Shown here one piece after another: positions 1-64,000 of a stretch of DNA of 64,000 bases. Within the stretch, counting starts at the first letter, position 1; the number at the start of each line of letters is the position of its first letter. Origin of the DNA: Streptomyces sp. MRC013 (GTDB lineage: Bacteria > Actinomycetota > Actinomycetes > Streptomycetales > Streptomycetaceae); contig NZ_CP094264.1 of NCBI RefSeq assembly GCF_023614235.1, positions 434,001 through 498,000 of the forward strand, read 5' to 3'. Position numbers and translations under genes: made by a program. The notes beneath the pieces were generated by a model, which made no database searches, was not told where the DNA came from, and saw only the letters and a list, made by a program, of their open reading frames with translations.

Positions 1-114
1 GTAGACGGCCATCAGGTCGGCGCGGCAGGCGCGCGGCAGGAAGAACGGGGCCACGGGGAAGTTCTCGTCCGCGGCCTTGTCGAGGGTCGTGCGTGCGGGG
101 GCACCGGGGCTCAT
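1..114 (-). CDS. hpnC: Squalene pathway synthase HpnC, N-terminal 38 residues (partial)
   Basis: The minus strand begins with ATG at 114 and stays open to the window edge, giving 38 residues. The stretch TLDKAADENFPVAPFFLPRA followed by RADLMAVY matches the conserved start of HpnC, the trans-isoprenyl synthase of the HpnCDE route. HpnC converts presqualene diphosphate towards hydroxysqualene for hopanoid lipids. The rest of the gene, and presumably the hopanoid cluster, lies outside the window to the left. It is transcribed in the same direction as the polyol/export operon on its right, but 304 bases separate them, so it probably has its own promoter. The family is recognised from sequence memory; catalytic Asp-rich motifs are not inside the window. 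Confidence 0.85.
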   Translation of the reverse strand, partial: MSPGAPARTTLDKAADENFPVAPFFLPRACRADLMAVY

Positions 115-418
115 CCGTCGGGCACCCGTCACCGGCGGCGGCCCGGCACGGGGACGGCGGGCCCCTCGGCCGGCCGGGGATTCTCCGTCATTGCCGTCAC
201 GTCTCCCGTTCTACACTGCGAACCCGATACATCCCATTCCGGACACGCCGCCGGTCTTCGGACCGTTACCGCACATGGCGTGAAACGAACCGGTACAGCT
301 TACGCCGTTCGACGCGGGTGATCGATTCGGCTCGCGGTGCGCACCCACGACGCGGGCCCGGTCCGGACGATCCGGCCGGGCCCCGGCGGCGTGACGTGCG
401 TTTTCCGGTCGAGTCCGG
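115..418. other. Intergenic region upstream of hpnC
   Basis: This region lies between the end of the TagH-like gene and the hpnC start. It is less GC-rich than the flanking genes from about 205 to 320, which suggests a promoter region for the minus-strand hpnC gene. No convincing consensus -10/-35 pair, riboswitch or small gene could be assigned. Confidence 0.4.
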
Positions 419-1221
419 CTAGCGGCCGGTCTCCTTCTCGTAGGCCCGGAGGACCTCGTCGGTCGGCCCGTCCATCAGGAGTTCGCCCTTTTCCAGCCAT
501 AGGACGCGGTCGCAGGTGTCGCGGATCGACTTGTTGCTGTGGCTGACGAGGAAGACCGTCCCGGCCTCCTTGCGCAGTTCGCGGATGCGTTCCTCGGAGC
601 GGATCTGGAACTTGCGGTCGCCGGTGGCCAGCGCCTCGTCGATCATGAGGACGTCGTGGTTCTTGGCGGCGGCGATGGCGAAGCGGAGCCGGGCGCCCAT
701 GCCGGAGGAGTAGGTCCGCATGGGCAGGGTGATGAAGTCGCCCTTCTCGTTGATGCCGGAGAAGTCGACGATGTCCTGGTAGCGCTCCTTGATCTCCTCC
801 CTGGACATGCCCATGGCGAGGCCGCCGAGGATGACGTTGCGCTCGCCGGTCAGGTCGCCCATGAGCGCGGCGTTGACGCCCAGGAGCGAGGGCTGGCCGT
901 CGGTGTAGACCTTGCCCCTCTCGGTGGGCAGCAGGCCTGCGATGGCGCGGAGCAGGGTGGACTTGCCGGAGCCGTTGGTGCCGATCAGGCCGATGGCCTC
1001 GCCCCGGTACGCGACGAAGGAGACGCCGCGCACGGCGTGCACCTTGCGCACGCCGCGGCTCTCCCCCTGTCGCGGCGGAGGATCCGGCTGAGCGCCGCCG
1101 TGGCGCTGCCCCTGCCGGCGGCGCCGCCGCCGTTGACCCGGTACACGACGTGCACGTCGTCGGCGATGACGGTGGGGATGCGCGCCCCGGCGGGGTGGGC
1201 GCCTTCGATGTCGTCAGCCAC
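419..1221 (-). CDS. TagH-like ABC transporter ATP-binding protein (apparent frameshift)
   Basis: This is the ATPase of a polysaccharide/teichoic-acid type ABC-2 exporter. It pairs with the permease immediately upstream; its GTG start at 1221 overlaps that gene's stop by 8 bases. The N-terminal part (MADDIEG..., with ADDVHVVYRVNG) lies in one frame, and from VHAVRGVSF onward the protein continues in another. It has a Walker A (GTNGSGKST), an ABC signature-like TYSSGMGARL, a Walker B (VLMIDEAL) followed by ATGD, and an H-loop (LVSHSNKS). The frames join cleanly if one G is added to the G5 run on the coding strand (C5 at 1063-1067), giving about 268 residues. I read this as a homopolymer error, not a real mutation. 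LLGVNAALMGDLTGERN is typical of the TagH/RfbB subfamily. Confidence 0.85.
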
Positions 1222-2143
1222 GGCCGTACCGCTCCTCAGCCTTCCAGAAGAACACGAACCCGGAGACGCCGACGACGACCGCCCACAGCACCGCGGCCGC
1301 CCAGACGTGGTCGGGCAGGTTGTCGGAGGTGTAGCCCTCGATCAGCGCGAAGCGGACGAGGTCCATGTAGATCGCCGCGGGGTTGTACATCAGGATCTCG
1401 GCGATCCACGCCGGCTTGTCCCGGAGCATGATCGGGATGGAGAACATCACGCCCGACGCGTACATCCACGTCCGCATGACGAACGGCATCAGCTGCGCGA
1501 GGTCCGGGGTCTTGCTGCCGAGCCGCGCCATGACCAGCGCGAGGCCGGTGTTGAACGTGAACTGCAGCGCCAGCGCGGGCACGATCAGCAGCCAGGCGGG
1601 CGACGGGTAGCTGCCGAACAGCGCCGCGATGACGAACAGCACCAGCATCGAGTACAGCAGCTGCTGCAGCTGCTGCAGGGCCAGCGAGATGGGGAGCGAG
1701 GCGCGCGGGAAGTGCAGCGCCCGCACCAGGCCCAGGTTGCCGGAGATCGACTTCACGCCGGACATGACGGAGGTCTGCGTGAACATGAACACGAAGACGC
1801 CCGTCACCAGGAACGGGACGTAGACCTTCTTCTCCATGCCCTTGCCGGCCTCCAGGATCAGGCCGAAGATCGCGAAGTACACCGCGGCGTTCAGCAGCGG
1901 CGTGGCGACCTGCCACAGCTGGCCGAGCCTGGCCTGGCTGTACTGGGCCGTGAGCTTCGCCCGGGAGAAGGTCAGGATGAAGTGGCGCCGTCCCCACAGC
2001 TGCCGTACGTACTCCGCCAGGCCCGGGCGGGCGCCGCTCACCGACAGGCCGTACCTGGCGGCCAGCTCCGCCGGCGTCAGGCCGTCGTCGGGCGAGGGCG
2101 GGACACTCACGGCGACCGGCCGGTCGTGGGTTGTCTCACTCAC
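1214..2143 (-). CDS. TagG-like ABC-2 exporter permease
   Basis: Membrane subunit of an ABC-2 exporter, 309 residues with a GTG start. After a roughly 60-residue cytoplasmic N-terminus come RRHFILTFSRAKLTAQYSQA and LGQLWQVATPLLNAAVYF, a typical start for TagG/RfbA permeases. Six hydrophobic segments follow, including VPFLVTGVFVFMFTQT, SMLVLFVIAALFG and AAAVLWAVVVGVSGFVFFW. Such permeases move lipid-linked glycopolymers or glycolipids across the cytoplasmic membrane. It overlaps its ATPase by 8 bases and follows the glycosyltransferase gene by 109 bases. The company of CDP-alcohol phosphotransferases suggests the cargo is a polyol-phosphate-containing molecule, which is an inference. Confidence 0.88.
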   Translation of the reverse strand: MSETTHDRPVAVSVPPSPDDGLTPAELAARYGLSVSGARPGLAEYVRQLWGRRHFILTFSRAKLTAQYSQARLGQLWQVATPLLNAAVYFAIFGLILEAGKGMEKKVYVPFLVTGVFVFMFTQTSVMSGVKSISGNLGLVRALHFPRASLPISLALQQLQQLLYSMLVLFVIAALFGSYPSPAWLLIVPALALQFTFNTGLALVMARLGSKTPDLAQLMPFVMRTWMYASGVMFSIPIMLRDKPAWIAEILMYNPAAIYMDLVRFALIEGYTSDNLPDHVWAAAVLWAVVVGVSGFVFFWKAEERYGRG

Positions 2144-2252
2144 AGGTCGAAACTTTCGTGTTCACGGTGCGGGGGCGGGAGGGGTGCGGCGGGTGGTGTC
2201 GGCGGAGGGCGGCGGCCCTTCCCGTGCACCGGTCGCGCCGGTTCCGAGCTTG

Positions 2253-3125
2253 TCAGATGACGGGCGGGCGGCCCAGCCGGGTGAGGCGCCACACCGTGCG
2301 CCACCTCATGGGCCGCCGGGGCCCGCAGGGCGTCGTCCAGCCCTCCCTGAAGCCTCCGAACCACGCCTTCAGCGCGGCCCCCGACGGGCGCCTCAGGAGG
2401 GTGAGCAGCAACCACACCCCGACGTACACGGGGACCAGCGGCGCGGGCAGGTTGCGGCGCGCCAGCCACACCCGGTTCCGCGCGACCATGCGGTGGTACA
2501 CGGCGTGCCGGGACGGGGCCGTCGTGGGGTGGTGGAGCACCATGTCGGACCGGTACTCGATCGTCCAGCCGGCGTCCAGGGCGCGCCAGGCCAGGTCGGT
2601 CTCCTCGTGCGCGTAGAAGAACTCGCCGGGCAGCGGGCCGACCTGCTCGACGACCTTGGTGCGCACCGCGCTCGCGCCGCCGAGGAACGTCGTGACGCGG
2701 GAGGACCTCATCGGGTCGGAGGCGCGCAGCCGGGGCACGTGCCGCCGCTGCGTGACCCCGGTCTCCGGGTCGGCGATGCGGAAGCTGAGGATGCCCAGCC
2801 GCGGGTCGGCGGCGAACGCCCGCCGGACCAGCTCCGCGGTGTTCCTCTCGGGCAGCAGCCCGTCGTCGTCGAGGAAGAGCAGCACGTCGACGTCGGAGCC
2901 GTCGGGCCCGAACGCCTCGATGCCGACGTTGCGGCCGCCGGGGATGCCCAGGTTCTCGGGCACCTCGACGGTGCGGACCCAGCCGGGGACCCCGCGGACG
3001 GGGGCGCCGTTGCCGACGACGACGACCTCGACCGGCTCGCCCTCCTGGCGGGCGACGGACTCGATCAGGGCGTTCAGGTCGTCGGGGCGGTCGCCCATGG
3101 TGATGATGACGGCACCGAGCTTCAC
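2253..3125 (-). CDS. Family 2 (GT-A) glycosyltransferase
   Basis: This 290-residue protein starts at GTG 3125, four bases after the stop of the upstream CDP-alcohol phosphotransferase gene; AGGTGA precedes it. The N-terminus AVIITMGDRPDDLNALIESV is the classic GT2 nucleotide-binding start. GIPGGRNVGIEA and the acidic VLLFLDDDGLL (DxD-like metal site near residue 95) follow, then an acceptor region with FFYAHEETDLAWRA (the ED motif of inverting GT2 enzymes). The C-terminus has a short hydrophobic segment, VYVGVWLLLTLLRR, that could bind membrane. It would add a sugar to a lipid or polyol-phosphate acceptor before export by the downstream TagGH-like transporter. The donor and acceptor cannot be told from sequence. 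Confidence 0.88.
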   Translation of the reverse strand: MKLGAVIITMGDRPDDLNALIESVARQEGEPVEVVVVGNGAPVRGVPGWVRTVEVPENLGIPGGRNVGIEAFGPDGSDVDVLLFLDDDGLLPERNTAELVRRAFAADPRLGILSFRIADPETGVTQRRHVPRLRASDPMRSSRVTTFLGGASAVRTKVVEQVGPLPGEFFYAHEETDLAWRALDAGWTIEYRSDMVLHHPTTAPSRHAVYHRMVARNRVWLARRNLPAPLVPVYVGVWLLLTLLRRPSGAALKAWFGGFREGWTTPCGPRRPMRWRTVWRLTRLGRPPVI

Positions 3126-3129
3126 GCGG

Positions 3130-3909
3130 TCACCTCAGCCTGCTCGACGCGAGGACGGACACCAGGTGCAGCAGCGTCTGCAGCAGCGCGATGCCGGCGA
3201 GGACGGCGACGCCGAGGCGGCTGAGGAACAGGTCGCCCCTGACCGCGTCCCCGACCGCCAGGACCACGATGAGCAGCGACGCCTCGATGCCGAGGACGAG
3301 CCGGTGGAACCTGAGCGCCGCGGCGGCCCGGCGGGCCAGCGCCATCCCGGACGAGCGCGGCTCTGCCGCGGCGTCCTTCACCGGCGGCAGGCCGCCCTGG
3401 TGCCGGGCGACGCCGACGAGGTCGGTCTCCGCCTTGATCAGGATCGCGCCGAGGGCGGCCAGGGTGCCGAGGAAGGCCCACAGCCAGTCGATCCGGCCGC
3501 CGCCCCACGGGTCGGCGGCGCGCAGGCCGAAGCCGACCAGGACCGCCGCGTCGCACAGGTAGGCGCCGACCCGGTCGAGGTACACCCCGGAGAGCGAGAA
3601 CTGCTTCTTCCAGCGGGCCACCTCGCCGTCGACGCAGTCGAGCAGCAGGTACAGCTGGACCATCAGCGCGCCCAGGAGCGCCCCGGGGACGCCCGGGACG
3701 AGGAGGGCCGGGGCTGCGAGGACGCCCGCGAGGGTCATCGCGTACGTCAGCTGGTTCGGGGTGACCCGGGTGGTGACCAGGTACCGGGTGACGCGCAGCG
3801 AGATCTCGCGCATGTAGAGGCGGCCGCCCCAGTGCTCTCCGCTGCGGCGGTCCTTGACCCCGGCCGGGTGGACGACCGGGCGGAGTTCAGCTACGGATGG
3901 TCTTGGCAT
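3130..3909 (-). CDS. CDP-alcohol phosphatidyltransferase family protein lacking the fourth motif aspartate
   Basis: Integral membrane protein of 259 residues. It carries the family motif as DCVDGEVAR, eight residues, then GVYLDRVGA. The pattern expects DxxDGxxAR(x8)GxxxDxxxD; the last position here is Ala, where the catalytic-base Asp should be. The nearby aspartate in YLCD is four residues too far. This contrasts with the intact motif in the sister gene at 5670-7481. Four or more hydrophobic helices follow. The gene overlaps the upstream dehydrogenase-like gene by 23 bases, so translation is coupled. It may transfer a phospho-alcohol from a CDP-linked donor with altered chemistry, or act as a non-catalytic partner of the sister enzyme. 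Both options are inference. Confidence 0.82.
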   Translation of the reverse strand: MPRPSVAELRPVVHPAGVKDRRSGEHWGGRLYMREISLRVTRYLVTTRVTPNQLTYAMTLAGVLAAPALLVPGVPGALLGALMVQLYLLLDCVDGEVARWKKQFSLSGVYLDRVGAYLCDAAVLVGFGLRAADPWGGGRIDWLWAFLGTLAALGAILIKAETDLVGVARHQGGLPPVKDAAAEPRSSGMALARRAAAALRFHRLVLGIEASLLIVVLAVGDAVRGDLFLSRLGVAVLAGIALLQTLLHLVSVLASSRLR

Positions 3910-4948
3910 AGTCGGCGTACGCGTCCCTGATCTGGTCGGTGGACAGGTCGAGGTGCTCCAGGATCGTGAAGCGCCCGGGGCGGGTCTGCGGCGCGTACGC
4001 CACGGTCGCGGCGAACTCGTCCGGGGTGAACCCGATCTCCTCGGGCAGCACCGGCAGCCCGTGCCGGCGCAGGACCTCGGCGAAGAGGCCGGCGTCGTCG
4101 CGGGCGCCGCGCAGGTGCATCGCGAAGGCGGCGCCGAGCCCGCACTGCTCGCCGTGGGAGGCGCGGCGGGTCGGGTGCAGCAGGTCGAAGGCGTGGCTGA
4201 TCTCGTGGCAGGCGCCCGACGCGGGCCGGCTGTCCCCGCTGACCGACATGGCGACGCCGGTCAGGACCAGTGCCTCGGCCAGCACGATGAGGAACTCGTC
4301 GTCGCCGACGCCGCCGGGGTGGCGGAGCACGGACTCCCCGGCGGTGCGGGCCATGGCCGCGGCGAGGCCGTCGACGCTCTCGCCGGTGATCCGGTGGGAG
4401 AGCTGCCAGTCGGCGATGGCGGAGAGGTTGGAGATCGCCTCGCCGATGCCGGAGCGCACGTACCGCACCGGGGCGTCCCGGATCACGTCGAGGTCGACGA
4501 CCATGGCGATGGGCGAGGGCACGCCGTAGGAGCCGCGGCCGTTGTCGTTGTCGAGGGTGGCGATCGGCGAGCAGATGCCGTCGTGGGAGAGGTTCGTCGC
4601 GACGGCGACCATGGGCAGGCCGACGCGGGCCGCGGCGTACTTCGTCACGTCGATGATCTTGCCGCCGCCGACGCCGACGACCGCGTCGTACCGCTTGCCG
4701 CGGATGGCGTCGGCGAGGCGGACGGCGGAGTCGATGGTGCCGTCCTCGACCGTGTACCAGCGGGCGTCGGGCAGCAGCGGCTCCAGCTTCCCCCGCAGGG
4801 CGCGGCCGGAGCCGTCGCTGACGGCCATCGCGAGCTTGCCGGAGGCGGAGACCCGCTGGTCGGCGAGGATGCCGGCCAGGTCGTCCATCGCCCCGCGGCT
4901 GATGTCGACGACGACCGGCGAGGGGATGAGCCGGGTCAGTACAGGCAC
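3887..4948 (-). CDS. Iron/zinc-containing dehydrogenase of the glycerol-1-phosphate dehydrogenase group
   Basis: A 353-residue protein resembling sn-glycerol-1-phosphate dehydrogenase (AraM/EgsA). This NAD(P)-dependent enzyme reduces dihydroxyacetone phosphate. The N-terminal half has the nucleotide-binding GVGGGKIIDVTKYAA (residues 92-106). NLSHDGICSPIA (about 119-130) supplies the first metal ligand Asp. SGDSRPASGACHEISHAFD (about 238-255) and ASHGEQCGLG (about 264-273) supply metal-binding histidines. The start is GTG 4948, overlapping the upstream nucleotidyltransferase by 13 bases. In this operon it could make the polyol phosphate that the nucleotidyltransferase activates with CTP. The close 3-dehydroquinate synthase family is less likely because of the DGICSPIA and SRPASG motifs. 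The substrate remains unproven. Confidence 0.8.
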   Translation of the reverse strand: MPVLTRLIPSPVVVDISRGAMDDLAGILADQRVSASGKLAMAVSDGSGRALRGKLEPLLPDARWYTVEDGTIDSAVRLADAIRGKRYDAVVGVGGGKIIDVTKYAAARVGLPMVAVATNLSHDGICSPIATLDNDNGRGSYGVPSPIAMVVDLDVIRDAPVRYVRSGIGEAISNLSAIADWQLSHRITGESVDGLAAAMARTAGESVLRHPGGVGDDEFLIVLAEALVLTGVAMSVSGDSRPASGACHEISHAFDLLHPTRRASHGEQCGLGAAFAMHLRGARDDAGLFAEVLRRHGLPVLPEEIGFTPDEFAATVAYAPQTRPGRFTILEHLDLSTDQIRDAYADYAKTIRS

Positions 4949-5673
4949 GCGATCTCACGGCCCTTCGCCAGGTCGTCGTGGTTGTCGATCTCCACCCAGC
5001 GGACGTCTCCGACGGGGGCCACGTCGATCCGGAAGCCGCGGTGGACGAGCTCCTGGTAGCCGTCCTCGTAGTACAGGTCGGGGTCGCGCTCGAAGGTGGT
5101 CCTCAGGGCGTCGGCGAGGTCGCCGGCGGCCTCCGGCTCGATGAGGGTGACGCCGATGTACTCGCCGGTGGCGGCGGCCGGGTCCATGAGCTTGGTGATG
5201 CGGCGGACGCCGAGGCCGTCCTCGGCGACGACCTTCATCTCCTCGTCGGCGAGGGGCTTCACCGTGTCGAGGGCGAGGATGATCCGCCGGTCGCCGCCGC
5301 GGGCCGCCAGGAGGGTCTGCTCGACGGAGACGGGGTGGACGGTGTCGCCGTTGGCGAGGATCGCGCCCTCCCGCAGCGCGTCGCGGGCGCACCACAGGGA
5401 GTAGGCGTTGTTCCACTCCTCGGCCTTGTCGTTGTCGATCAGGGTGAGCTTCACCCCGTACGCGGCCTCCAGGGCGGCCCTGCGCTCGTACACGGCCTCC
5501 TTGCGGTAGCCGACGACGATCGCGGCCTCGGTGAGGCCGACCTCGGCGAAGTTGGCGAGGGTGAGGTCGAGGACGGTCTTGTCCCCGTCGACCGGCACGA
5601 GGGCCTTCGGAAGCGTGTCGGTGTGGGGACGCAGACGCCGTCCGGCACCGGCTGCGAGTACGAGGCCGATCAT
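4936..5673 (-). CDS. Sugar/polyol-phosphate nucleotidyltransferase
   Basis: A 245-residue cytoplasmic enzyme starting at ATG 5673, whose ATGA overlaps the stop of the upstream gene. The start MIGLVLAAGAGRRLRPHTD and LPKALVPVDG form the GxGxRL...PK nucleotide-triphosphate site of the NTP_transferase family. EEWNNAYSLWCAR, ILANGDTVHPVS (metal-binding Asp) and WVEIDNHDDL near the C-terminus are typical of the small CTP:phosphocholine / CTP:inositol-1-phosphate cytidylyltransferase-like branch. It probably makes a CDP-alcohol that feeds the CDP-alcohol phosphotransferases on both sides of it. CTP as donor is inferred from these neighbours, not from a diagnostic residue. Confidence 0.83.
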   Translation of the reverse strand: MIGLVLAAGAGRRLRPHTDTLPKALVPVDGDKTVLDLTLANFAEVGLTEAAIVVGYRKEAVYERRAALEAAYGVKLTLIDNDKAEEWNNAYSLWCARDALREGAILANGDTVHPVSVEQTLLAARGGDRRIILALDTVKPLADEEMKVVAEDGLGVRRITKLMDPAAATGEYIGVTLIEPEAAGDLADALRTTFERDPDLYYEDGYQELVHRGFRIDVAPVGDVRWVEIDNHDDLAKGREIACLY

Positions 5674-7481
5674 GCGGGTTCTCCTTCGTCGTGTACGGCG
5701 GGTGCTCCGGAGGACACCCAGAAGCGGATGGACTCCGCGAGCCCCACCAGCGCCACGGCGCCGGCGAGGGCGGCGAGCGCCAGGGCGAAGCCGTCTCCGC
5801 CGCCGGTCGCCAGGAGGGCGGCGAGGACGGCCACCAGCAGGGTGCGCCCCTCGTGGCCGCCGAGCGCCCGCACCAGCCGGGCGGGCGGCGCGCCGGCGTT
5901 GCCGCGGATGCGGTACACCGTGTCGTAGTGATGGTAGGCGACGGCCGCGACCAGCCCGAAAGCCGCCGGAAGGACGCCGGGGGCGCCGGCGCGGGCGGCG
6001 AGGACGAGGACGGTGGCGTACTCGGCGGCGCGCAGCACGGGCGGTACGAGCCAGTCGAGGGCCCCCTTCAGGGGGCGGGCCACCGCGGCGCCGGAGGCCA
6101 CGGCGTACAGGACGGCCGCCAGGACGACGAGGGGGCCGCCGAGCGGGGCGGTGCAGGCGGCGGCCAGCAGCACGGCGGCGCCGGCGAGGGCGTAGGGGGT
6201 GCGGCCGCCGAGCGGACGGGCCGCGGGGCTCAGCGCCTTCGCGGCGGCCTCCGCGAGGGCTCCGCTGTCGGCGAGGTCCGCGAGGGCCCGGGCGGCGCGG
6301 TCGGTGCGGCTCGCCCTGCGGGTGAGGGAGCGCAGGACGCGTCCGGCGGTGGTGTAGCAGGCGGCGAAGGCGCAGCCGGCGAGCAGGGCGTAGAAGACGA
6401 CGCGCGGGGTGGCGACGGCGGTGAGGACCGCGATCATGGCCCAGCGCTCGCCGATCGGGAGGACGATCATGCGCCGCGCCCAGACCGTCCAGCCGACGCC
6501 GTCGAGCCGGTCGGAGAGGGCGGCGGTGGGGCTGGTGTTGCCCACGGCGTCGTGGTTGGCCTCGTTGAAGGAGAAGTCCACGACGTGCCGGCAGGTCTGG
6601 AGGACCATCGCGCCGAGGGCGAGCGCCCACACGTCGTCGCCGCCGCGGGCGGCGCCGAGGGCGAGGCCCGCGTAGTACGCGTACTCCTTGGCCCGGTCGA
6701 AGGTGGCGTCGAGCCAGGCGCCGAGCGTCGAGTACTGCAGGGAGTAGCGGGCGAGCTGCCCGTCCGTGCAGTCCAGGACGAAGGAGACCAGCAGCAGCAG
6801 CCCGGCCGCGACGAAGCCGCCGCGGGTGCCGGTGGCCGCGCAGCCGGCCGCGGCCAGCGCGGTGACCAGCGAGGCGGTGGTGACCTGGTTCGGGGTGAGG
6901 CCCCGGTGGGCGCACCAGCGGGCGATGTGGCGCGAGTAGGGGCTGATGAAGAAGGTGGTGAAGAACCCGTCGCGGGACTTCACGGCGGAGCGCAGGCGCA
7001 CCGCCTCCTCGTCCACGGCCGCGACGGCGTCGCGGGTCTCCTTGCGGGTCTGCGGGCCGACCGGTACGGCGGCGACCAGTGATCCGAAATCGGGCCGGTG
7101 GACGGCGACGCCGTCGGCCTCCAGCGCGGCGGCGAGCGCGTCGGGGAGCGTCGCGGGCCTGCCGTCGGGCCCGGGGGCGCCGGCGGGCAGGGCCGCGAGG
7201 GCGCGGGCCAGGGACGGGCGGGCCTCCGGCCGGGCGGTGAGCGCGCCCGGGGCCGCGCCCGCGGCGAAGCGGGGGTCGGTCAGGGCCAGCCGCAGGGCGT
7301 GCCGGTGGCCGACGAAGCGCGGGTCGACGACGGCGACGCGCTCACCGGCCGGTACGGCGGCGAGCAGCGCGGCGGTCTCCCGCGGGTCCGCGGCGGTGCG
7401 GACCTCGAAGCCCAGCGACCGCAGATCGCCCTCGAGCGGCGATCCGGGGACCGGAGGACCGGTGAGGATGGCGGTCGACAG
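5670..7481 (-). CDS. Large CDP-alcohol phosphatidyltransferase with N-terminal regulatory-like domain; apparent CTG start
   Basis: First gene of the minus-strand operon, 603 codons if the start is CTG at 7481. AAGGAG (7491-7496) sits 9 bases upstream. No ATG, GTG or TTG exists in frame before 7016, yet residues 1-155 (LSTAILTGPPVPGSPLEGDL...) are clearly coding and follow a strong ribosome site. The catalytic domain has DCTDGQLAR(x8)GAWLDATFD, the complete CDP-alcohol phosphotransferase motif, followed by many membrane helices. A long C-terminal membrane region (about residues 380-600) has no familiar signature; similar streptomycete proteins are, I believe, grouped under DUF5941. Its stop overlaps the nucleotidyltransferase start (ATGA). 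It likely transfers a phospho-alcohol from the CDP-donor made by the next gene to a membrane acceptor. Confidence 0.85.
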   Translation of the reverse strand: MSTAILTGPPVPGSPLEGDLRSLGFEVRTAADPRETAALLAAVPAGERVAVVDPRFVGHRHALRLALTDPRFAAGAAPGALTARPEARPSLARALAALPAGAPGPDGRPATLPDALAAALEADGVAVHRPDFGSLVAAVPVGPQTRKETRDAVAAVDEEAVRLRSAVKSRDGFFTTFFISPYSRHIARWCAHRGLTPNQVTTASLVTALAAAGCAATGTRGGFVAAGLLLLVSFVLDCTDGQLARYSLQYSTLGAWLDATFDRAKEYAYYAGLALGAARGGDDVWALALGAMVLQTCRHVVDFSFNEANHDAVGNTSPTAALSDRLDGVGWTVWARRMIVLPIGERWAMIAVLTAVATPRVVFYALLAGCAFAACYTTAGRVLRSLTRRASRTDRAARALADLADSGALAEAAAKALSPAARPLGGRTPYALAGAAVLLAAACTAPLGGPLVVLAAVLYAVASGAAVARPLKGALDWLVPPVLRAAEYATVLVLAARAGAPGVLPAAFGLVAAVAYHHYDTVYRIRGNAGAPPARLVRALGGHEGRTLLVAVLAALLATGGGDGFALALAALAGAVALVGLAESIRFWVSSGAPAVHDEGEPA

Positions 7482-7860
7482 ACGAACTCACTCCTTGGAG
7501 CTGACAGCTGCTGGGGCGCGGCGGCTCGGCCCGGTCGCGGGCGGCGGCACGTCGGCAGAGGCTATCGGATGGACGGAAGGCGCAGCTCACCGAGGTTTCC
7601 CCGTGGGGCGGCGCCCGGCCCGACGGGCGGGGCCATCATCGTCGATCACCGGCTCGGCCCACAAACCCCGGGTCCGGGCCGCCCCGGGCGGTGGTGGGCC
7701 GGGAGGTTCCGCGCGGGGCGGCCCCAGGGCCGTCGCGGCTTCGGAGAAGTACAGGTCAGAGGGGATGACAACGGTCTTCAGCGTCGGCTTGCCCCTACCC
7801 CCCGCCCGTAGTTGACTGCCGCCCGGAAGGCAGTCACTGACCTGATCGGGAGGCGACCTC
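7482..7860. promoter_or_regulatory. Divergent promoter region with a dyad before the cation-efflux gene
   Basis: This 379-base region separates the minus-strand operon from the plus-strand efflux gene. At 7813-7836 there is a perfect 8-base inverted repeat, TGACTGCC and GGCAGTCA, with an 8-base spacer. It overlaps a TTGACT that could be a -35 element. It lies just before the ribosome-binding site GGGAGG of the efflux gene, so it could be an operator or a leader hairpin. Nothing else stands out in the remaining sequence. Confidence 0.45.
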
Positions 7861-8799
7861 ATGGGGGCTGGGCACCACCACGGGCACACGCACGGAGGGC
7901 CGCCGACCGGTACGGCCGGCGCCGCGCACCGGTGGCGACTGCGGGTCGCCCTCGCCATCACGGTCTGCGTGATGGTCGTGGAGATCGTCGGCGGCGTCCT
8001 CGCCGACTCGCTCGCCCTGATCGCGGACGCGACGCACATGGCGACCGACGCGGTCGGCCTGGGCATGGCGCTGCTCGCCATCCACATGGCGAACCGCCCG
8101 GCCACCGCGAACCGCACGTACGGCTACGCCCGCGCCGAGATCCTGGCGGCGCTGGCGAACTGCCTGCTGCTCCTGGGGGCCGGCGGGTACGTCCTGCTCG
8201 AGGCGGTCCAGCGGTTCGTCACACCGGCGGACACGAGGGGCGGGCTCACCGTCGTCTTCGCCCTGGTCGGCCTGGCCGCGAACGCGGTGTCCCTGTCGCT
8301 GCTGGTGCGCGGGCAGCAGGACAGCCTCAACGTGCGCGGCGCCTACCTGGAGGTCATGGCGGACGCGCTGGGGTCGGTGACGGTGCTGGTGGCCGCCGGG
8401 GTGATCATGACCACGGGGTGGCAGGCGGCGGACCCGATCGCGTCGCTGGTGATCGCCGTGATGATCGTCCCGCGGACGGTGAAGCTGCTCCGGGAGACGC
8501 TGGACGTGCTGCTGGAGTCGGCGCCGAAGGACGTGGACATGACACAGGTGCGGGCGCACCTGCTGGCGCTGCCGGGGGTGGAGGACGTCCACGACCTGCA
8601 CGCCTGGACGATCACCTCGGGGATGCCGGTACTGTCCGCGCACGTGGTCGTGGAGGGGAGCGTGCTCGACGGCGGGGGCCAGGAGAAGATGCTGCACGAC
8701 CTCCGGGAATGCCTGGTGGGCCACTTCGACGTGGAGCACTGCACCTTCCAGCTGGAGCCGAGCGGATACGCGGTGCACGAAGCGGGCCTGTGCCACTGA
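7861..8799 (+). CDS. Cation diffusion facilitator (CzcD/ZitB type) metal exporter
   Basis: A 312-residue inner-membrane proton/metal antiporter. The N-terminus GHHHGHTHGG is a histidine-rich metal-binding stretch. Six transmembrane segments follow. Metal-site motifs are ADATHMATD in helix 2 (HxxxD) and EVMADALGS in helix 5 (the usual partner is HVLGDALGS, so Met replaces one common residue). The cytoplasmic C-terminal domain has EDVHDLHAWTITSG, typical of the ferredoxin-like zinc transporter dimerisation domain. GGGAGG precedes ATG 7861. Likely substrates are Zn(II), Cd(II) or Co(II). The dyad upstream at 7813-7836 may be its metal-responsive operator. Confidence 0.93.
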   Translation: MGAGHHHGHTHGGPPTGTAGAAHRWRLRVALAITVCVMVVEIVGGVLADSLALIADATHMATDAVGLGMALLAIHMANRPATANRTYGYARAEILAALANCLLLLGAGGYVLLEAVQRFVTPADTRGGLTVVFALVGLAANAVSLSLLVRGQQDSLNVRGAYLEVMADALGSVTVLVAAGVIMTTGWQAADPIASLVIAVMIVPRTVKLLRETLDVLLESAPKDVDMTQVRAHLLALPGVEDVHDLHAWTITSGMPVLSAHVVVEGSVLDGGGQEKMLHDLRECLVGHFDVEHCTFQLEPSGYAVHEAGLCH

Positions 8800-8864
8800 T
8801 CCACCCGGCTGTTAGGCTGCGGCCGGGAGACACCCGCACCGGACGAGGAGAGGAGGCGGGGGCC

Positions 8865-8939
8865 ATGACCGCGCTAGTGGGCGCCGCCTTCGGCGGCCGC
8901 CAGGCCCGTGTCCACTCCGCTTCCCGGGTGTCCGGCTGA
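8865..8939 (+). CDS. Possible 24-residue small protein or leader peptide
   Basis: ATG at 8865 follows an unusually strong purine-rich ribosome site (GAGGAGAGGAGG) and encodes 24 residues ending SASRVSG. The gap to the next gene is about 40 bases, so it could be a translated leader controlling the GNAT gene. It has an Arg/Ser-rich C-terminus, but lacks the cysteine seen in many streptomycete leader peptides. The function is unknown, and the assignment rests only on the ribosome site and position. Confidence 0.35.
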   Translation: MTALVGAAFGGRQARVHSASRVSG

Positions 8940-8979
8940 CACGACAGGCCGGGGCCCTCTCCTCCAAGGGGTTTCCACG

Positions 8980-9524
8980 TTGTCCCACGACTCCGCCCAG
9001 TCCCTCCCCCCTCCCCGGTCCGCTGGCCGACCCGTCCCGAGACGGACGCCGACCGCCCCCGCGTGTACGCGGTGAACGCCGCGGCCTTCGAGACCTCCGC
9101 CGAGGCCGACCTCGTCGACGCGCTGCGCACCGATCCCGGCGCCTGGCTGCCGGGCCTGTCGTACGTCGCCGAGGCGCCGGACGGCACGGTCGCGGCGTAC
9201 GCGCTGATCACCCGCTGCCGTGTCGGGGACGCCCCGGCCGCGGCGCTGGCCCCGGTGGCGGTCGCCCCGCCGTACCAGCGGCGGGGCGCCGGCCAGGCCG
9301 TCGTAAGGGCGGTCCTGGACGCCGCACGGCTCGCCGGCGAGCCGCTGGTGCTGGTGCTCGGCCACCCCGGGTACTACCCCCGCTTCGGTTTCGTCCCGGC
9401 CTCGCGGTACGGGATCCGGGCGTCCTTCGACGTGCCGGACGAGGCGATGATGGCGCTCCGGCTGGACGCCGGGGGCGAGCCGCCCTCGGGCACGATCGCC
9501 TACCCGCCCGCCTTCGGCGTCTGA
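8980..9524 (+). CDS. GNAT family N-acetyltransferase (apparent N-terminal frameshift)
   Basis: An acetyltransferase of about 180 residues. The body of the protein is open from 9063. It has AYALITRCRV, the acetyl-CoA loop VAPPYQRRGAGQAVVRAV (Q/RxxGxG/A) and LVLGHPGYYPRFGFVPAS, typical of the YhbS/putative acyltransferase group. The more likely start is TTG 8980, preceded by AAGGGG eight bases upstream and giving MSHDSAQSLPP. That start is in another frame and reads through if one C is added to the C6 run at 9006-9011. A shorter protein starting at GTG 9063 would lack the first strand of the fold. The substrate is unknown. Confidence 0.8.
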
Positions 9525-9530
9525 GCAGCC

Positions 9531-9562
9531 GCCCCCGCGTCCGGCCGGCCGGACGCGGGGGC
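9531..9562 (+). terminator. Perfect 32-base palindrome, likely terminator
   Basis: GCCCCCGCGTCCGG and its exact reverse complement CCGGACGCGGGGGC form a very stable hairpin 6 bases after the GNAT stop codon and before idi. There is no T-run, as is common for streptomycete terminators. Confidence 0.7.
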
Positions 9563-9638
9563 GCTACACCGGCGGACGGTTTTCGTACGGCAGACTGGAG
9601 ATCGCCCACAGGGCCGAAAACCGATGCGAAGGATGGCT

Positions 9639-10232
9639 ATGCCGACCACACCCGCCACCGCGGCGAACAGTTCGCCGAGCGGAGCCGCTCCGCCGATCAT
9701 GCTGGAGCTGGTCGACGAGGACGGCGGCACCATCGGCACCGCCGAGAAGCTCTCGGCGCACCAGGCACCCGGCCGGCTGCACCGGGCCTTCTCGGTGTTC
9801 CTCTTCGACGGGGAGGGGCGGCTGCTGCTGCAGCGCCGGGCGCTCGGCAAGTACCACTCGCCGGGTGTCTGGTCGAACACCTGCTGCGGGCATCCGTACC
9901 CCGGGGAGGCGCCGTTCGCGGCGGCCGCGCGGCGGGTGTCCGAGGAGCTGGGCGTGTCGCCCTCGCTGATGGCCGAGGCGGGGACCGTCCGCTACAACCA
10001 CCCGGACCCGGCGTCGGGCCTGGTGGAGCAGGAGTACAACCACCTCTTCGTGGGGAGGGTGCGGGACGCGCCGCGGCCGGACCCCCGGGAGGTGGAGGAG
10101 ACCGCGTTCGTGACGGCGGCGGAGTTGGCCGAGCGGCACGCGTCGGCGCCGTTCTCCGCCTGGTTCACGACCGTCCTCGACGCGGCCCGTCCGGCCGTCA
10201 AGGAGCTGACGGGGGCGACGGGCGGCTGGTGA
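9639..10232 (+). CDS. idi: Isopentenyl-diphosphate delta-isomerase, type I
   Basis: Nudix-fold metalloenzyme that interconverts isopentenyl and dimethylallyl diphosphate, here supplying C5 units near hopanoid genes. HRAFSVFLF precedes the active-site cysteine motif WSNTCCGHP, and ARRVSEELGV is the Nudix-helix region. EQEYNHLF carries the second catalytic acid. I choose ATG 9639 because AAGGA lies 6 bases upstream. It gives 197 residues, the usual length in Streptomyces. ATG 9624 and 9633 are also in frame but lack good ribosome sites. Confidence 0.95.
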   Translation: MPTTPATAANSSPSGAAPPIMLELVDEDGGTIGTAEKLSAHQAPGRLHRAFSVFLFDGEGRLLLQRRALGKYHSPGVWSNTCCGHPYPGEAPFAAAARRVSEELGVSPSLMAEAGTVRYNHPDPASGLVEQEYNHLFVGRVRDAPRPDPREVEETAFVTAAELAERHASAPFSAWFTTVLDAARPAVKELTGATGGW

Positions 10233-10303
10233 ACGCCCGGCGGCGCGCTCCCGGCCGTACGGGGCCGGGGGCGTCCGTGCCCGGAGGGGCCGCCGGGCGC
10301 GCG

Positions 10304-10784
10304 TCACCGGGGCAGCACCGCCCAGGCGACCTTGCCGCCGCTCGCGGTGCGCTCGACGTCGCAGGCGCCCCCGGCCTCGCGGGTGATCTCCTCGACCAGG
10401 AACAGGCCCCGTCCGCCGGTCCCGCCGGGGTCGGCGCGCAGTGCCTTCGGCCGGTACGGGTGGTCGTCCTCGACGGCGATGCGCACCCACTCGGCGCCGA
10501 CCGCGACCTCCACCGCCATCCGCGGGGGAGAGCGGCGCCGCGTGCCGTACGGCGTTGGTCGCCAGCTCCGAGACGATCAGCAGCAGGTCCTGGGCGACGT
10601 CGCCGGCGACCGGGAGCCCCTGGCGCTCCAGCAGGTCCCGGACGGCCTGCCTGGCCTGCGGTACGGAGGCGTCCACCGCCGGTGCGGTGAAGCGCCGGAC
10701 CCTCTCCCACGACGGCGGCCGGGCCGGGACTCCTCCGCCGCTCCGCCTGGTCCGGCTCCCGCTCTCGTGCTCGATCGTCGCCAC
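10304..10784 (-). CDS. Anti-sigma-factor-like ATP-binding protein (apparent frameshift)
   Basis: A single-domain HATPase_c_2 protein of about 159 residues, like the many RsbW/SpoIIAB-type regulators of streptomycetes. GTG 10784 starts MATIEHESGS. The N box is SELATNAVRHA, and the G box GGRGLFLVEEITR lies in a different frame. The frames join if one base is removed from the G5 run at 10524-10528, giving PLSPRMAVEVAVG across the junction. Such proteins bind ATP and usually hold a sigma factor or anti-anti-sigma partner. No partner gene is adjacent. I treat the break as a homopolymer error. Confidence 0.8.
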
Positions 10785-11042
10785 GGGTCGAGTGTCGGCC
10801 CCTTGGGACGGGACCCGGATGACCGATCGAAATTGACTGTCCGTCAGCTTCTTCCGTTCGCTTCGGGAAACGGCGCTTGCGGATTCGGCCGTCCTCGGGC
10901 GTTTTCCGAACCGTCCGGTCCTGCGTCCCCGGAGACCGCGTCCGCCGGGCACCGGGCCGGTGACGCGGCGGCGCCCGGCCGGTGTGCGGCCGCCGCGCCT
11001 CCAGCGCCGTACGACCGGGAGGGACGCGGCGGCGTCCGCGGA

Positions 11043-11048
11043 TAGCAT
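11043..11048 (+). promoter_or_regulatory. Probable -10 element of a leaderless transcript
   Basis: TAGCAT fits the TANNNT pattern and ends 7 bases before ATG 11056, with no ribosome site between. Transcription would begin at or next to the start codon, the arrangement of leaderless streptomycete mRNAs. Confidence 0.5.
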
Positions 11049-11055
11049 CCGGCGC

Positions 11056-11799
11056 ATGGAGCCGCAGCTGGAGCACCGCGTCACGGACGGGGTCGCGACC
11101 GTCGTCATCAGCAACCCGGCCAAGCGCAACGCCATGACCGCCGCCATGTGGCGGGCCCTGCCGGAGCTGCTGGAGGAGCTGGCCGCCGACCGGGAGGTGC
11201 GGGCGCTGGTCCTGACGGGCGCGGGGGACACGTTCTGCGCCGGGGCCGACATCTCGACGCTGCACGAACCGGACGACCGCCAGCCGTCGCTGGCCGTGTG
11301 CGCCGAGGAGGCCCTGGCCGCCTTCCCCCGGCCGACGCTCGCCGCCGTGCGCGGCTACTGCGTGGGGGGCGGCTGTCAGCTCGCCGCCGCCTGCGACCTG
11401 CGGTTCGCTGAGGCGGGGGCCCGGTTCGGGGTGACCCCCGCGAAGCTGGGCGTCGTCTACCCCTCCTCCTCCACCCGGCGGCTGGTCTCCCTGGTGGGGC
11501 CGGCCACCGCGAAGTACCTGCTGTTCTCCGCCGAGCTGATCGACGACGAGCGGGCGCTGCGCACCGGCCTCGTCGACGAGGTGCTGCCGACCGGGGAACT
11601 GGACGCACGGGTCGAGGCGTTCGCGCGCGTGCTGCTGTCGCGGTCGCCGCTGACGCAGGCCGCCGCGAAGGAGTTCGCCGCCGGTCTGACCGGACGGGAC
11701 GCGCACTGGGCGCGGGAGGCGGCCGGGAGCGGCGACCGGGCCGAGGGCGTCGCCGCGTTCCTGGAGCGGCGGCGGCCGCACTTCACCTACCGGGGCTGA
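11056..11799 (+). CDS. Enoyl-CoA hydratase/isomerase family protein
   Basis: A 247-residue crotonase-fold enzyme. NPAKRNAMTAAMW forms the CoA-binding start. LTGAGDTFCAGADISTL is the first oxyanion-hole segment. VRGYCVGGGCQLAAACDLRFA is the second and holds the conserved GGG. FGVTPAKLGVVY carries the position where hydratases have a catalytic Glu; here it is not the usual E, so hydratase activity is not certain and an isomerase or hydrolase is possible. It lacks a ribosome site and appears leaderless (see 11043-11048). The acyl substrate is unknown. Confidence 0.87.
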   Translation: MEPQLEHRVTDGVATVVISNPAKRNAMTAAMWRALPELLEELAADREVRALVLTGAGDTFCAGADISTLHEPDDRQPSLAVCAEEALAAFPRPTLAAVRGYCVGGGCQLAAACDLRFAEAGARFGVTPAKLGVVYPSSSTRRLVSLVGPATAKYLLFSAELIDDERALRTGLVDEVLPTGELDARVEAFARVLLSRSPLTQAAAKEFAAGLTGRDAHWAREAAGSGDRAEGVAAFLERRRPHFTYRG

Positions 11800-11827
11800 C
11801 CGCCCCCCCTCCGGAACGGCCTGCCGT

Positions 11828-11833
11828 TAACGT
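11828..11833 (+). promoter_or_regulatory. Probable -10 element of a leaderless transcript
   Basis: TAACGT (TANNNT) ends 7 bases before ATG 11841, and no ribosome-binding site intervenes. This matches the same geometry at 11043-11048. Confidence 0.5.
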
Positions 11834-11840
11834 GTGCGGC

Positions 11841-12707
11841 ATGACGAAGACGACTCCGCCGTCCCGGGCCGTGCGCCGCTGCCACCGCCCGGTCAACCTC
11901 TTCCACGCCGCCGTCTACTTCTCCCCCGAGTTCGGCGAGGAGCTGGGCGGCCTCGGCGTCACCGACCCGTACGCCGCCTACTTCGCGGGGCGGGCCGCCG
12001 CGATGGGCGCGGTGGGCCCCGGGGTGGTGGCCGGCACCTTCTACAACTTCAACCACGCCCTCATAGCCCGCCACCTGCCCGCCGTGTGGGACACCGCCTC
12101 CCCTGCGGACGTGCTCGCGGCGCGGTTGCGCGCGGCCGACCGGTTCGTGCGGCGGGTGCTCGGCGACGCCGCCGGCTCGGCCGGGATGGCGGAGGCCGCC
12201 GAGCTGGCCCTGCACGCCGCGGAGGCGTGCGCCCGGCACGCCCGGCCGCTGTACGCCGCCCACGCCGACCTGCCCGTGCCGGACGCCCCGCACCTCGCGT
12301 ACTGGCACGCGGCGATGCTGCTGCGCGAGCACCGCGGCGACGTCCACATGACCGCCCTGCTGAGCGCCGGCCTCGACCCGCTGGAGTCCCTCGTCAGCCA
12401 CACCGCGACCGGAGAGGGGGCTCACCGGACTGGCTGCTGCTCTCCCGGGGCTGGGAGCGGTCCGACTGGGACGCCGCGGTGGAGCGCCTGCGCGAGCGCG
12501 GGCTGGTGGACGGGGAGGGCGCGCTCACCGGGGCGGGGGGCCGCGCTGCGCGAGGAGGTGGAGGAGCACACCGACCGGCTGGACGCGGCGCCGTACGCCC
12601 GCCTCGGCGCGGCCCGGGTCGAGCGGCTCACCGAGCTGGCCGAGGGCTTCCTCGCGGCGGTGGCCGCGGCCGGCGCCTTCCCGTCCCGCGTCACCGGCCG
12701 GAGGTGA
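11841..12707 (+). CDS. SCO6745-family protein (two compensating apparent frameshifts)
   Basis: About 288 residues once two single-base breaks are reconciled. The N-terminal 190 residues (RRCHRPVNLFHAAVYFSPE, FYNFNHALIARHLPAVW, HLAYWHAAMLLREHRGD) and the C-terminal LLLSRGWERSDWDAAVERL plus GLVDGEGALTGAG match the conserved streptomycete family named after SCO6745. Its C-terminal part resembles a winged-helix. The frame shifts at the G5 run 12416-12420 (one G missing) and returns at the G6 run 12535-12540 (one G extra). The middle 40 codons therefore lie in another frame. This is best explained by sequence error. Position near idi and hpnC agrees with my recollection of S. coelicolor gene order. 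The biochemical role is unknown. Confidence 0.8.
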   Translation: MTKTTPPSRAVRRCHRPVNLFHAAVYFSPEFGEELGGLGVTDPYAAYFAGRAAAMGAVGPGVVAGTFYNFNHALIARHLPAVWDTASPADVLAARLRAADRFVRRVLGDAAGSAGMAEAAELALHAAEACARHARPLYAAHADLPVPDAPHLAYWHAAMLLREHRGDVHMTALLSAGLDPLESLVSHTATGEGAHRTGCCSPGAGSGPTGTPRWSACASAGWWTGRARSPGRGAALREEVEEHTDRLDAAPYARLGAARVERLTELAEGFLAAVAAAGAFPSRVTGRR

Positions 12708-12712
12708 CCGCC

Positions 12713-12748
12713 CGCGCACGCGCCCGGCCGGTGCCGGGCGCGTGCGCG
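12713..12748 (+). terminator. Hairpin terminator after the SCO6745-like gene
   Basis: A perfect 16-base stem (arms 12713-12728 and 12733-12748) with a 4-base CGGT loop begins 5 bases after the stop codon. No T-run follows. Confidence 0.7.
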
Positions 12749-12844
12749 CGGGGCGGCGTGCCCGGGGGATGCGGCGGATCCCGGCCCGGGCGGGCAGAAT
12801 GCGAGCGCAACCTGAAAGCACGGGAAGGCGGGTCGGGACACACC

Positions 12845-15190
12845 GTGACGACGTCCATCGAAGGCAGGATCGCCGAGGAGCTCGGTGTACGGGAGCGGCA
12901 GGTCAGGGCGGCCGTGGAGCTGCTGGACGGCGGTTCGACCGTGCCGTTCGTCGCGCGCTACCGCAAAGAGGCGACCGGGATGCTCGACGACGCGCAGCTG
13001 CGCACCCTGGAGGAGCGGCTGCGCTACCTCCGGGAGCTGGAGGACCGGCGCGCCGCGATCCTCGACTCCGTGCGCGAGCAGGGGAAGCTGACCGAGGAGC
13101 TGGAGGCCCGCATCCGGGAGGCCGACACCAAGGCCCGCCTGGAGGACGTCTACCTGCCGTTCAAGCCGAAGCGGCGCACCAGGGCCCAGACCGCCCGGGA
13201 GGCCGGGCTCGGTCCGCTGGCCGAGGGGCTGCTCTCGGACCCGGGCGTCGAACCGCTCGCGGCCGCCGCCGCGTTCGTCGACCCGGACCGGGGCGTCGCC
13301 GACCCGGCCGCCGCGCTGGAGGGCGCGCGGGCGATCCTCACCGAGCGGTTCTCGGAGGACGCCGACCTGATCGGCGAGTTGCGCGAGCGGATGTGGACGC
13401 GCGGCCGGCTGGTGGCGAAGGTCCGCGAGGGGCGGGAGGAGGCGGGCGCCAAGTTCGCCGACTACTTCGACTTCGCGGAGCCGTTCACCCGGCTGCCCTC
13501 GCACCGGGTGCTGGCGATGCTGCGCGGCGAGAAGGAGGACGTGCTGGAGCTGGCCCTGGAGCCGGAGGAACCGGCCGAGGGCCCGTCCGCCTACGAGGGG
13601 ATGGTCGCCCGGCGGTTCGGGATCGCCGACCGGGGCCGGCCGGCCGACCGGTGGCTGGCGGAGACGGTCCGCTGGGCGTGGCGCACCCGCATTCTGGTGC
13701 ACCTCGGCATCGACCTGCGGCTGCGGCTGCGCACGGCCGCCGAGGACGAGGCCGTCCGGGTGTTCGCCGCGAACCTGCGGGACCTGCTGCTGGCCGCGCC
13801 CGCCGGGACGCGGGCGACCCTGGGCCTGGACCCCGGCTACCGCACGGGCGTCAAGGTCGCCGTGGTCGACGCGACCGGCAAGGTCGTGGCGACGGACACG
13901 ATCCACCCGCACGTGCCGCACAACAAGTGGGACGCGTCCCTGGCGGTGCTGGCTCGGCTGGCGAAGGAGCACGCCGTGGAGCTCGTCGCCGTGGGCAACG
14001 GCACCGCGTCGCGCGAGACGGACAGGCTCGCCGCCGACCTGATCGCCCGCCACCCCGAGCTGGGCCTGACCAGGGTGATGGTGTCGGAGGCGGGCGCCTC
14101 GGTGTACTCGGCGTCGGCGTTCGCCTCGCAGGAGCTTCCCGGGCTCGACGTGTCGCTGCGCGGCGCCGTGTCGATCGCGCGGCGGCTGCAGGACCCGCTC
14201 GCCGAACTGGTGAAGATCGACCCGAAGTCGATCGGGGTCGGCCAGTACCAGCACGACCTGTCCGAGGTGAAGCTCTCCCGGTCCCTGGACGCGGTCGTCG
14301 AGGACTGCGTGAACGGCGTCGGCGTCGACGTCAACACGGCCTCCGCGCCGCTGCTGTCGCGGGTGTCGGGCATCGGCGCCGGACTGGCCGAGAACATCGT
14401 GGCGTACCGGGACGCCAACGGGCCGTTCCGCTCGCGCAGGGCCCTGAAGGACGTGCCGCGCCTCGGCCCGAAGGCGTACGAGCAGTGCGCGGGCTTCCTG
14501 CGGATCCGCGGCGGCGACGACCCGCTCGACGCGTCGGCGGTGCACCCGGAGGCGTACCCGGTGGTGCGGCGGATGGCGAAGGCGACCGGCGGCGAGGTCG
14601 CGGCGCTGATCGGCGACACGGGCGTGCTGCGGTCGCTGCGCCCGGAGGACTTCGTCGACGGGAGGTTCGGCCTGCCGACCGTCGTGGACATCCTGCGGGA
14701 GCTGGAGAAGCCGGGCCGCGACCCGCGCCCGGCCTTCCGCACCGCCGCCTTCCGGGAGGGCGTCGAGAAGATCGGCGACCTGGAGGCCGGGATGGTGCTG
14801 GAGGGCGTGGTCACCAACGTGGCGGCGTTCGGCGCGTTCGTGGACGTCGGCGTCCACCAGGACGGCCTGGTGCACGTGTCCGCCTTGTCGCGGGAGTTCG
14901 TGAAGGACCCGCGCGAGGTGGTGAAGCCGGGCGACGTGGTGAAGGTGAAGGTGCTCGACGTCGACGTGGCGCGCAAGCGGATCTCGCTGACGCTGCGCCT
15001 GGACGACGAGGCGGAGGCCGGCCCGGCCTCCGGCGGGCGGCAGCGCCGCGAGCGGGGGGCCCGTCCGCCGCGGCAGCGCCAGGACCGGCGCGGCGGCGAC
15101 CGGCAGGCGCCGCCGTCCGCCGACGGCGCGATGGCGGACGCCCTGCGCAGGGCGGGACTGCTGGGCGGCGGCTCCGGCGGGGGCCGCTGA
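12845..15190 (+). CDS. Tex-family RNA-binding transcription accessory protein
   Basis: A 781-residue cytoplasmic nucleic-acid-binding protein starting at GTG 12845. The order is the Tex N-terminal helical domain (VPFVARYRKEATGMLDDAQL, about residues 30-60; YLPFKPKRRTRAQTAREAGL), a YqgF/RNase H-like domain (LGLDPGYRTGVKVAVVD, about 325), helix-hairpin-helix units (VNGVGVDVNTASAPLLSRV and VPRLGPKAYEQCAGFLRI) and an S1 domain (VVTNVAAFGAFVDVGVHQDG, about 655). An Arg/Gly/Gln-rich tail of about 60 residues, GRQRRERGARPPRQRQD and onward, likely adds RNA affinity. Length and architecture are normal for the family. Confidence 0.96.
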   Translation: MTTSIEGRIAEELGVRERQVRAAVELLDGGSTVPFVARYRKEATGMLDDAQLRTLEERLRYLRELEDRRAAILDSVREQGKLTEELEARIREADTKARLEDVYLPFKPKRRTRAQTAREAGLGPLAEGLLSDPGVEPLAAAAAFVDPDRGVADPAAALEGARAILTERFSEDADLIGELRERMWTRGRLVAKVREGREEAGAKFADYFDFAEPFTRLPSHRVLAMLRGEKEDVLELALEPEEPAEGPSAYEGMVARRFGIADRGRPADRWLAETVRWAWRTRILVHLGIDLRLRLRTAAEDEAVRVFAANLRDLLLAAPAGTRATLGLDPGYRTGVKVAVVDATGKVVATDTIHPHVPHNKWDASLAVLARLAKEHAVELVAVGNGTASRETDRLAADLIARHPELGLTRVMVSEAGASVYSASAFASQELPGLDVSLRGAVSIARRLQDPLAELVKIDPKSIGVGQYQHDLSEVKLSRSLDAVVEDCVNGVGVDVNTASAPLLSRVSGIGAGLAENIVAYRDANGPFRSRRALKDVPRLGPKAYEQCAGFLRIRGGDDPLDASAVHPEAYPVVRRMAKATGGEVAALIGDTGVLRSLRPEDFVDGRFGLPTVVDILRELEKPGRDPRPAFRTAAFREGVEKIGDLEAGMVLEGVVTNVAAFGAFVDVGVHQDGLVHVSALSREFVKDPREVVKPGDVVKVKVLDVDVARKRISLTLRLDDEAEAGPASGGRQRRERGARPPRQRQDRRGGDRQAPPSADGAMADALRRAGLLGGGSGGGR

Positions 15191-15206
15191 GCGCGGCCGG
15201 TCCGGA

Positions 15207-15239
15207 CCGGGGCGGGCGGGGGTCCCCGGCCCGCCCCGG
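15207..15239 (+). terminator. Hairpin terminator after tex
   Basis: An 11-base perfect stem CCGGGGCGGGC / GCCCGCCCCGG with an 11-base loop lies 17 bases after the tex stop codon. Confidence 0.55.
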
Positions 15240-15334
15240 CGCGTGCCGGCGCCGAGGTGCGGGTGCGGCCGGTCCGTGTGAGTCTGGCCGGGTCGCCGGG
15301 CCGTCCGGTGACGGGGACGGAGACGGAGAGGGCC

Positions 15335-15541
15335 GTGAACCAGATCGGCGACAAGCCCGAAGAGGTCCGCAGGCACCACGAGGAGGCGCGGCGCGAGGCC
15401 GGCGGCGAGGACCCCGGCGACCGGCCCGAGCACGCCGAGCGCGCCGGGGACGCCCCGGAGGGGGACCATGCCCACGGCGCCGCGCCCGACGACGCGGACG
15501 ACGCGTTCGACGCGTACGAGGAGCCGGAGGACCGCCCGTAG
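15335..15541 (+). CDS. Small acidic protein, unknown function
   Basis: GTG 15335, with GGAGAGG a few bases upstream, encodes 68 residues. The sequence is highly charged: an N-terminal EEVRRHHEEARREAGGED, then a histidine-containing middle (GDHAHGAAP) and an acidic end (DDADDAFDAYEEPEDRP). It has no hydrophobic core and is probably disordered. Codon third positions are GC-rich like neighbouring genes. It sits between tex and a convergent ABC-F gene, with no clear functional link. Confidence 0.6.
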   Translation: MNQIGDKPEEVRRHHEEARREAGGEDPGDRPEHAERAGDAPEGDHAHGAAPDDADDAFDAYEEPEDRP

Positions 15542-15574
15542 TCCCGGCGGCGGCCGCCCGCGGCGGTCCCCCGC

Positions 15575-17212
15575 TCAGACCTCGGCGACCTGGCCGTCCG
15601 CGACCTCGAAACGGCGGGTCACGCGGACGGTGTCGAGCATGCGCCGGTCGTGGGTGACGAGGAGCAGCGTCCCGGTGTACGCGTCGAGGGCCGACTCCAA
15701 CTGCTCGATCGCCGGCAGGTCGAGGTGGTTGGTCGGCTCGTCCAGGACGAGCAGGTTCACGCCGCGGCCCTGGAGGAGGGCGAGGGCGGCGCGGGTCCGC
15801 TCCCCCGGCGAGAGCGTCGTCGCCGGACGCAGCACGTGGGCGGCCTTGAGCCCGAACTTGGCCAGGAGCGTCCGCACCTCCGCCGGCTCGGTGTCGGGGG
15901 CGGCCGCGCAGAAGGCGTCCAGCAGGGTCTGCTCGCCGTGGAACAGCCGCCGTGCCTGGTCGACCTCGCCGACGACGACGCCGGAGCCGAGCGCCGCGTG
16001 GCCGGCGTCCAGCGGGAGCCTGCCGAGGAGCACGGCGAGGAGGGTGGACTTGCCCGCGCCGTTGGCGCCGGTGACGGCGATCCGGTCGGCCCAGTCGACC
16101 TGGAGGGTCACCGGGCCGAACGCGAAGCCGCCGCGCCGGACCTCGGCGTCGCGCAGCGCCGCCACGACGGCGCCCGAGCGGGGCGCGGCGGCGATCTCCA
16201 TGCGCAGCTCCCACTCCTTGCGGGGCTCCTCCACGGTCTCCAGCCGCTCGATCATCCGCTGGGTCTGCCGCGCCTTGGCGGCCTGCTTCTCGCTGGCCTC
16301 GCTGCGGAACCTGCGGCCGATCTTGTCGTTGTCGCCCGCCTTGCGGCGGGCGTTCCTGACGCCCTTGTCCATCCAGGAGCGCTGCGTCCGGGCGCGCCCC
16401 TCCAGGGCGGCCTTCCTGTCGGCGTACTCCTCGTAGTCCTCGCGGGCGTGGCGGCGGGCCGTCTCCCGCTCCTCCAGGTAGGAGTCGTAGCCGCCGCCGT
16501 AGAGGGCCGTCCGCTGCTGGGCGAGGTCGAGTTCGAGGACCGCGGTGACGGTGCGGGCGAGGAACTCGCGGTCGTGGCTGATGACGACCGTGCCCGCGCG
16601 CAGGCCCCGGACGAAGGCCTCCAGCCGCTCCAGCCCGTCCAGGTCGAGGTCGTTGGTCGGCTCGTCGAGGAGGAAGACGTCGTAGCGGGAGAGGAGCAGC
16701 GAGGCGAGCCCGGCGCGGGCCGCCTGGCCGCCGGAGAGGGCGGTCATGGGCCGGTCGAGGCCCACGGTGAGGCCGAGCGCCGCGGTGGTCTCCCCGGCCC
16801 GGTCGTCCAGGTCGGCGCCGCCGAGGGCGAGCCAGCGCTCCAGGGCGGCGGCGTACGTGTCGTCGGCCCCGGGCGCCCCGTCGACGAGGCCCCGGGTCGC
16901 CGCGTCCATCGCCGCCTGCGCCCCGGCGACGCCCGTGCGGCGGGCGAGGAAGCCCCCGAGGGTCTCCCCCGGCCGCCGCTCGGGCTCCTGCGGGAGGTGG
17001 CCGACGGCGGCGGTGCGCGGCGACAGGCGGACCTCGCCGTCCTCGGGGGTGTCCAGTCCGGCGAGGAGCCGCAGCAGCGTCGACTTGCCGGCGCCGTTGA
17101 CGCCGACGAGGCCGATGACGTCCCCGGGGGCGACGACGAGGTCGAGACCGGAGAAGAGGGAGCGCTCGGCGTGTCCGGCGGCGAGGTTCTTGGCGACGAG
17201 GGTGGCAGTCAT
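15575..17212 (-). CDS. ABC-F family ATPase (translation-associated)
   Basis: A 545-residue soluble protein with two ABC cassettes and no membrane segments. The first has GLVGVNGAGKSTLLRLLAG (Walker A), LSGGQAARAGLASLLLS, VFLLDEPTNDLDL and VISHDREFL. The linker (P-site tRNA interaction region) is rich in Arg/Lys. The second has VTGANGAGKSTLLAVLL, LSPGERTRAALALL (signature with P for G), LLVLDEPTNHLDLPAIEQLE and LVTHDRRML. ATG 17212 is chosen, preceded by AGGAGG-like sequence on the minus strand (GCCTCCTGATG reads as GGAGGC on the other). ABC-F proteins act on the ribosome; this one resembles housekeeping types more than a clear resistance factor. Confidence 0.92.
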   Translation of the reverse strand: MTATLVAKNLAAGHAERSLFSGLDLVVAPGDVIGLVGVNGAGKSTLLRLLAGLDTPEDGEVRLSPRTAAVGHLPQEPERRPGETLGGFLARRTGVAGAQAAMDAATRGLVDGAPGADDTYAAALERWLALGGADLDDRAGETTAALGLTVGLDRPMTALSGGQAARAGLASLLLSRYDVFLLDEPTNDLDLDGLERLEAFVRGLRAGTVVISHDREFLARTVTAVLELDLAQQRTALYGGGYDSYLEERETARRHAREDYEEYADRKAALEGRARTQRSWMDKGVRNARRKAGDNDKIGRRFRSEASEKQAAKARQTQRMIERLETVEEPRKEWELRMEIAAAPRSGAVVAALRDAEVRRGGFAFGPVTLQVDWADRIAVTGANGAGKSTLLAVLLGRLPLDAGHAALGSGVVVGEVDQARRLFHGEQTLLDAFCAAAPDTEPAEVRTLLAKFGLKAAHVLRPATTLSPGERTRAALALLQGRGVNLLVLDEPTNHLDLPAIEQLESALDAYTGTLLLVTHDRRMLDTVRVTRRFEVADGQVAEV

Positions 17213-17375
17213 CAGGAGGCCGATCCTAGGACAGCCCGGCCGCCGTCCGCCCCGCCGGGCGCTTCGGCGCCCCGCGCCGCTCAGCAGCGGCGCACCGGCC
17301 GCCCCGGTGCGGGGTGGTGCGCGGCGCGGGCGTCGAGGAGGACGGCCGGGGCCGCCGCGGCACCGGGGCGGAGGC

Positions 17376-19420
17376 TCACCGGGCGGCTCCCGGGAGCAAC
17401 GGGAGGGTGCGCGGCGGACGGGGGGCGTCCGGTCCGGTGAGGAGGGGGGCGGGGGTGGCGGCGGTCTCGCCGTCCCGGGCACGCGGGAGGGTGGCCAGGG
17501 TGTACGCGAGGGGGCCGCCGACGAACGGGACGCGGGCGTGGGTGCGGGCCAGGTCGAGGGTGAGCGTCGGGGTGGAGGACGGTCCCTCGACGAGGCCCTC
17601 GTCGGTGCCCGCGAGGATCAGGGCGAGCCGGTGGCCGGCCGGGACGACGTGGTCCGCGGCGTGCAGGTCGAGGGTGATGGTGTGCGGTTCGCCCGGGGTG
17701 AGGGGGCGGCCCCGGCGGGGGTCGGCCCAGGTGCCGAGGTCGGCCCAGCCGCGGCTGACGACGGTGAAGCCGACGTCCTTGGTGCGGGCCGCGGTCTCCT
17801 TGTAGCAGGCGCTGTCGCCGGAGGTGCTCGCGCCCCAGCAGGTGCGCTCGGGGAGGGTGGTGATGCCCTCGCCGGGTGCCGCGTAGTCGCGGATGACGGC
17901 GGGTCCCAGGTCGACGAGGACGGCCGTCAGATGGGCGCTGGAGGTGGTCGGGACGGCGGTGACGGTCACGGTGGCGGAGCCGGACAGCCGCAGGTCGCGG
18001 GTGAGCGGGCGGGTGGTGAACCCGGCCTTGTCCGGGGTGGGGGCGTCGATCCGCGCGGCCCAGTCGAGTTCGCCGAGCGAGGGGTCGTCGGTGAACGTCT
18101 CGGTGGTGCCCGCCGGGGCGGGCCGCAGGCCGAGGCCGCCGACGCCGGGCGCCGCGCCGGGGACGGGGCGCAGGGTCGCGGCCGCGGTGCCCGCCGGGGG
18201 CCAGGTGCGGTCGGTGGTCCACTGGTCGGGGGCACGTTCGACGACGGCCATGGGCTCCCGTTCGACGCCGTTGTCGTAGCCGAGGAGGTAGTGGTCGAAC
18301 CAGCGGTGCAAGGTGCGGACCCACTCGGCGCGGCGGAAGTCGAACGGGTCGACGTGCCCCACCTGGGAGAGCCAGATCCTCCGCTCGACGCCCTGCTCGG
18401 CGAGCGCCTGCCACCAGCGGCCGAGGTGGCCGGTGCGGACGTTGAGGTCCTGCAGCCCGTGGACGGCCAGGACGCTGGCCCGTACGCGGGAGGCGTCGGG
18501 CACGTAGTCGCGCGCGTCCCACAGCGGGGTCAGGTCCCCGGAGCGCGGGGCGCCCTCCACCAGCGTCCGCTTGACGGCCTGGCACCGGGCGCGGGCTTCC
18601 GGGCTCTCGACGTAGTGGGCCAGCCGGTCGGGGCCGGAGTCGTAGAGGGGGGCGCCCTGGCTGAAGTAGTAGTCGTACCAGGAGGAGATCGCGCCGATCG
18701 GCACGATCGTCTTCAGGCCCTCTACCCCGGTCGCGGCGACGCCGTTGGCCACCGTGCCGTCCCAGCTCTTGCCGATCATGCCGGTGGCACCGGTCGACCA
18801 GTGCGCACGGGCGCGGGTGGTGCCGGTGCGGGTGGTGTAGGCGCGGGCGCGGCCGTTCAGCCAGTCGACGACGGCCTTGGCGGACAGGACGTCAGAGCGG
18901 CCGCCGACGTCGACGCAGCCGTCGGAGCGGCTGGTTCCGGCCAGGTCGACGGCGACGAAGGCGTAGCCGCGCGGCACGAAGTAGTTGTCGTAGAAGAGGG
19001 GCATCCCGAGGGGGGCGCCGTCCTCGTCGTAGGTCTTCTTCTGGCTCTCGTTGCCGCGCCCGCAGCAGGAGTAGTAGGGGCTGGCGTCCATGATGACCGG
19101 CACCCTGAAGCCGTTCCGCCCGCTCTCGCGGGGCCGGACGACGTCGGCGGCCACCCGGTCGGTCCTGCCGTCGCCGTCGCCGTCGAGCCCGGTGTCCACC
19201 CAGACGGACTCGCGGACCGCGTTCTCGTAGGAGTGGACGGGCCTGGACACGTCGGGGCGCGGCGGGCCGGGGCGGGGGGCCGGGGCGCCGTGGGCGCCGG
19301 CCGCCGGGACCAGGAGGGACACCAGGGCGGCCGCGACCGCCGCCACCAGGGCCCGGCCCGGCAGGGGGCCGCTGCCCGGGCGGGGGTGTGGGAGGGGGTT
19401 GTGCGCGTGCGTATGTGCAT
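17376..19420 (-). CDS. Secreted Xaa-Pro dipeptidyl-peptidase / CocE-NonD family hydrolase (apparent frameshift in signal peptide)
   Basis: About 680 residues. A signal peptide is predicted from ATG 19420: MHIRTRTTPSHT, then PGRALVAAVAAALVSLLVPAAGAHG with an AHG/A-type cleavage zone. The two parts are joined if one C is added to a C5 run (19382-19386 or 19392-19398 region). The mature protein has the S15 alpha/beta-hydrolase core: VPVIMDASPYY, FVPRGYAFVAVDLAGTSRSDG, nucleophile motif TGMIGKSWDGTVA (GxSxxG), VLAVHGLQDLNVRTGHLG with the Asp, and SQVGHVDPFDF with the His. The C-terminal jelly-roll beta-sandwich ends in PAGHRLALILAGTDE. It cleaves X-Pro dipeptides from peptides outside the cell. 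An in-frame downstream GTG would leave a signal peptide with no positive charges, so it is less likely. Confidence 0.88.
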
Positions 19421-19623
19421 GGGCGGACGCTACTGCCGCCGGCCCCGGCGCAGAAGAGGACGATTTGGGGGCGAGCACGGCAGAGGGGGACGGGGCGGCC
19501 GGGGGGAAATCATGTCGGCCGGATGGCGATCGTGTGATGGTGCAAGGCGTGGACATGACCAGGAGGGGTCGAGGTGAATAGCGTTCAGACGATTCGGCCC
19601 TCCTACGACTTGGAGAGACACAC

Positions 19624-21174
19624 GTGCACCGCAGACTGTTCGTCCCGGGCGCGATCGCGGCCTCCCTGGTGCTGGCGATCCCGGCGTCGGCCGCCGACTT
19701 CGCGCCCGGGGCCCCGAGCATCGGCGACCCCTACTACCCGGCCAGCGGCAACGGCGGATACGACGTCACCCACTACGACCTGCGGCTGAAGTACCAGCCG
19801 TCGACGGACCTGCTGGAGGGGACGGCGACGATCCTCGCCACCCCCACGCAGAACCTGTCCCGCTTCAACCTGGACCTCGGCCTGAAGGCGCTGGAGGTGC
19901 GGGTGAACGGCCGGAAGGCCGCGTTCAAGGCGTCGGGCGCACAGGAACTGGAGATCACTCCGGCCGTGCCGCTGCCGAAGAACCGACCGGTTTCGGTCGT
20001 CGTGCGGTACGCGGGCAAGCCGTCCGAGGTGAAGATCGACGGGTGGACGGCGTGGCACCGCACCCCGGACGGCGGCGTCGCCGCGAACCAGCCCGAGTCG
20101 GCCGCCTGGTGGTTCCCGTCCAACGACCACCCGCTCGACAAGGCGACCTTCGACGTGTCCGTCTCCGTCCCGGACGGCACGCAGGCCATCAGCAACGGCG
20201 TGCTGCTCTCGCAGAGTTCGCGGCTGGGCTGGACCCGCTACACCTGGCGGTCCGACAAGCCGCAGGCGACGTACCTGGCGACGCTGGCGGTCGGGAGGTT
20301 CGACCTCACCACCGACACGACCGCGAACGGCCTGCCCGTCGTCAACGCCTACAGCAAGGACCTCGGGGCCAACGCCGGTTCGGCGCGCGCGAGCGTCGAG
20401 CGGACCGTCGAGGTCGCGGAGTGGCTGGAGGAGGTCTTCGGGCCGTACCCCTTCAACGCGCTCGGCGGGTACGTGCCGAACGTGCGCAGCGGGTACGCGT
20501 TGGAGACGCAGACGCGGCCGTTCTACAGCCCGCGCCAGTTCGCGAGCGGCTCCAACGTGTCGGTGGTCGTCCACGAGCTGGCCCACCAGTGGTACGGCGA
20601 CAGCGTGTCCGTGGACAACTGGAAGGACATCTGGATCAGCGAGGGCTTCGCCCGGTACAGCCAGTGGCTGTGGTCCGAGCGCGAGGGCGAGGGCACGGCG
20701 CAGGAGCTGGCCGACTGGGTGTACGCCTCCCACGCGGAGGACGACCCGTTCTGGACGGTCAGGCCGGGTGACCCGGGGGCGGAGAACCAGTTCCACCTCG
20801 CCGTCTACGACCGGGGCGCCATGACGCTCCAGATGCTGCGCAACGAGGTGGGCGACGACGCCTTCTTCCGCATCCTTAAGGGCTGGCCGACGGAGCGGGC
20901 CTACGGCAACGCGAAGGTCGCGGACTTCGTCGCGTACGCGGAGCGGATCTCCGGCAGGCAGCTGGACGGCCTGTTCGACACCTGGCTGTACCAGCCGTCG
21001 AAGCCCGCCGCCGCCCCGGCGCCGTCCGCCTCCGCCTCGGCCCGCACCGCTCCGGCGGCCCCGGTGAGCCCGCCGAAGTCGTGGGCCAAGATCGCCGCGA
21101 CCAACACCATCCACGACCACGGTCACGGCGGCTGCTGCAGCGGGTGCTGCTCGCACGGTACCGGGCGGGGCTGA
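19624..21174 (+). CDS. Secreted M1 family metallopeptidase with Cys/His-rich C-terminal tail
   Basis: A 516-residue protein starting at GTG 19624 (GGAGAGACAC upstream). Signal peptide HRRLFVPGAIAASLVLAIPASA is followed by the M1 beta-sandwich domain (NGGYDVTHYDLRLKYQPS). The catalytic zinc site is VVHELAHQWYGD (HEXXH at about 317-321) with the third ligand in WISEGFARYSQW. The usual GAMEN exopeptidase motif appears as YALETQTR. After an Ala/Pro/Ser linker (about 460-485) the protein ends DHGHGGCCSGCCSHGTGRG, an unusual metal-binding or disulfide-forming tail. It is probably an extracellular aminopeptidase, lying divergently from the S15 peptidase gene so the two secreted peptidases may share a control region. 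Confidence 0.92.
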   Translation: MHRRLFVPGAIAASLVLAIPASAADFAPGAPSIGDPYYPASGNGGYDVTHYDLRLKYQPSTDLLEGTATILATPTQNLSRFNLDLGLKALEVRVNGRKAAFKASGAQELEITPAVPLPKNRPVSVVVRYAGKPSEVKIDGWTAWHRTPDGGVAANQPESAAWWFPSNDHPLDKATFDVSVSVPDGTQAISNGVLLSQSSRLGWTRYTWRSDKPQATYLATLAVGRFDLTTDTTANGLPVVNAYSKDLGANAGSARASVERTVEVAEWLEEVFGPYPFNALGGYVPNVRSGYALETQTRPFYSPRQFASGSNVSVVVHELAHQWYGDSVSVDNWKDIWISEGFARYSQWLWSEREGEGTAQELADWVYASHAEDDPFWTVRPGDPGAENQFHLAVYDRGAMTLQMLRNEVGDDAFFRILKGWPTERAYGNAKVADFVAYAERISGRQLDGLFDTWLYQPSKPAAAPAPSASASARTAPAAPVSPPKSWAKIAATNTIHDHGHGGCCSGCCSHGTGRG

Positions 21175-21190
21175 CCCTCCGCCCCGGGGC

Positions 21191-21212
21191 GCCGCGCCCG
21201 GGCGGGCGCGGC
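21191..21212. terminator. Bidirectional hairpin between convergent genes
   Basis: A perfect 9-base stem GCCGCGCCC / GGGCGCGGC with a 4-base loop lies between the M1 peptidase stop and the stop of the convergent MpaB-like gene. Confidence 0.55.
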
Positions 21213-21237
21213 GGCCCGGACGGCCCCCGGCCGGGCG

Positions 21238-22114
21238 TCAGCGGGCGGGGCGGGCCGCCCGGCCGGAGCGGTGGGCGCGCCGCGCGTCCCGGGCGAGCGG
21301 GAGGTAGCGCAGCCGCTCGGGGAGGGCGGGGACGACGGCCCGCACCCCCCGGGCCGGGAGGCGCAGCCTCCGCTCCTGCGCGTCCGACCAGTCGAGGCCG
21401 ACCGCCTCGCGCGCCTCGGGCGGCAGGAAGCCCGCGGCGACGAAGGCGCGGAAGCGGACGAACGGCGGCCACAACAGGGGCCACAGGGCGCGCAGCAGGA
21501 GCCGGAGCGGCAGGGGGCCGCGGTCGGGGGGCGGGAGCGGGACGTCGGTGGCCGGCAGCTCGCGGACGACGGCGGTCGCCTCGACCTCGTCGGCGAGGAC
21601 CTTGCGGTAGTAGGGCCAGAACTCCTCGATCGTCTGCGGCATGTCGCGGTCGCGGATGCCCAGGATCCGGCCGACCCGGAGCCACTCGGCGTAGAACGCC
21701 CGCTCCTGCTCCTCGGTCATGGGGCGGACGAGGTAGCGGCTCGCGTAGCGGTGGACGGGGAAGCCGGTGGCGTGGACCCAGGCGTAGTGGGCCGGGGTGA
21801 GGGCGTGGTACGGGCGGCCGTGGGCGTCGGTGCCCCGGACCGCGCGGTGCAGGCGGCGCAGGCGCCGGCCCTCCTCGGCGGCGGCCTCCCCGCCGTACAC
21901 CCACAGCTGGAGCGAGCGCAGGGAACGCCCGGCACGGCCCCAGGGGTCGGTGCGGAAGACCGAGTGCTCGTCGACCCCGGCGCCGACGGCCGGGTGGGCG
22001 ACCTGGAGGACGAACGCCGAGGGGAGCATGAGCAGGGCCCGCACGTCGCCCGTGAGGCTCCACAGGACCCCCGCCGGGGGGCGGCGGTGCGGGACGGTCG
22101 GGGACCACGGTCAC
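21238..22114 (-). CDS. Oxygenase MpaB family (DUF2236) protein (apparent frameshift)
   Basis: About 291 residues when joined. From 22044 leftwards it reads RALLMLPSAFVLQVAHPAVGAG, TDPWGRAGRSLRSLQLWVYG, YHALTPAHYAWVHATGFPVH and MPQTIEEFWPYYRKVL. These are hallmarks of the MpaB/latex-clearing-protein related family, whose conserved His, Asp and Arg residues are thought to hold haem. The true N-terminus MTVVPDRPAPPP begins at GTG 22114 (GGAG 7 bases upstream), and VLWSLTGDVRALL is restored if one base is removed from the G6 run at 22076-22081. It is cytoplasmic, with one hydrophobic segment. The substrate is unknown. Confidence 0.8.
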
Positions 22115-22384
22115 GGGGCTGCTCCGGACGTTCTGCGGGGTGGCGGGCCGGCGGGGCGGTCCGGCCCGCCGGGACGGCGGTGGTGCGGGCCGGTGCCCGC
22201 GCGGTGGGCTTCCCCACACGAACGGCGCCGGCGGAGGGCGCGGGGGGCTCCCGCCGGACCCGGACGGCGGTTCTTCGCCGGACCGCCCGGTCCCGGCAAG
22301 GTCCCCTCCACCCGGTTTCTACCCGAGAGTAGCCCCGGCTGCTTCGATGTGCGACGTCCAGCCCCGCCTCCACAGGGAGTCGCC

Positions 22385-23395
22385 GTGCCTCTGCCCCCGC
22401 CGCGTACCGTGCCCCGCCGGGCGCCGCGCGCCCTGCTGTCCGTCGCGGTGTCCGCGGTGCTCGCCGCGGTGCCGCCGGCCGCCGCCGCGCCGCCGGCGTC
22501 GGCCGCCCCCGCGGCGACCCCGGCGCTGAAGGTCCTCACGTACAACGTGTTCCTCTTCAGTCGGGCCCTGTACCCGAACTGGGGGCAGGACCACCGTGCC
22601 GGGGCCATCCCGGCGGCGCCCTTCTTCCCGGGCAACGACGTGGTGGTGGTCCAGGAGGCGTTCGACAACACGGCGTCGGACGCGCTGATGAGGAACGCCG
22701 CCGCCCGGTACCCGCACCGGACGCCCGTGATGGGCCGCGGCACCTCCGGCTGGGACGCCACGGCCGGGTCGTACTCCCCGGTCGCGTTCGAGGACGGCGG
22801 TGTGGCGGTGCTGAGCCGGTGGCCGATCCTGCGCAGGGAGCAGTACGTGTACGAAGACGCGTGCGGCGCGGACCGGCACTCCAACAAGGGCTTCGTGTAC
22901 GCCGTGCTGGACGTGGGCGGCCGGCGCGTCCACGTGGTCGGCACCCACGCCCAGTCGACCGATCCCGGCTGCTCGGCGGGCGAGGCCGAGCAGATCCGGT
23001 CGCGGCAGTTCAAGGCGGTGGACGCCTTCCTGGACGGCAAGGCCGTCCCCGCGTCGGAGCAGGTGATCGTGGCGGGCGACCTCAACGTCGACTCGCGCTC
23101 CCCGGAGTACGCGGCGATGCTCGCCGACGCGGGCCTGGCCGACGCGGACGCCCGCACCGGCCACTCCCACTCCTTCGACACGGCCGAGAACTCCATCGCC
23201 GCCGAGCGGTACCCGGATCACCCGCGCGAGGACCTCGACCACGTGCTGCACCGCGCCGGGCACGTGCGCCCGGTCGGCTGGACCAACCTGGTGGTCAAGG
23301 AGCGCAGCGCCCCCTGGACCGTGAGGAGCTGGGGCACCTCCCACACGTACACCGACCTGTCGGACCACTACCCGGTGGTGGCGTCCGGGCGGTAG
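22385..23395 (+). CDS. Secreted sphingomyelin phosphodiesterase (neutral sphingomyelinase type)
   Basis: A 336-residue exported enzyme. GTG 22385 follows GGGAG. The signal peptide has Arg residues (PRTVPRRAPRA) then LLSVAVSAVLAAVPPAAAA. The mature domain is the endonuclease/exonuclease/phosphatase fold: LKVLTYNVFLFSRALYPNWG, VVVQEAFDN (metal-binding Glu), WDATAGSYSPVAFEDGGVAV, CGADRHSNKGFVYAVLD, HVVGTHAQSTDPGC, VIVAGDLNVDSRSPEY (Asp, Asn) and LSDHYPVVASG with the catalytic His. Such enzymes hydrolyse sphingomyelin to ceramide and phosphocholine, and bacterial homologues act on host or environmental membranes. Its 3' end overlaps the convergent GNAT gene by 28 bases. Confidence 0.92.
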   Translation: MPLPPPRTVPRRAPRALLSVAVSAVLAAVPPAAAAPPASAAPAATPALKVLTYNVFLFSRALYPNWGQDHRAGAIPAAPFFPGNDVVVVQEAFDNTASDALMRNAAARYPHRTPVMGRGTSGWDATAGSYSPVAFEDGGVAVLSRWPILRREQYVYEDACGADRHSNKGFVYAVLDVGGRRVHVVGTHAQSTDPGCSAGEAEQIRSRQFKAVDAFLDGKAVPASEQVIVAGDLNVDSRSPEYAAMLADAGLADADARTGHSHSFDTAENSIAAERYPDHPREDLDHVLHRAGHVRPVGWTNLVVKERSAPWTVRSWGTSHTYTDLSDHYPVVASGR

Positions 23396-24162
23396 TCGTA
23401 CGGAGTGGTGGTGGAGAGCACCGCGAAGCCGAGGCGCTCCAGGACGGGGCGGCTGTCGCCGGACGCGTCGACCTGGAGCCGGGGGAAGCCGCGTTCGGCG
23501 GCGATCCGGGCCCGGTGGGCGACGAGGGCCCGGTAGACACCCCTGCCCCGCCACTCCGGCACGGTGCCCCCGCCCCACAACCCGGCGAAGCCGGTGCCGG
23601 GCACGAGCTCCACGCGCGCCGAGCCGACCGGCCGTCCGTCCGCCACGGCGACGACGGCGGCGAGTGTGCCGGGCCGCTCGGCGAGCTGCCGGAGCAGCCG
23701 CCGCCGCAGGCGGGAGCCGTCCGTGCCGAACGCCCGGTCGTGGACCTCCGCCATGAGGCCCACCCCGGCGGCGTCCGTCACCGGTACCAGTTCCACGCCG
23801 GCGGGCGGGGCGGCGGCGACGGCGGCGATCCGGGAGGTCGCGGCGACCACGAGGGCCTCGCGCGGACCGGCCGCGAACCCGGCGGCACGGAGCCGGTCGC
23901 CGAGGTCGTCCGGCCGGTCGTGCTCGTACAGCTTCCACTCGAACTCCCGCCCGAGGGCGGTGTAGTGGCGGATCTGCTCCCGGATCGCACGGTCCGCCGT
24001 GGCGGCCGTCAGCCCGCTCCACAGCACGCCGTTCCACGCCTCCGCCGGGCCGGTCTGCCGGACCACGCCCCCGGTCCGCTCCACCCGGCACCCGGGGCCG
24101 TCCGGCGGGGCCTCCCGCCGCATCCGGCGGTCGAACAGGGCCAGTACCTCCGCGTCGTCCAT
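23368..24162 (-). CDS. GNAT family N-acetyltransferase
   Basis: A 264-residue protein from ATG 24162. The N-terminal half (FEWKLYEHDRPDDLGDRLRA, FAAGPREALVVA) is a degenerate GNAT-like unit. The C-terminal half has GSARVELVPGTGFAGLWGG, the acetyl-CoA loop TVPEWRGRGVYRALVAHRAR (RxGxG/A as RGRGVY) and RLGFAVLSTTTPYDY. This tandem layout is common in actinobacterial acetyltransferases acting on small molecules. It shares a divergent control region with the membrane protein at 24270, where a strong palindrome lies. The substrate is unknown. Confidence 0.87.
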   Translation of the reverse strand: MDDAEVLALFDRRMRREAPPDGPGCRVERTGGVVRQTGPAEAWNGVLWSGLTAATADRAIREQIRHYTALGREFEWKLYEHDRPDDLGDRLRAAGFAAGPREALVVAATSRIAAVAAAPPAGVELVPVTDAAGVGLMAEVHDRAFGTDGSRLRRRLLRQLAERPGTLAAVVAVADGRPVGSARVELVPGTGFAGLWGGGTVPEWRGRGVYRALVAHRARIAAERGFPRLQVDASGDSRPVLERLGFAVLSTTTPYDYRPDATTG

Positions 24163-24226
24163 GGGGGTACCCGACCGCCTCGGGGCCGTGCGGGACAACC
24201 GGATTTCCCGGGGCACGCCCGCAAGG

Positions 24227-24244
24227 TAGATTGAACGCGTTCAA
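24227..24244 (+). promoter_or_regulatory. Perfect 14-base palindrome overlapping a -10 element
   Basis: TTGAACGCGTTCAA (24231-24244) is a perfect palindrome. It overlaps TAGATT (24227-24232), which fits the TANNNT -10 pattern for the plus-strand gene at 24270. It matches the TNNAACNNGTTNNA form known for the TetR regulator KstR and relatives, so a TetR-type repressor is a reasonable guess. It could also control the divergent GNAT gene. Confidence 0.6.
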
Positions 24245-24269
24245 TTCCGATGGGGAGGGCGGGGACACC

Positions 24270-24584
24270 ATGGGCGCGACGGCGGACGCACGGCCGCGGG
24301 TGCACGGGATCAAGCGGGCGGCGGCCGTACTGGCCGCACTCGCCGCCCTGCCCCCGCTCCTCCTGGGCATCGGTACCGACCTGGCCGGGCCGGCCCTCCT
24401 GACGGCCCTCCCCGTGCCGCTGCCGCTCCTGCTGGGGCGCCGGCCCCGCGCCTTCACCTGGGCGTGCCTGCTCATCGGATCGGCCCTCTGCGTGTGGGCC
24501 TACGTCGGCGCCCTGGCCGGGATGTTCCTCTTCCTGCCCGCCGCCTTCCTCCTCCTGATCGCCCCGGCGGTCGGCCCCCTCTGA
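24270..24584 (+). CDS. Small integral membrane protein, unknown function
   Basis: A 104-residue protein from ATG 24270 with GGGAGGGCGGGG upstream. After a short basic start (MGATADARPRVHGIKRAAA) it has about three hydrophobic segments: VLAALAALPPLLLGIG, LLTALPVPLPLLLG and the pair WACLLIGSALCVWAYVGALA / MFLFLPAAFLLLIAPAV. No known domain is recognised. It lies just downstream of the 24231-24244 palindrome and is probably the main target of that control site. Confidence 0.7.
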   Translation: MGATADARPRVHGIKRAAAVLAALAALPPLLLGIGTDLAGPALLTALPVPLPLLLGRRPRAFTWACLLIGSALCVWAYVGALAGMFLFLPAAFLLLIAPAVGPL

Positions 24585-24704
24585 GGAGGCGGCCCGGACC
24601 GCGCGGCCCCCGCGGCGTCCGGGGCGCGGGAGTCCCCGGCCTCACCCGCCCCGGGCGCCGACCGCCCGGACGTCCCCGGCGCTTCCCCGGCGGTGGCGGG
24701 ACGG

Positions 24705-24722
24705 CAGTACTGTTGCAGCAGT
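24705..24722 (+). promoter_or_regulatory. Nested palindromes at the promoter of the MerR-family gene
   Basis: CAGTACTG (24705-24712) is a perfect palindrome containing most of TACTGT (24708-24713), a good -10 hexamer. Overlapping it, ACTGTTGCAGCAGT (24709-24722) is a dyad with one mismatched pair. The site lies 30-47 bases before GTG 24752 and is a likely autoregulatory operator. Confidence 0.5.
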
Positions 24723-24751
24723 GCGACACCGGGAGGGGAGACGAGGACACC

Positions 24752-25498
24752 GTGGCGACCGAGGCGCAGGTTCAGGTGTTCACCGTGGACGAACTCGCCG
24801 CCCGCGCGGGGGTCACCGTCCGCACCATCCGCTTCTACGGCACCCGCGGCCTGCTGCCGCCGCCCGCCATCGGCCCCCGCCGCGTCGGCCGGTACGGACC
24901 CGAGCACCTGGCGCGGCTGGCGCTCATCGAGGAACTCCAGCACCGGGGCATGACCCTCGCCGCCATCGAGCGGTACCTGGAGCAGCTCCCTCCCGACGTG
25001 GACGCCCACGACCTGGCCATCCACCGGGCCCTCGTGGCCACTTGGGCGCCGGACGCGGCGGAGCGCCTGACGCGCGCCGAACTGGAGCGGCGGGCCGCAC
25101 GCAAACTGACCGACGCGGACATGGACCTGCTCGCCGCGATGGAGGTCCTCACCGGCCCCGACGAGGAGGGCCTCCTCCGCGTCGACCCCGGACTGCTCCG
25201 GCTCGGCCTGCAACTGCTCGACGCGCCGATCCCGCACGCCACGATCGTGGCCGCCCGCGGGGTGCTCGTCGAGCACACCCGCGCGGCGGCCCGGGAGCTG
25301 ACCCGGCTGTTCCGGGACGAGGTGTGGAACCCGTACCGGGAGCGGGAGGCGGACCCGGAGGACCCGCAGCACGTCAAGGCGATGAAGTCGCTGTCGGCGC
25401 ACATGCAGCCCCTGGTGGTGCAGGCCCTGGTCACCGCCTTCCAGCGGTCCCTGACCGACGAGCTGCGGACCGCGTTCCGGGCGCCCGACCGACCGTGA
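24752..25498 (+). CDS. MerR family transcriptional regulator
   Basis: A 248-residue DNA-binding protein from GTG 24752. FTVDELAARAGVTVRTIRFYG is the MerR helix-turn-helix, followed by wing residues GRYGPEHLARLALIEELQHRGMTLAAIERYLEQLP. A helical effector region of about 150 residues follows (QLLDAPIPHATIVAARGVLV, SAHMQPLVVQALVTAFQRS). There is no cysteine metal site in the effector part, so a metal sensor is unlikely and an organic ligand is more plausible. This larger form is common beside lipid-metabolism genes; here the beta-oxidation operon begins downstream on the opposite strand. Confidence 0.9.
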   Translation: MATEAQVQVFTVDELAARAGVTVRTIRFYGTRGLLPPPAIGPRRVGRYGPEHLARLALIEELQHRGMTLAAIERYLEQLPPDVDAHDLAIHRALVATWAPDAAERLTRAELERRAARKLTDADMDLLAAMEVLTGPDEEGLLRVDPGLLRLGLQLLDAPIPHATIVAARGVLVEHTRAAARELTRLFRDEVWNPYREREADPEDPQHVKAMKSLSAHMQPLVVQALVTAFQRSLTDELRTAFRAPDRP

Positions 25499-25744
25499 CG
25501 ACGTCCGCGGTGACGCCGCCTGCGGCTCCGGCCCGCCGGTCCGCCGACGCCTCGACCGCCCCGTCCGCGGCGTGCCGGCCCACCGGGCGCCGCCGCGCAC
25601 GCGGCCGGACGGTGCCGAGGTCCCCGGCCGGGCTCCGGCGAAGGTCACGCCTTCCCTCCGGCGGACGGTGCCGGCGCGGCCCGTCGGGGACCCGGGTCGG
25701 CCGGCCGGCGGGTTCGGCCCCGCCGGGGGCGCTCACGCGCGTCC

Positions 25745-27930
25745 TCACCGCCGGTCGGTGAAGGTCCCGCCCGCCTCCGCCTTCTCCACCAGCGTCGCCG
25801 GCGGGTCGAAGCGCTCGCCGTAGCGTTCGGCCAGTTCGCGGGCCCGGGCGACGAAGCCGGGCAGCCCGCCCTCGTAGCCATTGGCGTACTGCAGCACGCC
25901 GCCCGTCCAGGCGGGGAAGCCGATGCCCAGCAGCGAGCCGATGTTGGCGTCGGCGACCGAGGTGAGGACGCCCTCCTCCAGGCAGCGCACCGAGTCGAGC
26001 GCCTGGGAAAAGAGCATGCGCTCCTTCATGTCCTCGAACGGGACGGCCGCGTCCGGCCGGGTGAAGTGCTCCCGCAGCCCCGGCCACAGTCGGGTGCGGC
26101 GGCCCTCCCCGTCGTACTCGTAGAAGCCGGCCCCGCCGCTGCGGCCCGGGCGTCCGAACTCGCCGACCATGCGGTCGAGGACGGCCTCCGCCGGGTGCGT
26201 CCGCCAGGTGCCGCCCGCCTCCTCCACCGCGCGCCGCGCCTCTTCGCGGATCCTGCGGGGCAGGGTCAGGGTCAGCTCGTCCACCAGGGACAGCACCTTC
26301 GCCGGGTACCCGGCCTGGCCCGCCGCCTGCTCGATCGACGCGGGTTCCACGCCCTCCCCGACCATGGCGAGGCCCTCGTCGACGAACCGGCCGATGACCC
26401 GCGAGGTGAAGAAGCCGCGCGAGTCGTTGACGACGATCGGCGTCTTGCGGATCTGCCGGACCAGGTCGAACGCCCGCGCGAGCGCCTCGTCGCCGGTCCG
26501 CCCGCCCCTGACGATCTCCACCAGCGGCATCCTGTCGACCGGCGAGAAGAGGTGCAGGCCGACGAAGTCCGCCTGCCGCTCCACGCCCTCCGCCAGGAGG
26601 GTGATCGGCAGCGTCGAGGTGTTGGAGCACAGCAGCGCGTCCGGCGCCACGACGCCCTGGACCTCCTGGAACACCTTGTGCTTGAGCGCGGTGTCCTCGA
26701 AGACGGCTTCGATCACGACGTCGCAGCCGGCGAGGTCCGCCGCGTCGGCGGTCGGCCGGATGCGGGCGAGCAGCGCGCCGGCCTCCTCCCGGGTGGTGCG
26801 GCCCTGCTCGACGGCCCTGGCGCAGAGCTTCTCGGAGTACGCCCGCCCCCCGGCGGCGGCCTCCTCGGTGACGTCCTTGAGGACGACCTCGACGCCCGCC
26901 TCGGCGCAGGCGTACGCGATGCCGGCGCCCATCGTCCCGGCGCCGAGGACGGCGGCCCTGCGGACCGTGCGCGGCGCCACCCCCGGGGGCGGCTGCGGCC
27001 GGCGTCGACGGCCTGGAGGTCGAAGAAGAACGCCTGGATCATGTTCTTGGCGGTCTGCCCGGTGACCAGCTCGGTGAAGTAGCGGGCCTCGATGACGCAC
27101 GCCGTCTCGAAGTCGACCTGGGAGCCCTCGACGGCCGCCGCGAGGATGCGGCGGGGCGCCGGGAACGGGGCGCCGTTCAGCTGCTTCCTGAGGTTGGCGG
27201 GGAAGGCGGGCAGGTCCGCCGCGAACTTCGGGTGCGCGGGCGTCCCTCCGGGGATCCGGTAGCCGGGTTCGTCCCAGGGCTGGCGGGACTCGGGGTGCGC
27301 GTCGATGAACGCGCGGGCCCCGGCGAGCATCTCCTCGGGCGTGCCGGCGACCTCGTGCACCAGACCGTTGTCCAGGGCCTGCCGCGGCGGGTACCGCGTG
27401 CCCCGGAGGAGGACCTTCAGCAGGGCGTCGGCGACGCCCATGAGCCGTACGGTGCGGGCGACGCCGCCGCCCCCGGGGAGGAGGCCCAGCGTGACCTCGG
27501 GCAGGCCGATCCTCGCACCGGGCGCGTCGAGGGCGATCCGGTGGTGGGAGGCGAGGGCGATCTCGTAGCCGCCGCCGAGCGCGGCGCCGTTGATCGCGGC
27601 GACGACGGGCTTGCCGAGGGTCTCGATGCGGCGCAGGGAGCGCTTGATGTCGCAGGCCGCGTCGAAGACCCGCCGGGCGTCGGCCGGGCCGGCCCCCATC
27701 ATGTCCTTGAGGTCGCCGCCCGCGAAGAAGGTCTTCTTGGCGGAGGTGTAGACGATGCCGCGGATGGAGTCCCTCTCGGCCTCCGCCCGGTCGGCGACGG
27801 CGGCGATCGACGTGCGGAACGCCTCGTTCATGGTGTTGGCGGACTGCTCGGGGTCGTCGAGGACGAGGGTGACGACGCCGGTCTCGTCCTGCTCCCAGCG
27901 GATGGTGGAACGCGTCGGCATGGCGGTCAT
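25745..27930 (-). CDS. fadB: Fatty acid oxidation complex alpha subunit: enoyl-CoA hydratase / 3-hydroxyacyl-CoA dehydrogenase (apparent frameshift)
   Basis: About 728 residues when the two frames are joined. Residues 1-300 form the crotonase domain ([53 protein letters not shown]). Then [20 protein letters not shown] leads to the dehydrogenase domain: [21 protein letters not shown] (NAD Rossmann), [26 protein letters not shown] (catalytic His), [17 protein letters not shown] and a C-terminal helical domain. The frame breaks in the C5G5 run at 26980-26989, where one base appears missing. It catalyses two steps of beta-oxidation and is followed in the operon order by nothing further; upstream are the thiolase and a CoA-transferase gene. 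Confidence 0.92.
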
Positions 27931-27965
27931 GGGTGCTTCTTCCGTTGCGGGGTCCGGACGGGCGG

Positions 27966-29176
<1,211 letters not shown>

Positions 29177-29180
<4 letters not shown>

Positions 29181-30439
29181 GGGTCGGGCCTTTCGCGTCG
29201 CGGGGATCGCCTCACCGTCGATGATGGGTCAGGCGGACGGCGGACGGCGGGCGGCCACGCGGACCGCGTCGGACCCGGCACCGGCGTCCGGCGCCTCACC
29301 CCGGCCCCCCCGCCGGCGGGGCGGACGCCCGGCACGCCCCAGTCGCGGGCGACCTCGTCGGCGTCTGCGCCCGGCCGGGCGGGCGGGCGGCGTACGGAGC
29401 CGGGGGTCGCGGAGAAGCGGGGCGCGGGCGCGGGCTGGGTGAGCCCGCCGTGCCGGGTGAACGTGGAGCGGGCGGCGAGGTGCGGGTGGCCGGGGGCCTC
29501 GCGCAGTGACAGGACCGGGGCGACGCAGGCGTCGGTGCCCTCGAACAGGGCGGTCCACTCGGCGCGGGTGCGGGTGCGGAACCGGGCGGCGACGGCGGTG
29601 CGCAGCTCTTCCCAGCGGGCCGGCTCCCGGCGGGCGGCGGCGGTGTGCTCGTCGAGGCCGAGGAGGCGGGCGAACCCGTCGTAGAACCGCTGCTCCAGCG
29701 CGCCGACGGCCATGTGGCCGCCGTCGGAGGTCTCGTAGGTGCCGTAGAAGGGGCAGCCGCCGTCGAGGAGGTTGGCGCCGCGCCGGTCCTGCCAGGCGCC
29801 GGCGGCGAGCATGCCGTGGATCATCGTGGTGAGGTGGGCCGTGCCGTCGGTGATCGCGGCGTCGACGACCTGCCCGGTGCCGCCCTCGGCGCGCGCGTGG
29901 TGCAGGGCCGCGAGGACCCCGACGACGAGGTAGAGGGAGCCGCCGGCGTAGTCGCCCAGCAGGTTGGCGGGGACGGCGGGGGGTCCGCCGGGCGCGCCGA
30001 CCGTGGAGAGGGCGCCGGTGACGGCGGTGTACGTGATGTCGTGGCCGGCGCGGTCGGCGAGCGGGCCCTCCTGGCCCCAGCCGGTGATCCGCCCGTAGAC
30101 GAGCCGCGGGTTGCGGGCGAGGCACGCGCGGGGGCCGACGCCGAGCCGTTCGGCGACGCCGGGGCGGTAGCCCTCGACGAGGACGTCGGCGCGTTCGGCG
30201 AGGTCGAGGACGGCCGCGGGTCCGCCGCGGGTCTTGAGGTCGATGAGGACGGAGCGCTTGTTGCGGTTGGTGAGGTCGTACGCGGGGTCGATGCCGAGGC
30301 CGGGGCCGCCGGGCCGGTCGACGCGCACGACGTCGGCCCCGAGGTCGGCGAGGAGCATCGCCGCGTGCGGGCCGGGTCCGATGCCCGCCAACTCGACCAC
30401 GCGCACCCCGCGGAGCGGGCCGTCCTCCGTCGCCGCCAT
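29177..30439 (-). CDS. CaiB/BaiF family III CoA-transferase (alpha-methylacyl-CoA racemase-like), uncertain C-terminus
   Basis: ATG 30439 begins [20 protein letters not shown], followed by [51 protein letters not shown] (catalytic Asp) and [23 protein letters not shown]. These are typical of the racemase-like branch, which inverts 2-methyl-branched acyl-CoA esters so they can enter beta-oxidation. As read, the frame stays open to 29177 (420 residues), but the last 45 or so residues are Arg/Pro-rich and look non-coding. Removing one base from the G7 run at 29305-29311 would end the protein at TGA 29296 with GVRPAGGPG. That is the more natural end. Confidence 0.87.
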
Positions 30440-30458
30440 CCGGCCCCTCTCGCCACAC

Positions 30459-30494
30459 CACTGTGACACTTCCACTGTGACAGTGACGATGTTA
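30459..30494 (-). promoter_or_regulatory. Operator repeats and -10 element of the beta-oxidation operon
   Basis: CACTGTGACA occurs at 30459-30468 and again at 30473-30482. The second copy extends to the perfect palindrome CACTGTGACAGTG (30473-30485). On the minus strand TAACAT (30494-30489) fits a -10 element immediately upstream. A repressor here would block the CoA-transferase/thiolase/fadB operon. The pattern suits a TetR-family regulator responding to acyl-CoA, which is inference. Confidence 0.65.
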
Positions 30495-30625
30495 GGAACG
30501 TGTCCTCCTGTGCACAACCCCTCCCCGCGGGACCGCGGACGGCTTCCCCGGCGGGGCGGAGGGGGCGGGGGCGCTAGCCTCTGCCTCCTCGGACCAGCCC
30601 ACCGGAGCGAACGGCGGAGGACCCC

Positions 30626-31819
30626 ATGGACACGCGGGACGGCACGGCACGGGCGTTCGACGTGGTCCTCTTCGGGGCGACCGGGTTCGTCGGGGAGCTC
30701 ACCGCCCGGTACCTCGCCGCGCACGCCCCGGCCGGCTGCCGCTGGGCGCTCGCCGGACGGGACCGGGGCAGACTGGAGCGGCTGCGCGAGGCGCTCGCCG
30801 CCGAGCACCCGGAGTGCGCCCGCCTGCCGCTGCTGGCCGCGGACGCCGGCGACGCGGACGCGCTGCGGGACCTCGCGGAGTCGGCGCGGGTGGTCGCCAC
30901 GACGGTCGGCCCGTACGTCTGGTACGGCGAACCGCTCGTCGCCGCCTGCGCCGAGGCGGGGACGGACTACGTGGACCTGACGGGCGAGCCGGAGTTCGTC
31001 GACCTGACGTACGTGCGCCACGACGCGCGGGCGCGGGAGACGGGGGCGCGGCTGGTGCACGCCTGCGGCTTCGACTCGGTCCCGCACGACCTGGGCGTGT
31101 ACTTCACCGTGCGGCACCTGCCCCGGGACGTGCCGCTGCGGGTCGACGGGTTCGTCCGGACGAACGCCGGCTTCTCGGGCGGCACCCTCGCCTCCGCGCT
31201 CACCGCCCTGGGGCGGGTCGGGCAGACGGCGCGGGCGGCCCGGGAGCGGCGGCTGCACGAGCCGCGGCGGGTGGGGCGGCGGATCGGGACACCGCTGGGC
31301 GGGCCGCGGTTCAGCCGGGAGACGGGGGCGTGGGCGCTGCCGCTGCCGACGCTGGACCCGCGGGTCGTGGCCCGGTCGGCGGCGGCGCTGCCGGTGTACG
31401 GGCCGGACTTCCGGTACCGGCACTACGCGGCGGTGCGCACCCTGCCGGCGGCGCTGGGCGGCGCGGCGGCCGTGGGCGCGGGCTTCGCGCTGGCCCAACT
31501 CCCACCGGCCCGGCGGTGGCTGATGGAACGCCACGGGCCGGGCGCCGGGCCGGACGCGGAGCGCAGGCGGCGCAGCTGGTTCCGGGTGCGGTTCGTCGGC
31601 GAGGGCGGCGGGCGGCGGGTGTGCACGGAGGTGTCGGGCGGCGACCCGGGCTACGACGAGACGGCGAAGATGCTCGCCGAGTCGGCGCTGTGCCTCGCCT
31701 TCGACGAGGGCCTGCCGCCGACGGCCGGGCAGGTGACGACGGCCGTCGCGATGGGCGACGCGCTGCTGGGCCGGCTGCGGGCGGCGGGCGTCCGGTTCCG
31801 GGTGGCCGACGCCCGCTGA
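30626..31819 (+). CDS. Saccharopine dehydrogenase-like / trans-acting enoyl reductase family protein
   Basis: A 397-residue protein. FDVVLFGATGFVGELTARYL is a Rossmann NAD(P)-binding start. WALAGRDRGRLERLREAL and VVATTVGPYVWYGEPLVAACAEAGTDYVDLTGE follow; this is the signature of the saccharopine dehydrogenase-like oxidoreductase group, which includes the mycobacterial trans-acting enoyl reductase. GFDSVPHDLGVYF is also conserved. A hydrophobic stretch near residue 275 (GGAAAVGAGFALAQL) may touch the membrane. GGAGG precedes ATG 30626. It is divergent from the beta-oxidation operon, with the shared operator region between. The substrate is unknown; a lipid is plausible. Confidence 0.88.
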   Translation: MDTRDGTARAFDVVLFGATGFVGELTARYLAAHAPAGCRWALAGRDRGRLERLREALAAEHPECARLPLLAADAGDADALRDLAESARVVATTVGPYVWYGEPLVAACAEAGTDYVDLTGEPEFVDLTYVRHDARARETGARLVHACGFDSVPHDLGVYFTVRHLPRDVPLRVDGFVRTNAGFSGGTLASALTALGRVGQTARAARERRLHEPRRVGRRIGTPLGGPRFSRETGAWALPLPTLDPRVVARSAAALPVYGPDFRYRHYAAVRTLPAALGGAAAVGAGFALAQLPPARRWLMERHGPGAGPDAERRRRSWFRVRFVGEGGGRRVCTEVSGGDPGYDETAKMLAESALCLAFDEGLPPTAGQVTTAVAMGDALLGRLRAAGVRFRVADAR

Positions 31820-31838
31820 AGCGGTCGGGGCGCGCCGG

Positions 31839-32216
31839 TCACTCCCGCACGAGGCAGAACGGGTGGCCGGCCGGGTCGGCGCACACGGTCCAGCTCCGCT
31901 CCGGGCCGCCCTCGTCCAGCACCGTCGCGCCCAGCGCCAGGACCCGGGCGCGGGCGCTCGCCAGGTCGTCCACGCCGACGTCGAGGTGGAACTGCTGGGG
32001 GTGCTCCGGGTCGGGCCAGCGGGGCGGCCGGTGGCCGGCGGCCCGCTGGAAGGCCAGGACGCGCCCGTCGTCGAGGTGGAGCGTGGCCCAGTCGTCGTCG
32101 AGGGACCAGCGGGGGTCGGGCCGGTTCACGGCGCCGCCCAGCACGCCCTCGTAGAAACGGGCGAGGCGCAGCGGGTCGGGGCAGTCGAGGACCACGCACT
32201 GGAGGCGGCCGATCAC
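31839..32216 (-). CDS. VOC family (glyoxalase/bleomycin resistance-like) protein
   Basis: A 125-residue two-module VOC fold from GTG 32216. LQCVVLDCPDPLRLARFYEGVLG begins the first beta-alpha-beta unit, and HPQQFHLDVGVDDLASARARVLALGA begins the second, ending WTVCADPAGHPFCLVRE. His and Glu at the usual positions could bind a metal. Its GTGA start overlaps the stop of the endonuclease V gene, so the two are translationally coupled. The substrate is unknown. Confidence 0.87.
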   Translation of the reverse strand: MIGRLQCVVLDCPDPLRLARFYEGVLGGAVNRPDPRWSLDDDWATLHLDDGRVLAFQRAAGHRPPRWPDPEHPQQFHLDVGVDDLASARARVLALGATVLDEGGPERSWTVCADPAGHPFCLVRE

Positions 32217-32920
32217 ACGCCGCTCCCCTGCCGCACCGCGGCCTCCCGCAGTGCCCGGCGGCACAGGGCGTCCGCCTGCCGGGTGGTCTCCGGCAGGCGG
32301 TAGCGGGGGGTCAGCGCCAGCGTGTGGGCGCAGGCGCCGTCCAGGGCGACGCGGTGCCCGGCCGAGACGAAGACCGGTTTGACGCCGTCCCTGGTGCGCA
32401 GGGCGCGCCCCACCTCCTCCGTCCCGGCCAGGAGCGGGGAGGCGGAGCCGCGGCGGGGGCCCGGCTGCTCGCAGGTGAAGGCGAACGGGTTCTTGGCGAC
32501 GCCGAACACCGGCAGGCCGGTGAGCACGCCGAGGTGGCTGGCGAGGCCGAAGCGGCGCGGGTGGGCCCGCCCGTAGCCGTCGCAGACGACGAGGCCCGGA
32601 CCGGCCGTCAGGGCCTCCAGCGCGGCGAGGACCGCGGGCAGTTCGCGGAAGGCGAGGAGCCCCGGCACGTACGGGAAGGCGACCCGGCCGACCGCGGTGG
32701 CCTCGTCGACCACGTCGAGGGTGCGGGCGTCCAGCACGACGGCGGCCGCGGCGACGAGGTCGCGCTCGTCGTCGTACGCCACGTCGACCCCGGTCACCAG
32801 GCCCGTGCCGACCGGGGGCCCCGGCTCGTCCAGCACCACGCGGGCGCGCAGTTCGTCCTGGACGGCCAGGGCCCCGGCCTCGTCGGCGGGCCAGCCGGCG
32901 GGTGTCTCGAGAATCGTCAT
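32213..32920 (-). CDS. nfi: Endonuclease V (deoxyinosine 3' endonuclease)
   Basis: A 235-residue DNA-repair enzyme that nicks near deoxyinosine. VTGVDVAYDDE supplies catalytic Asp46. AFPYVPGLLAFRELPAVL holds the PYVPG wedge motif. VCDGYGRAHPRRFGLASHLG supplies Asp114 and the conserved AHPRR. FGVAKNPF, VKPVFVSAGHRV and RYRLPETTRQAD are also diagnostic. ATG 32920 is preceded by TAGGCT (a -10-like hexamer about 10 bases upstream), suggesting a very short or absent leader. Length and motif set are normal. Confidence 0.95.
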   Translation of the reverse strand: MTILETPAGWPADEAGALAVQDELRARVVLDEPGPPVGTGLVTGVDVAYDDERDLVAAAAVVLDARTLDVVDEATAVGRVAFPYVPGLLAFRELPAVLAALEALTAGPGLVVCDGYGRAHPRRFGLASHLGVLTGLPVFGVAKNPFAFTCEQPGPRRGSASPLLAGTEEVGRALRTRDGVKPVFVSAGHRVALDGACAHTLALTPRYRLPETTRQADALCRRALREAAVRQGSGV

Positions 32921-32933
32921 GGTGCCCGTCAGC

Positions 32934-34076
32934 CTAAGGCGCCCCGTCGCGGCCGGCAGCCCTGCCCGCGGCGAGCCGCGCCACGCGCCCCCGCTCCCCG
33001 GAGGCCCAGCAGCCGGAGTCGGGGGCGCAGTCGACGGTGTCGTACGAACCGGTGTCGACGGTCCGCCAGGTGCGGCCGCCGTCCCTGGTGAGGTCCGTGC
33101 CGGTCGGGCCCACCGCGAGCGCCGCCGTGCGGCCGTGCGGAAGCCACGCGACGCCGGAGCGGTAGGCGGGCGGCGGCGCCGCGGCCGGCCGCCAGGCGCG
33201 GCCGCCGTCCCGGGTGACGGCGGCGGCGTGCGGGGACGGCCGGTCGGCCCGGTAGTCACCGCCGACCGCGACGCCGTGCGCGCGGCCCCGGAAGGCGAGC
33301 CCGAACACCCCGCGCGCGGGGTCGCCCGCCGGTATCGCCGCGTCGGCGACGGTCCAGGTCAGACCCCGGTCCGCGGAGTGCAGCACGCGGCCGGCAGCGC
33401 CGCCGCCGGTCGCCAGCCACACGTCGCGGGGGCCGGAGGTCACCAGGCACTGGCCGCTCGCCGCGAACCCGGCCTCGCCCGGCAGCGCCCGCGGCATGCC
33501 GGCGTCGGGCAGGACCCGCCAGGTGCGCCCGCCGTCCGCCGTGGACAGGATGCGGAACCGTCCGTCGACGGGGTCGCTCACGGCGAGGCCGCGGCGCCGG
33601 TCGAAGAAGGCGAGGCAGTCGTAGAACGCCCGCGGGTCGGGGTTGCGGAACCCTTCCGTCCAGGTGGTCCCGCCGTCCTCGGTGCGCAGGATCCGGGACG
33701 CCTCGCCCTCTCCGACGGCCAGCACCACCGCGCGGCGCCCGTCGAACGCCTCGACGTCCCGGAACTCCAGCTCCCCCGCGCCCGGCGGGGACACGTCCCG
33801 CCAGGTGCGGCCCCCGTCGGCGGTGCGCAGGACCGTACCGCCCGAGCCGGCGACCCACGCCGCGTCGCGGTCCACGGCGGCCAGACCGCGGAACCTGGCC
33901 GTGCTCCCCGTGCCGACCGGCCGCCAGCCGACCTCTCCCCCGGCCGCGTCCGGCGCCCCGGCCCGCACCCGCTGCCCGGCCTGTGCCGTCGGTCCGGCCA
34001 GCAGGGCCGCCGCGGCCACGACCGCCCCGCACAGCGCCAGTGACACCGGCCGTCTCGTCTTCCCCATGGCTGTCAT
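32934..34076 (-). CDS. Secreted YCF48/BNR-repeat beta-propeller protein
   Basis: A 380-residue exported protein. The signal peptide runs from ATG 34076 or 34067: MGKTRRPVSLALCGAVVAAAALLAGPTAQA. The mature part is built from about six repeats with Asp-box-like TADGGRTW, TEDGGTTW, STADGGRTW, SADRGLTW and TRDGGRTW, typical of YCF48/Hcf136-like and sialidase-type propellers. The Asp-box motif is structural; no sialidase catalytic Arg triad is evident, so a binding or assembly role is more likely than hydrolysis. CVTSGPRDVWLATGGGA-like loops follow the streptomycete 'oxidoreductase' annotations. The function is unknown. Confidence 0.85.
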   Translation of the reverse strand: MTAMGKTRRPVSLALCGAVVAAAALLAGPTAQAGQRVRAGAPDAAGGEVGWRPVGTGSTARFRGLAAVDRDAAWVAGSGGTVLRTADGGRTWRDVSPPGAGELEFRDVEAFDGRRAVVLAVGEGEASRILRTEDGGTTWTEGFRNPDPRAFYDCLAFFDRRRGLAVSDPVDGRFRILSTADGGRTWRVLPDAGMPRALPGEAGFAASGQCLVTSGPRDVWLATGGGAAGRVLHSADRGLTWTVADAAIPAGDPARGVFGLAFRGRAHGVAVGGDYRADRPSPHAAAVTRDGGRAWRPAAAPPPAYRSGVAWLPHGRTAALAVGPTGTDLTRDGGRTWRTVDTGSYDTVDCAPDSGCWASGERGRVARLAAGRAAGRDGAP

Positions 34077-34551
34077 GGCGCCGGAACGTACTGCCCGCCC
34101 CCCGTCCCGTCCAGGGGCCCGGGACGGCGCGGGCCGCACCGGCGGCCGTACGCGGCGCGGCGGGACGCTCCGTCCTCCTCCGCGAAAGGGGTCCCACCGG
34201 GGCCGGGGCGTGTCCGCCGTCGTCGGGCGGCCCCGCCCCACCGCGGCGGGCCGGGGCCGGTAAACCGTTTGCCGCCGCACCGGCTCCCGCCTAGGGTTCC
34301 TCTCGGCCCTGTAGTCGTCGATCGGAGCAGGACGTTGCTCGTCTGAGGTCCTGAGACACCGTGCCGCCGCACAGCCGCGCCTTCGCGCCGTGCGTGCCGC
34401 CCGTGTGCGACCTCGGCGTACGAGCCCGTCCCCGCCTTCCCGCACCGCCTCCCCGGCGGTCGCCCGTGCGGTGTGCCGCCGCCCCGCCCGGTCGCCTCCC
34501 CGGTGTCTCACCCGTTGCCCTCGGCCCTTCCCACGCAACCGGGAGACGCTC
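34077..34551 (+). promoter_or_regulatory. Long leader of the ABC-F gene with alternative hairpins
   Basis: This 475-base region precedes the ABC-F gene. TAGGGT at 34292-34297 could be its -10, giving a leader of about 245 bases. At 34325-34353 two hairpins compete for the same bases. GAGCA pairs with TGCTC (34336-34340), while CAGGAC (34328-34333) pairs with GTCCTG (34348-34353). Mutually exclusive stems in a long leader of an ABC-F gene suggest attenuation by stalled ribosomes, as known for antibiotic-resistance ABC-F genes. No clear short upstream gene was identified. Confidence 0.4.
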
Positions 34552-36171
34552 ATGTCATCTCCGCCCGCCCACCCCGCCCTCTCCTGCGCCGGTCTGGCCT
34601 TCGCCTGGCCCGACGGCACCCCCGTCCTCGACGGGCTGAACCTCGCGGTCGGCCCCGGCCGCACCGGTCTCGTCGGCCGGAACGGGTCGGGCAAGTCGAC
34701 CCTGCTGAAACTGCTGGCCGGCGAGTTGGCGCCGACCGCCGGGACCGTCCGCGCCGCCGGTGGCGTCGGCCACCTCCCGCAGGACGCCGCGTTGGACACC
34801 CGGCTGCGGGTCGACGAGGCCCTGGGCGTCGCCGGCACGCGGGCCGCCCTGCACGCCATCGAGTCGGGTGACGTGCGCGAGGAGCACTTCGCGGCCGTCG
34901 GCGACGACTGGGACGTCGAGGAGCGGGCACGCGCCACGCTCGACCGGCTCGGACTCGACCGGATCGGCCTGGACCGCACCACCGGGGAGGTGTCGGGCGG
35001 TGAGTGCGTGCTGCTGCGGCTCGCCGCCCTGCTCCTGGCGCGGCCCGCCGTCCTGCTGCTCGACGAACCGACCAACAACCTCGACCGGCACGCCCGGCGC
35101 CGCCTGTACGCGGCGGTCGACGCCTGGCCGGGCGTCCTCGTCGTGGCCAGCCACGACCGGGAGCTGCTGGAGCGCGTCGACCGCGTCGCGGAGCTGCGCG
35201 GCGGCGAGTTGACCTGGTACGGGGGGCCCTACTCCGCGTACGAGGAGGCCGTCGCCGCCGAGCAGGAGGCGGCCGAGCGGACGGTCCGCGCCGCCGGGTC
35301 GGACGTGCGCCGGCAGCGGCGCGAACTGGCCGAGGCGCAGGCCAGGCTGGCGAAGCGCAGGAGGTACGGGGAGAAGCAGGCCGCGAACAAGGTCGTGCCG
35401 CCGATCGTGGCGGGCGGTCTCAAGCGCGCCGCGCAGGTCTCGGCCGGCAGACACCGGGCCGTCCACGCCGAGCGGCTCGACCGTGCGCGGGAGCGGCTGG
35501 AGGAGGCGGTGGAGGCCGTACGGGACGACGACGCGATCCGGGTCGAGCTGCCGCACACGGCCGTGCCGCCGGGCCGGGACGTGCTGCTGCTGCGCGACCT
35601 GGAGCTGCGCCACGGCGCCCGGATCGACGGGGAGTTCGAGGTGCGCGGACCAGAGCGGATCGCCCTGGTGGGGCGGAACGGGTCCGGCAAGTCGACGCTG
35701 CTGCGGACGATCGCCGGGGAGGTGGAGCCACGGGCCGGCGAGGCGGCCGCACGGGTCCCGTTGCGCTTCCTGCCGCAGCGGCTGGACGTCCTGGACGACG
35801 GGCTGACCGTCGTCGAGAACGTGGCGCGGTTCGCGCCCGGCGCCACGCCCAACCGCGTCCGGGCGCGCCTCGCGCGGTTCCTGTTCCGGGGCGCGGAGGC
35901 CGACCGGCCGGCCGGGACGCTGTCGGGCGGCGAGCGTTTCCGGGCGACGCTGGCGGCGCTGCTCCTGGCCGAGCCGGCGCCGCAGTTGCTGATGCTGGAC
36001 GAGCCGACGAACAACCTGGACGCGGCGAGCGTGCGGAGCCTCGTCCAGGCACTGGAGGGGTACGAGGGCGCGCTGCTCGTGGCCGGCCACGACGTGCCGT
36101 TCCTGGAGGCGATCGGCATCACACGCACACTGGACATGGACGCGCTCACCTCACCCCGTGGCGCAACGTAA
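34552..36171 (+). CDS. ABC-F family ATPase, possibly ribosome-protection type
   Basis: A 539-residue soluble twin-cassette ATPase from ATG 34552 with GGGAGA upstream. Cassette 1: GLVGRNGSGKSTLLKLLAGE, VSGGECVLLRLAALLLA, LLLDEPTNNLDRHARR, VVASHDRELLERV. The linker contains a basic helical pair (RRQRRELAEAQARLAKRRRY). Cassette 2: ALVGRNGSGKSTLLRTIAGE, LSGGERFRATLAALLLA, LLMLDEPTNNLDAASVRSLV, LVAGHDVPFLEAIG. No membrane segments are present. ABC-F proteins bind the ribosomal E-site and some displace antibiotics. The long structured leader makes drug-induced expression plausible. It is distinct in sequence from the ABC-F at 15575-17212. Confidence 0.9.
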   Translation: MSSPPAHPALSCAGLAFAWPDGTPVLDGLNLAVGPGRTGLVGRNGSGKSTLLKLLAGELAPTAGTVRAAGGVGHLPQDAALDTRLRVDEALGVAGTRAALHAIESGDVREEHFAAVGDDWDVEERARATLDRLGLDRIGLDRTTGEVSGGECVLLRLAALLLARPAVLLLDEPTNNLDRHARRRLYAAVDAWPGVLVVASHDRELLERVDRVAELRGGELTWYGGPYSAYEEAVAAEQEAAERTVRAAGSDVRRQRRELAEAQARLAKRRRYGEKQAANKVVPPIVAGGLKRAAQVSAGRHRAVHAERLDRARERLEEAVEAVRDDDAIRVELPHTAVPPGRDVLLLRDLELRHGARIDGEFEVRGPERIALVGRNGSGKSTLLRTIAGEVEPRAGEAAARVPLRFLPQRLDVLDDGLTVVENVARFAPGATPNRVRARLARFLFRGAEADRPAGTLSGGERFRATLAALLLAEPAPQLLMLDEPTNNLDAASVRSLVQALEGYEGALLVAGHDVPFLEAIGITRTLDMDALTSPRGAT

Positions 36172-36217
36172 CCGGTCAATTCCGCAGGCGGGCTTGGCGG
36201 GGGCCTTACGGGCTACT

Positions 36218-36252
36218 TAACCTACGGTCTCGTAACCTACGAACCCGTAGGT
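36218..36252 (+). promoter_or_regulatory. Inverted-repeat operator before the acyl-ACP desaturase
   Basis: ACCTACG (36235-36241) and CGTAGGT (36246-36252) form a perfect 7-base inverted repeat around AACC. An extra half site TAACCTACG lies upstream near 36218. The palindrome ends 26 bases before GTG 36278. The form fits a TetR-family operator; a regulator of membrane unsaturation is a reasonable guess. Confidence 0.65.
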
Positions 36253-36277
36253 AGTGATCGTTCTTCCAGGAGTACCC

Positions 36278-37252
36278 GTGACCCTTGCCTCTCCCCACCT
36301 CGGCAGTTCGGCGGAATGGACCGATGCCCGGCTGCTGCACGCGTTGGAAGAGGTGGTCGAGAAGGAACTGAACCGCCATCTCAAGGCCGCCAAGGACTGG
36401 ATGCCGCATGAGTACGTCCCCTGGTCGGACGGCCGGAACTTCCCCGGCCTCTTCGAGGACGGGGAGCCTTGGGACCCCCGGCAGTCGAAGGTGTCCGACG
36501 TGGGCCGGATCGCCCTGGTGGTGAACCTCCTCACGGAGGACAACCTGCCGAGCTACCACCACGAGATCGCCACCCTCTTCGGCCGGGACGGCGCCTGGGG
36601 CACGTGGGTCCACCGCTGGACCGCCGAGGAGGGCCGCCACGGCATCGTGATGCGGGACTACCTGCTCGCCTCGCGGGCGGTGGACCCGGACATGCTGGAG
36701 CGGTTCCGCATGACCCACATGAGCGAGGGCTTCGAGTCGGACAACCGGCACTCGGCGCTGCACTCGGTGGCGTACGTGGCGTTCCAGGAGCTGGCGACGC
36801 GGATCTCGCACCGCAACACCGGGCACCGGTCGGGCGACCCGGTGTGCGACCGCATGCTGGCGCGCATCGCGACGGACGAGAACCTGCACATGGTCTTCTA
36901 CCGGAACCTGCTGGGAGCGGCCTTCGAGCTCGCCCCCGACCTCACCATGCGGGCGGTCAGGGACGTGGTGGTCGACTTCCGGATGCCCGGGCACGGCATG
37001 CCCGGCTTCGAGCGGGCGGCGGCCCAGATGGCCATCGGCGAGATCTACAACCTGCGCATCCACCACGACGACGTGCTCCAGCCGGTGCTGCGGTTCCTCA
37101 GGGTCCTGGAGATCGACGGGCTCGGCCCGGAGGGTCTCCGGGCCCAGGAGGAGCTGGGTCTGTACATGAACGGGCTGGACGCGGAGGCGGCGAAGTTCGA
37201 CGAGAGGCTCGCCGCGCGCAAGGCCCGGATGGCGGCCCGCGCCGAACGCTGA
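36278..37252 (+). CDS. Acyl-[acyl-carrier-protein] desaturase (ferritin-like diiron)
   Basis: A 324-residue soluble desaturase from GTG 36278 with CCAGGAG upstream. ALEEVVEKELNRHLKAAKDW begins the helical bundle and supplies a metal-ligand Glu. DNLPSYHHEIATLFG, WVHRWTAEEGRHGIVMRDYL (EExxH) and MLARIATDENLHMVFYRNLL (DExxH) supply the rest of the diiron ligands. It introduces a double bond into ACP-bound fatty acids using oxygen and ferredoxin. The motif in the second site is DENLH rather than the plant DEKRH, as in actinobacterial DesA-type proteins. The strong operator upstream (36235-36252) indicates tight control. Confidence 0.92.
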   Translation: MTLASPHLGSSAEWTDARLLHALEEVVEKELNRHLKAAKDWMPHEYVPWSDGRNFPGLFEDGEPWDPRQSKVSDVGRIALVVNLLTEDNLPSYHHEIATLFGRDGAWGTWVHRWTAEEGRHGIVMRDYLLASRAVDPDMLERFRMTHMSEGFESDNRHSALHSVAYVAFQELATRISHRNTGHRSGDPVCDRMLARIATDENLHMVFYRNLLGAAFELAPDLTMRAVRDVVVDFRMPGHGMPGFERAAAQMAIGEIYNLRIHHDDVLQPVLRFLRVLEIDGLGPEGLRAQEELGLYMNGLDAEAAKFDERLAARKARMAARAER

Positions 37253-37297
37253 GGGCCGGGGCCGGCCGGGACCCGGCGGCCCCGCGGACGGGGGCGC

Positions 37298-37588
37298 TCA
37301 GCGGCGGCCGGCCCGCCGCCTGAGCGCGTACCGCTCCTGCTCCGAGAGCCCGCCCCACACGCCGAAGCGCTCGTCGTGCGTGAGCGCGTACTCCAGGCAC
37401 GCCTCGCGGATCTCGCACATCCCGCAGAGGAACTTCGCCTCCCGGGTCGACGATCCCGGTTCCGGGAAGAACAGCTCCGGCCCCGTCTGGGCGCACAGGG
37501 CGGTCTCCTGCCAGGAGGGGGCGTCGGCCTGGACGGGGCGGAGGGGGGAGCGGGGGGCGGTGCGGTCTTCGATGCTGTACGTCGGCAT
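37298..37588 (-). CDS. WhiB-family iron-sulfur transcriptional regulator
   Basis: A 96-residue protein from ATG 37588 (a longer form from 37630 is possible). Four cysteines, C32, C55, C58 and C64, in ALCAQTGPELFFPEPG and FLCGMCEIREACLEYAL, form the Cys-x22-Cys-x2-Cys-x5-Cys cluster site. ERFGVWGGLSEQER is the family turn motif, and the basic end YALRRRAGRR is the DNA-binding tail. The sequence is closest to the WhiB-proper style (CAQT..FFPE..STREAK). It probably binds sigma factor and controls development or stress genes. Confidence 0.93.
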   Translation of the reverse strand: MPTYSIEDRTAPRSPLRPVQADAPSWQETALCAQTGPELFFPEPGSSTREAKFLCGMCEIREACLEYALTHDERFGVWGGLSEQERYALRRRAGRR

Positions 37589-37734
37589 GCGGAACACGCT
37601 GCCCAAGGCCGATAAACGGCTCCTCAACATCCGGTCAACGCGCGTTGATCAGTCGCTCCGCGCCGGGCCGGCCGCTCCCCGCCAGGATGGTCCCGCGCCC
37701 GGCGGTCCGGCAAGGGGCCGCACGCGCGGGCGTG

Positions 37735-38535
37735 TCACGCTCCGCGGCCGCCGCACAGCACCGCGAAACGGGCGCCGTACGGGTCGGTGAGCTTGGCGCG
37801 GCGACCGAGGTCCGCCAGGTCGGAGGGGCCCCGGCGGACCTTGCCGCCGCTCCGTTCGGCCTCGGCGACGACCGCGTCGAGGTCGTCGACCCGGAAGTAC
37901 GGCGTCCACGAGGGGCCGCCGGCCGCCTCGGAGGGGTCGCCGGCAAGCGGGACGACGGCTCCGAACGCGTCGCCGGGCGGTTCCTGGCCGGTGCCGGACG
38001 GCCGGAGCAGCGTGTACGCGCCGCCCGCCGGCCCGGCGGCGGTGTGGGCCTCCATGCCGAAGACCATGTCGTAGAAGGACAGGTCGGCCACCGGGTCGGG
38101 GGTGTACAGCTCCGTCCAGCACAGCGTGCCGGACTCGCCGACCACGTCGAGGCCCCGGTTGGCGCCGGGCTGCCAGACGCCGAAGTCCGCGCCGGTGGGG
38201 TCGCGGAACAGGGCCATGCGGCCGAGGTCGAGGACGTCCACCGGATCGACGGTGACACTGCCGCCGCCCGCGCGCACGGCGGTCGCGGCGGCCTCGGCGT
38301 CCGGGCTGCGGAAGTACAGCGTCCAGGCCGATCCGCCCTGCTCCGGCGGAATGGTCATGCCGCCCGCGACGGTCCCGCCCCGCCGGGTGAACATCCCGTA
38401 GCCGCCGGCCCCGGGACCCGCCGGGGCGAACTCCCAGCCGAACAGCGCCCGGTAGAACTCCCTCGCCCCGTCGAGGTCGGGCGTGCCGAGGTCGACCCAG
38501 ATCGGGGACCCGGTGACGAAGCGGGTGGTGAGCAT
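37735..38535 (-). CDS. Two-domain VOC family protein
   Basis: A 266-residue protein from ATG 38535. Each half is a VOC unit. The first runs from GSPIWVDLGTPDLDGAREFY to MALFRDPTGADFGVWQPG, and the second from GTLCWTELYTPDPVADLSFY to RAKLTDPYGARFAVLCGG. The tandem with SPIWVDLGTPD and WxELYTPD is common in streptomycetes and resembles hydroxylase-like glyoxalase-superfamily proteins. The substrate is unknown. It faces the WhiB gene's upstream side with 146 bases between, so it is likely a separate transcript. Confidence 0.86.
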   Translation of the reverse strand: MLTTRFVTGSPIWVDLGTPDLDGAREFYRALFGWEFAPAGPGAGGYGMFTRRGGTVAGGMTIPPEQGGSAWTLYFRSPDAEAAATAVRAGGGSVTVDPVDVLDLGRMALFRDPTGADFGVWQPGANRGLDVVGESGTLCWTELYTPDPVADLSFYDMVFGMEAHTAAGPAGGAYTLLRPSGTGQEPPGDAFGAVVPLAGDPSEAAGGPSWTPYFRVDDLDAVVAEAERSGGKVRRGPSDLADLGRRAKLTDPYGARFAVLCGGRGA

Positions 38536-39377
38536 CGGCGTGTCACTCCTTCTCGGCACGGCTCGGCCGCGCCCCTCGGGTTCTCCGGGCGGCTCGGGGC
38601 GGTCCGGCGGTCGCCGGACCGCGGCCCCGTTCCCGGTCGCGGAGGCCTCCGGTCCCGCGGGTCCGCGCTCCGGGGAGCACGCCGCCGGAACGGGACGGGC
38701 GCACGGGCCGCCCTCCGGCCCCGGTTCGCCGCTTCTCCCACGGGGCCACGCTAGGCGGGGCGCTCGCGGCGCGCACATCGGACGGGGCCGGGCGGGGCAC
38801 CGCGTCCCCGGCCCGCCGCCCGCGGCGTCGGAGCAGGTGGGAGAGCGGCGCGGCGGCCGTTCCGCCGACGGTGATCGGACCGCCGCCGCCCGGCCGGGGC
38901 GCCGCGGCCCGCGGCCGTCCCGCCCGGCGGTGTCCGCCCGGCCGGCGGGGCGGGGCCCGCGGCCGGGCGGCGGCGCGGCGGCGGGCGGGACCCGCCCGCC
39001 GCGCCGCCCGGGGGTCACTCCCCCGGCGCTCGCCCTCGGGGCCGCGGCCGCGCTCGGTGCGGGGGCCGCGGGAGCGCCACTCGGGCGACCTCTGCAGCAC
39101 CGCGTCGGCCTCGTCGTTCGCCTCCCGGTCGGACACACCCCGGTCCTCGGCCTCCTTGCGGAGCCGGGCGCGGTGGATGTCGTACTTCTTGCTGCCGGGC
39201 TCGAGCGTGCGATCACCTCCGGCCCGCCCGGGTGCCCCCGTGCGGAAGGGAAACACCGAAACGGTTGCAGGACGGATACAGACCCGTGTGAGAACCGGTG
39301 CCCGCGAGCCGTCACCATGGGTGGGTACACCCGCACCCGGCGCCTGCCGCGAGCAGGACTGCAGTAAAGGACCCTTC
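38536..39377. other. Long region with one possible broken small gene
   Basis: This stretch of 842 bases lacks a clean gene. On the minus strand from about 39205 to 39020 there is a coding-like segment: GSKKYDIHRARLRKEAEDRG, then SDREANDEADAVLQRSPEW. It follows GGAGG at 39217-39221 and GTG 39216, but GTG is in a different frame, so a one-base error or an unusual start would be needed. The rest, about 38560-39000, is extremely GC-rich with no supported gene. The small protein resembles charged stress-type streptomycete proteins, but I cannot name it. Confidence 0.4.
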
Positions 39378-39638
39378 GTGACCGTGTCGCGCCTCATCCC
39401 CGTCCCGATCCCCGACCACGTCGCCGCCCTGATCGGGTCGTGCATGCCGACGGGCGTCCTGCAGGCGGAGATCGACGCCGAGTGCGCGGCCCGCGAGGTG
39501 CGCCGCTTCCGCAGCCCGATGTGCCAGGAGGACCAGGCCGACCGGGAGCACGCGCTGGCGGCGCTGGCCCGGGCGAACAAGGTGCTCGCCGCCTACAACC
39601 CGGGGCTGGTGCTCCGCCCCGGCGGCGGCATCCGCTGA
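39378..39638 (+). CDS. Small conserved-looking protein, unknown function
   Basis: GTG 39378, with AAAGGA upstream, encodes 86 residues. It is a compact helical-looking sequence: LIPVPIPDHVAALIGSCMP, TGVLQAEIDAECAAREVRR, CQEDQADREHALAALARANK. There are three cysteines and no signal or membrane segment. The convergent YchJ-like gene ends 4 bases further on. No family is recognised. Confidence 0.65.
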   Translation: MTVSRLIPVPIPDHVAALIGSCMPTGVLQAEIDAECAAREVRRFRSPMCQEDQADREHALAALARANKVLAAYNPGLVLRPGGGIR

Positions 39639-39642
39639 CGGG

Positions 39643-40071
39643 TCAGTCGAAGGCGCCGTCCACGTACAGCCACCGGCCGTCCGTCTTCTCGAAGCGGCTG
39701 CGCTCGCGCAGGGCGCCCGGCTCTCCGCGGTGGGCGTAGCGGGCGGCGAAGACGACCGTGCCGGTGGTGTGGAACAGGGTGCCGTCGGTGGTGTCCAGGA
39801 TCTCCAGGCCGGTCCAGCGCAGGTCCGGATCGAAGTCGACGGTGCGCGGTCGCGTGGCGGGTGACCAGGTGCGCAGCAGGTACGGCTCGTCACGCGTCAC
39901 GAAGGCGCTGTAGCGGGACCGCATCAGCCGCTCCGCGGTCGGGGCCGTCGCGCCGCCCGCGTGGAAGCGCCCGCAGCACTCCGCGTACGGGGCGGGCAGC
40001 CCGCAGGGGCACGGCTCCTCCGGCCGGACCGCGGGGGCGGGGGGCTCGGGGCGGGGTCTGCGTCGCGGCAT
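39643..40071 (-). CDS. YchJ-family protein with SEC-C zinc motif
   Basis: A 142-residue protein from ATG 40071. EEPCPCGLPAPYAECCGRFH is the CxC...CC SEC-C-type zinc-binding motif. TAERLMRSRYSAFVTRDEPYLLRTW and GTVVFAARY are the conserved YchJ (UPF0225) core, an NTF2-like fold. The C-terminus SRFEKTDGRWLYVDG is also typical. It may help quality control or binding of proteins; the exact role is unknown. Confidence 0.92.
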   Translation of the reverse strand: MPRRRPRPEPPAPAVRPEEPCPCGLPAPYAECCGRFHAGGATAPTAERLMRSRYSAFVTRDEPYLLRTWSPATRPRTVDFDPDLRWTGLEILDTTDGTLFHTTGTVVFAARYAHRGEPGALRERSRFEKTDGRWLYVDGAFD

Positions 40072-40219
40072 GGGGCCATTGTGCCGGGCGCCGCCCAGGC
40101 GGGCGGCGCCGGTTCCCGCCGGCCCGGCCGGTGTTCCCGGTGCCGGGCGCGGACGGTGCGCGGCCCGGCGGGCCGGGGCGCCGCTGCCGGGGCGCGCGGT
40201 GGGGCGGCCGTGCGGCGGG

Positions 40220-42379
40220 TCAGGGCGGGCCGGCCGGTGCGGCGGCCGTTTCGAGCCGGACCAGGAGCAGCGCGATGTCGTCGGTGCGCCGGTCGGCCGG
40301 ACCCGCGTGGCCGAGCAGCAGTTCGAGCAACCGGTCCGGTTCCTCGGCGCCCCACACGGCGAGGTGCTCGGCCAGGCGGTCGACGGCCCGCTCGATGTCC
40401 CCGCCGGCCGTCTCGACGAGCCCGTCGGTGTAGAGGACCAGCACGGCGCCGGGGGCCAGGTCGAGCTCGGTCACCGGGTACGCGGCGTCCGGGACGACCC
40501 CGAGCACCGGCCCCGGGGGCACGTCCAGGCGCCGGGCGCGGCCGTCGGGGCAGCGCAGCAGCGGCGGCGGGTGGCCTGCGTTGACCATCCGCACACGTCT
40601 CCGCTCCAGGTCGATCCGGGCGTACAGGCAGGTGGTGAAGAGGCCCGGATCCAGGTCCAGCAGCAGCCGGTTGGTGCGCGCCAGGACCTCCTCGGGCGCC
40701 ACGCCCGCCGTGGCGTGGGTGTGGACGGCGGTGCGGACCTGCCCCATCAGGGCGGCGGCGGCCACGTTGTGGCCCTGGACGTCGCCGATGACCGCGGCGA
40801 CCGTCGTGGCGTCGATGCGCAGCAGGTCGTAGAAGTCGCCGCCGATGTCCATGCCGAGCGTGGCCGGCAGGTAGCGGGCCGCGACGCCCAGCCCGGGAGC
40901 GGTCGGCAGCATGTGCGGCAGCAGTGCCTCCTGCAGGCCGTGCGCGAGCTGGTGCTTGGCGTCGTACAGCCGCGCCCGGTCCAGGGCCTGCGCGATGAGG
41001 CCCGCCAGCGAGGTGAGCACGGCCCGCTCCTCGGCGGAGAAGGCGTGCGGGCGGTCGTAGGTGAGCACGCAGACGCCGACCGGCCGGCCCGAGGCGACCA
41101 TGGGCAGGAACGCCCACGCCTGCTTGCCGCTCACCCAGGACGCCTCCGGGTAGATCCGCGCCATCTCGTCGGGGTGGCCGAAGAAGGACGGCACCCCGGT
41201 GGAGAGCGCCTGCCCGGCGGGGGTGAAGCCGGTGTCCACCGGCAGGCCGTCGAGTTGTTCGACGGCCTGCCGCGGGTAGCCGCGCGAGCCGGTGATCCGC
41301 AGCCGCCCGGACTCGACGCTGGACAGCACCAGCCCCTGGGCGCCGAAGGCGGGCATGATCTGGTCGGCGACCAGGTCCACCACGTCCTGCACCCCCACCG
41401 TCTCGGTGAGGGCGGCCGCCAGGTGCAGGAGCTGGTACAGCCGCCCCACCCGCGCCGGTGCGGCGGTGGGCGCCTGCCGGTCCGGCTCCGGGTCCGCCAC
41501 CGGGACGCCGTGGGCGTCGTGCCGCCGTCCGGCGGGCGTGATCCGGACGCTGACGCCGCTGGCGTCGGGGTAGAGCCGGAAGTCCAGCCAGTGGTCGGGC
41601 GGGCGGCAGGCGGTGTAGGACACGGGCCGGCGGCTGATGACGGCGGCACGGTACCGGTCCTCGTACACCGGGTCGTCCAGCCACGGCAGGGCCTGCCACG
41701 GGAGCGTGCCCAGCAGGGCCTGCGGGTCGCCGCCGAGCAGGGCGGCGCCCCTGGCGCTGATGTAGGCGATGCGGCCCTGCAGGTCCAGGGCGCAGCACCC
41801 CTCGGGCAGCCGCTCGACGAAGTCCGCGGCCGCCATGGCCGGCGGCGGCCCGGTGGGGCGCCGGACCTCCTCGCGGCCCAGGACGCGCGGCACGTCGGGG
41901 GCGGTCACCGGCCGGCCGGCGTCCGCCGCCTCGTCCAGCAGGCGCGCCAGCCGCCGGCCGCTGGAGGCGATGTGGGAGCGTTCGCGCCGGGTCGTACGGG
42001 ACGGGCGGCCGCCGGGCCACATCAGCAGCAGGGCCCCCCGGCGCCGCTCCCCGTTCACCGGGACGGCCGCCAGCGACAGCGGGTACGGCAGGGCCACGGC
42101 CGAGCGCGGGTAGCTGCGCGCCATCTGCGTCTGGTCGCCGACCCAGACCATCCGGTCCTCCCGCACGGCGTCGGAGATCGGCGCCGGGGAGGCGAGGGGG
42201 ACCCGCGTCCACGGTGCCGCCAGCTCGGCGGGGACCCCGCCGACCACCACGAGCTGCAGCAGGTCCTCCTCGGGGACCAGCAGGTAGAAGGCTCCGAGGG
42301 AGGCTCCGGTGCGGCGCATCGTCTCGGCGAGCGCCGCGTCGAGGCCACCGGAGCGCGGCGGCACGCCGGCGCCGCTCAC
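40220..42379 (-). CDS. SpoIIE-type PP2C phosphatase with GAF and PAS sensor domains
   Basis: A 719-residue cytoplasmic signalling protein. Order: an N-terminal GAF (about 20-165, FYLLVPEEDLLQLVVVGG), a PAS-like region (about 185-290, LPEGCCALDLQGRIAYISAR), a second GAF (about 310-470, VVDLVADQIMPAFGAQGLVL) and the SpoIIE/PP2C catalytic domain (about 485-710). Its metal sites are MDIGGDFYDLL, VIGDVQGHN, LYTDGLVETAGGD and RTDDIALLLVRL. It dephosphorylates an anti-anti-sigma protein to release a sigma factor. A second, larger phosphatase gene lies 129 bases upstream in the same direction, so the two may be cotranscribed. No STAS partner is adjacent. Confidence 0.92.
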   Translation of the reverse strand: MSGAGVPPRSGGLDAALAETMRRTGASLGAFYLLVPEEDLLQLVVVGGVPAELAAPWTRVPLASPAPISDAVREDRMVWVGDQTQMARSYPRSAVALPYPLSLAAVPVNGERRRGALLLMWPGGRPSRTTRRERSHIASSGRRLARLLDEAADAGRPVTAPDVPRVLGREEVRRPTGPPPAMAAADFVERLPEGCCALDLQGRIAYISARGAALLGGDPQALLGTLPWQALPWLDDPVYEDRYRAAVISRRPVSYTACRPPDHWLDFRLYPDASGVSVRITPAGRRHDAHGVPVADPEPDRQAPTAAPARVGRLYQLLHLAAALTETVGVQDVVDLVADQIMPAFGAQGLVLSSVESGRLRITGSRGYPRQAVEQLDGLPVDTGFTPAGQALSTGVPSFFGHPDEMARIYPEASWVSGKQAWAFLPMVASGRPVGVCVLTYDRPHAFSAEERAVLTSLAGLIAQALDRARLYDAKHQLAHGLQEALLPHMLPTAPGLGVAARYLPATLGMDIGGDFYDLLRIDATTVAAVIGDVQGHNVAAAALMGQVRTAVHTHATAGVAPEEVLARTNRLLLDLDPGLFTTCLYARIDLERRRVRMVNAGHPPPLLRCPDGRARRLDVPPGPVLGVVPDAAYPVTELDLAPGAVLVLYTDGLVETAGGDIERAVDRLAEHLAVWGAEEPDRLLELLLGHAGPADRRTDDIALLLVRLETAAAPAGPP

Positions 42380-42508
42380 CGCCGGCCCCCCGCTCCCCGC
42401 GGGACCGGCCCGTCCGGCGGCCGTCGGCGGGGTCCCGCGGCCCCCACCGCCCCCGCCCGGACTCCGCGCCGCACCGGCGGCGGGCGCACGCCGACGGCCC
42501 GCCGGGGC

Positions 42509-45422
42509 TCACACCAGGTCGTCGAAGATCGCCAGCAGTGCATGTCCGTCCGCCTCCGGGGACCGCCGGTCCGTGTGCGGTACCTGCTCGGCCCACACCG
42601 TCTTGCCCTGCGGCATGAACCGGGCGCCCCACCGCCTGGCGAACCGGGCGACGAGGAACAGGCCGCGCCCGCCCTCCTCCGTCGCGGCCGCGCGCCGGAT
42701 GCGCGGCGAGGAGTTGCTGTGGTCGGACACCTCGCAGATCAGCGTCTCATCGCGGAGGAGGCGCAGCGACACAGGGCCTCCGCCCCCGTACCGCACGGCG
42801 TTGGTCACCAGTTCGCTGACCACCAGGCCGGTGGCGAACTCCATGTGCGCCAGGCCCCACTCGGTGAGCTTCCGTCGCGCCAGCGCCCGGGCGTCGGCGA
42901 CGACGGACGGGTCGGCGGGCAGCTCCCAGGCCGCCACCCGGTCGGCGGGCAGGGCGCGTACCCGGGCCACGAGCAGCGCCACGTCGTCGCGCGGGCCACC
43001 GGGCAGGACCGTCTCCGTGACCCGGTCGCAGACCTGCTCCGGGTCGCGCGCCGTGGCGGGGCCGTCCAGCGCGGACAGCAGCCGGCCGGTCGACGCCTCG
43101 GTGTCGCCGTAGCCGAGGCCCTCCTTGAGCAGCCCGTCGGTGTACAGCGCCAGCAGGCTGCCGGGGGCGAGGTCGACGGTGGTGGACTCGTACGGTTGCA
43201 ACCCGCCCAGGCCCAGCGGCGGCCCGGCCGGCAGGTCGAGCAGCCGCGCCCCGCCTCCGGGCGGTGCCACGGCCGGCGGCGGGTGGCCGGCCCGGGCGGC
43301 GGTGCAGCGGCGGGCGACCGGGTCGTACACCGCGTACAGGCAGGTGGTGGCGGTGGCCGGGTCGGGCTCCTCGGCCGGGTCGCCCGAGGGGCGTCCGACC
43401 AGCTCGTCCAGGTGGGCCAGCACCTCCTCGGGCGGCAGGTCGAGTGCGGCGAGGGTGCGCACCGCCGTACGCAGCCGGCCCATGGTGGCGGCCGCCTGCA
43501 GCCCGTGGCCGGCGACGTCGCCGACGACCAGGGCGACGCGCGTCCCGGGCAGCAAGATGGCGTCGAACCAGTCGCCGCCCACCTCCGCGCTCGCTCCGGT
43601 GCACCCGTCGGCCGGCAGGTAGCGGGAGGCGAGGTCGGCCGCGGTGATCCGGGGCAGGGTGTGCGGCAGCAGGCTGCGCTGGAGCGTGAGGGACGCGTCG
43701 TGCTCCCGGCTGAAGCGGCGGGCGTTGTCCACGCCGATCGCGGCGCGGGCCGCGAGTTCGCCGGCGAGCGTCAGGTCGTCCTCCTCGTACGGGCGGTCCT
43801 CGCCGCGGCGGTAGAAGCCGGCCAGTCCGAGGACGCGGCCCCCGGCGCACAGCGGGGCGGCGACGTAGGCGTGGACGCCCTCCCCCAGCAGGGCGACCGG
43901 GTGGGCGGCGGCGACGGCGGGCGCGGTGGCGGCCGCCGCCGGCACGGAGTCGGCCACCGGCCGCCCCGTGTGCAGGCACCGGGCCTGCGGGGTGCCGGCC
44001 GGGTACCGGACCGGGCCGGGGTCGGGCAGGGCGCCGGTCCCGTCGACCGGGGTGCCGGCGCGGAGGGCGGCGCGGCGCAGGGTCGTGTCGGCGCCGGGCG
44101 GGCCGGGCGGCGGTTCCCCGCCCGACACGACGTTCTCGACCAGTTCCACCACGGCGAGGTCGGCGAAGCGCGGTACGGCGATCTCGGCCAGTTCCGCGGC
44201 GGTGTGCCGCATGTCCAGGGTGGTGCCGACGCGGACGCCCGCCTCGTTCAGGAGCGAGAGCCGGCCCCGCGCCTCGGCGGCCAGGCGGCCGACGCCCTGC
44301 TCGCCGACGAGCAGCAGCCACGCGTCGGTCCCGTCCCCGCCGCGTCCGGTGGAAGGGCTGCCGGTCTCCCCGCGTCCGGGCGGCGCCTCCCGCTCGGCGG
44401 GGGCCGCCGCGGTGCCTCCGGCGGCGGGGGGCGCCGGGCGGGGCCGCCGGTCCCGGTGCCGTCCCGCCCGGTACGACGAGCCCGCCGCGCGCCGTGGGGC
44501 GGGGTTCGCGGAAGGTGACCTCGACGGCGGCGCCCTCCGCGTCACCGTGGCGGAGCAGCCTGCGGCGCAGCTCGGCGACGCGGCCGTCCGCCAGGACGAT
44601 CTCGGCGGACGACTGCTCGTTCGAGCCGATCAGGTCGACGGCGGCGTCCAGCAGCGCGGATCGCCCCCGCCGGTCCAGCAAGGGAGCGGTCCCGCCGCAC
44701 CCGGCCGGTTCACCCGCGCCGACGTGGAGGAGGCCGGTGCTGTGCTCGCCGCGGCCCCCGGCCTCCCGGAGGGAGGCCACCAGTGCCCGTTCCCGGGCCG
44801 TGCTCAGCTCCAGCAGCCGTTCCCCGACGAGGTCGGTGGCCTTCTGGAGCGTCAGGGCCATTCTCGGCTTCGCCAGTCCCTCGGGGACGGAGATGTTGAC
44901 CACCCCCTGCACGGTGCCGCCGACGGGATCGCGCACGGGCACCGCCATGCAGGTCAGCGCCTTGAGGTTGTGCAGGAAGTGCTCGTGCCCGACGACCACG
45001 AAGGGGGCTCGGGTGCTGAGGACCATGCTGACGCTGCTGGTCCCCATGAACCGCTCGTCGACGTTGGCGCCCCGCACCAGCGACGCCGCGTCCATCAGGT
45101 CGAGCCCGACCGGGTCGCCACGCCGGTCGACGATGTTGGCGCGGGAGTCCGCCAGCGTCACGGTGACTGGCAGTCCGGAGAACCGCGCGCACAGCCGCTC
45201 CAGTACCGGCGTGGCGGCCCTGATCAGCCGCGAGTCGGGATCCAGGTCGTTCTCGACCGGCAGCGCCACACCCTCGACGTCGATGCCGAGCGAGTGCGAC
45301 CGCTCCCAGGAGGCCCGTATCTCCGCGCGCACCCCGTCCCGGGGCCGTCCCCTGCCGGGACCGGCCCTCGCGGACGTCGGGGAGGAATCCACCCCGCCAG
45401 GATAATCGGGCGAACAGGACAT
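42509..45422 (-). CDS. Multi-domain SpoIIE phosphatase: GAF, GAF, PP2C and anti-sigma ATPase (apparent frameshift)
   Basis: About 970 residues when joined. ATG 45422 begins a first GAF region like that of sigma-54 activators of the AcoR/DhaR type (ADSRANIVDRRGD, GANVDERFMGTSSVSMVL, LTCMAVPVRDPVGGTVQGV). After a Gly/Pro-rich linker the frame changes at the C6 run 44426-44431 (one base extra). Then come a second GAF (YVAAPLCAGGRVLGLAGFYR), the PP2C domain (EVGGDWFDAI, VVGDVAGHGL, LYTDGLLKEG, PRDDVALLVARV) and an HATPase_c_2 domain (SELVTNAVRYGGG, GGRGLFLVARFARRW). Having both a phosphatase and an anti-sigma kinase domain in one protein suggests it can switch a sigma factor both ways. Confidence 0.88.
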
Positions 45423-45599
45423 CCGCCCGTTCGGGAGCCGCCCCGGACGCCATCGCCGCCGGGAGCGCGGTACCCCGCGGGAGACAGGTGGGCGCGCCCC
45501 GTGCCGGCCGCCGGTGCGCGGGAGGGGCCGGCGGGGAGGGGTGGCGCCCCGGTCCCCGCCGTCACCGCGGTCCGTCCGGTGCCGTGCGCGGGCGGGCCG

Positions 45600-46430
45600 T
45601 CACGGCTTGCGGGCGACTCCGGCGTACACGGGGATGGGGTCGTCGCCGGCGGCCGGGGCGGGATCGCCCGGCTCCGGGTGCCAGTCGGCGGCCGGCGTCA
45701 CTCCCGGCTCGACCGGTTCCAGGCCGTCGAAGAAGCGGGTGAGCTCCTCGCGGGTGCGCGGCCTCAGCGTGAGCCCGCTCCCCCGGTACACGGCGCGCGC
45801 CTTCGCCGCGCTCTCCGGGTCGAAATCGCTGGTGATGTGCGACAGGACGAGGTAGCTCCCCGGCGCCAGCCGTTCGACGAGCCGGGACACCAGCTCGTAC
45901 GCGCCGTCCTCGTCGTCGACGAAGTGGAGCAGCGCGAGCAGGGACAGCGCGACGGGCCGGGTGAAGTCGAGCACCTCCCCGGCGCGCTCCAGGATGGCCT
46001 GCGGGTCGCGGGCGTCCGCCTGGATGTACGCGGTGGCGCCCTCCGGGACGGAGCGCAGCAGCGCCTCGGCGTGGGCGAGGACGATCGGGTCGTTGTCGCA
46101 GTAGACGATCCGCGACTCGGGGGCGACCCGCTGGGCCACCTGGTGGAGGTTGGGCTCGGTGGGGATGCCGGTGCCGATGTCCAGGTACTGGCGGACACCG
46201 GCCTCGCCGAGCCGGCGGATCGCGCGGTGCATGAACGCGCGGTTGACGCGGGCTATGTCGCGGCCGCGCGCGTAGACGGTGAGGAGCTGGTGGGCCATCT
46301 CCTCGTCGACCGGGTAGTTGTCCTTGCCGCCGAGGAACCAGTCGTACACCCGCGCGGGGTGCGGCCTGCTGGTGTCGATGTACACGCCCGCGGTGATCGC
46401 GTCCTCGGCGGCGGTGCCGTTCCCGGTCAT
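45600..46430 (-). CDS. DUF574-type SAM-dependent methyltransferase
   Basis: A 276-residue protein from ATG 46430. RPHPARVYDWFLGGKDNYPVD is the family hallmark. QYLDIGTGIPTEPNLHQVAQ is the SAM-binding motif I, IVYCDNDPIVLAHAEALL is motif II, and ALLHFVDDED and YLVLSHITSD follow. This actinobacterial methyltransferase family is very abundant in Streptomyces and often sits beside XRE/DUF397 genes, as here. The substrate is unknown. Confidence 0.92.
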   Translation of the reverse strand: MTGNGTAAEDAITAGVYIDTSRPHPARVYDWFLGGKDNYPVDEEMAHQLLTVYARGRDIARVNRAFMHRAIRRLGEAGVRQYLDIGTGIPTEPNLHQVAQRVAPESRIVYCDNDPIVLAHAEALLRSVPEGATAYIQADARDPQAILERAGEVLDFTRPVALSLLALLHFVDDEDGAYELVSRLVERLAPGSYLVLSHITSDFDPESAAKARAVYRGSGLTLRPRTREELTRFFDGLEPVEPGVTPAADWHPEPGDPAPAAGDDPIPVYAGVARKP

Positions 46431-46540
46431 CGGATGCTCCAGGGGTGGGGGCCGGGGCGTGCCCGGCGGTCGGGGGGTGCGGCGCGGGGGCGCCGGCCGT
46501 CCGGCCGACGCCCCCGCAGGCGACACTTTATGACGCCGGG

Positions 46541-46777
46541 TCAGGTGAGCAGGAAGTCGGCCTGCCCGGACTTGGCACCCCGGATGAACGCGGCGATCTC
46601 ACCGGGGGTGTAGATGAGGGCGGGGCCGTCGGGGTCGGCGGACTGGCGCACCGCGACCCTGCCGTCGGCCAGCTTCATGGCCTCGACGCAGTTGCCGCCG
46701 TTGCCGCCGCTCCACGGCTTGTGCCACCCCTCGGCGCCGAGGTCGGCGGCGGGCATGCCGTTGTATATGCGAACCAT
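46541..46777 (-). CDS. DUF397 protein of a WhiJ-type module
   Basis: A 78-residue protein whose ATG directly follows the TGA of the XRE regulator. WHKPWSGGNGGNCVEAMKL, VAVRQSADPDGPALIYTPGE and IAAFIRGAKSGQADFLL are the DUF397 signature. DUF397 proteins pair with WhiJ-like DUF5753 repressors and are thought to modulate or counteract them. Translation is coupled to the regulator upstream. Confidence 0.95.
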   Translation of the reverse strand: MVRIYNGMPAADLGAEGWHKPWSGGNGGNCVEAMKLADGRVAVRQSADPDGPALIYTPGEIAAFIRGAKSGQADFLLT

Positions 46778-47644
46778 TCACAGCTCCTTGCGGAAAGCCC
46801 GGAGGATTTCCCTCGTGCGATGTACGGGGGCGGCCTGCGCCGCCATGCGGTCCATGACCTCGAGGTGGGAGGCCACCTCGGGGCGCGCGTCGAGGTAGAC
46901 CGCGCCGGTCAGGTACTCGCTGTAGACCATGTCCGGGAGTTCCGGCACGGCGAACCGGAAGAGGACGAAGGGGCCGTACGCGCCGGGGTGGTGGCCCGTC
47001 GCGAACTCCGCCACCTGCAGGGTGACGTGGGACAGCTCCGTCGCCTCGATCAACCGGTCGAGCTGGGCGCGCATCAGGCCGGGCGCGCTGCCGGGCGGAC
47101 GGCGGCGCAGCACCGTCTCGTCCATGATCACCCAGAACGTCGGCGGGTCGGGTCTGGTCAGCAGGGTCTGCCGCTCCATCCGCAGCGCGACGCGACGTTC
47201 GATCTCCTCGGCGCCGACCCGGCCGACGGCGCCGGCGCGCAGGACGGTCCGGGCGTAGTCCTCGGTCTGGAGCAGGCCGGGGACGAAGTGCGGTTCGTAG
47301 GCCCGGATGCGGCTGGCGGCGCCCTCCAGGCTGACGTACATGCTGAACCAGCCGGGCAGCACGTCGTGGAACCGCTGCCACCAGCCGGGTCTGTTGGCCT
47401 CCTCGGCGAGCCGTACGAAGCCCTCCGCCTCGTTCCGGTCGACGCCGTACGCCTGCAGGAGGAGCTGGACGTAGGGGATCTTCAGCGCGACCTCAGCCGT
47501 CTCCATGCGGCGGACCGTGGCCGGGGCCACGTGCAGGACCCTGGCCGCGTCCTCCCGCCTCAGGCCCGCTTTCTCCCGCAACTCCTGGAGACGCTTGCCC
47601 AGAACGACCTGCCCCACGGTGGGGGCGGACCGCGGCTCGCTCAC
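46778..47644 (-). CDS. WhiJ-like XRE transcriptional regulator (DUF5753)
   Basis: A 288-residue protein. I choose GTG 47644 because GGGGAGG lies 6 bases upstream; ATG 47683 is possible but lacks a good site. LGKRLQELREKAGLRREDAA and VLHVAPATVRRMETAEVAL form the helix-turn-helix. The DUF5753 region follows: FSMYVSLEGAASRIRAYEPH, FVPGLLQTEDYARTVLRAG and VYLDARPEVASHLEVMDRMA. It probably represses developmental or metabolic genes until relieved by the DUF397 partner. The ATPase gene at 47860 diverges from it, completing a WhiJ/AbaA-like cluster. Confidence 0.93.
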   Translation of the reverse strand: MSEPRSAPTVGQVVLGKRLQELREKAGLRREDAARVLHVAPATVRRMETAEVALKIPYVQLLLQAYGVDRNEAEGFVRLAEEANRPGWWQRFHDVLPGWFSMYVSLEGAASRIRAYEPHFVPGLLQTEDYARTVLRAGAVGRVGAEEIERRVALRMERQTLLTRPDPPTFWVIMDETVLRRRPPGSAPGLMRAQLDRLIEATELSHVTLQVAEFATGHHPGAYGPFVLFRFAVPELPDMVYSEYLTGAVYLDARPEVASHLEVMDRMAAQAAPVHRTREILRAFRKEL

Positions 47645-47859
47645 TTCTGACCTCCCCACGCGCTTTTTCGTTGAGTGTGCCATGCGCCCGGCAGAGCGAA
47701 TACAACACTCTGAAATTTTCAGAGTGCCGCTTGCCAAGTGTCCGTGACGGGAGGAAAGTATTCCGGTGAACCAGTCGGTGAACCAGTTCACGCGGCTGCC
47801 GCGCGCTCTGCCCCGGGGAGATGTGGCGTACGGCGTCGCTCCCATGTGAGGAATCGGTC

Positions 47860-48390
47860 GTGTCACCTGGCAACGCGCTCGCCCACCAGCTTATGGCCGC
47901 TCGACCGGTGGCCCCCGCCTCGCACTCCCACGGCCTGCCCCGCGTCCCGGGCCCGTGCGCGCACACGGCCCCACCGCGCATGCCCGACGTCCGCCGCTTC
48001 TCCTTCGAACTGCCCGCGCGCGCCGAGTCGGTGGCCAGGGCGCGCCGGCTCGTCGTGGAGCGGCTGGCCCGGTGGGAGATCGTCGGAGAGGTGTGCGACA
48101 CGGCCGAGCTGGTCGTCTCCGAGTTGTTCACCAACGCCGTGGTGCACACCGCGGGCGGACGCGTCGTCTGCGAGCTGCGGGACCGGGGCGAGCACGTGCG
48201 GATCGCCGTCCACGACGAGGGGTGGCGGGTGACCGGCCCGCGGCCGCGCCCGGCCGAACGGGAGGAGTGCGGCCGGGGACTGCTCCTCGTCGACGCGATG
48301 TGCAGCGCGTGGGGCACCCACGACGCCCGGCACGGGGCGGGGCGCGTCGTCTGGGCGGAGCTGGTCCACGGTGCGGCGGCGCCGTGCTGA
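47860..48390 (+). CDS. HATPase_c_2 anti-sigma-like protein of the WhiJ module
   Basis: A 176-residue protein. GTG 47860 is chosen because GAGGAA lies just upstream; ATG 47821 would add 13 residues. After a 40-residue Pro/His-rich start come the histidine-kinase-like ATPase motifs: VCDTAELVVSELFTNAVVHT (N box), VRIAVHDEGWRV and CGRGLLLVDAMCSAWG (G box). It has the size of RsbW/AbaA-type proteins. Its divergent position next to the XRE/DUF397 pair is the typical arrangement of these streptomycete modules. Confidence 0.9.
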   Translation: MSPGNALAHQLMAARPVAPASHSHGLPRVPGPCAHTAPPRMPDVRRFSFELPARAESVARARRLVVERLARWEIVGEVCDTAELVVSELFTNAVVHTAGGRVVCELRDRGEHVRIAVHDEGWRVTGPRPRPAEREECGRGLLLVDAMCSAWGTHDARHGAGRVVWAELVHGAAAPC

Positions 48391-48395
48391 GATCG

Positions 48396-48827
48396 ATGGT
48401 CACCCCGTTGTCCCTGCGCGGTCCGCACGGTCGCCGGGGAGGCGGCGCGCCGCGGGGGGAGCCGCTCGGCGAGGTACGGCTGGTCCCGCCGCCGCACCTG
48501 TCGGCCACCCTGGGCTGCGACGCGGTGGGCGTGCCCGCGCGGCACGGGCTGCGGCTGCTGAGCCGGCTGCCGGGGGACGGCTGCGTGTTCGCCGACTCCG
48601 ACTGGTGGTGGTGGCTCGTCCCGGCCGGCTCCGACGCGGACCTGCGCTGGCCGCTGCCCGCCTGCTACGCGCCCGGCGGCTACGTCCCCGACCGGCACCC
48701 GCGCCTGGTGCGGCGGCCGGGCAGCGCCTCCCCGTACACCCCGCCGATCCCGCTGTACCTAATGGTCTGCCAGCTCACCGGAACGGCGCCGGCCTGGACG
48801 CTGCCGGGCGTCGGCTCCCGGATCTGA
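48396..48827 (+). CDS. Hypothetical protein, cotranscribed with the ATPase gene
   Basis: A 143-residue protein beginning 5 bases after the ATPase stop codon (ATG 48396). DAVGVPARHGLRLLSRLPGD, then CVFADSDWWWWLVPAGSDAD and LVRRPGSASPYTPPIPLYLM are recognisable features. The four-tryptophan run and the Pro-rich end recall small streptomycete proteins found with ATPase/XRE modules, possibly distant relatives of the primase-polymerase N-terminal fold. This is a weak guess. There is no signal peptide or membrane segment. Confidence 0.7.
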   Translation: MVTPLSLRGPHGRRGGGAPRGEPLGEVRLVPPPHLSATLGCDAVGVPARHGLRLLSRLPGDGCVFADSDWWWWLVPAGSDADLRWPLPACYAPGGYVPDRHPRLVRRPGSASPYTPPIPLYLMVCQLTGTAPAWTLPGVGSRI

Positions 48828-48944
48828 CCGGAGTCCGCCGGCCCGGGACGGGCGCCCCCGGCACCGGGCGGTACGCGGCCACCGGGCGTCCCGCCGGCCC
48901 GGGGCGCGGCGCGGGCCCGGCGGGACGGGAGGCACGGGCTCCGC

Positions 48945-48950
48945 TACGTT
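48945..48950 (+). promoter_or_regulatory. Probable -10 element of a leaderless transcript
   Basis: TACGTT (TANNNT) ends 6 bases before ATG 48957 with no ribosome site between, the same geometry as at 11043 and 11828. Confidence 0.5.
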
Positions 48951-48956
48951 CGCCCC

Positions 48957-49883
48957 ATGACGACCGCCGCTCCCCCGCTCGCCGACGTCCTCGCCTCGCC
49001 CACCGCCGCCGTCGTCCTCGACGGGGGGCTCTCCAACCAGCTGGAGTCCGCCGGGTACGACCTCGGCGACGACCTGTGGTCGGCACGGCTGCTCGCCGAG
49101 GAGCCCGAGGCGCTCGTCGCGGCGCACCTCGCGTACTACGAAGCGGGCGCCGACGTGGTGACGACCGCCGGCTACCAGGCCACCTTCGAGGGGTTCGCGC
49201 GCCGGGGCATCGGCCGCGACCGCGCCGCCGAACTGCTCGCACTCGGCGTGGACCTGGTCCGCGAGGCGGCCGGACGGGCCCGTGCGGCCGGCGTCACCCG
49301 ACCGCTCTGGGCGGCCGCGTCCGTCGGCCCGTACGGGGCGATGCTCGCCGACGGGTCGGAGTACCGGGGCCGGTACGGGGTGGAGGCCGCCGCGCTGGAG
49401 GCGTTCCACCGCCCCCGCCTGGAGGCCCTGGCCGCGGCCGGGCCCAACGTCCTGGCGCTGGAGACCGTGCCGGACGCCGAGGAGGCCCGCGCCCTGTTGC
49501 GCGCGGTGCGCGGGCTGGGCGTCCCGGCCTGGCTGTCGTACACCGTCGACGGGGAGCGGACGCGGGCGGGCGGGTCGCTGGAGGAGGCGTTCGGGCTCGC
49601 GGCCGACGCGGACGAGGTCGTCGCGGTCGGGGTGAACTGCTGCGCGCCCGAGGACGCGCGACGGGCGGTGGAGGTCGCGGCGCGGGTGAGCGGCAAGCCG
49701 GTGGTGGTGTACCCGAACAGCGGGGAGCGGTGGGACGCGGCGGCGCGCGGCTGGCGCGGCCGGCCCACCTTCTCCGCCGACCGGGCGGAGGAGTGGCGGC
49801 GGGCCGGGGCCCGGCTGATCGGCGGCTGCTGCCGGGTGGGCCCGGACGCCGTCACCGCCGTGGCGCAGCGGCTGCGGCGGTAG
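48957..49883 (+). CDS. mmuM: Homocysteine S-methyltransferase (MmuM type)
   Basis: A 308-residue zinc methyltransferase. VVLDGGLSNQLESAGYDLGD is the N-terminal signature. ADVVTTAGYQATFEGFARRG and AAASVGPYGAMLADGSEYRG follow. Zinc ligands are Cys in VGVNCCAPED and the Cys-Cys pair in IGGCCRVGPDAV. It transfers a methyl group from S-methylmethionine or SAM to homocysteine, giving methionine. The transcript appears leaderless. Confidence 0.94.
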   Translation: MTTAAPPLADVLASPTAAVVLDGGLSNQLESAGYDLGDDLWSARLLAEEPEALVAAHLAYYEAGADVVTTAGYQATFEGFARRGIGRDRAAELLALGVDLVREAAGRARAAGVTRPLWAAASVGPYGAMLADGSEYRGRYGVEAAALEAFHRPRLEALAAAGPNVLALETVPDAEEARALLRAVRGLGVPAWLSYTVDGERTRAGGSLEEAFGLAADADEVVAVGVNCCAPEDARRAVEVAARVSGKPVVVYPNSGERWDAAARGWRGRPTFSADRAEEWRRAGARLIGGCCRVGPDAVTAVAQRLRR

Positions 49884-50098
49884 CGGCCGGGGCGCCGGGC
49901 CGGCCGGGGCCGTACGCCGGGGACACCGGGGACACCGGGCGGACCGAACGGACCGGCAGCGTTGAGGCCGTCGCACGAGCCGAGGCGGTCACCCGCACGC
50001 GCCGGGGGGACCGCACGGACCGGGGCGGCCCGCCGGCGGAGCCGGCGGCCCGTCGGGGCGCGGCACCACCGCCCGGGGCCCGCTCCGCACCGGTCCGG

Positions 50099-50602
50099 TC
50101 AGCGGTAGGCGGCGGAGACGCTGTAGGCGTAGACGCCGACGAGGGCCAGCACGCCGAGGAGAACCGCCCAGGACGTAGGACCCGTGTGACGGGAACGCCC
50201 TCCGCCCGCGCGGGACCCGCGGGTGCGGGCCGCGGCCGCCCCGCCGCTGCGCCGCCCGGCCCGGCCGCCCGTCCGCCGGGGTGCGGCCCGCGCCGCCTTC
50301 GGCGGCTCCGCGTCGGCGCTGGCCTCGGCGAGCAGGCGGCGGCAGACGGCGGCCAGCTCGTTCCGGCCGGCGGAGAGGCTCACGACCGCCTCGGAGCGGG
50401 CGGGGGCGGTGGTCCCGCCGTCGAGGATGCGGCCCGCCCGCAGGAGCACGTCGTCGCGGGTGCCTCGGGGCGAGAGGCTGATCCACCGCCGTACGTGCTC
50501 GCCCCGGATGACGACGCCGCCCGAACGCTCCCGGTACAGCGTGTGCTCCCGCCACAGGAGCACCGCTAACTCCCCGGCGACGTCCCCGAGTCGTGTGTGC
50601 AT
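50099..50602 (-). CDS. Hypothetical protein with C-terminal membrane anchor
   Basis: A 167-residue protein from ATG 50602. The N-terminal 90 residues (LGDVAGELAVLLWREHTLY, GEHVRRWISLSPRGTRDDVL, AGRNELAAVCRRLLAEA) look like a soluble helical domain. An Arg/Gly/Ala-rich linker of about 45 residues follows. The end, SWAVLLGVLALVGVYAYSVS, is a single transmembrane segment close to the C-terminus, typical of a tail-anchored protein with its domain in the cytoplasm. No family is recognised. Confidence 0.75.
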   Translation of the reverse strand: MHTRLGDVAGELAVLLWREHTLYRERSGGVVIRGEHVRRWISLSPRGTRDDVLLRAGRILDGGTTAPARSEAVVSLSAGRNELAAVCRRLLAEASADAEPPKAARAAPRRTGGRAGRRSGGAAAARTRGSRAGGGRSRHTGPTSWAVLLGVLALVGVYAYSVSAAYR

Positions 50603-50693
50603 GACCCTCCCTACGCTCCGCCATGCGGATCTCGAACACGCATGCGCACGGGCACTGTAGCGGGGGTCTCTGACAGGAGCTCGGGGAGGAGCG

Positions 50694-50936
50694 TCAAATC
50701 CGCGGCGCCCAGTGGTGCTTACCGCCGCCGACCCAGCGGACGACGGCCGGGTCGTCGAGGTCGACGTGGGACATCCCCGCCCCGTGGAGGATCCCGATCA
50801 CGTCGACGACGTCGTGGGCGGTTCCGGCGACCTCGCCCCCGATCTCCACCACCCGGTACGGGGGATCGGCCGGCACGACGCCGAGGACGACGATCGGCGC
50901 GGGGCGCGGGGCGTCTTCGGGAAGGTCGTCGTTCAT
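50694..50936 (-). CDS. Small protein of unknown function
   Basis: An 80-residue protein from ATG 50936 with GGAG in the preceding sequence. PAPIVVLGVVPADPPYRVVE, IGGEVAGTAHDVVDVIGILH and VDLDDPAVVRWVGGGKHHW give a compact alpha/beta-looking core. It lies in the same direction as, and 91 bases upstream of, the tail-anchored protein gene. No known domain is recognised. Confidence 0.65.
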   Translation of the reverse strand: MNDDLPEDAPRPAPIVVLGVVPADPPYRVVEIGGEVAGTAHDVVDVIGILHGAGMSHVDLDDPAVVRWVGGGKHHWAPRI

Positions 50937-51195
50937 CGCTTCGTGTCTCCTTCGCTGCCGGAACGGCTCGGGGGCGGGGCCGGACACATGCGGTCTACCA
51001 CCTGCGGGGGCCGATCGCCGCGCCGCCGCCCCGGCCGCTCCGTGTACCGCGGCGCCCCGCCCACGCCGGCCGTCCCGTACGGACGGCCGCCACCGGGGCC
51101 GGTCGGCCGGTTGGGGCCGGAGGAGCCGGTTCCCGTGCGCCCGGAGCCGCCGCGGCGCGCCGCCCGCCGGCCGGGACGCGCGACGCCGCGGCGGG

Positions 51196-51201
51196 TACGG
51201 T
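51196..51201 (+). promoter_or_regulatory. Probable -10 element of a leaderless transcript
   Basis: TACGGT (TANNNT) ends 6 bases before ATG 51208 without a ribosome site, as in three other genes of this window. Confidence 0.45.
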
Positions 51202-51207
51202 ACGCGC

Positions 51208-52065
51208 ATGGACGGTGACGACGCGGCGGAGGCCCGGTACGGGCCCGTCCCGCCGGCTGTGCGCGCGGTGTACGGACCGGACGACCTCAGCTCCGTACCC
51301 GTGTTCCGGGGCGGTTTCATCAACTTCGGCCTCTGGGACGGGATCCCCCTGGACGGCCCCCTCGCGGTGGAGGACCGCGAGCGCAGCGAGCGCCAGCTGT
51401 ACCGGCGGGTGCTGGACGCGCTGGGCGGCGGCGAGGGGCGGCGGGCGCTGGAGGTCGGGTGCGGCCTGGGCGTCGGCTGCGCGCTCGCCCTGGAGGAGTA
51501 CGCGTACGCGTCGGTCACCGGGATGGACATCCACCCCGACCAGCTGGACCGCGCCCGCCGGGCCAACGCCGCCCTGCTGGCCGCGGCTCCCGAGCGGCTG
51601 CGCCTGGTGCGCGGCGCCGCCGAGCTGATGCCGCCCGGGGACGGCGAGTTCGACCACGTGTACTCGGTGGAGGCCGCCCAGCACTTCCGGGACCTGGACG
51701 CGTTCGCGCGCGAGTGCGCCCGCGTCCTGCGCCCCGGGGGCCGCATGGCGGTGGCGTCGTTCTTCGTACCGGGCGACGAGGACCGGCCGGACGCGGCACG
51801 GGCGCTCGCGGAGCGCCTGGACAGCTTCGCGTCCGGTCTGGACGTGGCCCGCCCGCTGGGTGCGCTGACCGGCGCGCTGACGGCGGCGGGGCTGGCGGAG
51901 GTACGGGCGGAGTCGATCGGCGCGTCCGTCTGGCCGGGCCTCGACCGCTATCTGGAGGGCCTGGACCTCCAGGTGTCCTGGCCCCGCAACTTCCTCCGCT
52001 CGTACCGGGACGGGATCCTCGACTACTACCTGGTGACGGCGGCACGCCGGACGGACGGCCCTTAG
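51208..52065 (+). CDS. SAM-dependent methyltransferase (class I)
   Basis: A 285-residue enzyme. FINFGLWDGIPLDGPLAVED precedes the SAM-binding motif ALEVGCGLGVGCALAL (motif I). VTGMDIHPDQLDRARRAN (acidic ribose-binding loop), AELMPPGDGEFDHVYSVEAA and VLRPGGRMAVASFFVP follow. The layout is like gamma-tocopherol/geranyl-diphosphate-type and small-molecule C/O-methyltransferases. The substrate cannot be inferred from the neighbours. Confidence 0.9.
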   Translation: MDGDDAAEARYGPVPPAVRAVYGPDDLSSVPVFRGGFINFGLWDGIPLDGPLAVEDRERSERQLYRRVLDALGGGEGRRALEVGCGLGVGCALALEEYAYASVTGMDIHPDQLDRARRANAALLAAAPERLRLVRGAAELMPPGDGEFDHVYSVEAAQHFRDLDAFARECARVLRPGGRMAVASFFVPGDEDRPDAARALAERLDSFASGLDVARPLGALTGALTAAGLAEVRAESIGASVWPGLDRYLEGLDLQVSWPRNFLRSYRDGILDYYLVTAARRTDGP

Positions 52066-52503
52066 CCGCCCCCGTCCGGTACCACGGCCGGTCGGCCGGC
52101 CCGTCGGGGGAACGCCGTCGTGGTGGCCGCGCCGGGCCGCCGCCCCGTCGCGATCCGGAGGTCCGGGACCGGTTCGGCGACGGGCTGCGGCCGTCCTGCT
52201 CGCGGATCCCACCGCCGAGTACCGTCACCGCCGGTCCGGCGTAACCGCGACCGGCCGGCTCACCGCGGTTCCCCCGGCGCGGGGGAGCACGCCGCCGGGG
52301 TCCCCGCCCCGGGCACTTCCCGGGCCGGCGGGCGCACGAGCCCTGCGCTTCCGGGGGAGGCGGGGGCCCGGCCGGGGCGGCGCCCTTGGCCCCACCGCGT
52401 ACCGCCCGGGGCGGTCCCGTCGGCATCGCGGTGCGTCCGCGCGGCCCGTGAGCGGCCCGTCCCCGCCGGGCGGGCGGTTCGCACGGGGCCGGCCGGTCGC
52501 CCG
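52066..52503. other. Intergenic region between convergent genes
   Basis: This 438-base gap separates the methyltransferase and the convergent DUF488 gene. I see no supported gene, RNA or strong palindrome; short GC-rich dyads near 52080-52110 may terminate the methyltransferase transcript. Confidence 0.4.
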
Positions 52504-53046
52504 TCACGGGGGCGGACCGGCATCGTCGTACACGAGGAGGCCGTCGTCGCGGAGGCGCACGCCCGGCGTCGGACTGTGTGCCGTGAGGCGCCCGTCATGC
52601 ATCAGGTGGTGGGCGGGGACACCGCGGGCGAGGACGGCGACGTCGGCGATCAGGCGCCGGTGGCACCGCCACCACACCGCCTCGCTGCACATCACCGCGG
52701 TGCGTTCCCGGCCCGCCTGCCGCACGAGGGCGTCCATGGCGGCGACGAAGTCCGGGCTGCGGGTGTGAGCGGCGTAGCCGCGGAAGGAGGTGTTGCGCCA
52801 GACCGTGTCGGGCGAGTCGGGCGGTGGTCTGCGGAAGCCGCCCAAGCGCGGTTCCCACCGGTAGGCGACGCCCGCTTCGGGCATCCACCGGGCCAGCCGC
52901 TGCCGTGACAGGTCCGGGTCACGGCGGCTTCCGGGGGCCGTCCTGACGTCCACGACGGAGGTGACGCCGGCTTCCCGGAGGAGCCGTGCCAGCGTTCCCC
53001 GGTCCGCGGTGCTGTGGCCGAAGGTGATCAGTTCGAGTCGGGGCAT
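52504..53046 (-). CDS. DUF488 family protein
   Basis: A 180-residue protein from ATG 53046. LITFGHSTADRGTLARLLRE and VTSVVDVRTAPGSRRDPDLS begin the DUF488 fold. YRWEPRLGGFRRP, FRGYAAHTRSPDFVAAMDAL and AVMCSEAVWWRCHRRLIADV complete its conserved set, including the CSE..CHR motif. The family is widespread and uncharacterised, possibly enzymatic given the conserved Cys and His. It stands alone here. Confidence 0.92.
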   Translation of the reverse strand: MPRLELITFGHSTADRGTLARLLREAGVTSVVDVRTAPGSRRDPDLSRQRLARWMPEAGVAYRWEPRLGGFRRPPPDSPDTVWRNTSFRGYAAHTRSPDFVAAMDALVRQAGRERTAVMCSEAVWWRCHRRLIADVAVLARGVPAHHLMHDGRLTAHSPTPGVRLRDDGLLVYDDAGPPP

Positions 53047-53280
53047 CGGGATCCCCCGGGGTCGGTTCGGTCGGGTCCGTACACCGGGGGCGGCGGCTTT
53101 CGGTCGGCGCGGCGCCGGACGGCCCCCTTCCCGTCCGGCCGCGGGTCGACGGGGCGGTCCGGCCGAGGCGGGGCCTTCGCCGGCCCAGCGGCCCGCCGAA
53201 GGCCGAAGCCCCTCGGGCACGCTTCACGCCTACCCCGCGACCGGCGCGGTGACCCCCGGCCCCGGCAGAGCCCGTCGGCG

Positions 53281-53720
53281 TCAGCCCCGAGCCGGTGCCG
53301 GCGCGGTCGTCTCCTCCGCGATCACTTCTCCGTCGGCCGGCGGCTCGTCGGTCTCCCGGCGGGTGGCCCGACCCGTGCGGTCGGGCCGGCCCAGCAACCG
53401 GTTGAGCGCGTTGGCCACCAGGTGCCTGCGGGCGGCCAGGGACTCGGGGAAGCGGCCCGGGGGGCCGCGACCCCGGGCCGTCGGGGATCCCCTGCCCGGC
53501 CAGCCGCTCCGGCACGATCCCCGCCCTGTACTCCGCGGGCCGCTCGGAGGGGGTCAGCTTGTTGGCCCGGCCCCTCACGAAGGCGAGGTCGGCCAGGCTG
53601 TTCCACTCCTCCCCGGGGAACGCCGACCGGACGCGCGCCCGGGGGAAGACGTGGTGGAACCCGGTCCCGGCGCGGGAGCTGACGGGCCGGTCGTTTGCGT
53701 GTCGCAGCCGTGCCGGCCAC
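53281..53720 (-). pseudogene. C-terminal remnant of a DUF262/HNH endonuclease-like gene
   Basis: The segment reads GFHHVFPRARVRSAFPGEEW, NSLADLAFVRGRANKLTPSE, RPAEYRAGIVPERLAGQGIP and, in a second frame after the G6 run at 53459-53464, RFPESLAARRHLVANALNRL and onward to TGA at 53281. This matches the C-terminal HNH (DUF1524-like) part of DUF262 proteins of defence and restriction systems, where HHIFP is the metal-binding motif. The N-terminal DUF262 domain and a proper start are missing: upstream sequence to about 53960 is not coding-like. I read it as a truncated relic. Confidence 0.6.
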
Positions 53721-53970
53721 CTCCGGCGGTCGGTGAACCGGGCTTCCCGCCCTCGTACCCGTCCGCGGGCCGTACCGGGATCCGCGGGGCCCCCGATGCC
53801 GGGGCCGGCTTCCGGGCGGAGGAGCCCACCGGGACCACGGCGGCGTTCCGCAAGCGGCCCGGGGAGCCTCGCGAACGCGCGATCCGCGAGGTCCGTGGCA
53901 CCGGTCGTCCCCGCACGCATGCCGTGGGTCCCGGGCATCCGCGAGGAGGCTCCCGCGGCACCGGGCCGGG

Positions 53971-54435
53971 TCAGCGCGGGCCGGCGGCGTCGTGGGGATG
54001 CCCCGGCGTGCCGGCCGCCCTCCCCTCCGCGAGGGCGCGCACCCCGTCGAGGGGGTGCCCCGTCGTGGCGTCGACGTGCTCGGGGAGCTCGTCGTGGCGG
54101 TCGCCGACCGTCGGCGTGCCCGAGGGCTCGAACATGAGGATCGCCGCGCCGGCGGGGGCGTACGGGCGGTGCTCCGTGCCCCGGGGGACGGTGAACACCG
54201 AACCCCGCGGCAGCCGCACCGCCCGCTCCCCGCCCGGTTCGCGCAGGGAGATGCACAGCTCGCCGTCGAGGACCAGGAAGAACTCGTCGGTGTCCTCGTG
54301 GACGTGCCAGACGTGTTCGCCCGCCACCTTCGCGACGCGCACGTCGTAGTCGTTGACACGCGCCGCGATGCGGGGGCTCCACAGGGCGTCGAAGGAGGCC
54401 AGGGCCTCGTCGAGGGCGATGGGTTCGTTGCTCAT
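53971..54435 (-). CDS. Cupin domain protein
   Basis: A 154-residue protein from ATG 54435. HVWHVHEDTDEFFLVLDGEL is cupin motif 1, with His, His and Glu metal ligands. GSVFTVPRGTEHRPYAPAGA is motif 2, with the last His. The C-terminal tail is Gly/His-rich (GTPGHPHDAAG). Its role is unknown. It lies divergent from the GlxA-type regulator, which is the likely controller of this gene. Confidence 0.92.
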   Translation of the reverse strand: MSNEPIALDEALASFDALWSPRIAARVNDYDVRVAKVAGEHVWHVHEDTDEFFLVLDGELCISLREPGGERAVRLPRGSVFTVPRGTEHRPYAPAGAAILMFEPSGTPTVGDRHDELPEHVDATTGHPLDGVRALAEGRAAGTPGHPHDAAGPR

Positions 54436-54488
54436 GGGGGCGATCCTCGCCCCTGCGCCGCACCCGGTGCGAGTGCTAGGAATCGCGT

Positions 54489-55550
54489 ATGGCGCAAGAT
54501 TCCTCTCACAGGGCCGCCGCGGGTCGGCCGCACCGGGTCGTCGTGATCGTGGACGAGAACTCCAATCCGTTCGAACTGGGCTGCGCGACCGAGGTCTTCG
54601 GCCTGCGCAGGCCGGAGTTGGGACGCGACCTGTACGATTTCCGCCTGTGCTCCCCGGAGCCGGACACGTCGATGCGGGACGGCTTCTTCACCCTCACGGG
54701 CGTCGCCGGCCTGGAGGCCGCCGAGTCGGCGGACACCCTGATCGTCCCCAACCGGCCCGATGTCGGGGTGCCCCGCCGTCCGGCCGTGCTGGACGCGGTC
54801 CGGCGGGCGCACGCGCGCGGCGCACGGCTCGTCGGGTTCTGCAGCGGCGCCTTCACGCTCGCCGAGGCGGGGGTCCTCGACGGGCGCCGGGCCACCGCCC
54901 ACTGGCAGTGGGCGGACTCCTTCCGGGCCCTCTTCCCCGCCGTCCGGCTGGAGGAGGACGTGCTGTTCGTCGACGACGGGGACGTCCTCACCGCCGCGGG
55001 CAGCGCGGCCGCCCTCGACCTCGGACTGCACCTCGTCCGCCGGGACCACGGCGCGGAGGCCGCCAACTCGGTCAGTCGGCGCCTCGTCTTCGCGGCGCAC
55101 CGGGACGGCGGGCAGCGGCAGTTCATCGAGCGCCCCCTCCCCGACGCCCCCGGTGAGACGCTGGCGCCCGTCCTCGCCTGGGCGCAGGGCCGGCTGGACG
55201 CACCGCTGGCGGTGACCGACCTCGCGGCGCGCGCCTCGGTCAGCCCGGCCACGCTGCACCGCCGGTTCCGGGCGCAGTTGGGGACGACTCCGCTCGCGTG
55301 GCTCAGGCGGGAGCGCGTCGCCCTCGCGTGCCGGCTGATCGAGCGGGGCGAGTCGCGCTTCGAGGTGGTCGCCCGGCGGAGCGGACTGGGCACCGCCGCC
55401 AACCTGCGCGCCGTGATGCGCCGCGAGACGGGGCTCCCTCCGTCGGCGTACCGGCGCCGGTTCGGCCCGGGGTCCTCCCCGGCACCCGTACCGGTCGCGC
55501 CCGGGGAGGGCGGGGCGGCGCTCCGGCCGGCCGGTCCGGGCCCGGCATGA
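54489..55550 (+). CDS. GlxA-type transcriptional regulator (DJ-1/PfpI plus AraC)
   Basis: A 353-residue protein from ATG 54489. Residues 15-200 are the DJ-1/PfpI amidase-like sensor domain (VVVIVDENSNPFELGCATEV, LVGFCSGAFTLAEAGVLDGR with the nucleophile-position Cys, AHWQWADSF). Residues 230-330 are the AraC DNA-binding domain with two helix-turn-helix units (LAARASVSPATLHRRFRAQL and GTAANLRAVMRRETGLPPSA). The final Pro/Gly-rich 25 residues are probably disordered. It divides a short control region with the cupin gene. Confidence 0.92.
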   Translation: MAQDSSHRAAAGRPHRVVVIVDENSNPFELGCATEVFGLRRPELGRDLYDFRLCSPEPDTSMRDGFFTLTGVAGLEAAESADTLIVPNRPDVGVPRRPAVLDAVRRAHARGARLVGFCSGAFTLAEAGVLDGRRATAHWQWADSFRALFPAVRLEEDVLFVDDGDVLTAAGSAAALDLGLHLVRRDHGAEAANSVSRRLVFAAHRDGGQRQFIERPLPDAPGETLAPVLAWAQGRLDAPLAVTDLAARASVSPATLHRRFRAQLGTTPLAWLRRERVALACRLIERGESRFEVVARRSGLGTAANLRAVMRRETGLPPSAYRRRFGPGSSPAPVPVAPGEGGAALRPAGPGPA

Positions 55551-55587
55551 CGGAAGCGCCGACCGGTGAACCGGTCGGCGCTTCCGT
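55550..55587 (+). terminator. Strong hairpin terminator after the GlxA-type gene
   Basis: An 18-base perfect inverted repeat (arms 55550-55567 and 55570-55587) with a minimal loop begins at the last base of the stop codon. It lies directly before the att repeat of the integrated element. Confidence 0.8.
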
Positions 55588-55592
55588 CGCCT

Positions 55593-55614
55593 GTGTCCGA
55601 GGGGGGACTTGAAC
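55593..55614. repeat. Left attachment site (attL-like), 22-base tRNA-Leu duplicate
   Basis: Begins GTGTCCGAGG and ends ACTTGAAC; identical to 57835-57856. It represents only the 3' part of the tRNA and cannot form a tRNA here. Confidence 0.85.
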
Positions 55615-55654
55615 TCTCCTCTCGGGCACCAGCCCACAACCGCTCTGGCCTGGG

Positions 55655-55693
55655 GAAACGCCCGTCGACAGGCTTGATTTCGGCGGGCGTTTC
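55655..55693. terminator. Hairpin inside the left end of the element
   Basis: GAAACGCCCG (55655-55664) and CGGGCGTTTC (55684-55693) form a perfect 10-base stem with a 19-base loop. TCCTGTTCTTT follows, so it may end transcription towards the element. Confidence 0.5.
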
Positions 55694-55886
55694 TCCTGTT
55701 CTTTCCTGCTGTTTCAGGCCTTCTCGGGCCCCTGTTGGTCATGCGTTGGTCACGTGACCAGCCCTCCTCCGAGGCGTCCGTCCCTGGCCGGGCTTCCCGG
55801 ACCGCGCCACGGGGCTACGCCCAGTCTGCACGGGCGCGTACGTGACCGCGTACCAGGGGTGGCCGGGGCGGTCGGGGACCTGTTTA

Positions 55887-56994
55887 TTGATCCGAAACGC
55901 TTTGGGTTCGGGTTCGTTGGTTGTGTGTGAGTGATCTGGTCGGGGATGCGCGGACGTGGTCGCCGGACGCGCAGGAGGCCGTGCGGCTGCTGGCGGTGTC
56001 CGCGCTGGTGGAGGGCCGGGACAGGGCGGAGGTCGCGGCCCTGTTCAAGGTGTCAGTCAGGGCCGTGGACAACTGGTGGGCGAGGTGGCAGACGGGGGGC
56101 CGGGACGCGCTGCTGTCCCGGCCGCGAGGCCGCCGCACAGGCGAGCACCAGGTGCTGTCCGAGGCCGAGCAGGCTGCCGTGCGGCAGGCGGTCCTCGATC
56201 ACATCCCCTGCGACCTGGGGCTTTCCGGTCAGCTGTGGACGCGGGGGCTGATAGGTGAACTGATCTTCAAGCTGTACCGGGTCCGGTTCACCGAGCCCGG
56301 CGTGGGCAAGTACCTCAAACGCTGGGGACTGACGTTCCAGCGGCCGGACAAGCGGGCTGTCGAACGGGACCCGAAGGCCGTCCGCGTCTGGTGCGAGGAG
56401 ACCTGGCCGGCGATCCGGGCCAGGGCGAAGGCCGGCAACGCCGAAATCCTCTTCGGCGACCAGGTCGGGATCCGCTCGGACCAGGTCACCGGCCGAACCT
56501 GGGGCGCCAAAGGCGCGACGCCGGTGGTCCGTCGCACCGGCAACCGGTTCTCCGTGAACGCGATGTCCGCAATCAGCACCCGCGGCCGGATGCACTTCAT
56601 GGTCTTCACCGGGACCTTCGACGCGAAGGTCATGTGCCGCTTCCTCGCCCGGCTCGTCGGCCACTTCGACCGCAAGGTCCACCTGATCGTCGACCGGCAC
56701 CCGGCCCACCGCTCGAAGGCGGTACGGGCGTGGCTCGCCGACCACAAGGACCAGGTCGAGCTGCACTTCCTGCCGTCGTACTCACCCGAGCTGAACCCCG
56801 ACGAGCTGGTCAACGCCGACCCCAAACGCAGCCTGCCCCACACCCACCGGGCCAGGAACCAGGCCGAACTCGCCGCCGAAACCCGCAGGTTCTTCCACCG
56901 TCGACAACGCCAGCCCCACATCGTTACCGGCTACTTCAAAGCCCCGCACGTCCGCTACATCCTCAACGAGTGAACCCAAAGCGTTTCGGATCAA
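55887..56994 (+). mobile_element. IS630-family insertion sequence with perfect 23-base terminal repeats
   Basis: The ends 55887-55909 and 56972-56994 are exact inverted repeats of 23 bases (starting TTGATCCGAAACGC). TA flanks both ends (55885-55886 and 56995-56996), the target duplication expected for the IS630/Tc1 group. The element is 1108 bases long and holds one intact transposase gene. Perfect ends and an intact gene indicate a recent insertion. Confidence 0.93.
55927..56973 (+). CDS. IS630-family transposase
   Basis: A 348-residue protein from GTG 55927 (TTG 55921 is also in frame). The N-terminus has a helix-turn-helix (AEVAALFKVSVRAVDNWWAR). SRPRGRRTGEHQVLSEAEQA and VGKYLKRWGLTFQRPDKRAV are IS630 hallmarks. 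The DDE catalytic domain has Asp in ILFGDQVGIRSD, Asp in HLIVDRHPAHRSKAV and Glu in SYSPELNPDELVNAD. The stop codon lies in the right terminal repeat. It appears functional: full length, no frame breaks, both ends present. Confidence 0.95.
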   Translation: MSDLVGDARTWSPDAQEAVRLLAVSALVEGRDRAEVAALFKVSVRAVDNWWARWQTGGRDALLSRPRGRRTGEHQVLSEAEQAAVRQAVLDHIPCDLGLSGQLWTRGLIGELIFKLYRVRFTEPGVGKYLKRWGLTFQRPDKRAVERDPKAVRVWCEETWPAIRARAKAGNAEILFGDQVGIRSDQVTGRTWGAKGATPVVRRTGNRFSVNAMSAISTRGRMHFMVFTGTFDAKVMCRFLARLVGHFDRKVHLIVDRHPAHRSKAVRAWLADHKDQVELHFLPSYSPELNPDELVNADPKRSLPHTHRARNQAELAAETRRFFHRRQRQPHIVTGYFKAPHVRYILNE

Positions 56995-56996
56995 TA

Positions 56997-57131
56997 GCAG
57001 CCCTGGCGGAGATGCTGCAAGCCGTAGCCCGTGGCTGGTACCCCGACCTTGCGCCCCGACTCGTGGCCCGCGCGGAGGCGCTCACCGGAGTGCGCCCGCC
57101 CGTCCCGGTGCACTCGGAGGTGAGCGCCTGA
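56997..57131 (+). pseudogene. 3' fragment of a gene cut by the IS630 insertion
   Basis: From the right end of the insertion sequence a frame continues AALAEMLQAVARGWYPDLAP, then RLVARAEALTGVRPPVPVHS and stops at 57131. It is coding-like (helical, balanced composition) but has no start or upstream part. Rejoining across the duplicated TA does not restore a longer gene, since the sequence left of the insertion is not coding in this frame. It is probably a remnant of an element-borne gene of unknown function. Confidence 0.45.
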
Positions 57132-57162
57132 CTGCGCCCCTGTCTCAGGCGCTCTCTCCGAT

Positions 57163-57744
57163 GTGCCGGTACGAGGTGGCTCACGAGATCCCGAGGGCCT
57201 TGGCAATGACTGTGACGCGCTCTCCCTTTGGGATGAGTCCGCCATCGAACTGGCCTGGGTCGTGGTCGAGGAGGGCAACGCCTACCGGCTGCGCAAGCTC
57301 ACCAAGGATGGAGACGACAACGCGATCATCTACGTAGATCAAGGCCTGCTGAACGTCCTCAAGTGGCAGAAGGAACGCCAGGACGCGGAGCGCGAACGCC
57401 TCGGGGATCTCCGGGTGGACCATGACCTCGTGTTCGCCCGTGACGGCTTCAAGCTGCACCGGGGTGAGGCGGGCGGACCGCAGGACCCCGAGAAGGTGTC
57501 GGCCCGCTGGCGGACGGCACGCAACCGTCTGCACCCGCCGGAGAACTTCCGGCTGCACGACTGGCGGGCGTCGAAGATCACGAACGATCTGGACGCCCAC
57601 GAGAACCCGGTAGAGGTCTCGGCCAAGGCCCGGCACCACTCGCCGGGCTACACGATGGCGCGGTACGGCAGGCGTCGCGCTGAGGGAGCGAAGAAGCCGG
57701 CCGCTTCGAGTGCCAGCCGACTCGGCCTGTCATCCCTGGTCTGA
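57163..57744 (+). pseudogene. C-terminal fragment of a tyrosine recombinase (integrase)
   Basis: The coding part from about 57240 reads LRKLTKDGDDNAIIYVDQGL, RVDHDLVFARDGFKLHRGEA, FRLHDWRASKITNDLDAHEN and ARHHSPGYTMARYGRRR. These are the C-terminal catalytic boxes of phage-type integrases: HxxR as HDWR, then the H and the nucleophile Tyr in MARYG. The N-terminal arm-binding and core-binding domains and the first catalytic Arg are absent, so the enzyme cannot be active. It lies next to attR as expected for an element that used tRNA-Leu. The region 57163-57240 does not match the family and marks the deletion junction. Confidence 0.75.
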
Positions 57745-57806
57745 TCAGGAAGTTCGCTCGGCTGTTGGGCACGTGGTTGGTCACGCCACAGCCGGAGAAA
57801 CAGAAA

Positions 57807-57826
57807 AACCCCAGGTGAACTGGGGT
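57807..57826 (-). terminator. Rho-independent terminator of the tRNA-Leu gene
   Basis: On the minus strand CCCCAG and CTGGGG form a stem around a 5-base loop, followed by a T5 run. It lies 7 bases beyond the tRNA 3' end. Confidence 0.8.
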
Positions 57827-57832
57827 CTCTGC

Positions 57833-57920
57833 TGGTGTCCGAGGGGGGACTTGAACCCCCACGCCCGATAAAGGGCACTAGCACCTCAAGCTAGCGCGTC
57901 TGCCATTCCGCCACCCGGAC
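57833..57920 (-). tRNA. tRNA-Leu (anticodon GAG)
   Basis: The minus strand folds as a class II tRNA. The acceptor GTCCGGG pairs with CTCGGAC; the D-arm contains GGAATGGCAGAC. The anticodon stem is CTAGC/GCTAG with loop TTGAGGT, so the anticodon is GAG, reading CUC/CUU leucine codons. It has a long variable arm and T-arm GGGGG/CCCCC around TTCAAGT. Discriminator A (57836) is followed by an encoded CCA (57835-57833). Its 3' end is the integration target of the neighbouring element. Confidence 0.95.
57835..57856. repeat. Right attachment site (attR-like) in tRNA-Leu
   Basis: The 22 bases are identical to 55593-55614 and correspond to the T-loop, T-stem, acceptor strand and discriminator of the tRNA. 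Confidence 0.85.
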
Positions 57921-58063
57921 CGGGTTTCGCGTCGCTCCGGGTGCTCCCCGCGGCGACACGGATAACTCTACCAGGGGTTCGAGGCGCCCTTCACCCTCAT
58001 ATCCCGTGGTCAGGCGGGGTGTCCGGCGGTTTCGGCGGGGTGACGCAGCGTGAGGGGCCGGAC

Positions 58064-59008
58064 TCACGGGGTGTGGACCACCTGGCCCGCGTACGACAGG
58101 TTGCCGCCGAAGCCGAAGAGGAGGGCCGGGGAGCCGGGAGGGACGTCGCCGCAGGCTACCAGCTTGGACAGCGCCATGGGGATGGACGCGGCCGAGGTGT
58201 TGCCGGACTCCGTGACGTCCCGGGCGACGACCGCGTTGACCGCGCCTATGCGCAGGGCCAGGGGCTCGATGATGCGGAGGTTCGCCTGGTGGAGGACGAT
58301 CGCCCCCAGCTCCTCCACGGCGATGCCGGAGCGCTCGCAGACCTGCCGAGCGAGGGGCGGGAGCCGGGTGGTGGCCCAGCGGTAGACGGCCTGACCCTCC
58401 TGGGCGAAGCGGGGCGGGGTGCCCTCGATGCGGACCGCGTGGCCCATCTCGGGGACGGAACCCCACAGGACCGGGCCGATGCCGGGGGCGCCCGCGGGGG
58501 CGGCCTCCACGACGGCCGCGCCGGCGCCGTCGCCGAGCAGGACGCAGGTCGTGCGGTCGGTCCAGTCGGCGATCTCCGTCATCTTGTCCGCGCCGACGAC
58601 CAGGGCGCGGTGCGCCGAGCCGGCCCGTACGGCGTGGTCGGCGACGGCGAGGGCGTGGGTGAAGCCCGCGCAGACGACGTTCAGGTCCATGGTGGCCGGG
58701 GAGGCCATGCCGAGCCGGGCGGCGACGCGGGCGGCCATGTTCGGGGAGCGGTCGATCGCGGTGGAGGTGGCGACGACGACCAGGTCGACGTCCGCGGGCG
58801 CCAGTCCGGCCGAGGCGAGGGCCTTCGCGGCCGCCTCGGCCGCCAGCTTGTCGACCGGCTCCTCCGGCCCGGCCATGTGACGGGTGCGGATGCCGACGCG
58901 GCTGCGGATCCACTCGTCGCTGGTGTCGACCAGCGCGGCCAGGTCGTCGTTGGTGAGCACCTTGGCGGGCTGGTAGTGCCCAAGCGCGGCGATACGAGTG
59001 CCCGTCAT
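58064..59008 (-). CDS. Beta-ketoacyl-ACP synthase III (FabH-like)
   Basis: A 314-residue condensing enzyme from ATG 59008 with GAGGGGG upstream. The catalytic triad is visible: Cys113 in MDLNVVCAGFTHAL, His240 in IVLHQANLRIIEPLA and Asn270 in VTESGNTSAASIPMAL. TSDEWIRSRVGIRTRH and LLFGFGGNLSYAGQVV are conserved. It starts fatty-acid or related chains from acyl-CoA and malonyl-ACP. It stands alone rather than with fabD/acpP, so it may be a secondary or specialised KAS III. Confidence 0.93.
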   Translation of the reverse strand: MTGTRIAALGHYQPAKVLTNDDLAALVDTSDEWIRSRVGIRTRHMAGPEEPVDKLAAEAAAKALASAGLAPADVDLVVVATSTAIDRSPNMAARVAARLGMASPATMDLNVVCAGFTHALAVADHAVRAGSAHRALVVGADKMTEIADWTDRTTCVLLGDGAGAAVVEAAPAGAPGIGPVLWGSVPEMGHAVRIEGTPPRFAQEGQAVYRWATTRLPPLARQVCERSGIAVEELGAIVLHQANLRIIEPLALRIGAVNAVVARDVTESGNTSAASIPMALSKLVACGDVPPGSPALLFGFGGNLSYAGQVVHTP

Positions 59009-59218
59009 GCCCGGGGACCCCCTCGACTGATCGGTACGTGATGGACAAGAATCCCAAGTCTGGTCAGCGACCCGCGGGTAACCCGTCGCGTGATCCCACA
59101 GCATTCGCGTCCACCGCTTGGAGGGTCCACCACATCCCCGCCACCCGGCCCGCCGACGCGCACTGTGGAGGACAATGTCCCCGGAAAGCAGTACGGCCAC
59201 GGCAAAAGGACGGGAGAT

Positions 59219-60073
59219 ATGGGGCGGGTCACGGAAAGGCGGCGCATAATCCGGGTCCGGGACGGCGCCGTGTCCGCCCGGCCCGACACGCTCGTCGTCG
59301 AGGAGCCGCTGGAGATCCGGCTGAACGGCAGGCCCCTCGCCGTCACCATGCGCACGCCGGGCGACGACTTCGCGCTCGCCGTCGGGTTCCTGGTCAGCGA
59401 GGGCGTCCTCGGCTCGGCGGAGGAGGTGCGGAACGTCGCGTACTGCGCGGGCGCCCGCGACGGCGGCGGCAACACGTACAACGTGGTCGACGTGCGGCTC
59501 GCGCCGGACGTGCCCGTGCCCGACATCACGCTGGAGCGGAACGTCTACACGACCTCCTCGTGCGGGCTGTGCGGCAAGGCCAGCCTGGACGCGGTGCGCA
59601 CCACCGCCCGGTTCGCCCTAGCCGACGGCCCGCCGGTGCGGGTCGGGGTGGACGTGCTGACCGCGCTGCCCGACCGGCTCCGGGCCGCCCAGGAGGTGTT
59701 CGAGCGGACGGGCGGGCTGCACGCGGCGGCGCTGTTCTCGGCCTCGGGCGGGCTGCTCGACGTACGGGAGGACGTGGGGCGGCACAACGCCGTCGACAAG
59801 GTGGTCGGGCGCGCTCTGCGGGAGGGGCGGCTGCCGCTGGGAGGGACGGTGCTGATGGTGTCGGGGCGGGCCTCCTTCGAGCTGGCGCAGAAGGCCGTGA
59901 TGGCGGGCGTCCCGGTGCTGGCGGCGGTCTCGGCGCCGTCGTCGCTCGCCGTGGACCTGGCCGCCGAGACCGGACTGACGCTGGTCGGGTTCCTGCGGGG
60001 CGGGTCGATGAACGTGTACGCCGGGGAGCACCGCCTCCTGGACGCGGACGGGGTCCCCCTGTCGGCCGGGTGA
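59219..60073 (+). CDS. fdhD: Formate dehydrogenase accessory sulfurtransferase FdhD
   Basis: A 284-residue protein from ATG 59219 with GGGAG upstream. [20 protein letters not shown] and [14 protein letters not shown] begin the family. [15 protein letters not shown] holds the catalytic Cys115/Cys118 pair that relays sulfur to the molybdenum cofactor. [18 protein letters not shown] and [20 protein letters not shown] are diagnostic. It activates formate dehydrogenase, whose gene is not in the window. The small 2Fe-2S protein gene downstream is convergent. Confidence 0.96.
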
Positions 60074-60394
60074 GCGCGCCGCCCGCGTCCGTCCCCGCAC
60101 GGTCGGCGCCGCCGCGGGCCGCGGGGCCGTTCCGGGGTGCGGCACCGCCCCGCCCCCGGGAACCGTTCCCGGCCGGGACCGTCCCGGGCTGCGGGAGCGT
60201 TCCGGACCGCGGCGTCTCCCGGCTGGGAGACGCCGCGGACTGAAACCGCCCGGTCCGGGGCGTCACCCCGGGCCGCGGGCTCGGGGCGGCCCCGAGCCGA
60301 GGGAGCGCACCGGATCGGGGGGCCGTCCCGGACCGGGGGGGCCGCCCCGGGCTGCGGGGGCGTCCCGCGCGGCGGGCGCCGGGGCGCCCGGGGG
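60074..60394. other. Intergenic region with a strong hairpin
   Basis: This 321-base region between convergent fdhD and the 2Fe-2S gene is built of degenerate CCGGG/GGGAG-rich short repeats with no gene. The hairpin at 60207-60238 is its only clear structure. Confidence 0.5.
60207..60238. terminator. Perfect 14-base stem hairpin between convergent genes
   Basis: Arms 60207-60220 (CCGCGGCGTCTCCC) and 60225-60238 with loop GGCT. It is likely a bidirectional terminator for fdhD and the 2Fe-2S gene. Confidence 0.65.
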
Positions 60395-60798
60395 TCAGCG
60401 GGTGCGGCGGCGGGTCTCCGACGGCGGGTCGATCATCTGCAGCGCGAGCGCCGCGGGCGGCTCGGCCGCGCCCGGACCCCCGCCTCGGCCCAGGCGACGA
60501 GGTCGTCCAGGCAGTCGTCGTCCAGCACCCAGCCGATCCACGCGGCACGGGCGCCGCGGCGCCGGGCCTCGGTGGAGGGCTGGACGACCACGACGTTGGC
60601 CTGACCGCACGGCCCCAGGCAGTCGCTCGTGCGGACCGCCAGCCTCCCGCCGGAGGCCTCCGCGGCCTGCCGCAGCCGCTCCAGCTGGCCCGCGTGGTCG
60701 GTTCCGGGGTTCTTGCGCGCGTCGCCGCAGCAGCAGCCCCGGCAGACGACGAGCGAGCAGGGCCGGGCGGCTCCGGGGCGTATCCGGCCGCGGGTCAC
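60395..60798 (-). CDS. Thioredoxin-like 2Fe-2S ferredoxin domain protein (apparent frameshift)
   Basis: About 134 residues from GTG 60798. CSLVVCRGCCCGDARKNPGT and RTSDCLGPCGQANVVVVQPS hold the Cys set of a thioredoxin-fold 2Fe-2S ferredoxin, as in (2Fe-2S) subunits of NADH or formate dehydrogenases. WIGWVLDDDCLDDLVAWAEA follows. The end changes frame at the C5 run 60477-60481 (one base missing) and then reads LALQMIDPPSETRRRTR to a stop at 60395. Its place beside fdhD suggests a role with formate dehydrogenase or another molybdoenzyme, which is an inference. Confidence 0.82.
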
Positions 60799-61196
60799 CG
60801 CGCGCCGCCCGGGCGGCGCGCGAGGAGGACGGCGGGGCGGGGGGCGCGGGTCGCGGATGCGGGCATGGCCCTCACCGTAACGGGCGTGATCACGGTCCTC
60901 CGGGGCGGGTGCAGCCGGGGTGGCGTCGGGTGGCGTGAAGCGGTGTCCCGCCGGCCGGGGCGGCGGGCCGGGGGCCCGGATCCGCGTGGTCGTCCCGTGT
61001 GGATTCGGTGGAGGTTCTCGTCACTCTTGCTGACCTGCGGGTCAGTAATAAGCGCCCCTGCCCCGCCGTGACCACGCCATCACTCTCTGACCAGTGACGA
61101 CGTCGCTTGTCCGGACTTCGGGAAGAGCCTCCCGCCCCCACTGTCCGTCCGGTACCGTCACCCTCCGCTGTGCTGAGCGTCACAAGGAGCAGGCCA
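60799..61196. promoter_or_regulatory. Divergent region before the acyl-CoA synthetase gene, with a 22-base operator
   Basis: The region holds the promoters of the 2Fe-2S gene and the acyl-CoA synthetase. At 61027-61048 there is a 22-base palindrome, TTGCTGACC-TGCG-GGTCAGTAA, with one mismatched pair in each 9-base arm (core CTGACC/GGTCAG perfect). AT-rich TAATAAG follows it. This fits a TetR-family (FadR-like) operator for fatty-acid activation genes. Other parts show no gene. Confidence 0.6.
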
Positions 61197-63020
61197 TTGC
61201 GTGAGTTGACAGTCCCGCCCGTGGCGACGGCTCCGCTGGTCGGCGGGCTGGCCGATGTCGTGTTCGACCACGCGGCGAGCGACCCGGACCGGGTGGCCCT
61301 GGGGCGGAGGGACTCCTCCGGAGCGTGGCGGGACGTCACGTCCGCGCAGTTCCGCGACGAGGTGATGGCTCTCGCCAAGGGGCTCCTCGCGCAGGGCATC
61401 CGGTTCGGGGACCGGGTCGCGATCATGTCCCGTACGCGCTACGAGTGGACGCTGTTCGACTTCGCGCTGTGGTGCGTGGGCGCGCAGCCGGTGCCCATGT
61501 ACCCGACCTCCTCCGCCGACCAGGTCCACTGGATGCTGCACGACGCGGAGGTGCGCGCCTGCGTCGTCGAGCACGAGGACCACGCCATGACGATCGGTTC
61601 CGTCGTCAACCACCTGCCGCACCTGGAGCGGCTGTGGCAGCTCGACAAGGGCGCGCTGGCGGAACTGGTCGGGGCCGGGGAGCAGATCGACGACGAGGTG
61701 GTGCACCGGCACCGGCGGGCCCTCACCCCGGACTCGATCGCCACCGTCATCTACACGTCCGGCACGACCGGACGTCCCAAGGGCTGTGTGCTGACGCACG
61801 GGAACTTCATGTCCCAGGCCGACACGATGCTGCGGCGCTGGGAGCAGGTGTACAGCTCCCGGCCGGACGAGGCCGCGTCGACGCTGCTGTTCCTGCCGCT
61901 CGCCCACGCGTTCGGCCGGCAGGTGCAGGTCTCGGCGCTGCGGGGGCGGGTGAAGCTGGGTCACCAGCCGGAGCTGTCGCCGCGTGCGCTCCTGCCCGCC
62001 CTGGCCTCGTTCCAGCCCACGTTCGTGCTGGCCGTGCCGTCCGTCTTCGAGAAGGTCTTCGAGGCGGCGCGGCGGCGCGCGGAGGCCGACGGGAAGGGCG
62101 GCGTCTTCGAGCGGGCCGTCGAGGTGGCCGTCCGGTACGCGGAGGCGCAGGAGGAGCGGGCCCTGGGGGCCGGTCCGGGGCCCTCGGCGGCGCTGCGGGT
62201 GCGGCACCGGTTGTTCGACCGGCTCGTGTACGACAAGGTGCGCGCGGTGTTCGGGGGGCGGGTGCGGCACGCCATGTCGGGCGGCTCCGCGATGGGCCGG
62301 AGACTGGGGCTGTTCTTCGCGGGCGCGGGCGTGACCGTGTACGAGGGGTACGGGCTGACCGAGGCGTGCTCCGCGTCGACCCTCAACCCGCCGGAGCGGA
62401 CCAAGTTCGGAACCGTGGGGCCGCCCCTGCCCGGGACCTCGGTGCGGATCGCCGACGACGGGGAGGTGTGGCTGCGCGGGCCGCACCTCTTCTCCGGGTA
62501 CCTCAACGACCCGTCGGCCGGGGAGGCGGTGCTGCGGGACGGCTGGCTGGCGACCGGGGACCTCGGGGCGCTCGACGAGGACGGCTACCTGACGATCACC
62601 GGGCGGAAGAAGGAGATCCTGGTGACGACCAGCGGCAAGAGCGTCGCGCCCCAGATGCTGGAGAACTGCGTGCGCTCGCACCCGCTGGTCGCCCAGTGCG
62701 TCGTGGTCGGCAACGACCGGCCGTACGTCGCGGCGCTGATCACCCTGGACCAGGAGGCGATCGAGCACTGGCTCGCACTGCAGCGGCGGGCGCCGCTGCA
62801 GGCGACCGAGCTGGTCCGGGACCCGGCGCTGGAGAAGGAGATCCGCCGCGCGGTCGTCGCCGCCAACACGCTGGTGTCGCACGCCGAGGCGATCCGCACC
62901 TTCCGCATCCTGGCCCATCCGTTCAGCGAGGAGCACGGCCTGCTGACGCCGTCGCTGAAGCTGAAGCGGCGCGCCATCGAGACGCTGTACGCGGCGGAGG
63001 TCGAGGCCCTGTACCGCTGA
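61197..63020 (+). CDS. Long-chain fatty acid-CoA ligase (AMP-binding)
   Basis: A 607-residue enzyme from TTG 61197, with AAGGAG 8 bases upstream. IATVIYTSGTTGRPKGCVLT (about 183-202) is the AMP/ATP-binding signature. FLPLAHAFGRQVQ, MSGGSAMGRRLGLFFAGAGV, YEGYGLTEACSAST, DGWLATGDLGALDEDGYLTI and TGRKKEILVTTSGKSVAPQM (linker and catalytic-Lys region) complete the FadD/FAA-type set. It activates long-chain fatty acids to acyl-CoA for degradation or lipid synthesis. The palindrome at 61027-61048 is its likely operator. Confidence 0.95.
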   Translation: MRELTVPPVATAPLVGGLADVVFDHAASDPDRVALGRRDSSGAWRDVTSAQFRDEVMALAKGLLAQGIRFGDRVAIMSRTRYEWTLFDFALWCVGAQPVPMYPTSSADQVHWMLHDAEVRACVVEHEDHAMTIGSVVNHLPHLERLWQLDKGALAELVGAGEQIDDEVVHRHRRALTPDSIATVIYTSGTTGRPKGCVLTHGNFMSQADTMLRRWEQVYSSRPDEAASTLLFLPLAHAFGRQVQVSALRGRVKLGHQPELSPRALLPALASFQPTFVLAVPSVFEKVFEAARRRAEADGKGGVFERAVEVAVRYAEAQEERALGAGPGPSAALRVRHRLFDRLVYDKVRAVFGGRVRHAMSGGSAMGRRLGLFFAGAGVTVYEGYGLTEACSASTLNPPERTKFGTVGPPLPGTSVRIADDGEVWLRGPHLFSGYLNDPSAGEAVLRDGWLATGDLGALDEDGYLTITGRKKEILVTTSGKSVAPQMLENCVRSHPLVAQCVVVGNDRPYVAALITLDQEAIEHWLALQRRAPLQATELVRDPALEKEIRRAVVAANTLVSHAEAIRTFRILAHPFSEEHGLLTPSLKLKRRAIETLYAAEVEALYR

Positions 63021-63041
63021 CGCGCCGTGGCCCGGGTGCCG

Positions 63042-63896
63042 TCAGGAGGCGCGGCGGGCGGTGTGCACCGTGCGGGCCGTGAGGAGGTGCACGTCGGGGC
63101 GGCGGTGGAGGCTCGCGGGGTCCTCCGGGTCGAGCAGCCGGTCGAGGGCGGTGAGGTCCTCGTCGGAGAGCCGGTCGCCGACGACGTCGCGGGTCCGGGT
63201 GAAGACCGTGACGACGTGCTCGCGCACGGCGGCGGGGACGGGCGCCGGGACGTCCAGCAGGAAGGTGCGGGTCCCGGTCGGGACGAGCCCCGCGGCGGCG
63301 AGCAGCGCCGGCCAGTCCTCGACCTCCGCGCGGGCGCCGGGCAGCGCGGCCCGCATCTGGCTGAACCAGTCGGCGGTCAGCGCCTCGACGCGGGCCTCCA
63401 GACCGGGCCGTCCGACGCCGGCGTCGCGGGGCAGGTGACGCGCCGCCAGGCCGCCCTCCGCCAGGGCGAGCAGCCCGCCGGGGCGCAGGCGGCGGGCGAG
63501 GCCCGCCAGGGCGCCGCGCTGGTCGCCGACGTGGTGGACGGACTCCCCCGCCCAGACCAGGTCCGCCTCGCCGAGCCGGTCCGTGGCGCCGGGCAGTTCG
63601 GCGAGCAGCGTGGTGAACCGGTCGCCGAGCCCGGAGTTGCGCTCCCGGGCGCGCTCCAGCAGTTCGGGCGTCGCGTCGACGGCGACGACCTCCGCGTACG
63701 GGAACGCCTCGGCGAGGAGGCGGGACAGCACGCCGGGGCCGCTGCCGACGTCGAGGACGCGCCGGGCGGCGCCCACCGGCAGCAGGTCGGCGAGCCAGGC
63801 CGTCGCCCGCCGGTACAGCGGGGTGCGCAGTTCGGCGCCGCGCTCCAGCAGCGGCAGCATCGCGGTCCAGTCCATGTGGGTGTGGTCGTGGGTCAT
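63042..63896 (-). CDS. SAM-dependent methyltransferase (class I)
   Basis: A 284-residue protein from ATG 63896. The His-rich start MTHDHTHMDW is followed by ARRVLDVGSGPGVLSRLLAE (motif I), AEVVAVDATPELLERARERN (motif II), DLVWAGESVHHVGDQRGALA and LRPGGLLALAEGGLAARHLP. The C-terminal third (FLLDVPAPVPAAVREHVVTV) is the acceptor-side region. The substrate is unknown. It converges on the acyl-CoA synthetase gene. Confidence 0.9.
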   Translation of the reverse strand: MTHDHTHMDWTAMLPLLERGAELRTPLYRRATAWLADLLPVGAARRVLDVGSGPGVLSRLLAEAFPYAEVVAVDATPELLERARERNSGLGDRFTTLLAELPGATDRLGEADLVWAGESVHHVGDQRGALAGLARRLRPGGLLALAEGGLAARHLPRDAGVGRPGLEARVEALTADWFSQMRAALPGARAEVEDWPALLAAAGLVPTGTRTFLLDVPAPVPAAVREHVVTVFTRTRDVVGDRLSDEDLTALDRLLDPEDPASLHRRPDVHLLTARTVHTARRAS

Positions 63897-64000
63897 GGGG
63901 ACAGCGTGCGGGCCGGGGCCGCCGGAGGCGAGCGGCCGTGCCGATCCGGCAACCCCCGTGCCCACCGGCCGGCGCCCCCGCGGTCCGCGCCCGGACCGCT

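Follow-up and report, generated by a model that had tools for sequence, protein, structure and literature searches.

A conserved actinobacterial operon pairing a glycerol-1-phosphate dehydrogenase homologue with a putative cytidylyltransferase and a CDP-alcohol phosphotransferase homologue that lacks the fourth signature aspartate

We analysed a window of 64,000 nucleotides from Streptomyces sp. MRC013, in which seven genes, CDP1, NTP, G1PDH, CDP2, GT2, TagG and TagH, occupy positions 419–7481 of the minus strand (Table 1). The junctions from CDP1 through NTP, G1PDH, CDP2 and GT2 to TagG measure −4, −13, −23, +4 and +109 bases, bearing out the initial annotation's description of the first five genes as overlapping or nearly touching in one operon. 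Elsewhere in the window, an ARAGORN tRNA-Ala call at 55290–55386 came without Rfam support.

Table 1. Features of the operon and its flanks, in window coordinates
Feature	Positions	Strand	Basis or remark
hpnC start, clipped by window edge	1..132	−	Identified from locus L050; hopanoid neighbour, outside the proposed system
TagH-like ATPase, portion in one open frame	419..1051	−	PF00005
TagG-like ABC-2 permease	1214..2143	−	PF01061
GT2 glycosyltransferase	2253..3125	−	Family match
CDP2, homologue of CDP-alcohol phosphotransferases that lacks the fourth signature aspartate (D4)	3130..3909	−	Sequence and fold
CDP2 codon 116, Ala at the D4 position	3562..3564	−	Signature; alignment to AF2299
G1PDH, glycerol-1-phosphate dehydrogenase homologue	3887..4948	−	PF13685
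G1PDH codon 170, Glu in the GIG[D] motif (GIGE)	4439..4441	−	Asp in the other 22 Streptomyces loci
NTP, LicC/IPCT-like nucleotidyltransferase	4936..5673	−	PF00483
CDP1, CDP-alcohol phosphotransferase + DUF5941	5670..7481	−	PF01066, residues 196-302; PF19365, residues 394-603
DUF5941 domain of CDP1 (residues 394-603)	5673..6302	−	PF19365
Promoter-like box pair (TGARC-N16-CCGATA)	7563..7589	−	Pattern matched in 20/23 Streptomyces loci

Homology and fold comparisons are consistent with the enzyme classes that had been proposed and with their order, from polyol phosphate through CDP-polyol, phosphotransfer and glycosylation to export. CDP1 starts at a CTG codon (7481) with AAGGAG ahead of it; among the 23 Streptomyces loci, 13 have CTG at this codon and 10 have TTG. 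The protein carries about 150 further residues ahead of its phosphotransferase domain. The DUF5941 domain at its other end is a stand-alone gene in 34 other loci. Its signature, DxxDGxxAR...GxxxDxxxD, is complete, and the closest solved relatives of both CDP1 and CDP2 are IPCT-DIPPS and AF2299, along with PIP synthases. The nearest relatives of NTP, by sequence and by fold, are CTP users of the LicC/IPCT type with LicC as the top sequence match, and we presume from homology that it may be a CTP:glycerol-1-phosphate cytidylyltransferase. For G1PDH, the best model and the best solved relative are both glycerol-1-phosphate dehydrogenases, with a score against NF002022 of 240.8 bits, below the curated cut-off of 413. 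The glutamate at codon 170 falls on what we take to be a metal ligand of the dehydrogenase family. GT2 had no solved relative at E ≤ 0.01.

A TagGH-like exporter had been said to follow the five genes, and it does: TagG and TagH lie on the same strand, each with its family match, forming a TagH-type ATPase and ABC-2 permease pair as in TagGH exporters. The nearest solved chain to TagH is TagH 7dd0 (E 4.2e-51), and the pair is a predicted exporter of teichoic-acid type. In MRC013, TagH is not a single open frame: the first ~50 codons (GTG at 1221 to about 1062) are in a different frame from 1051–419. Scoring this partial frame gave 175.8 bits against the TagH equivalog model (cut-off 320). Each of the remaining 22 Streptomyces loci has TagH in one frame.

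CDP2 has the fold of the CDP-alcohol phosphotransferase family by structure comparison and aligns to AF2299 without gaps across the D4 position. D4 is the catalytic base in CDP-alcohol phosphotransferases according to the available text of PMC4634129 and PMC6506517, and its position in CDP2 is that of the presumed base. With a pattern requiring the remainder of the signature, D4 was present in 61/61 motif matches of CDP1 and absent from 77/77 CDP2 locus copies (His 49, Ala 28). It was likewise absent from all 120 listed CDP2 homologues (Ala 68, His 52), the number inspected out of 5301 clusters at E ≤ 1e-20. Despite this loss CDP2 is under purifying selection (dN/dS 0.12 against L034). The tree was built on a reduced set of Streptomyces rows and leaves out one short row with His. 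The conserved loss of D4 together with purifying selection is new here, and we found no description of a CDP-alcohol phosphotransferase without D4 in the open-access literature. The result exposes a large subfamily (5301 clusters, 120 inspected) without the presumed catalytic base, which makes the mechanism of the CDP-alcohol phosphotransferase family directly testable.

The seven-gene order was identical in 23/23 Streptomyces loci, and its core, NTP and G1PDH at most 60 bp apart, was found in 100 of 105 loci, extending across several actinobacterial families and classes. Linkage in related genomes, on which the earlier proposal had been made to depend, holds for NTP–G1PDH; outside Streptomyces the full seven-gene order is complete in only part of the loci. 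Chance is far from sufficient to explain this order and linkage. Per-gene locus counts are tblastn matches to any part of the query; for CDP2 they number 54, one of which (L056) falls on a CDP1 gene, and for CDP1 46, with the signature present in 36. The named loci comprise the best 80 of 578 ranked by similarity to the NTP of L053, and a few genera make up much of this set, Micromonospora above all; because 22 of the 82 non-Streptomyces NTP loci are also shorter than about 20 kb, absences outside Streptomyces are lower bounds. The available text of PMC13118837 (section 3.10) describes a syntenic Streptomyces region with crtB, tagH, tagG, araM, a CDP-alcohol phosphatidyltransferase, a GT2 and a nucleotidyltransferase, the same locus by gene content; that text gives no pathway, signature residue or non-Streptomyces genome.

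We considered decay of the operon in MRC013, given the frame-broken TagH, the GIGE motif of G1PDH and the lack of a TagF match. Each of the seven genes has dN/dS below 0.4 against L034 (0.05 for the open part of TagH), which counters this explanation and implies that decay, if there is any, began recently or is only partial, or that the TagH break is an assembly error.

The neighbourhood differs between Streptomyces and other actinobacteria. The Streptomyces operon has neither a TagF nor an LCP gene, and hpnC is next after it in 23/23 loci. Non-Streptomyces cores have LCP ligases, TagF polymerases, initiating sugar transferases and exporters as neighbours, with the LCP family near the core in 41 of 86 loci. 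Among genomes with a weaker NTP, 14 of 27 were examined, some chosen for a TagF already detected nearby, so that TagF adjacency in L157 and L158 comes from a selected, non-random sample. Genome surveys found a TagF-type polymerase in 19 of 20 Streptomyces genomes, MRC013 being without a match, and NTP co-occurs with TagF (Fisher test ignoring kinship; 7 genomes in 5 families). No TagD-type glycerol-3-phosphate cytidylyltransferase exceeded the cut-off in any of the 20 Streptomyces genomes, 12 of which had sub-cut-off matches; TagD above 100 bits occurred in 0/7 non-genus NTP genomes, against a base rate (17/376) too low to be informative. G1PDH was found in 101/101 Streptomyces genomes sampled, and PcrB (GGGP synthase) in 0/101 by a search that was positive in B. 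subtilis and archaea.

We propose, with moderate confidence, that the operon is an actinobacterial envelope glycopolymer module, teichoic-acid-like, with its own CDP-glycerol supply. Gene families, linkage, conservation, the loss of D4 and the absence of PcrB are observed; which substrates are used, the stereochemistry, the nature of acceptor and product, and an LCP step in Streptomyces are inferred. G1PDH would reduce DHAP to sn-glycerol-1-phosphate, which NTP would convert with CTP to CDP-1-glycerol. CDP1, with its complete active site, would then transfer glycerol-1-phosphate to an acceptor anchored in the membrane, probably a sugar linked to polyprenyl diphosphate. It would thus stand where TagB does in Bacillus, as the synthase of a primer or linkage unit. 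CDP2 retains the residues that bind CDP and metal but not the D4 base, and may be a partner, a regulator or an unconventional transferase. GT2 would add sugar, TagGH would flip the product across the membrane, and attachment to peptidoglycan would fall to LCP ligases whose genes lie elsewhere.

Other products of the same enzymes have to be weighed. The phosphotransferase could place glycerol-1-phosphate from CDP-1-glycerol on diacylglycerol or a glycolipid, with GT2 glycosylating it and TagGH flipping a phosphoglycolipid or lipoteichoic-acid-like anchor, so that no wall-linked polymer is made. The best-matching solved CDP-alcohol phosphotransferases do include lipid makers (PIP synthases, choline phosphotransferase), and the lack of TagF and LCP genes in the Streptomyces operon, like the missing TagF match in MRC013, fits this reading, but we consider it rather unlikely in view of the wall-polymer neighbours elsewhere. 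Alternatively, NTP might make CDP-inositol, another CDP-polyol or CDP-choline, the phosphotransferases yielding inositol-phosphate or choline-type lipids or solutes and G1PDH serving another step. The resemblance of NTP and both phosphotransferases to IPCT-DIPPS, AF2299 and PIP synthases, the LicC match, and two loci (L162, L163) where a weaker NTP adjoins a CDP-alcohol phosphotransferase without G1PDH all point that way. The near-inseparability of NTP and G1PDH is, however, difficult to account for if neither enzyme supplies the other, and we judge this reading unlikely.

The initial annotation placed the operon beside hopanoid genes and suggested either archaeal-type or teichoic-acid logic. 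The hpnC synteny holds throughout Streptomyces, and the operon might decorate or export a hopanoid together with the adjoining hpn genes; yet hpnC and shc were found in 0/82 non-Streptomyces NTP loci (10-kb flanks; 22 of them shorter than about 20 kb), and several kb of other sequence separate TagH from hpnC in L038 and L105. We rejected hopanoid work as a general role on this linkage, and the hopanoid reading is highly improbable. That G1PDH, a clear homologue, supplies an archaeal-type ether lipid seems more doubtful than any other reading. The available text of PMC6431249 does name the genus Streptomyces among the bacteria in which some species carry the full set of three archaeal lipid genes, but PcrB is missing from 101/101 Streptomyces genomes, MRC013 alone giving one sub-cut-off match (21.3 bits) in a separate search, and the gene beside G1PDH instead encodes a putative cytidylyltransferase. 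Archaeal-type lipid chemistry is thus opposed, and the teichoic-acid alternative is favoured because of the wall-polymer neighbours in other actinobacteria and the co-occurrence with TagF.

Within the glycopolymer reading, we tentatively suggest that actinobacteria make CDP-1-glycerol and that CDP-alcohol phosphotransferases, replacing TagB/TagF, build with it a teichoic acid or linkage unit of mirror-image form (sn-glycerol-1-phosphate), the conserved base-less CDP2 perhaps aiding either in obligate partnership or through a new kind of catalysis. The available text of PMC8262930 argues that the great majority of bacteria have no free glycerol-1-phosphate and that CDP-1-glycerol probably does not occur either. 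If the suggestion is true, a G1PDH homologue order-locked to a cytidylyltransferase, in a genus with G1PDH in every genome sampled, would contradict that view; bacterial G1PDH would gain a role beyond ether lipids, and surface polymers of opposite handedness would be predicted. We found no description of the proposed pathway in the open-access literature besides the gene set in the available text of PMC13118837.

The operon shares a G1PDH homologue with AraM/PcrB of Bacillus and archaeal EgsA but pairs it with a putative cytidylyltransferase, and PcrB was found in none of the 101 Streptomyces genomes. As in IPCT-DIPPS and AF2299 of Archaeoglobus, a cytidylyltransferase-type domain accompanies a CDP-alcohol phosphotransferase; here, however, the functions are split into separate genes, G1PDH, GT2 and an exporter are added, and CDP2 lacks D4. 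The wall teichoic acid pathway comprises TagD/TagB/TagF/TagGH in Bacillus and Tar in Staphylococcus. The operon differs from it in having a LicC/IPCT-kind cytidylyltransferase and not TagD, a glycerol-1-phosphate dehydrogenase homologue where the pathway uses glycerol-3-phosphate, CDP-alcohol phosphotransferases in place of TagB, and, in Streptomyces, no polymerase. What it would share with that pathway is the provision of a CDP-polyol, the transfer step onto an acceptor in the membrane, glycosylation and TagGH export; outside Streptomyces, actinobacterial cores also have TagF and LCP genes close by.

The seven-gene cluster is real and widely conserved. All 23 Streptomyces loci carry the seven genes in a single order followed by hpnC: 20 loci of the genus, including that of the genome carrying the window, and three (L090, L105, L116) among the best 80 of 578 named loci ranked by similarity to the L053 nucleotidyltransferase. 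The gene order common to these three named loci and to the genomes of its genus points to Streptomyces as the source of the window. The glycerol-1-phosphate dehydrogenase homologue (G1PDH) was found in 101 of 101 Streptomyces genomes (E≤1e-15). Of 396 actinobacterial genomes, 28 encode DUF5941, a domain of the first CDP-alcohol phosphotransferase (CDP1), and all 20 sampled genomes of the genus are among them. In print, the cluster receives only a brief mention, in section 3.10 of PMC13118837.

In the window, carried by a genome of one contig (5.33 Mb), the first five junctions from CDP1 downward measure −4, −13, −23, +4 and +109 bases, with hpnC next on the left flank. Since S. coelicolor zitB is SCO6751 (PMC5472717) and its hopanoid cluster SCO6759-71 (PMC2374992), the S. 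coelicolor counterpart should be SCO6752-6758. Upstream of CDP1 lies a promoter-like box pair, TGAAC-N16-CCGATA (TGAGC in the window); this pattern, drawn from the alignment, recurs in 20 of 23 Streptomyces loci and may be an ECF-sigma or Pho-type site. Elsewhere, the window matches ASdes, an sRNA of tuberculosis bacteria (Rfam, 53.3 bits; gathering score 40), and a 97-base tRNA-Ala (CGC) called by ARAGORN is probably spurious, Rfam giving no support for it at the gathering score.

Features of the window and of loci in other genomes
Feature	Location	Strand	Remark
Operon: CDP1, nucleotidyltransferase (NTP), G1PDH homologue, CDP2, GT2 glycosyltransferase, TagG, TagH	7481 to 419	minus	seven genes
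zitB-like exporter	7861-8799	divergent	right neighbour of operon
TagH frame break	1051-1221	minus	near gene start
Box pair	7563-7589	minus	upstream of CDP1
ASdes match	36629-36696	minus	Rfam
tRNA-Ala (CGC) call	55290-55386	plus	probably spurious
IspD-type cytidylyltransferase	L063:5913-6638		near core
IspD-type cytidylyltransferase	L078:6149-7555		near core
Histidine kinase and LytTR response regulator	L132:16501-18589		3' of core; Pfam scan

Outside Streptomyces, the NTP-G1PDH pair forms the core. Among the 105 loci with NTP above 100 bits, 104 have G1PDH, on the same strand and within 60 bp in 100. The 82 non-Streptomyces loci, 22 of them under about 20 kb so that counts are lower bounds, match CDP2, the homologue lacking the fourth signature aspartate (D4), in 54 (one a cross-match), GT2 in 51, CDP1 in 46 (signature in 36), and the TagH-like and TagG-like exporter proteins in 24 and 23. 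The hopanoid link noted in the initial annotation is only local, neither hpnC nor shc occurring in any of these 82. In Micromonospora (L132, L065), the gene after NTP-G1PDH encodes yet another CDP-alcohol phosphotransferase, the third, in which D4 is retained; a histidine kinase and LytTR response regulator also lie downstream in L065, assigned by clustering. Weaker NTP homologues were examined in 14 of the 27 genomes having them: a G1PDH homologue adjoins in seven, lies about 3 kb off in one and was not found nearby in six. In L162 and L163 such a homologue has a CDP-alcohol phosphotransferase as its neighbour and G1PDH is missing; these loci perhaps encode a pathway of the inositol type or one for a different CDP-polyol.

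A Pfam scan of 40 core-neighbour proteins (L051, L053-L056, L063, L065, L066, L078, L132) found a TagF-type (teichoic acid) polymerase with a fused GT2 domain in L055, a weak TagF-like match in L056 (24.5 bits), LCP wall ligases in L054, initiating sugar transferases in L056 and L132, GT2 and GT4 enzymes, and UDP-glucose dehydrogenase in L063, besides an unrelated Tex-like AAA protein, Fpg, CorA and a two-component system. By BLAST clustering, 41 of 86 non-Streptomyces loci hold a member of the LCP family and 34 a member of the L054 GT2 family; IspD and initiating transferase family members occur in 22 and 20, the Pfam scan covering named members only. TagF immediately adjoins NTP-G1PDH in L157 and L158, and occurs in 5/7 non-genus genomes with NTP above 400 bits versus 31/369 without (p=1.1e-4, relatedness ignored). 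The L078 IspD-type enzyme is fused to a short-chain dehydrogenase, an arrangement known from CDP-ribitol enzymes; the core at L063 and L078 may serve ribitol polymers. Sulfotransferase genes adjoin the cluster in L051, L053 and L055, from other actinobacterial classes, hinting at a sulfated surface product there. The biochemical logic first proposed, a CDP-polyol pathway coupled to TagGH-type export, was of the right class. Two points deserve laboratory attention: the route predicted to run through CDP-1-glycerol, and the CDP2 family with its missing base.

The genome carrying the window departs from its relatives. Only here, in 1 of 23 Streptomyces loci, are the first ~50 codons of TagH out of frame, and a G1PDH residue that is Asp in the remaining 22 is Glu. 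TagF (PF04464) gave no match in this genome at E≤1e-10; it is present in 19/19 other sampled Streptomyces. The need for the operon was possibly lost once TagF was lost; assembly error is also possible. The open part of TagH is strongly constrained (dN/dS 0.05).

Published wall chemistry weighs against the predicted glycerol-1-phosphate polymer. Wall polymers reported in Streptomyces include teichulosonic acid and a polydiglycosylphosphate in S. coelicolor (PMC7831098); for S. griseus, a teichoic acid of ribitol phosphate is described, together with a part resembling teichuronic acid (PMC13274773). Because neither account, in its passages on these polymers, names a glycerol-1-phosphate polymer, glycerol-1-phosphate might be confined to a short linkage unit, or to lipid.
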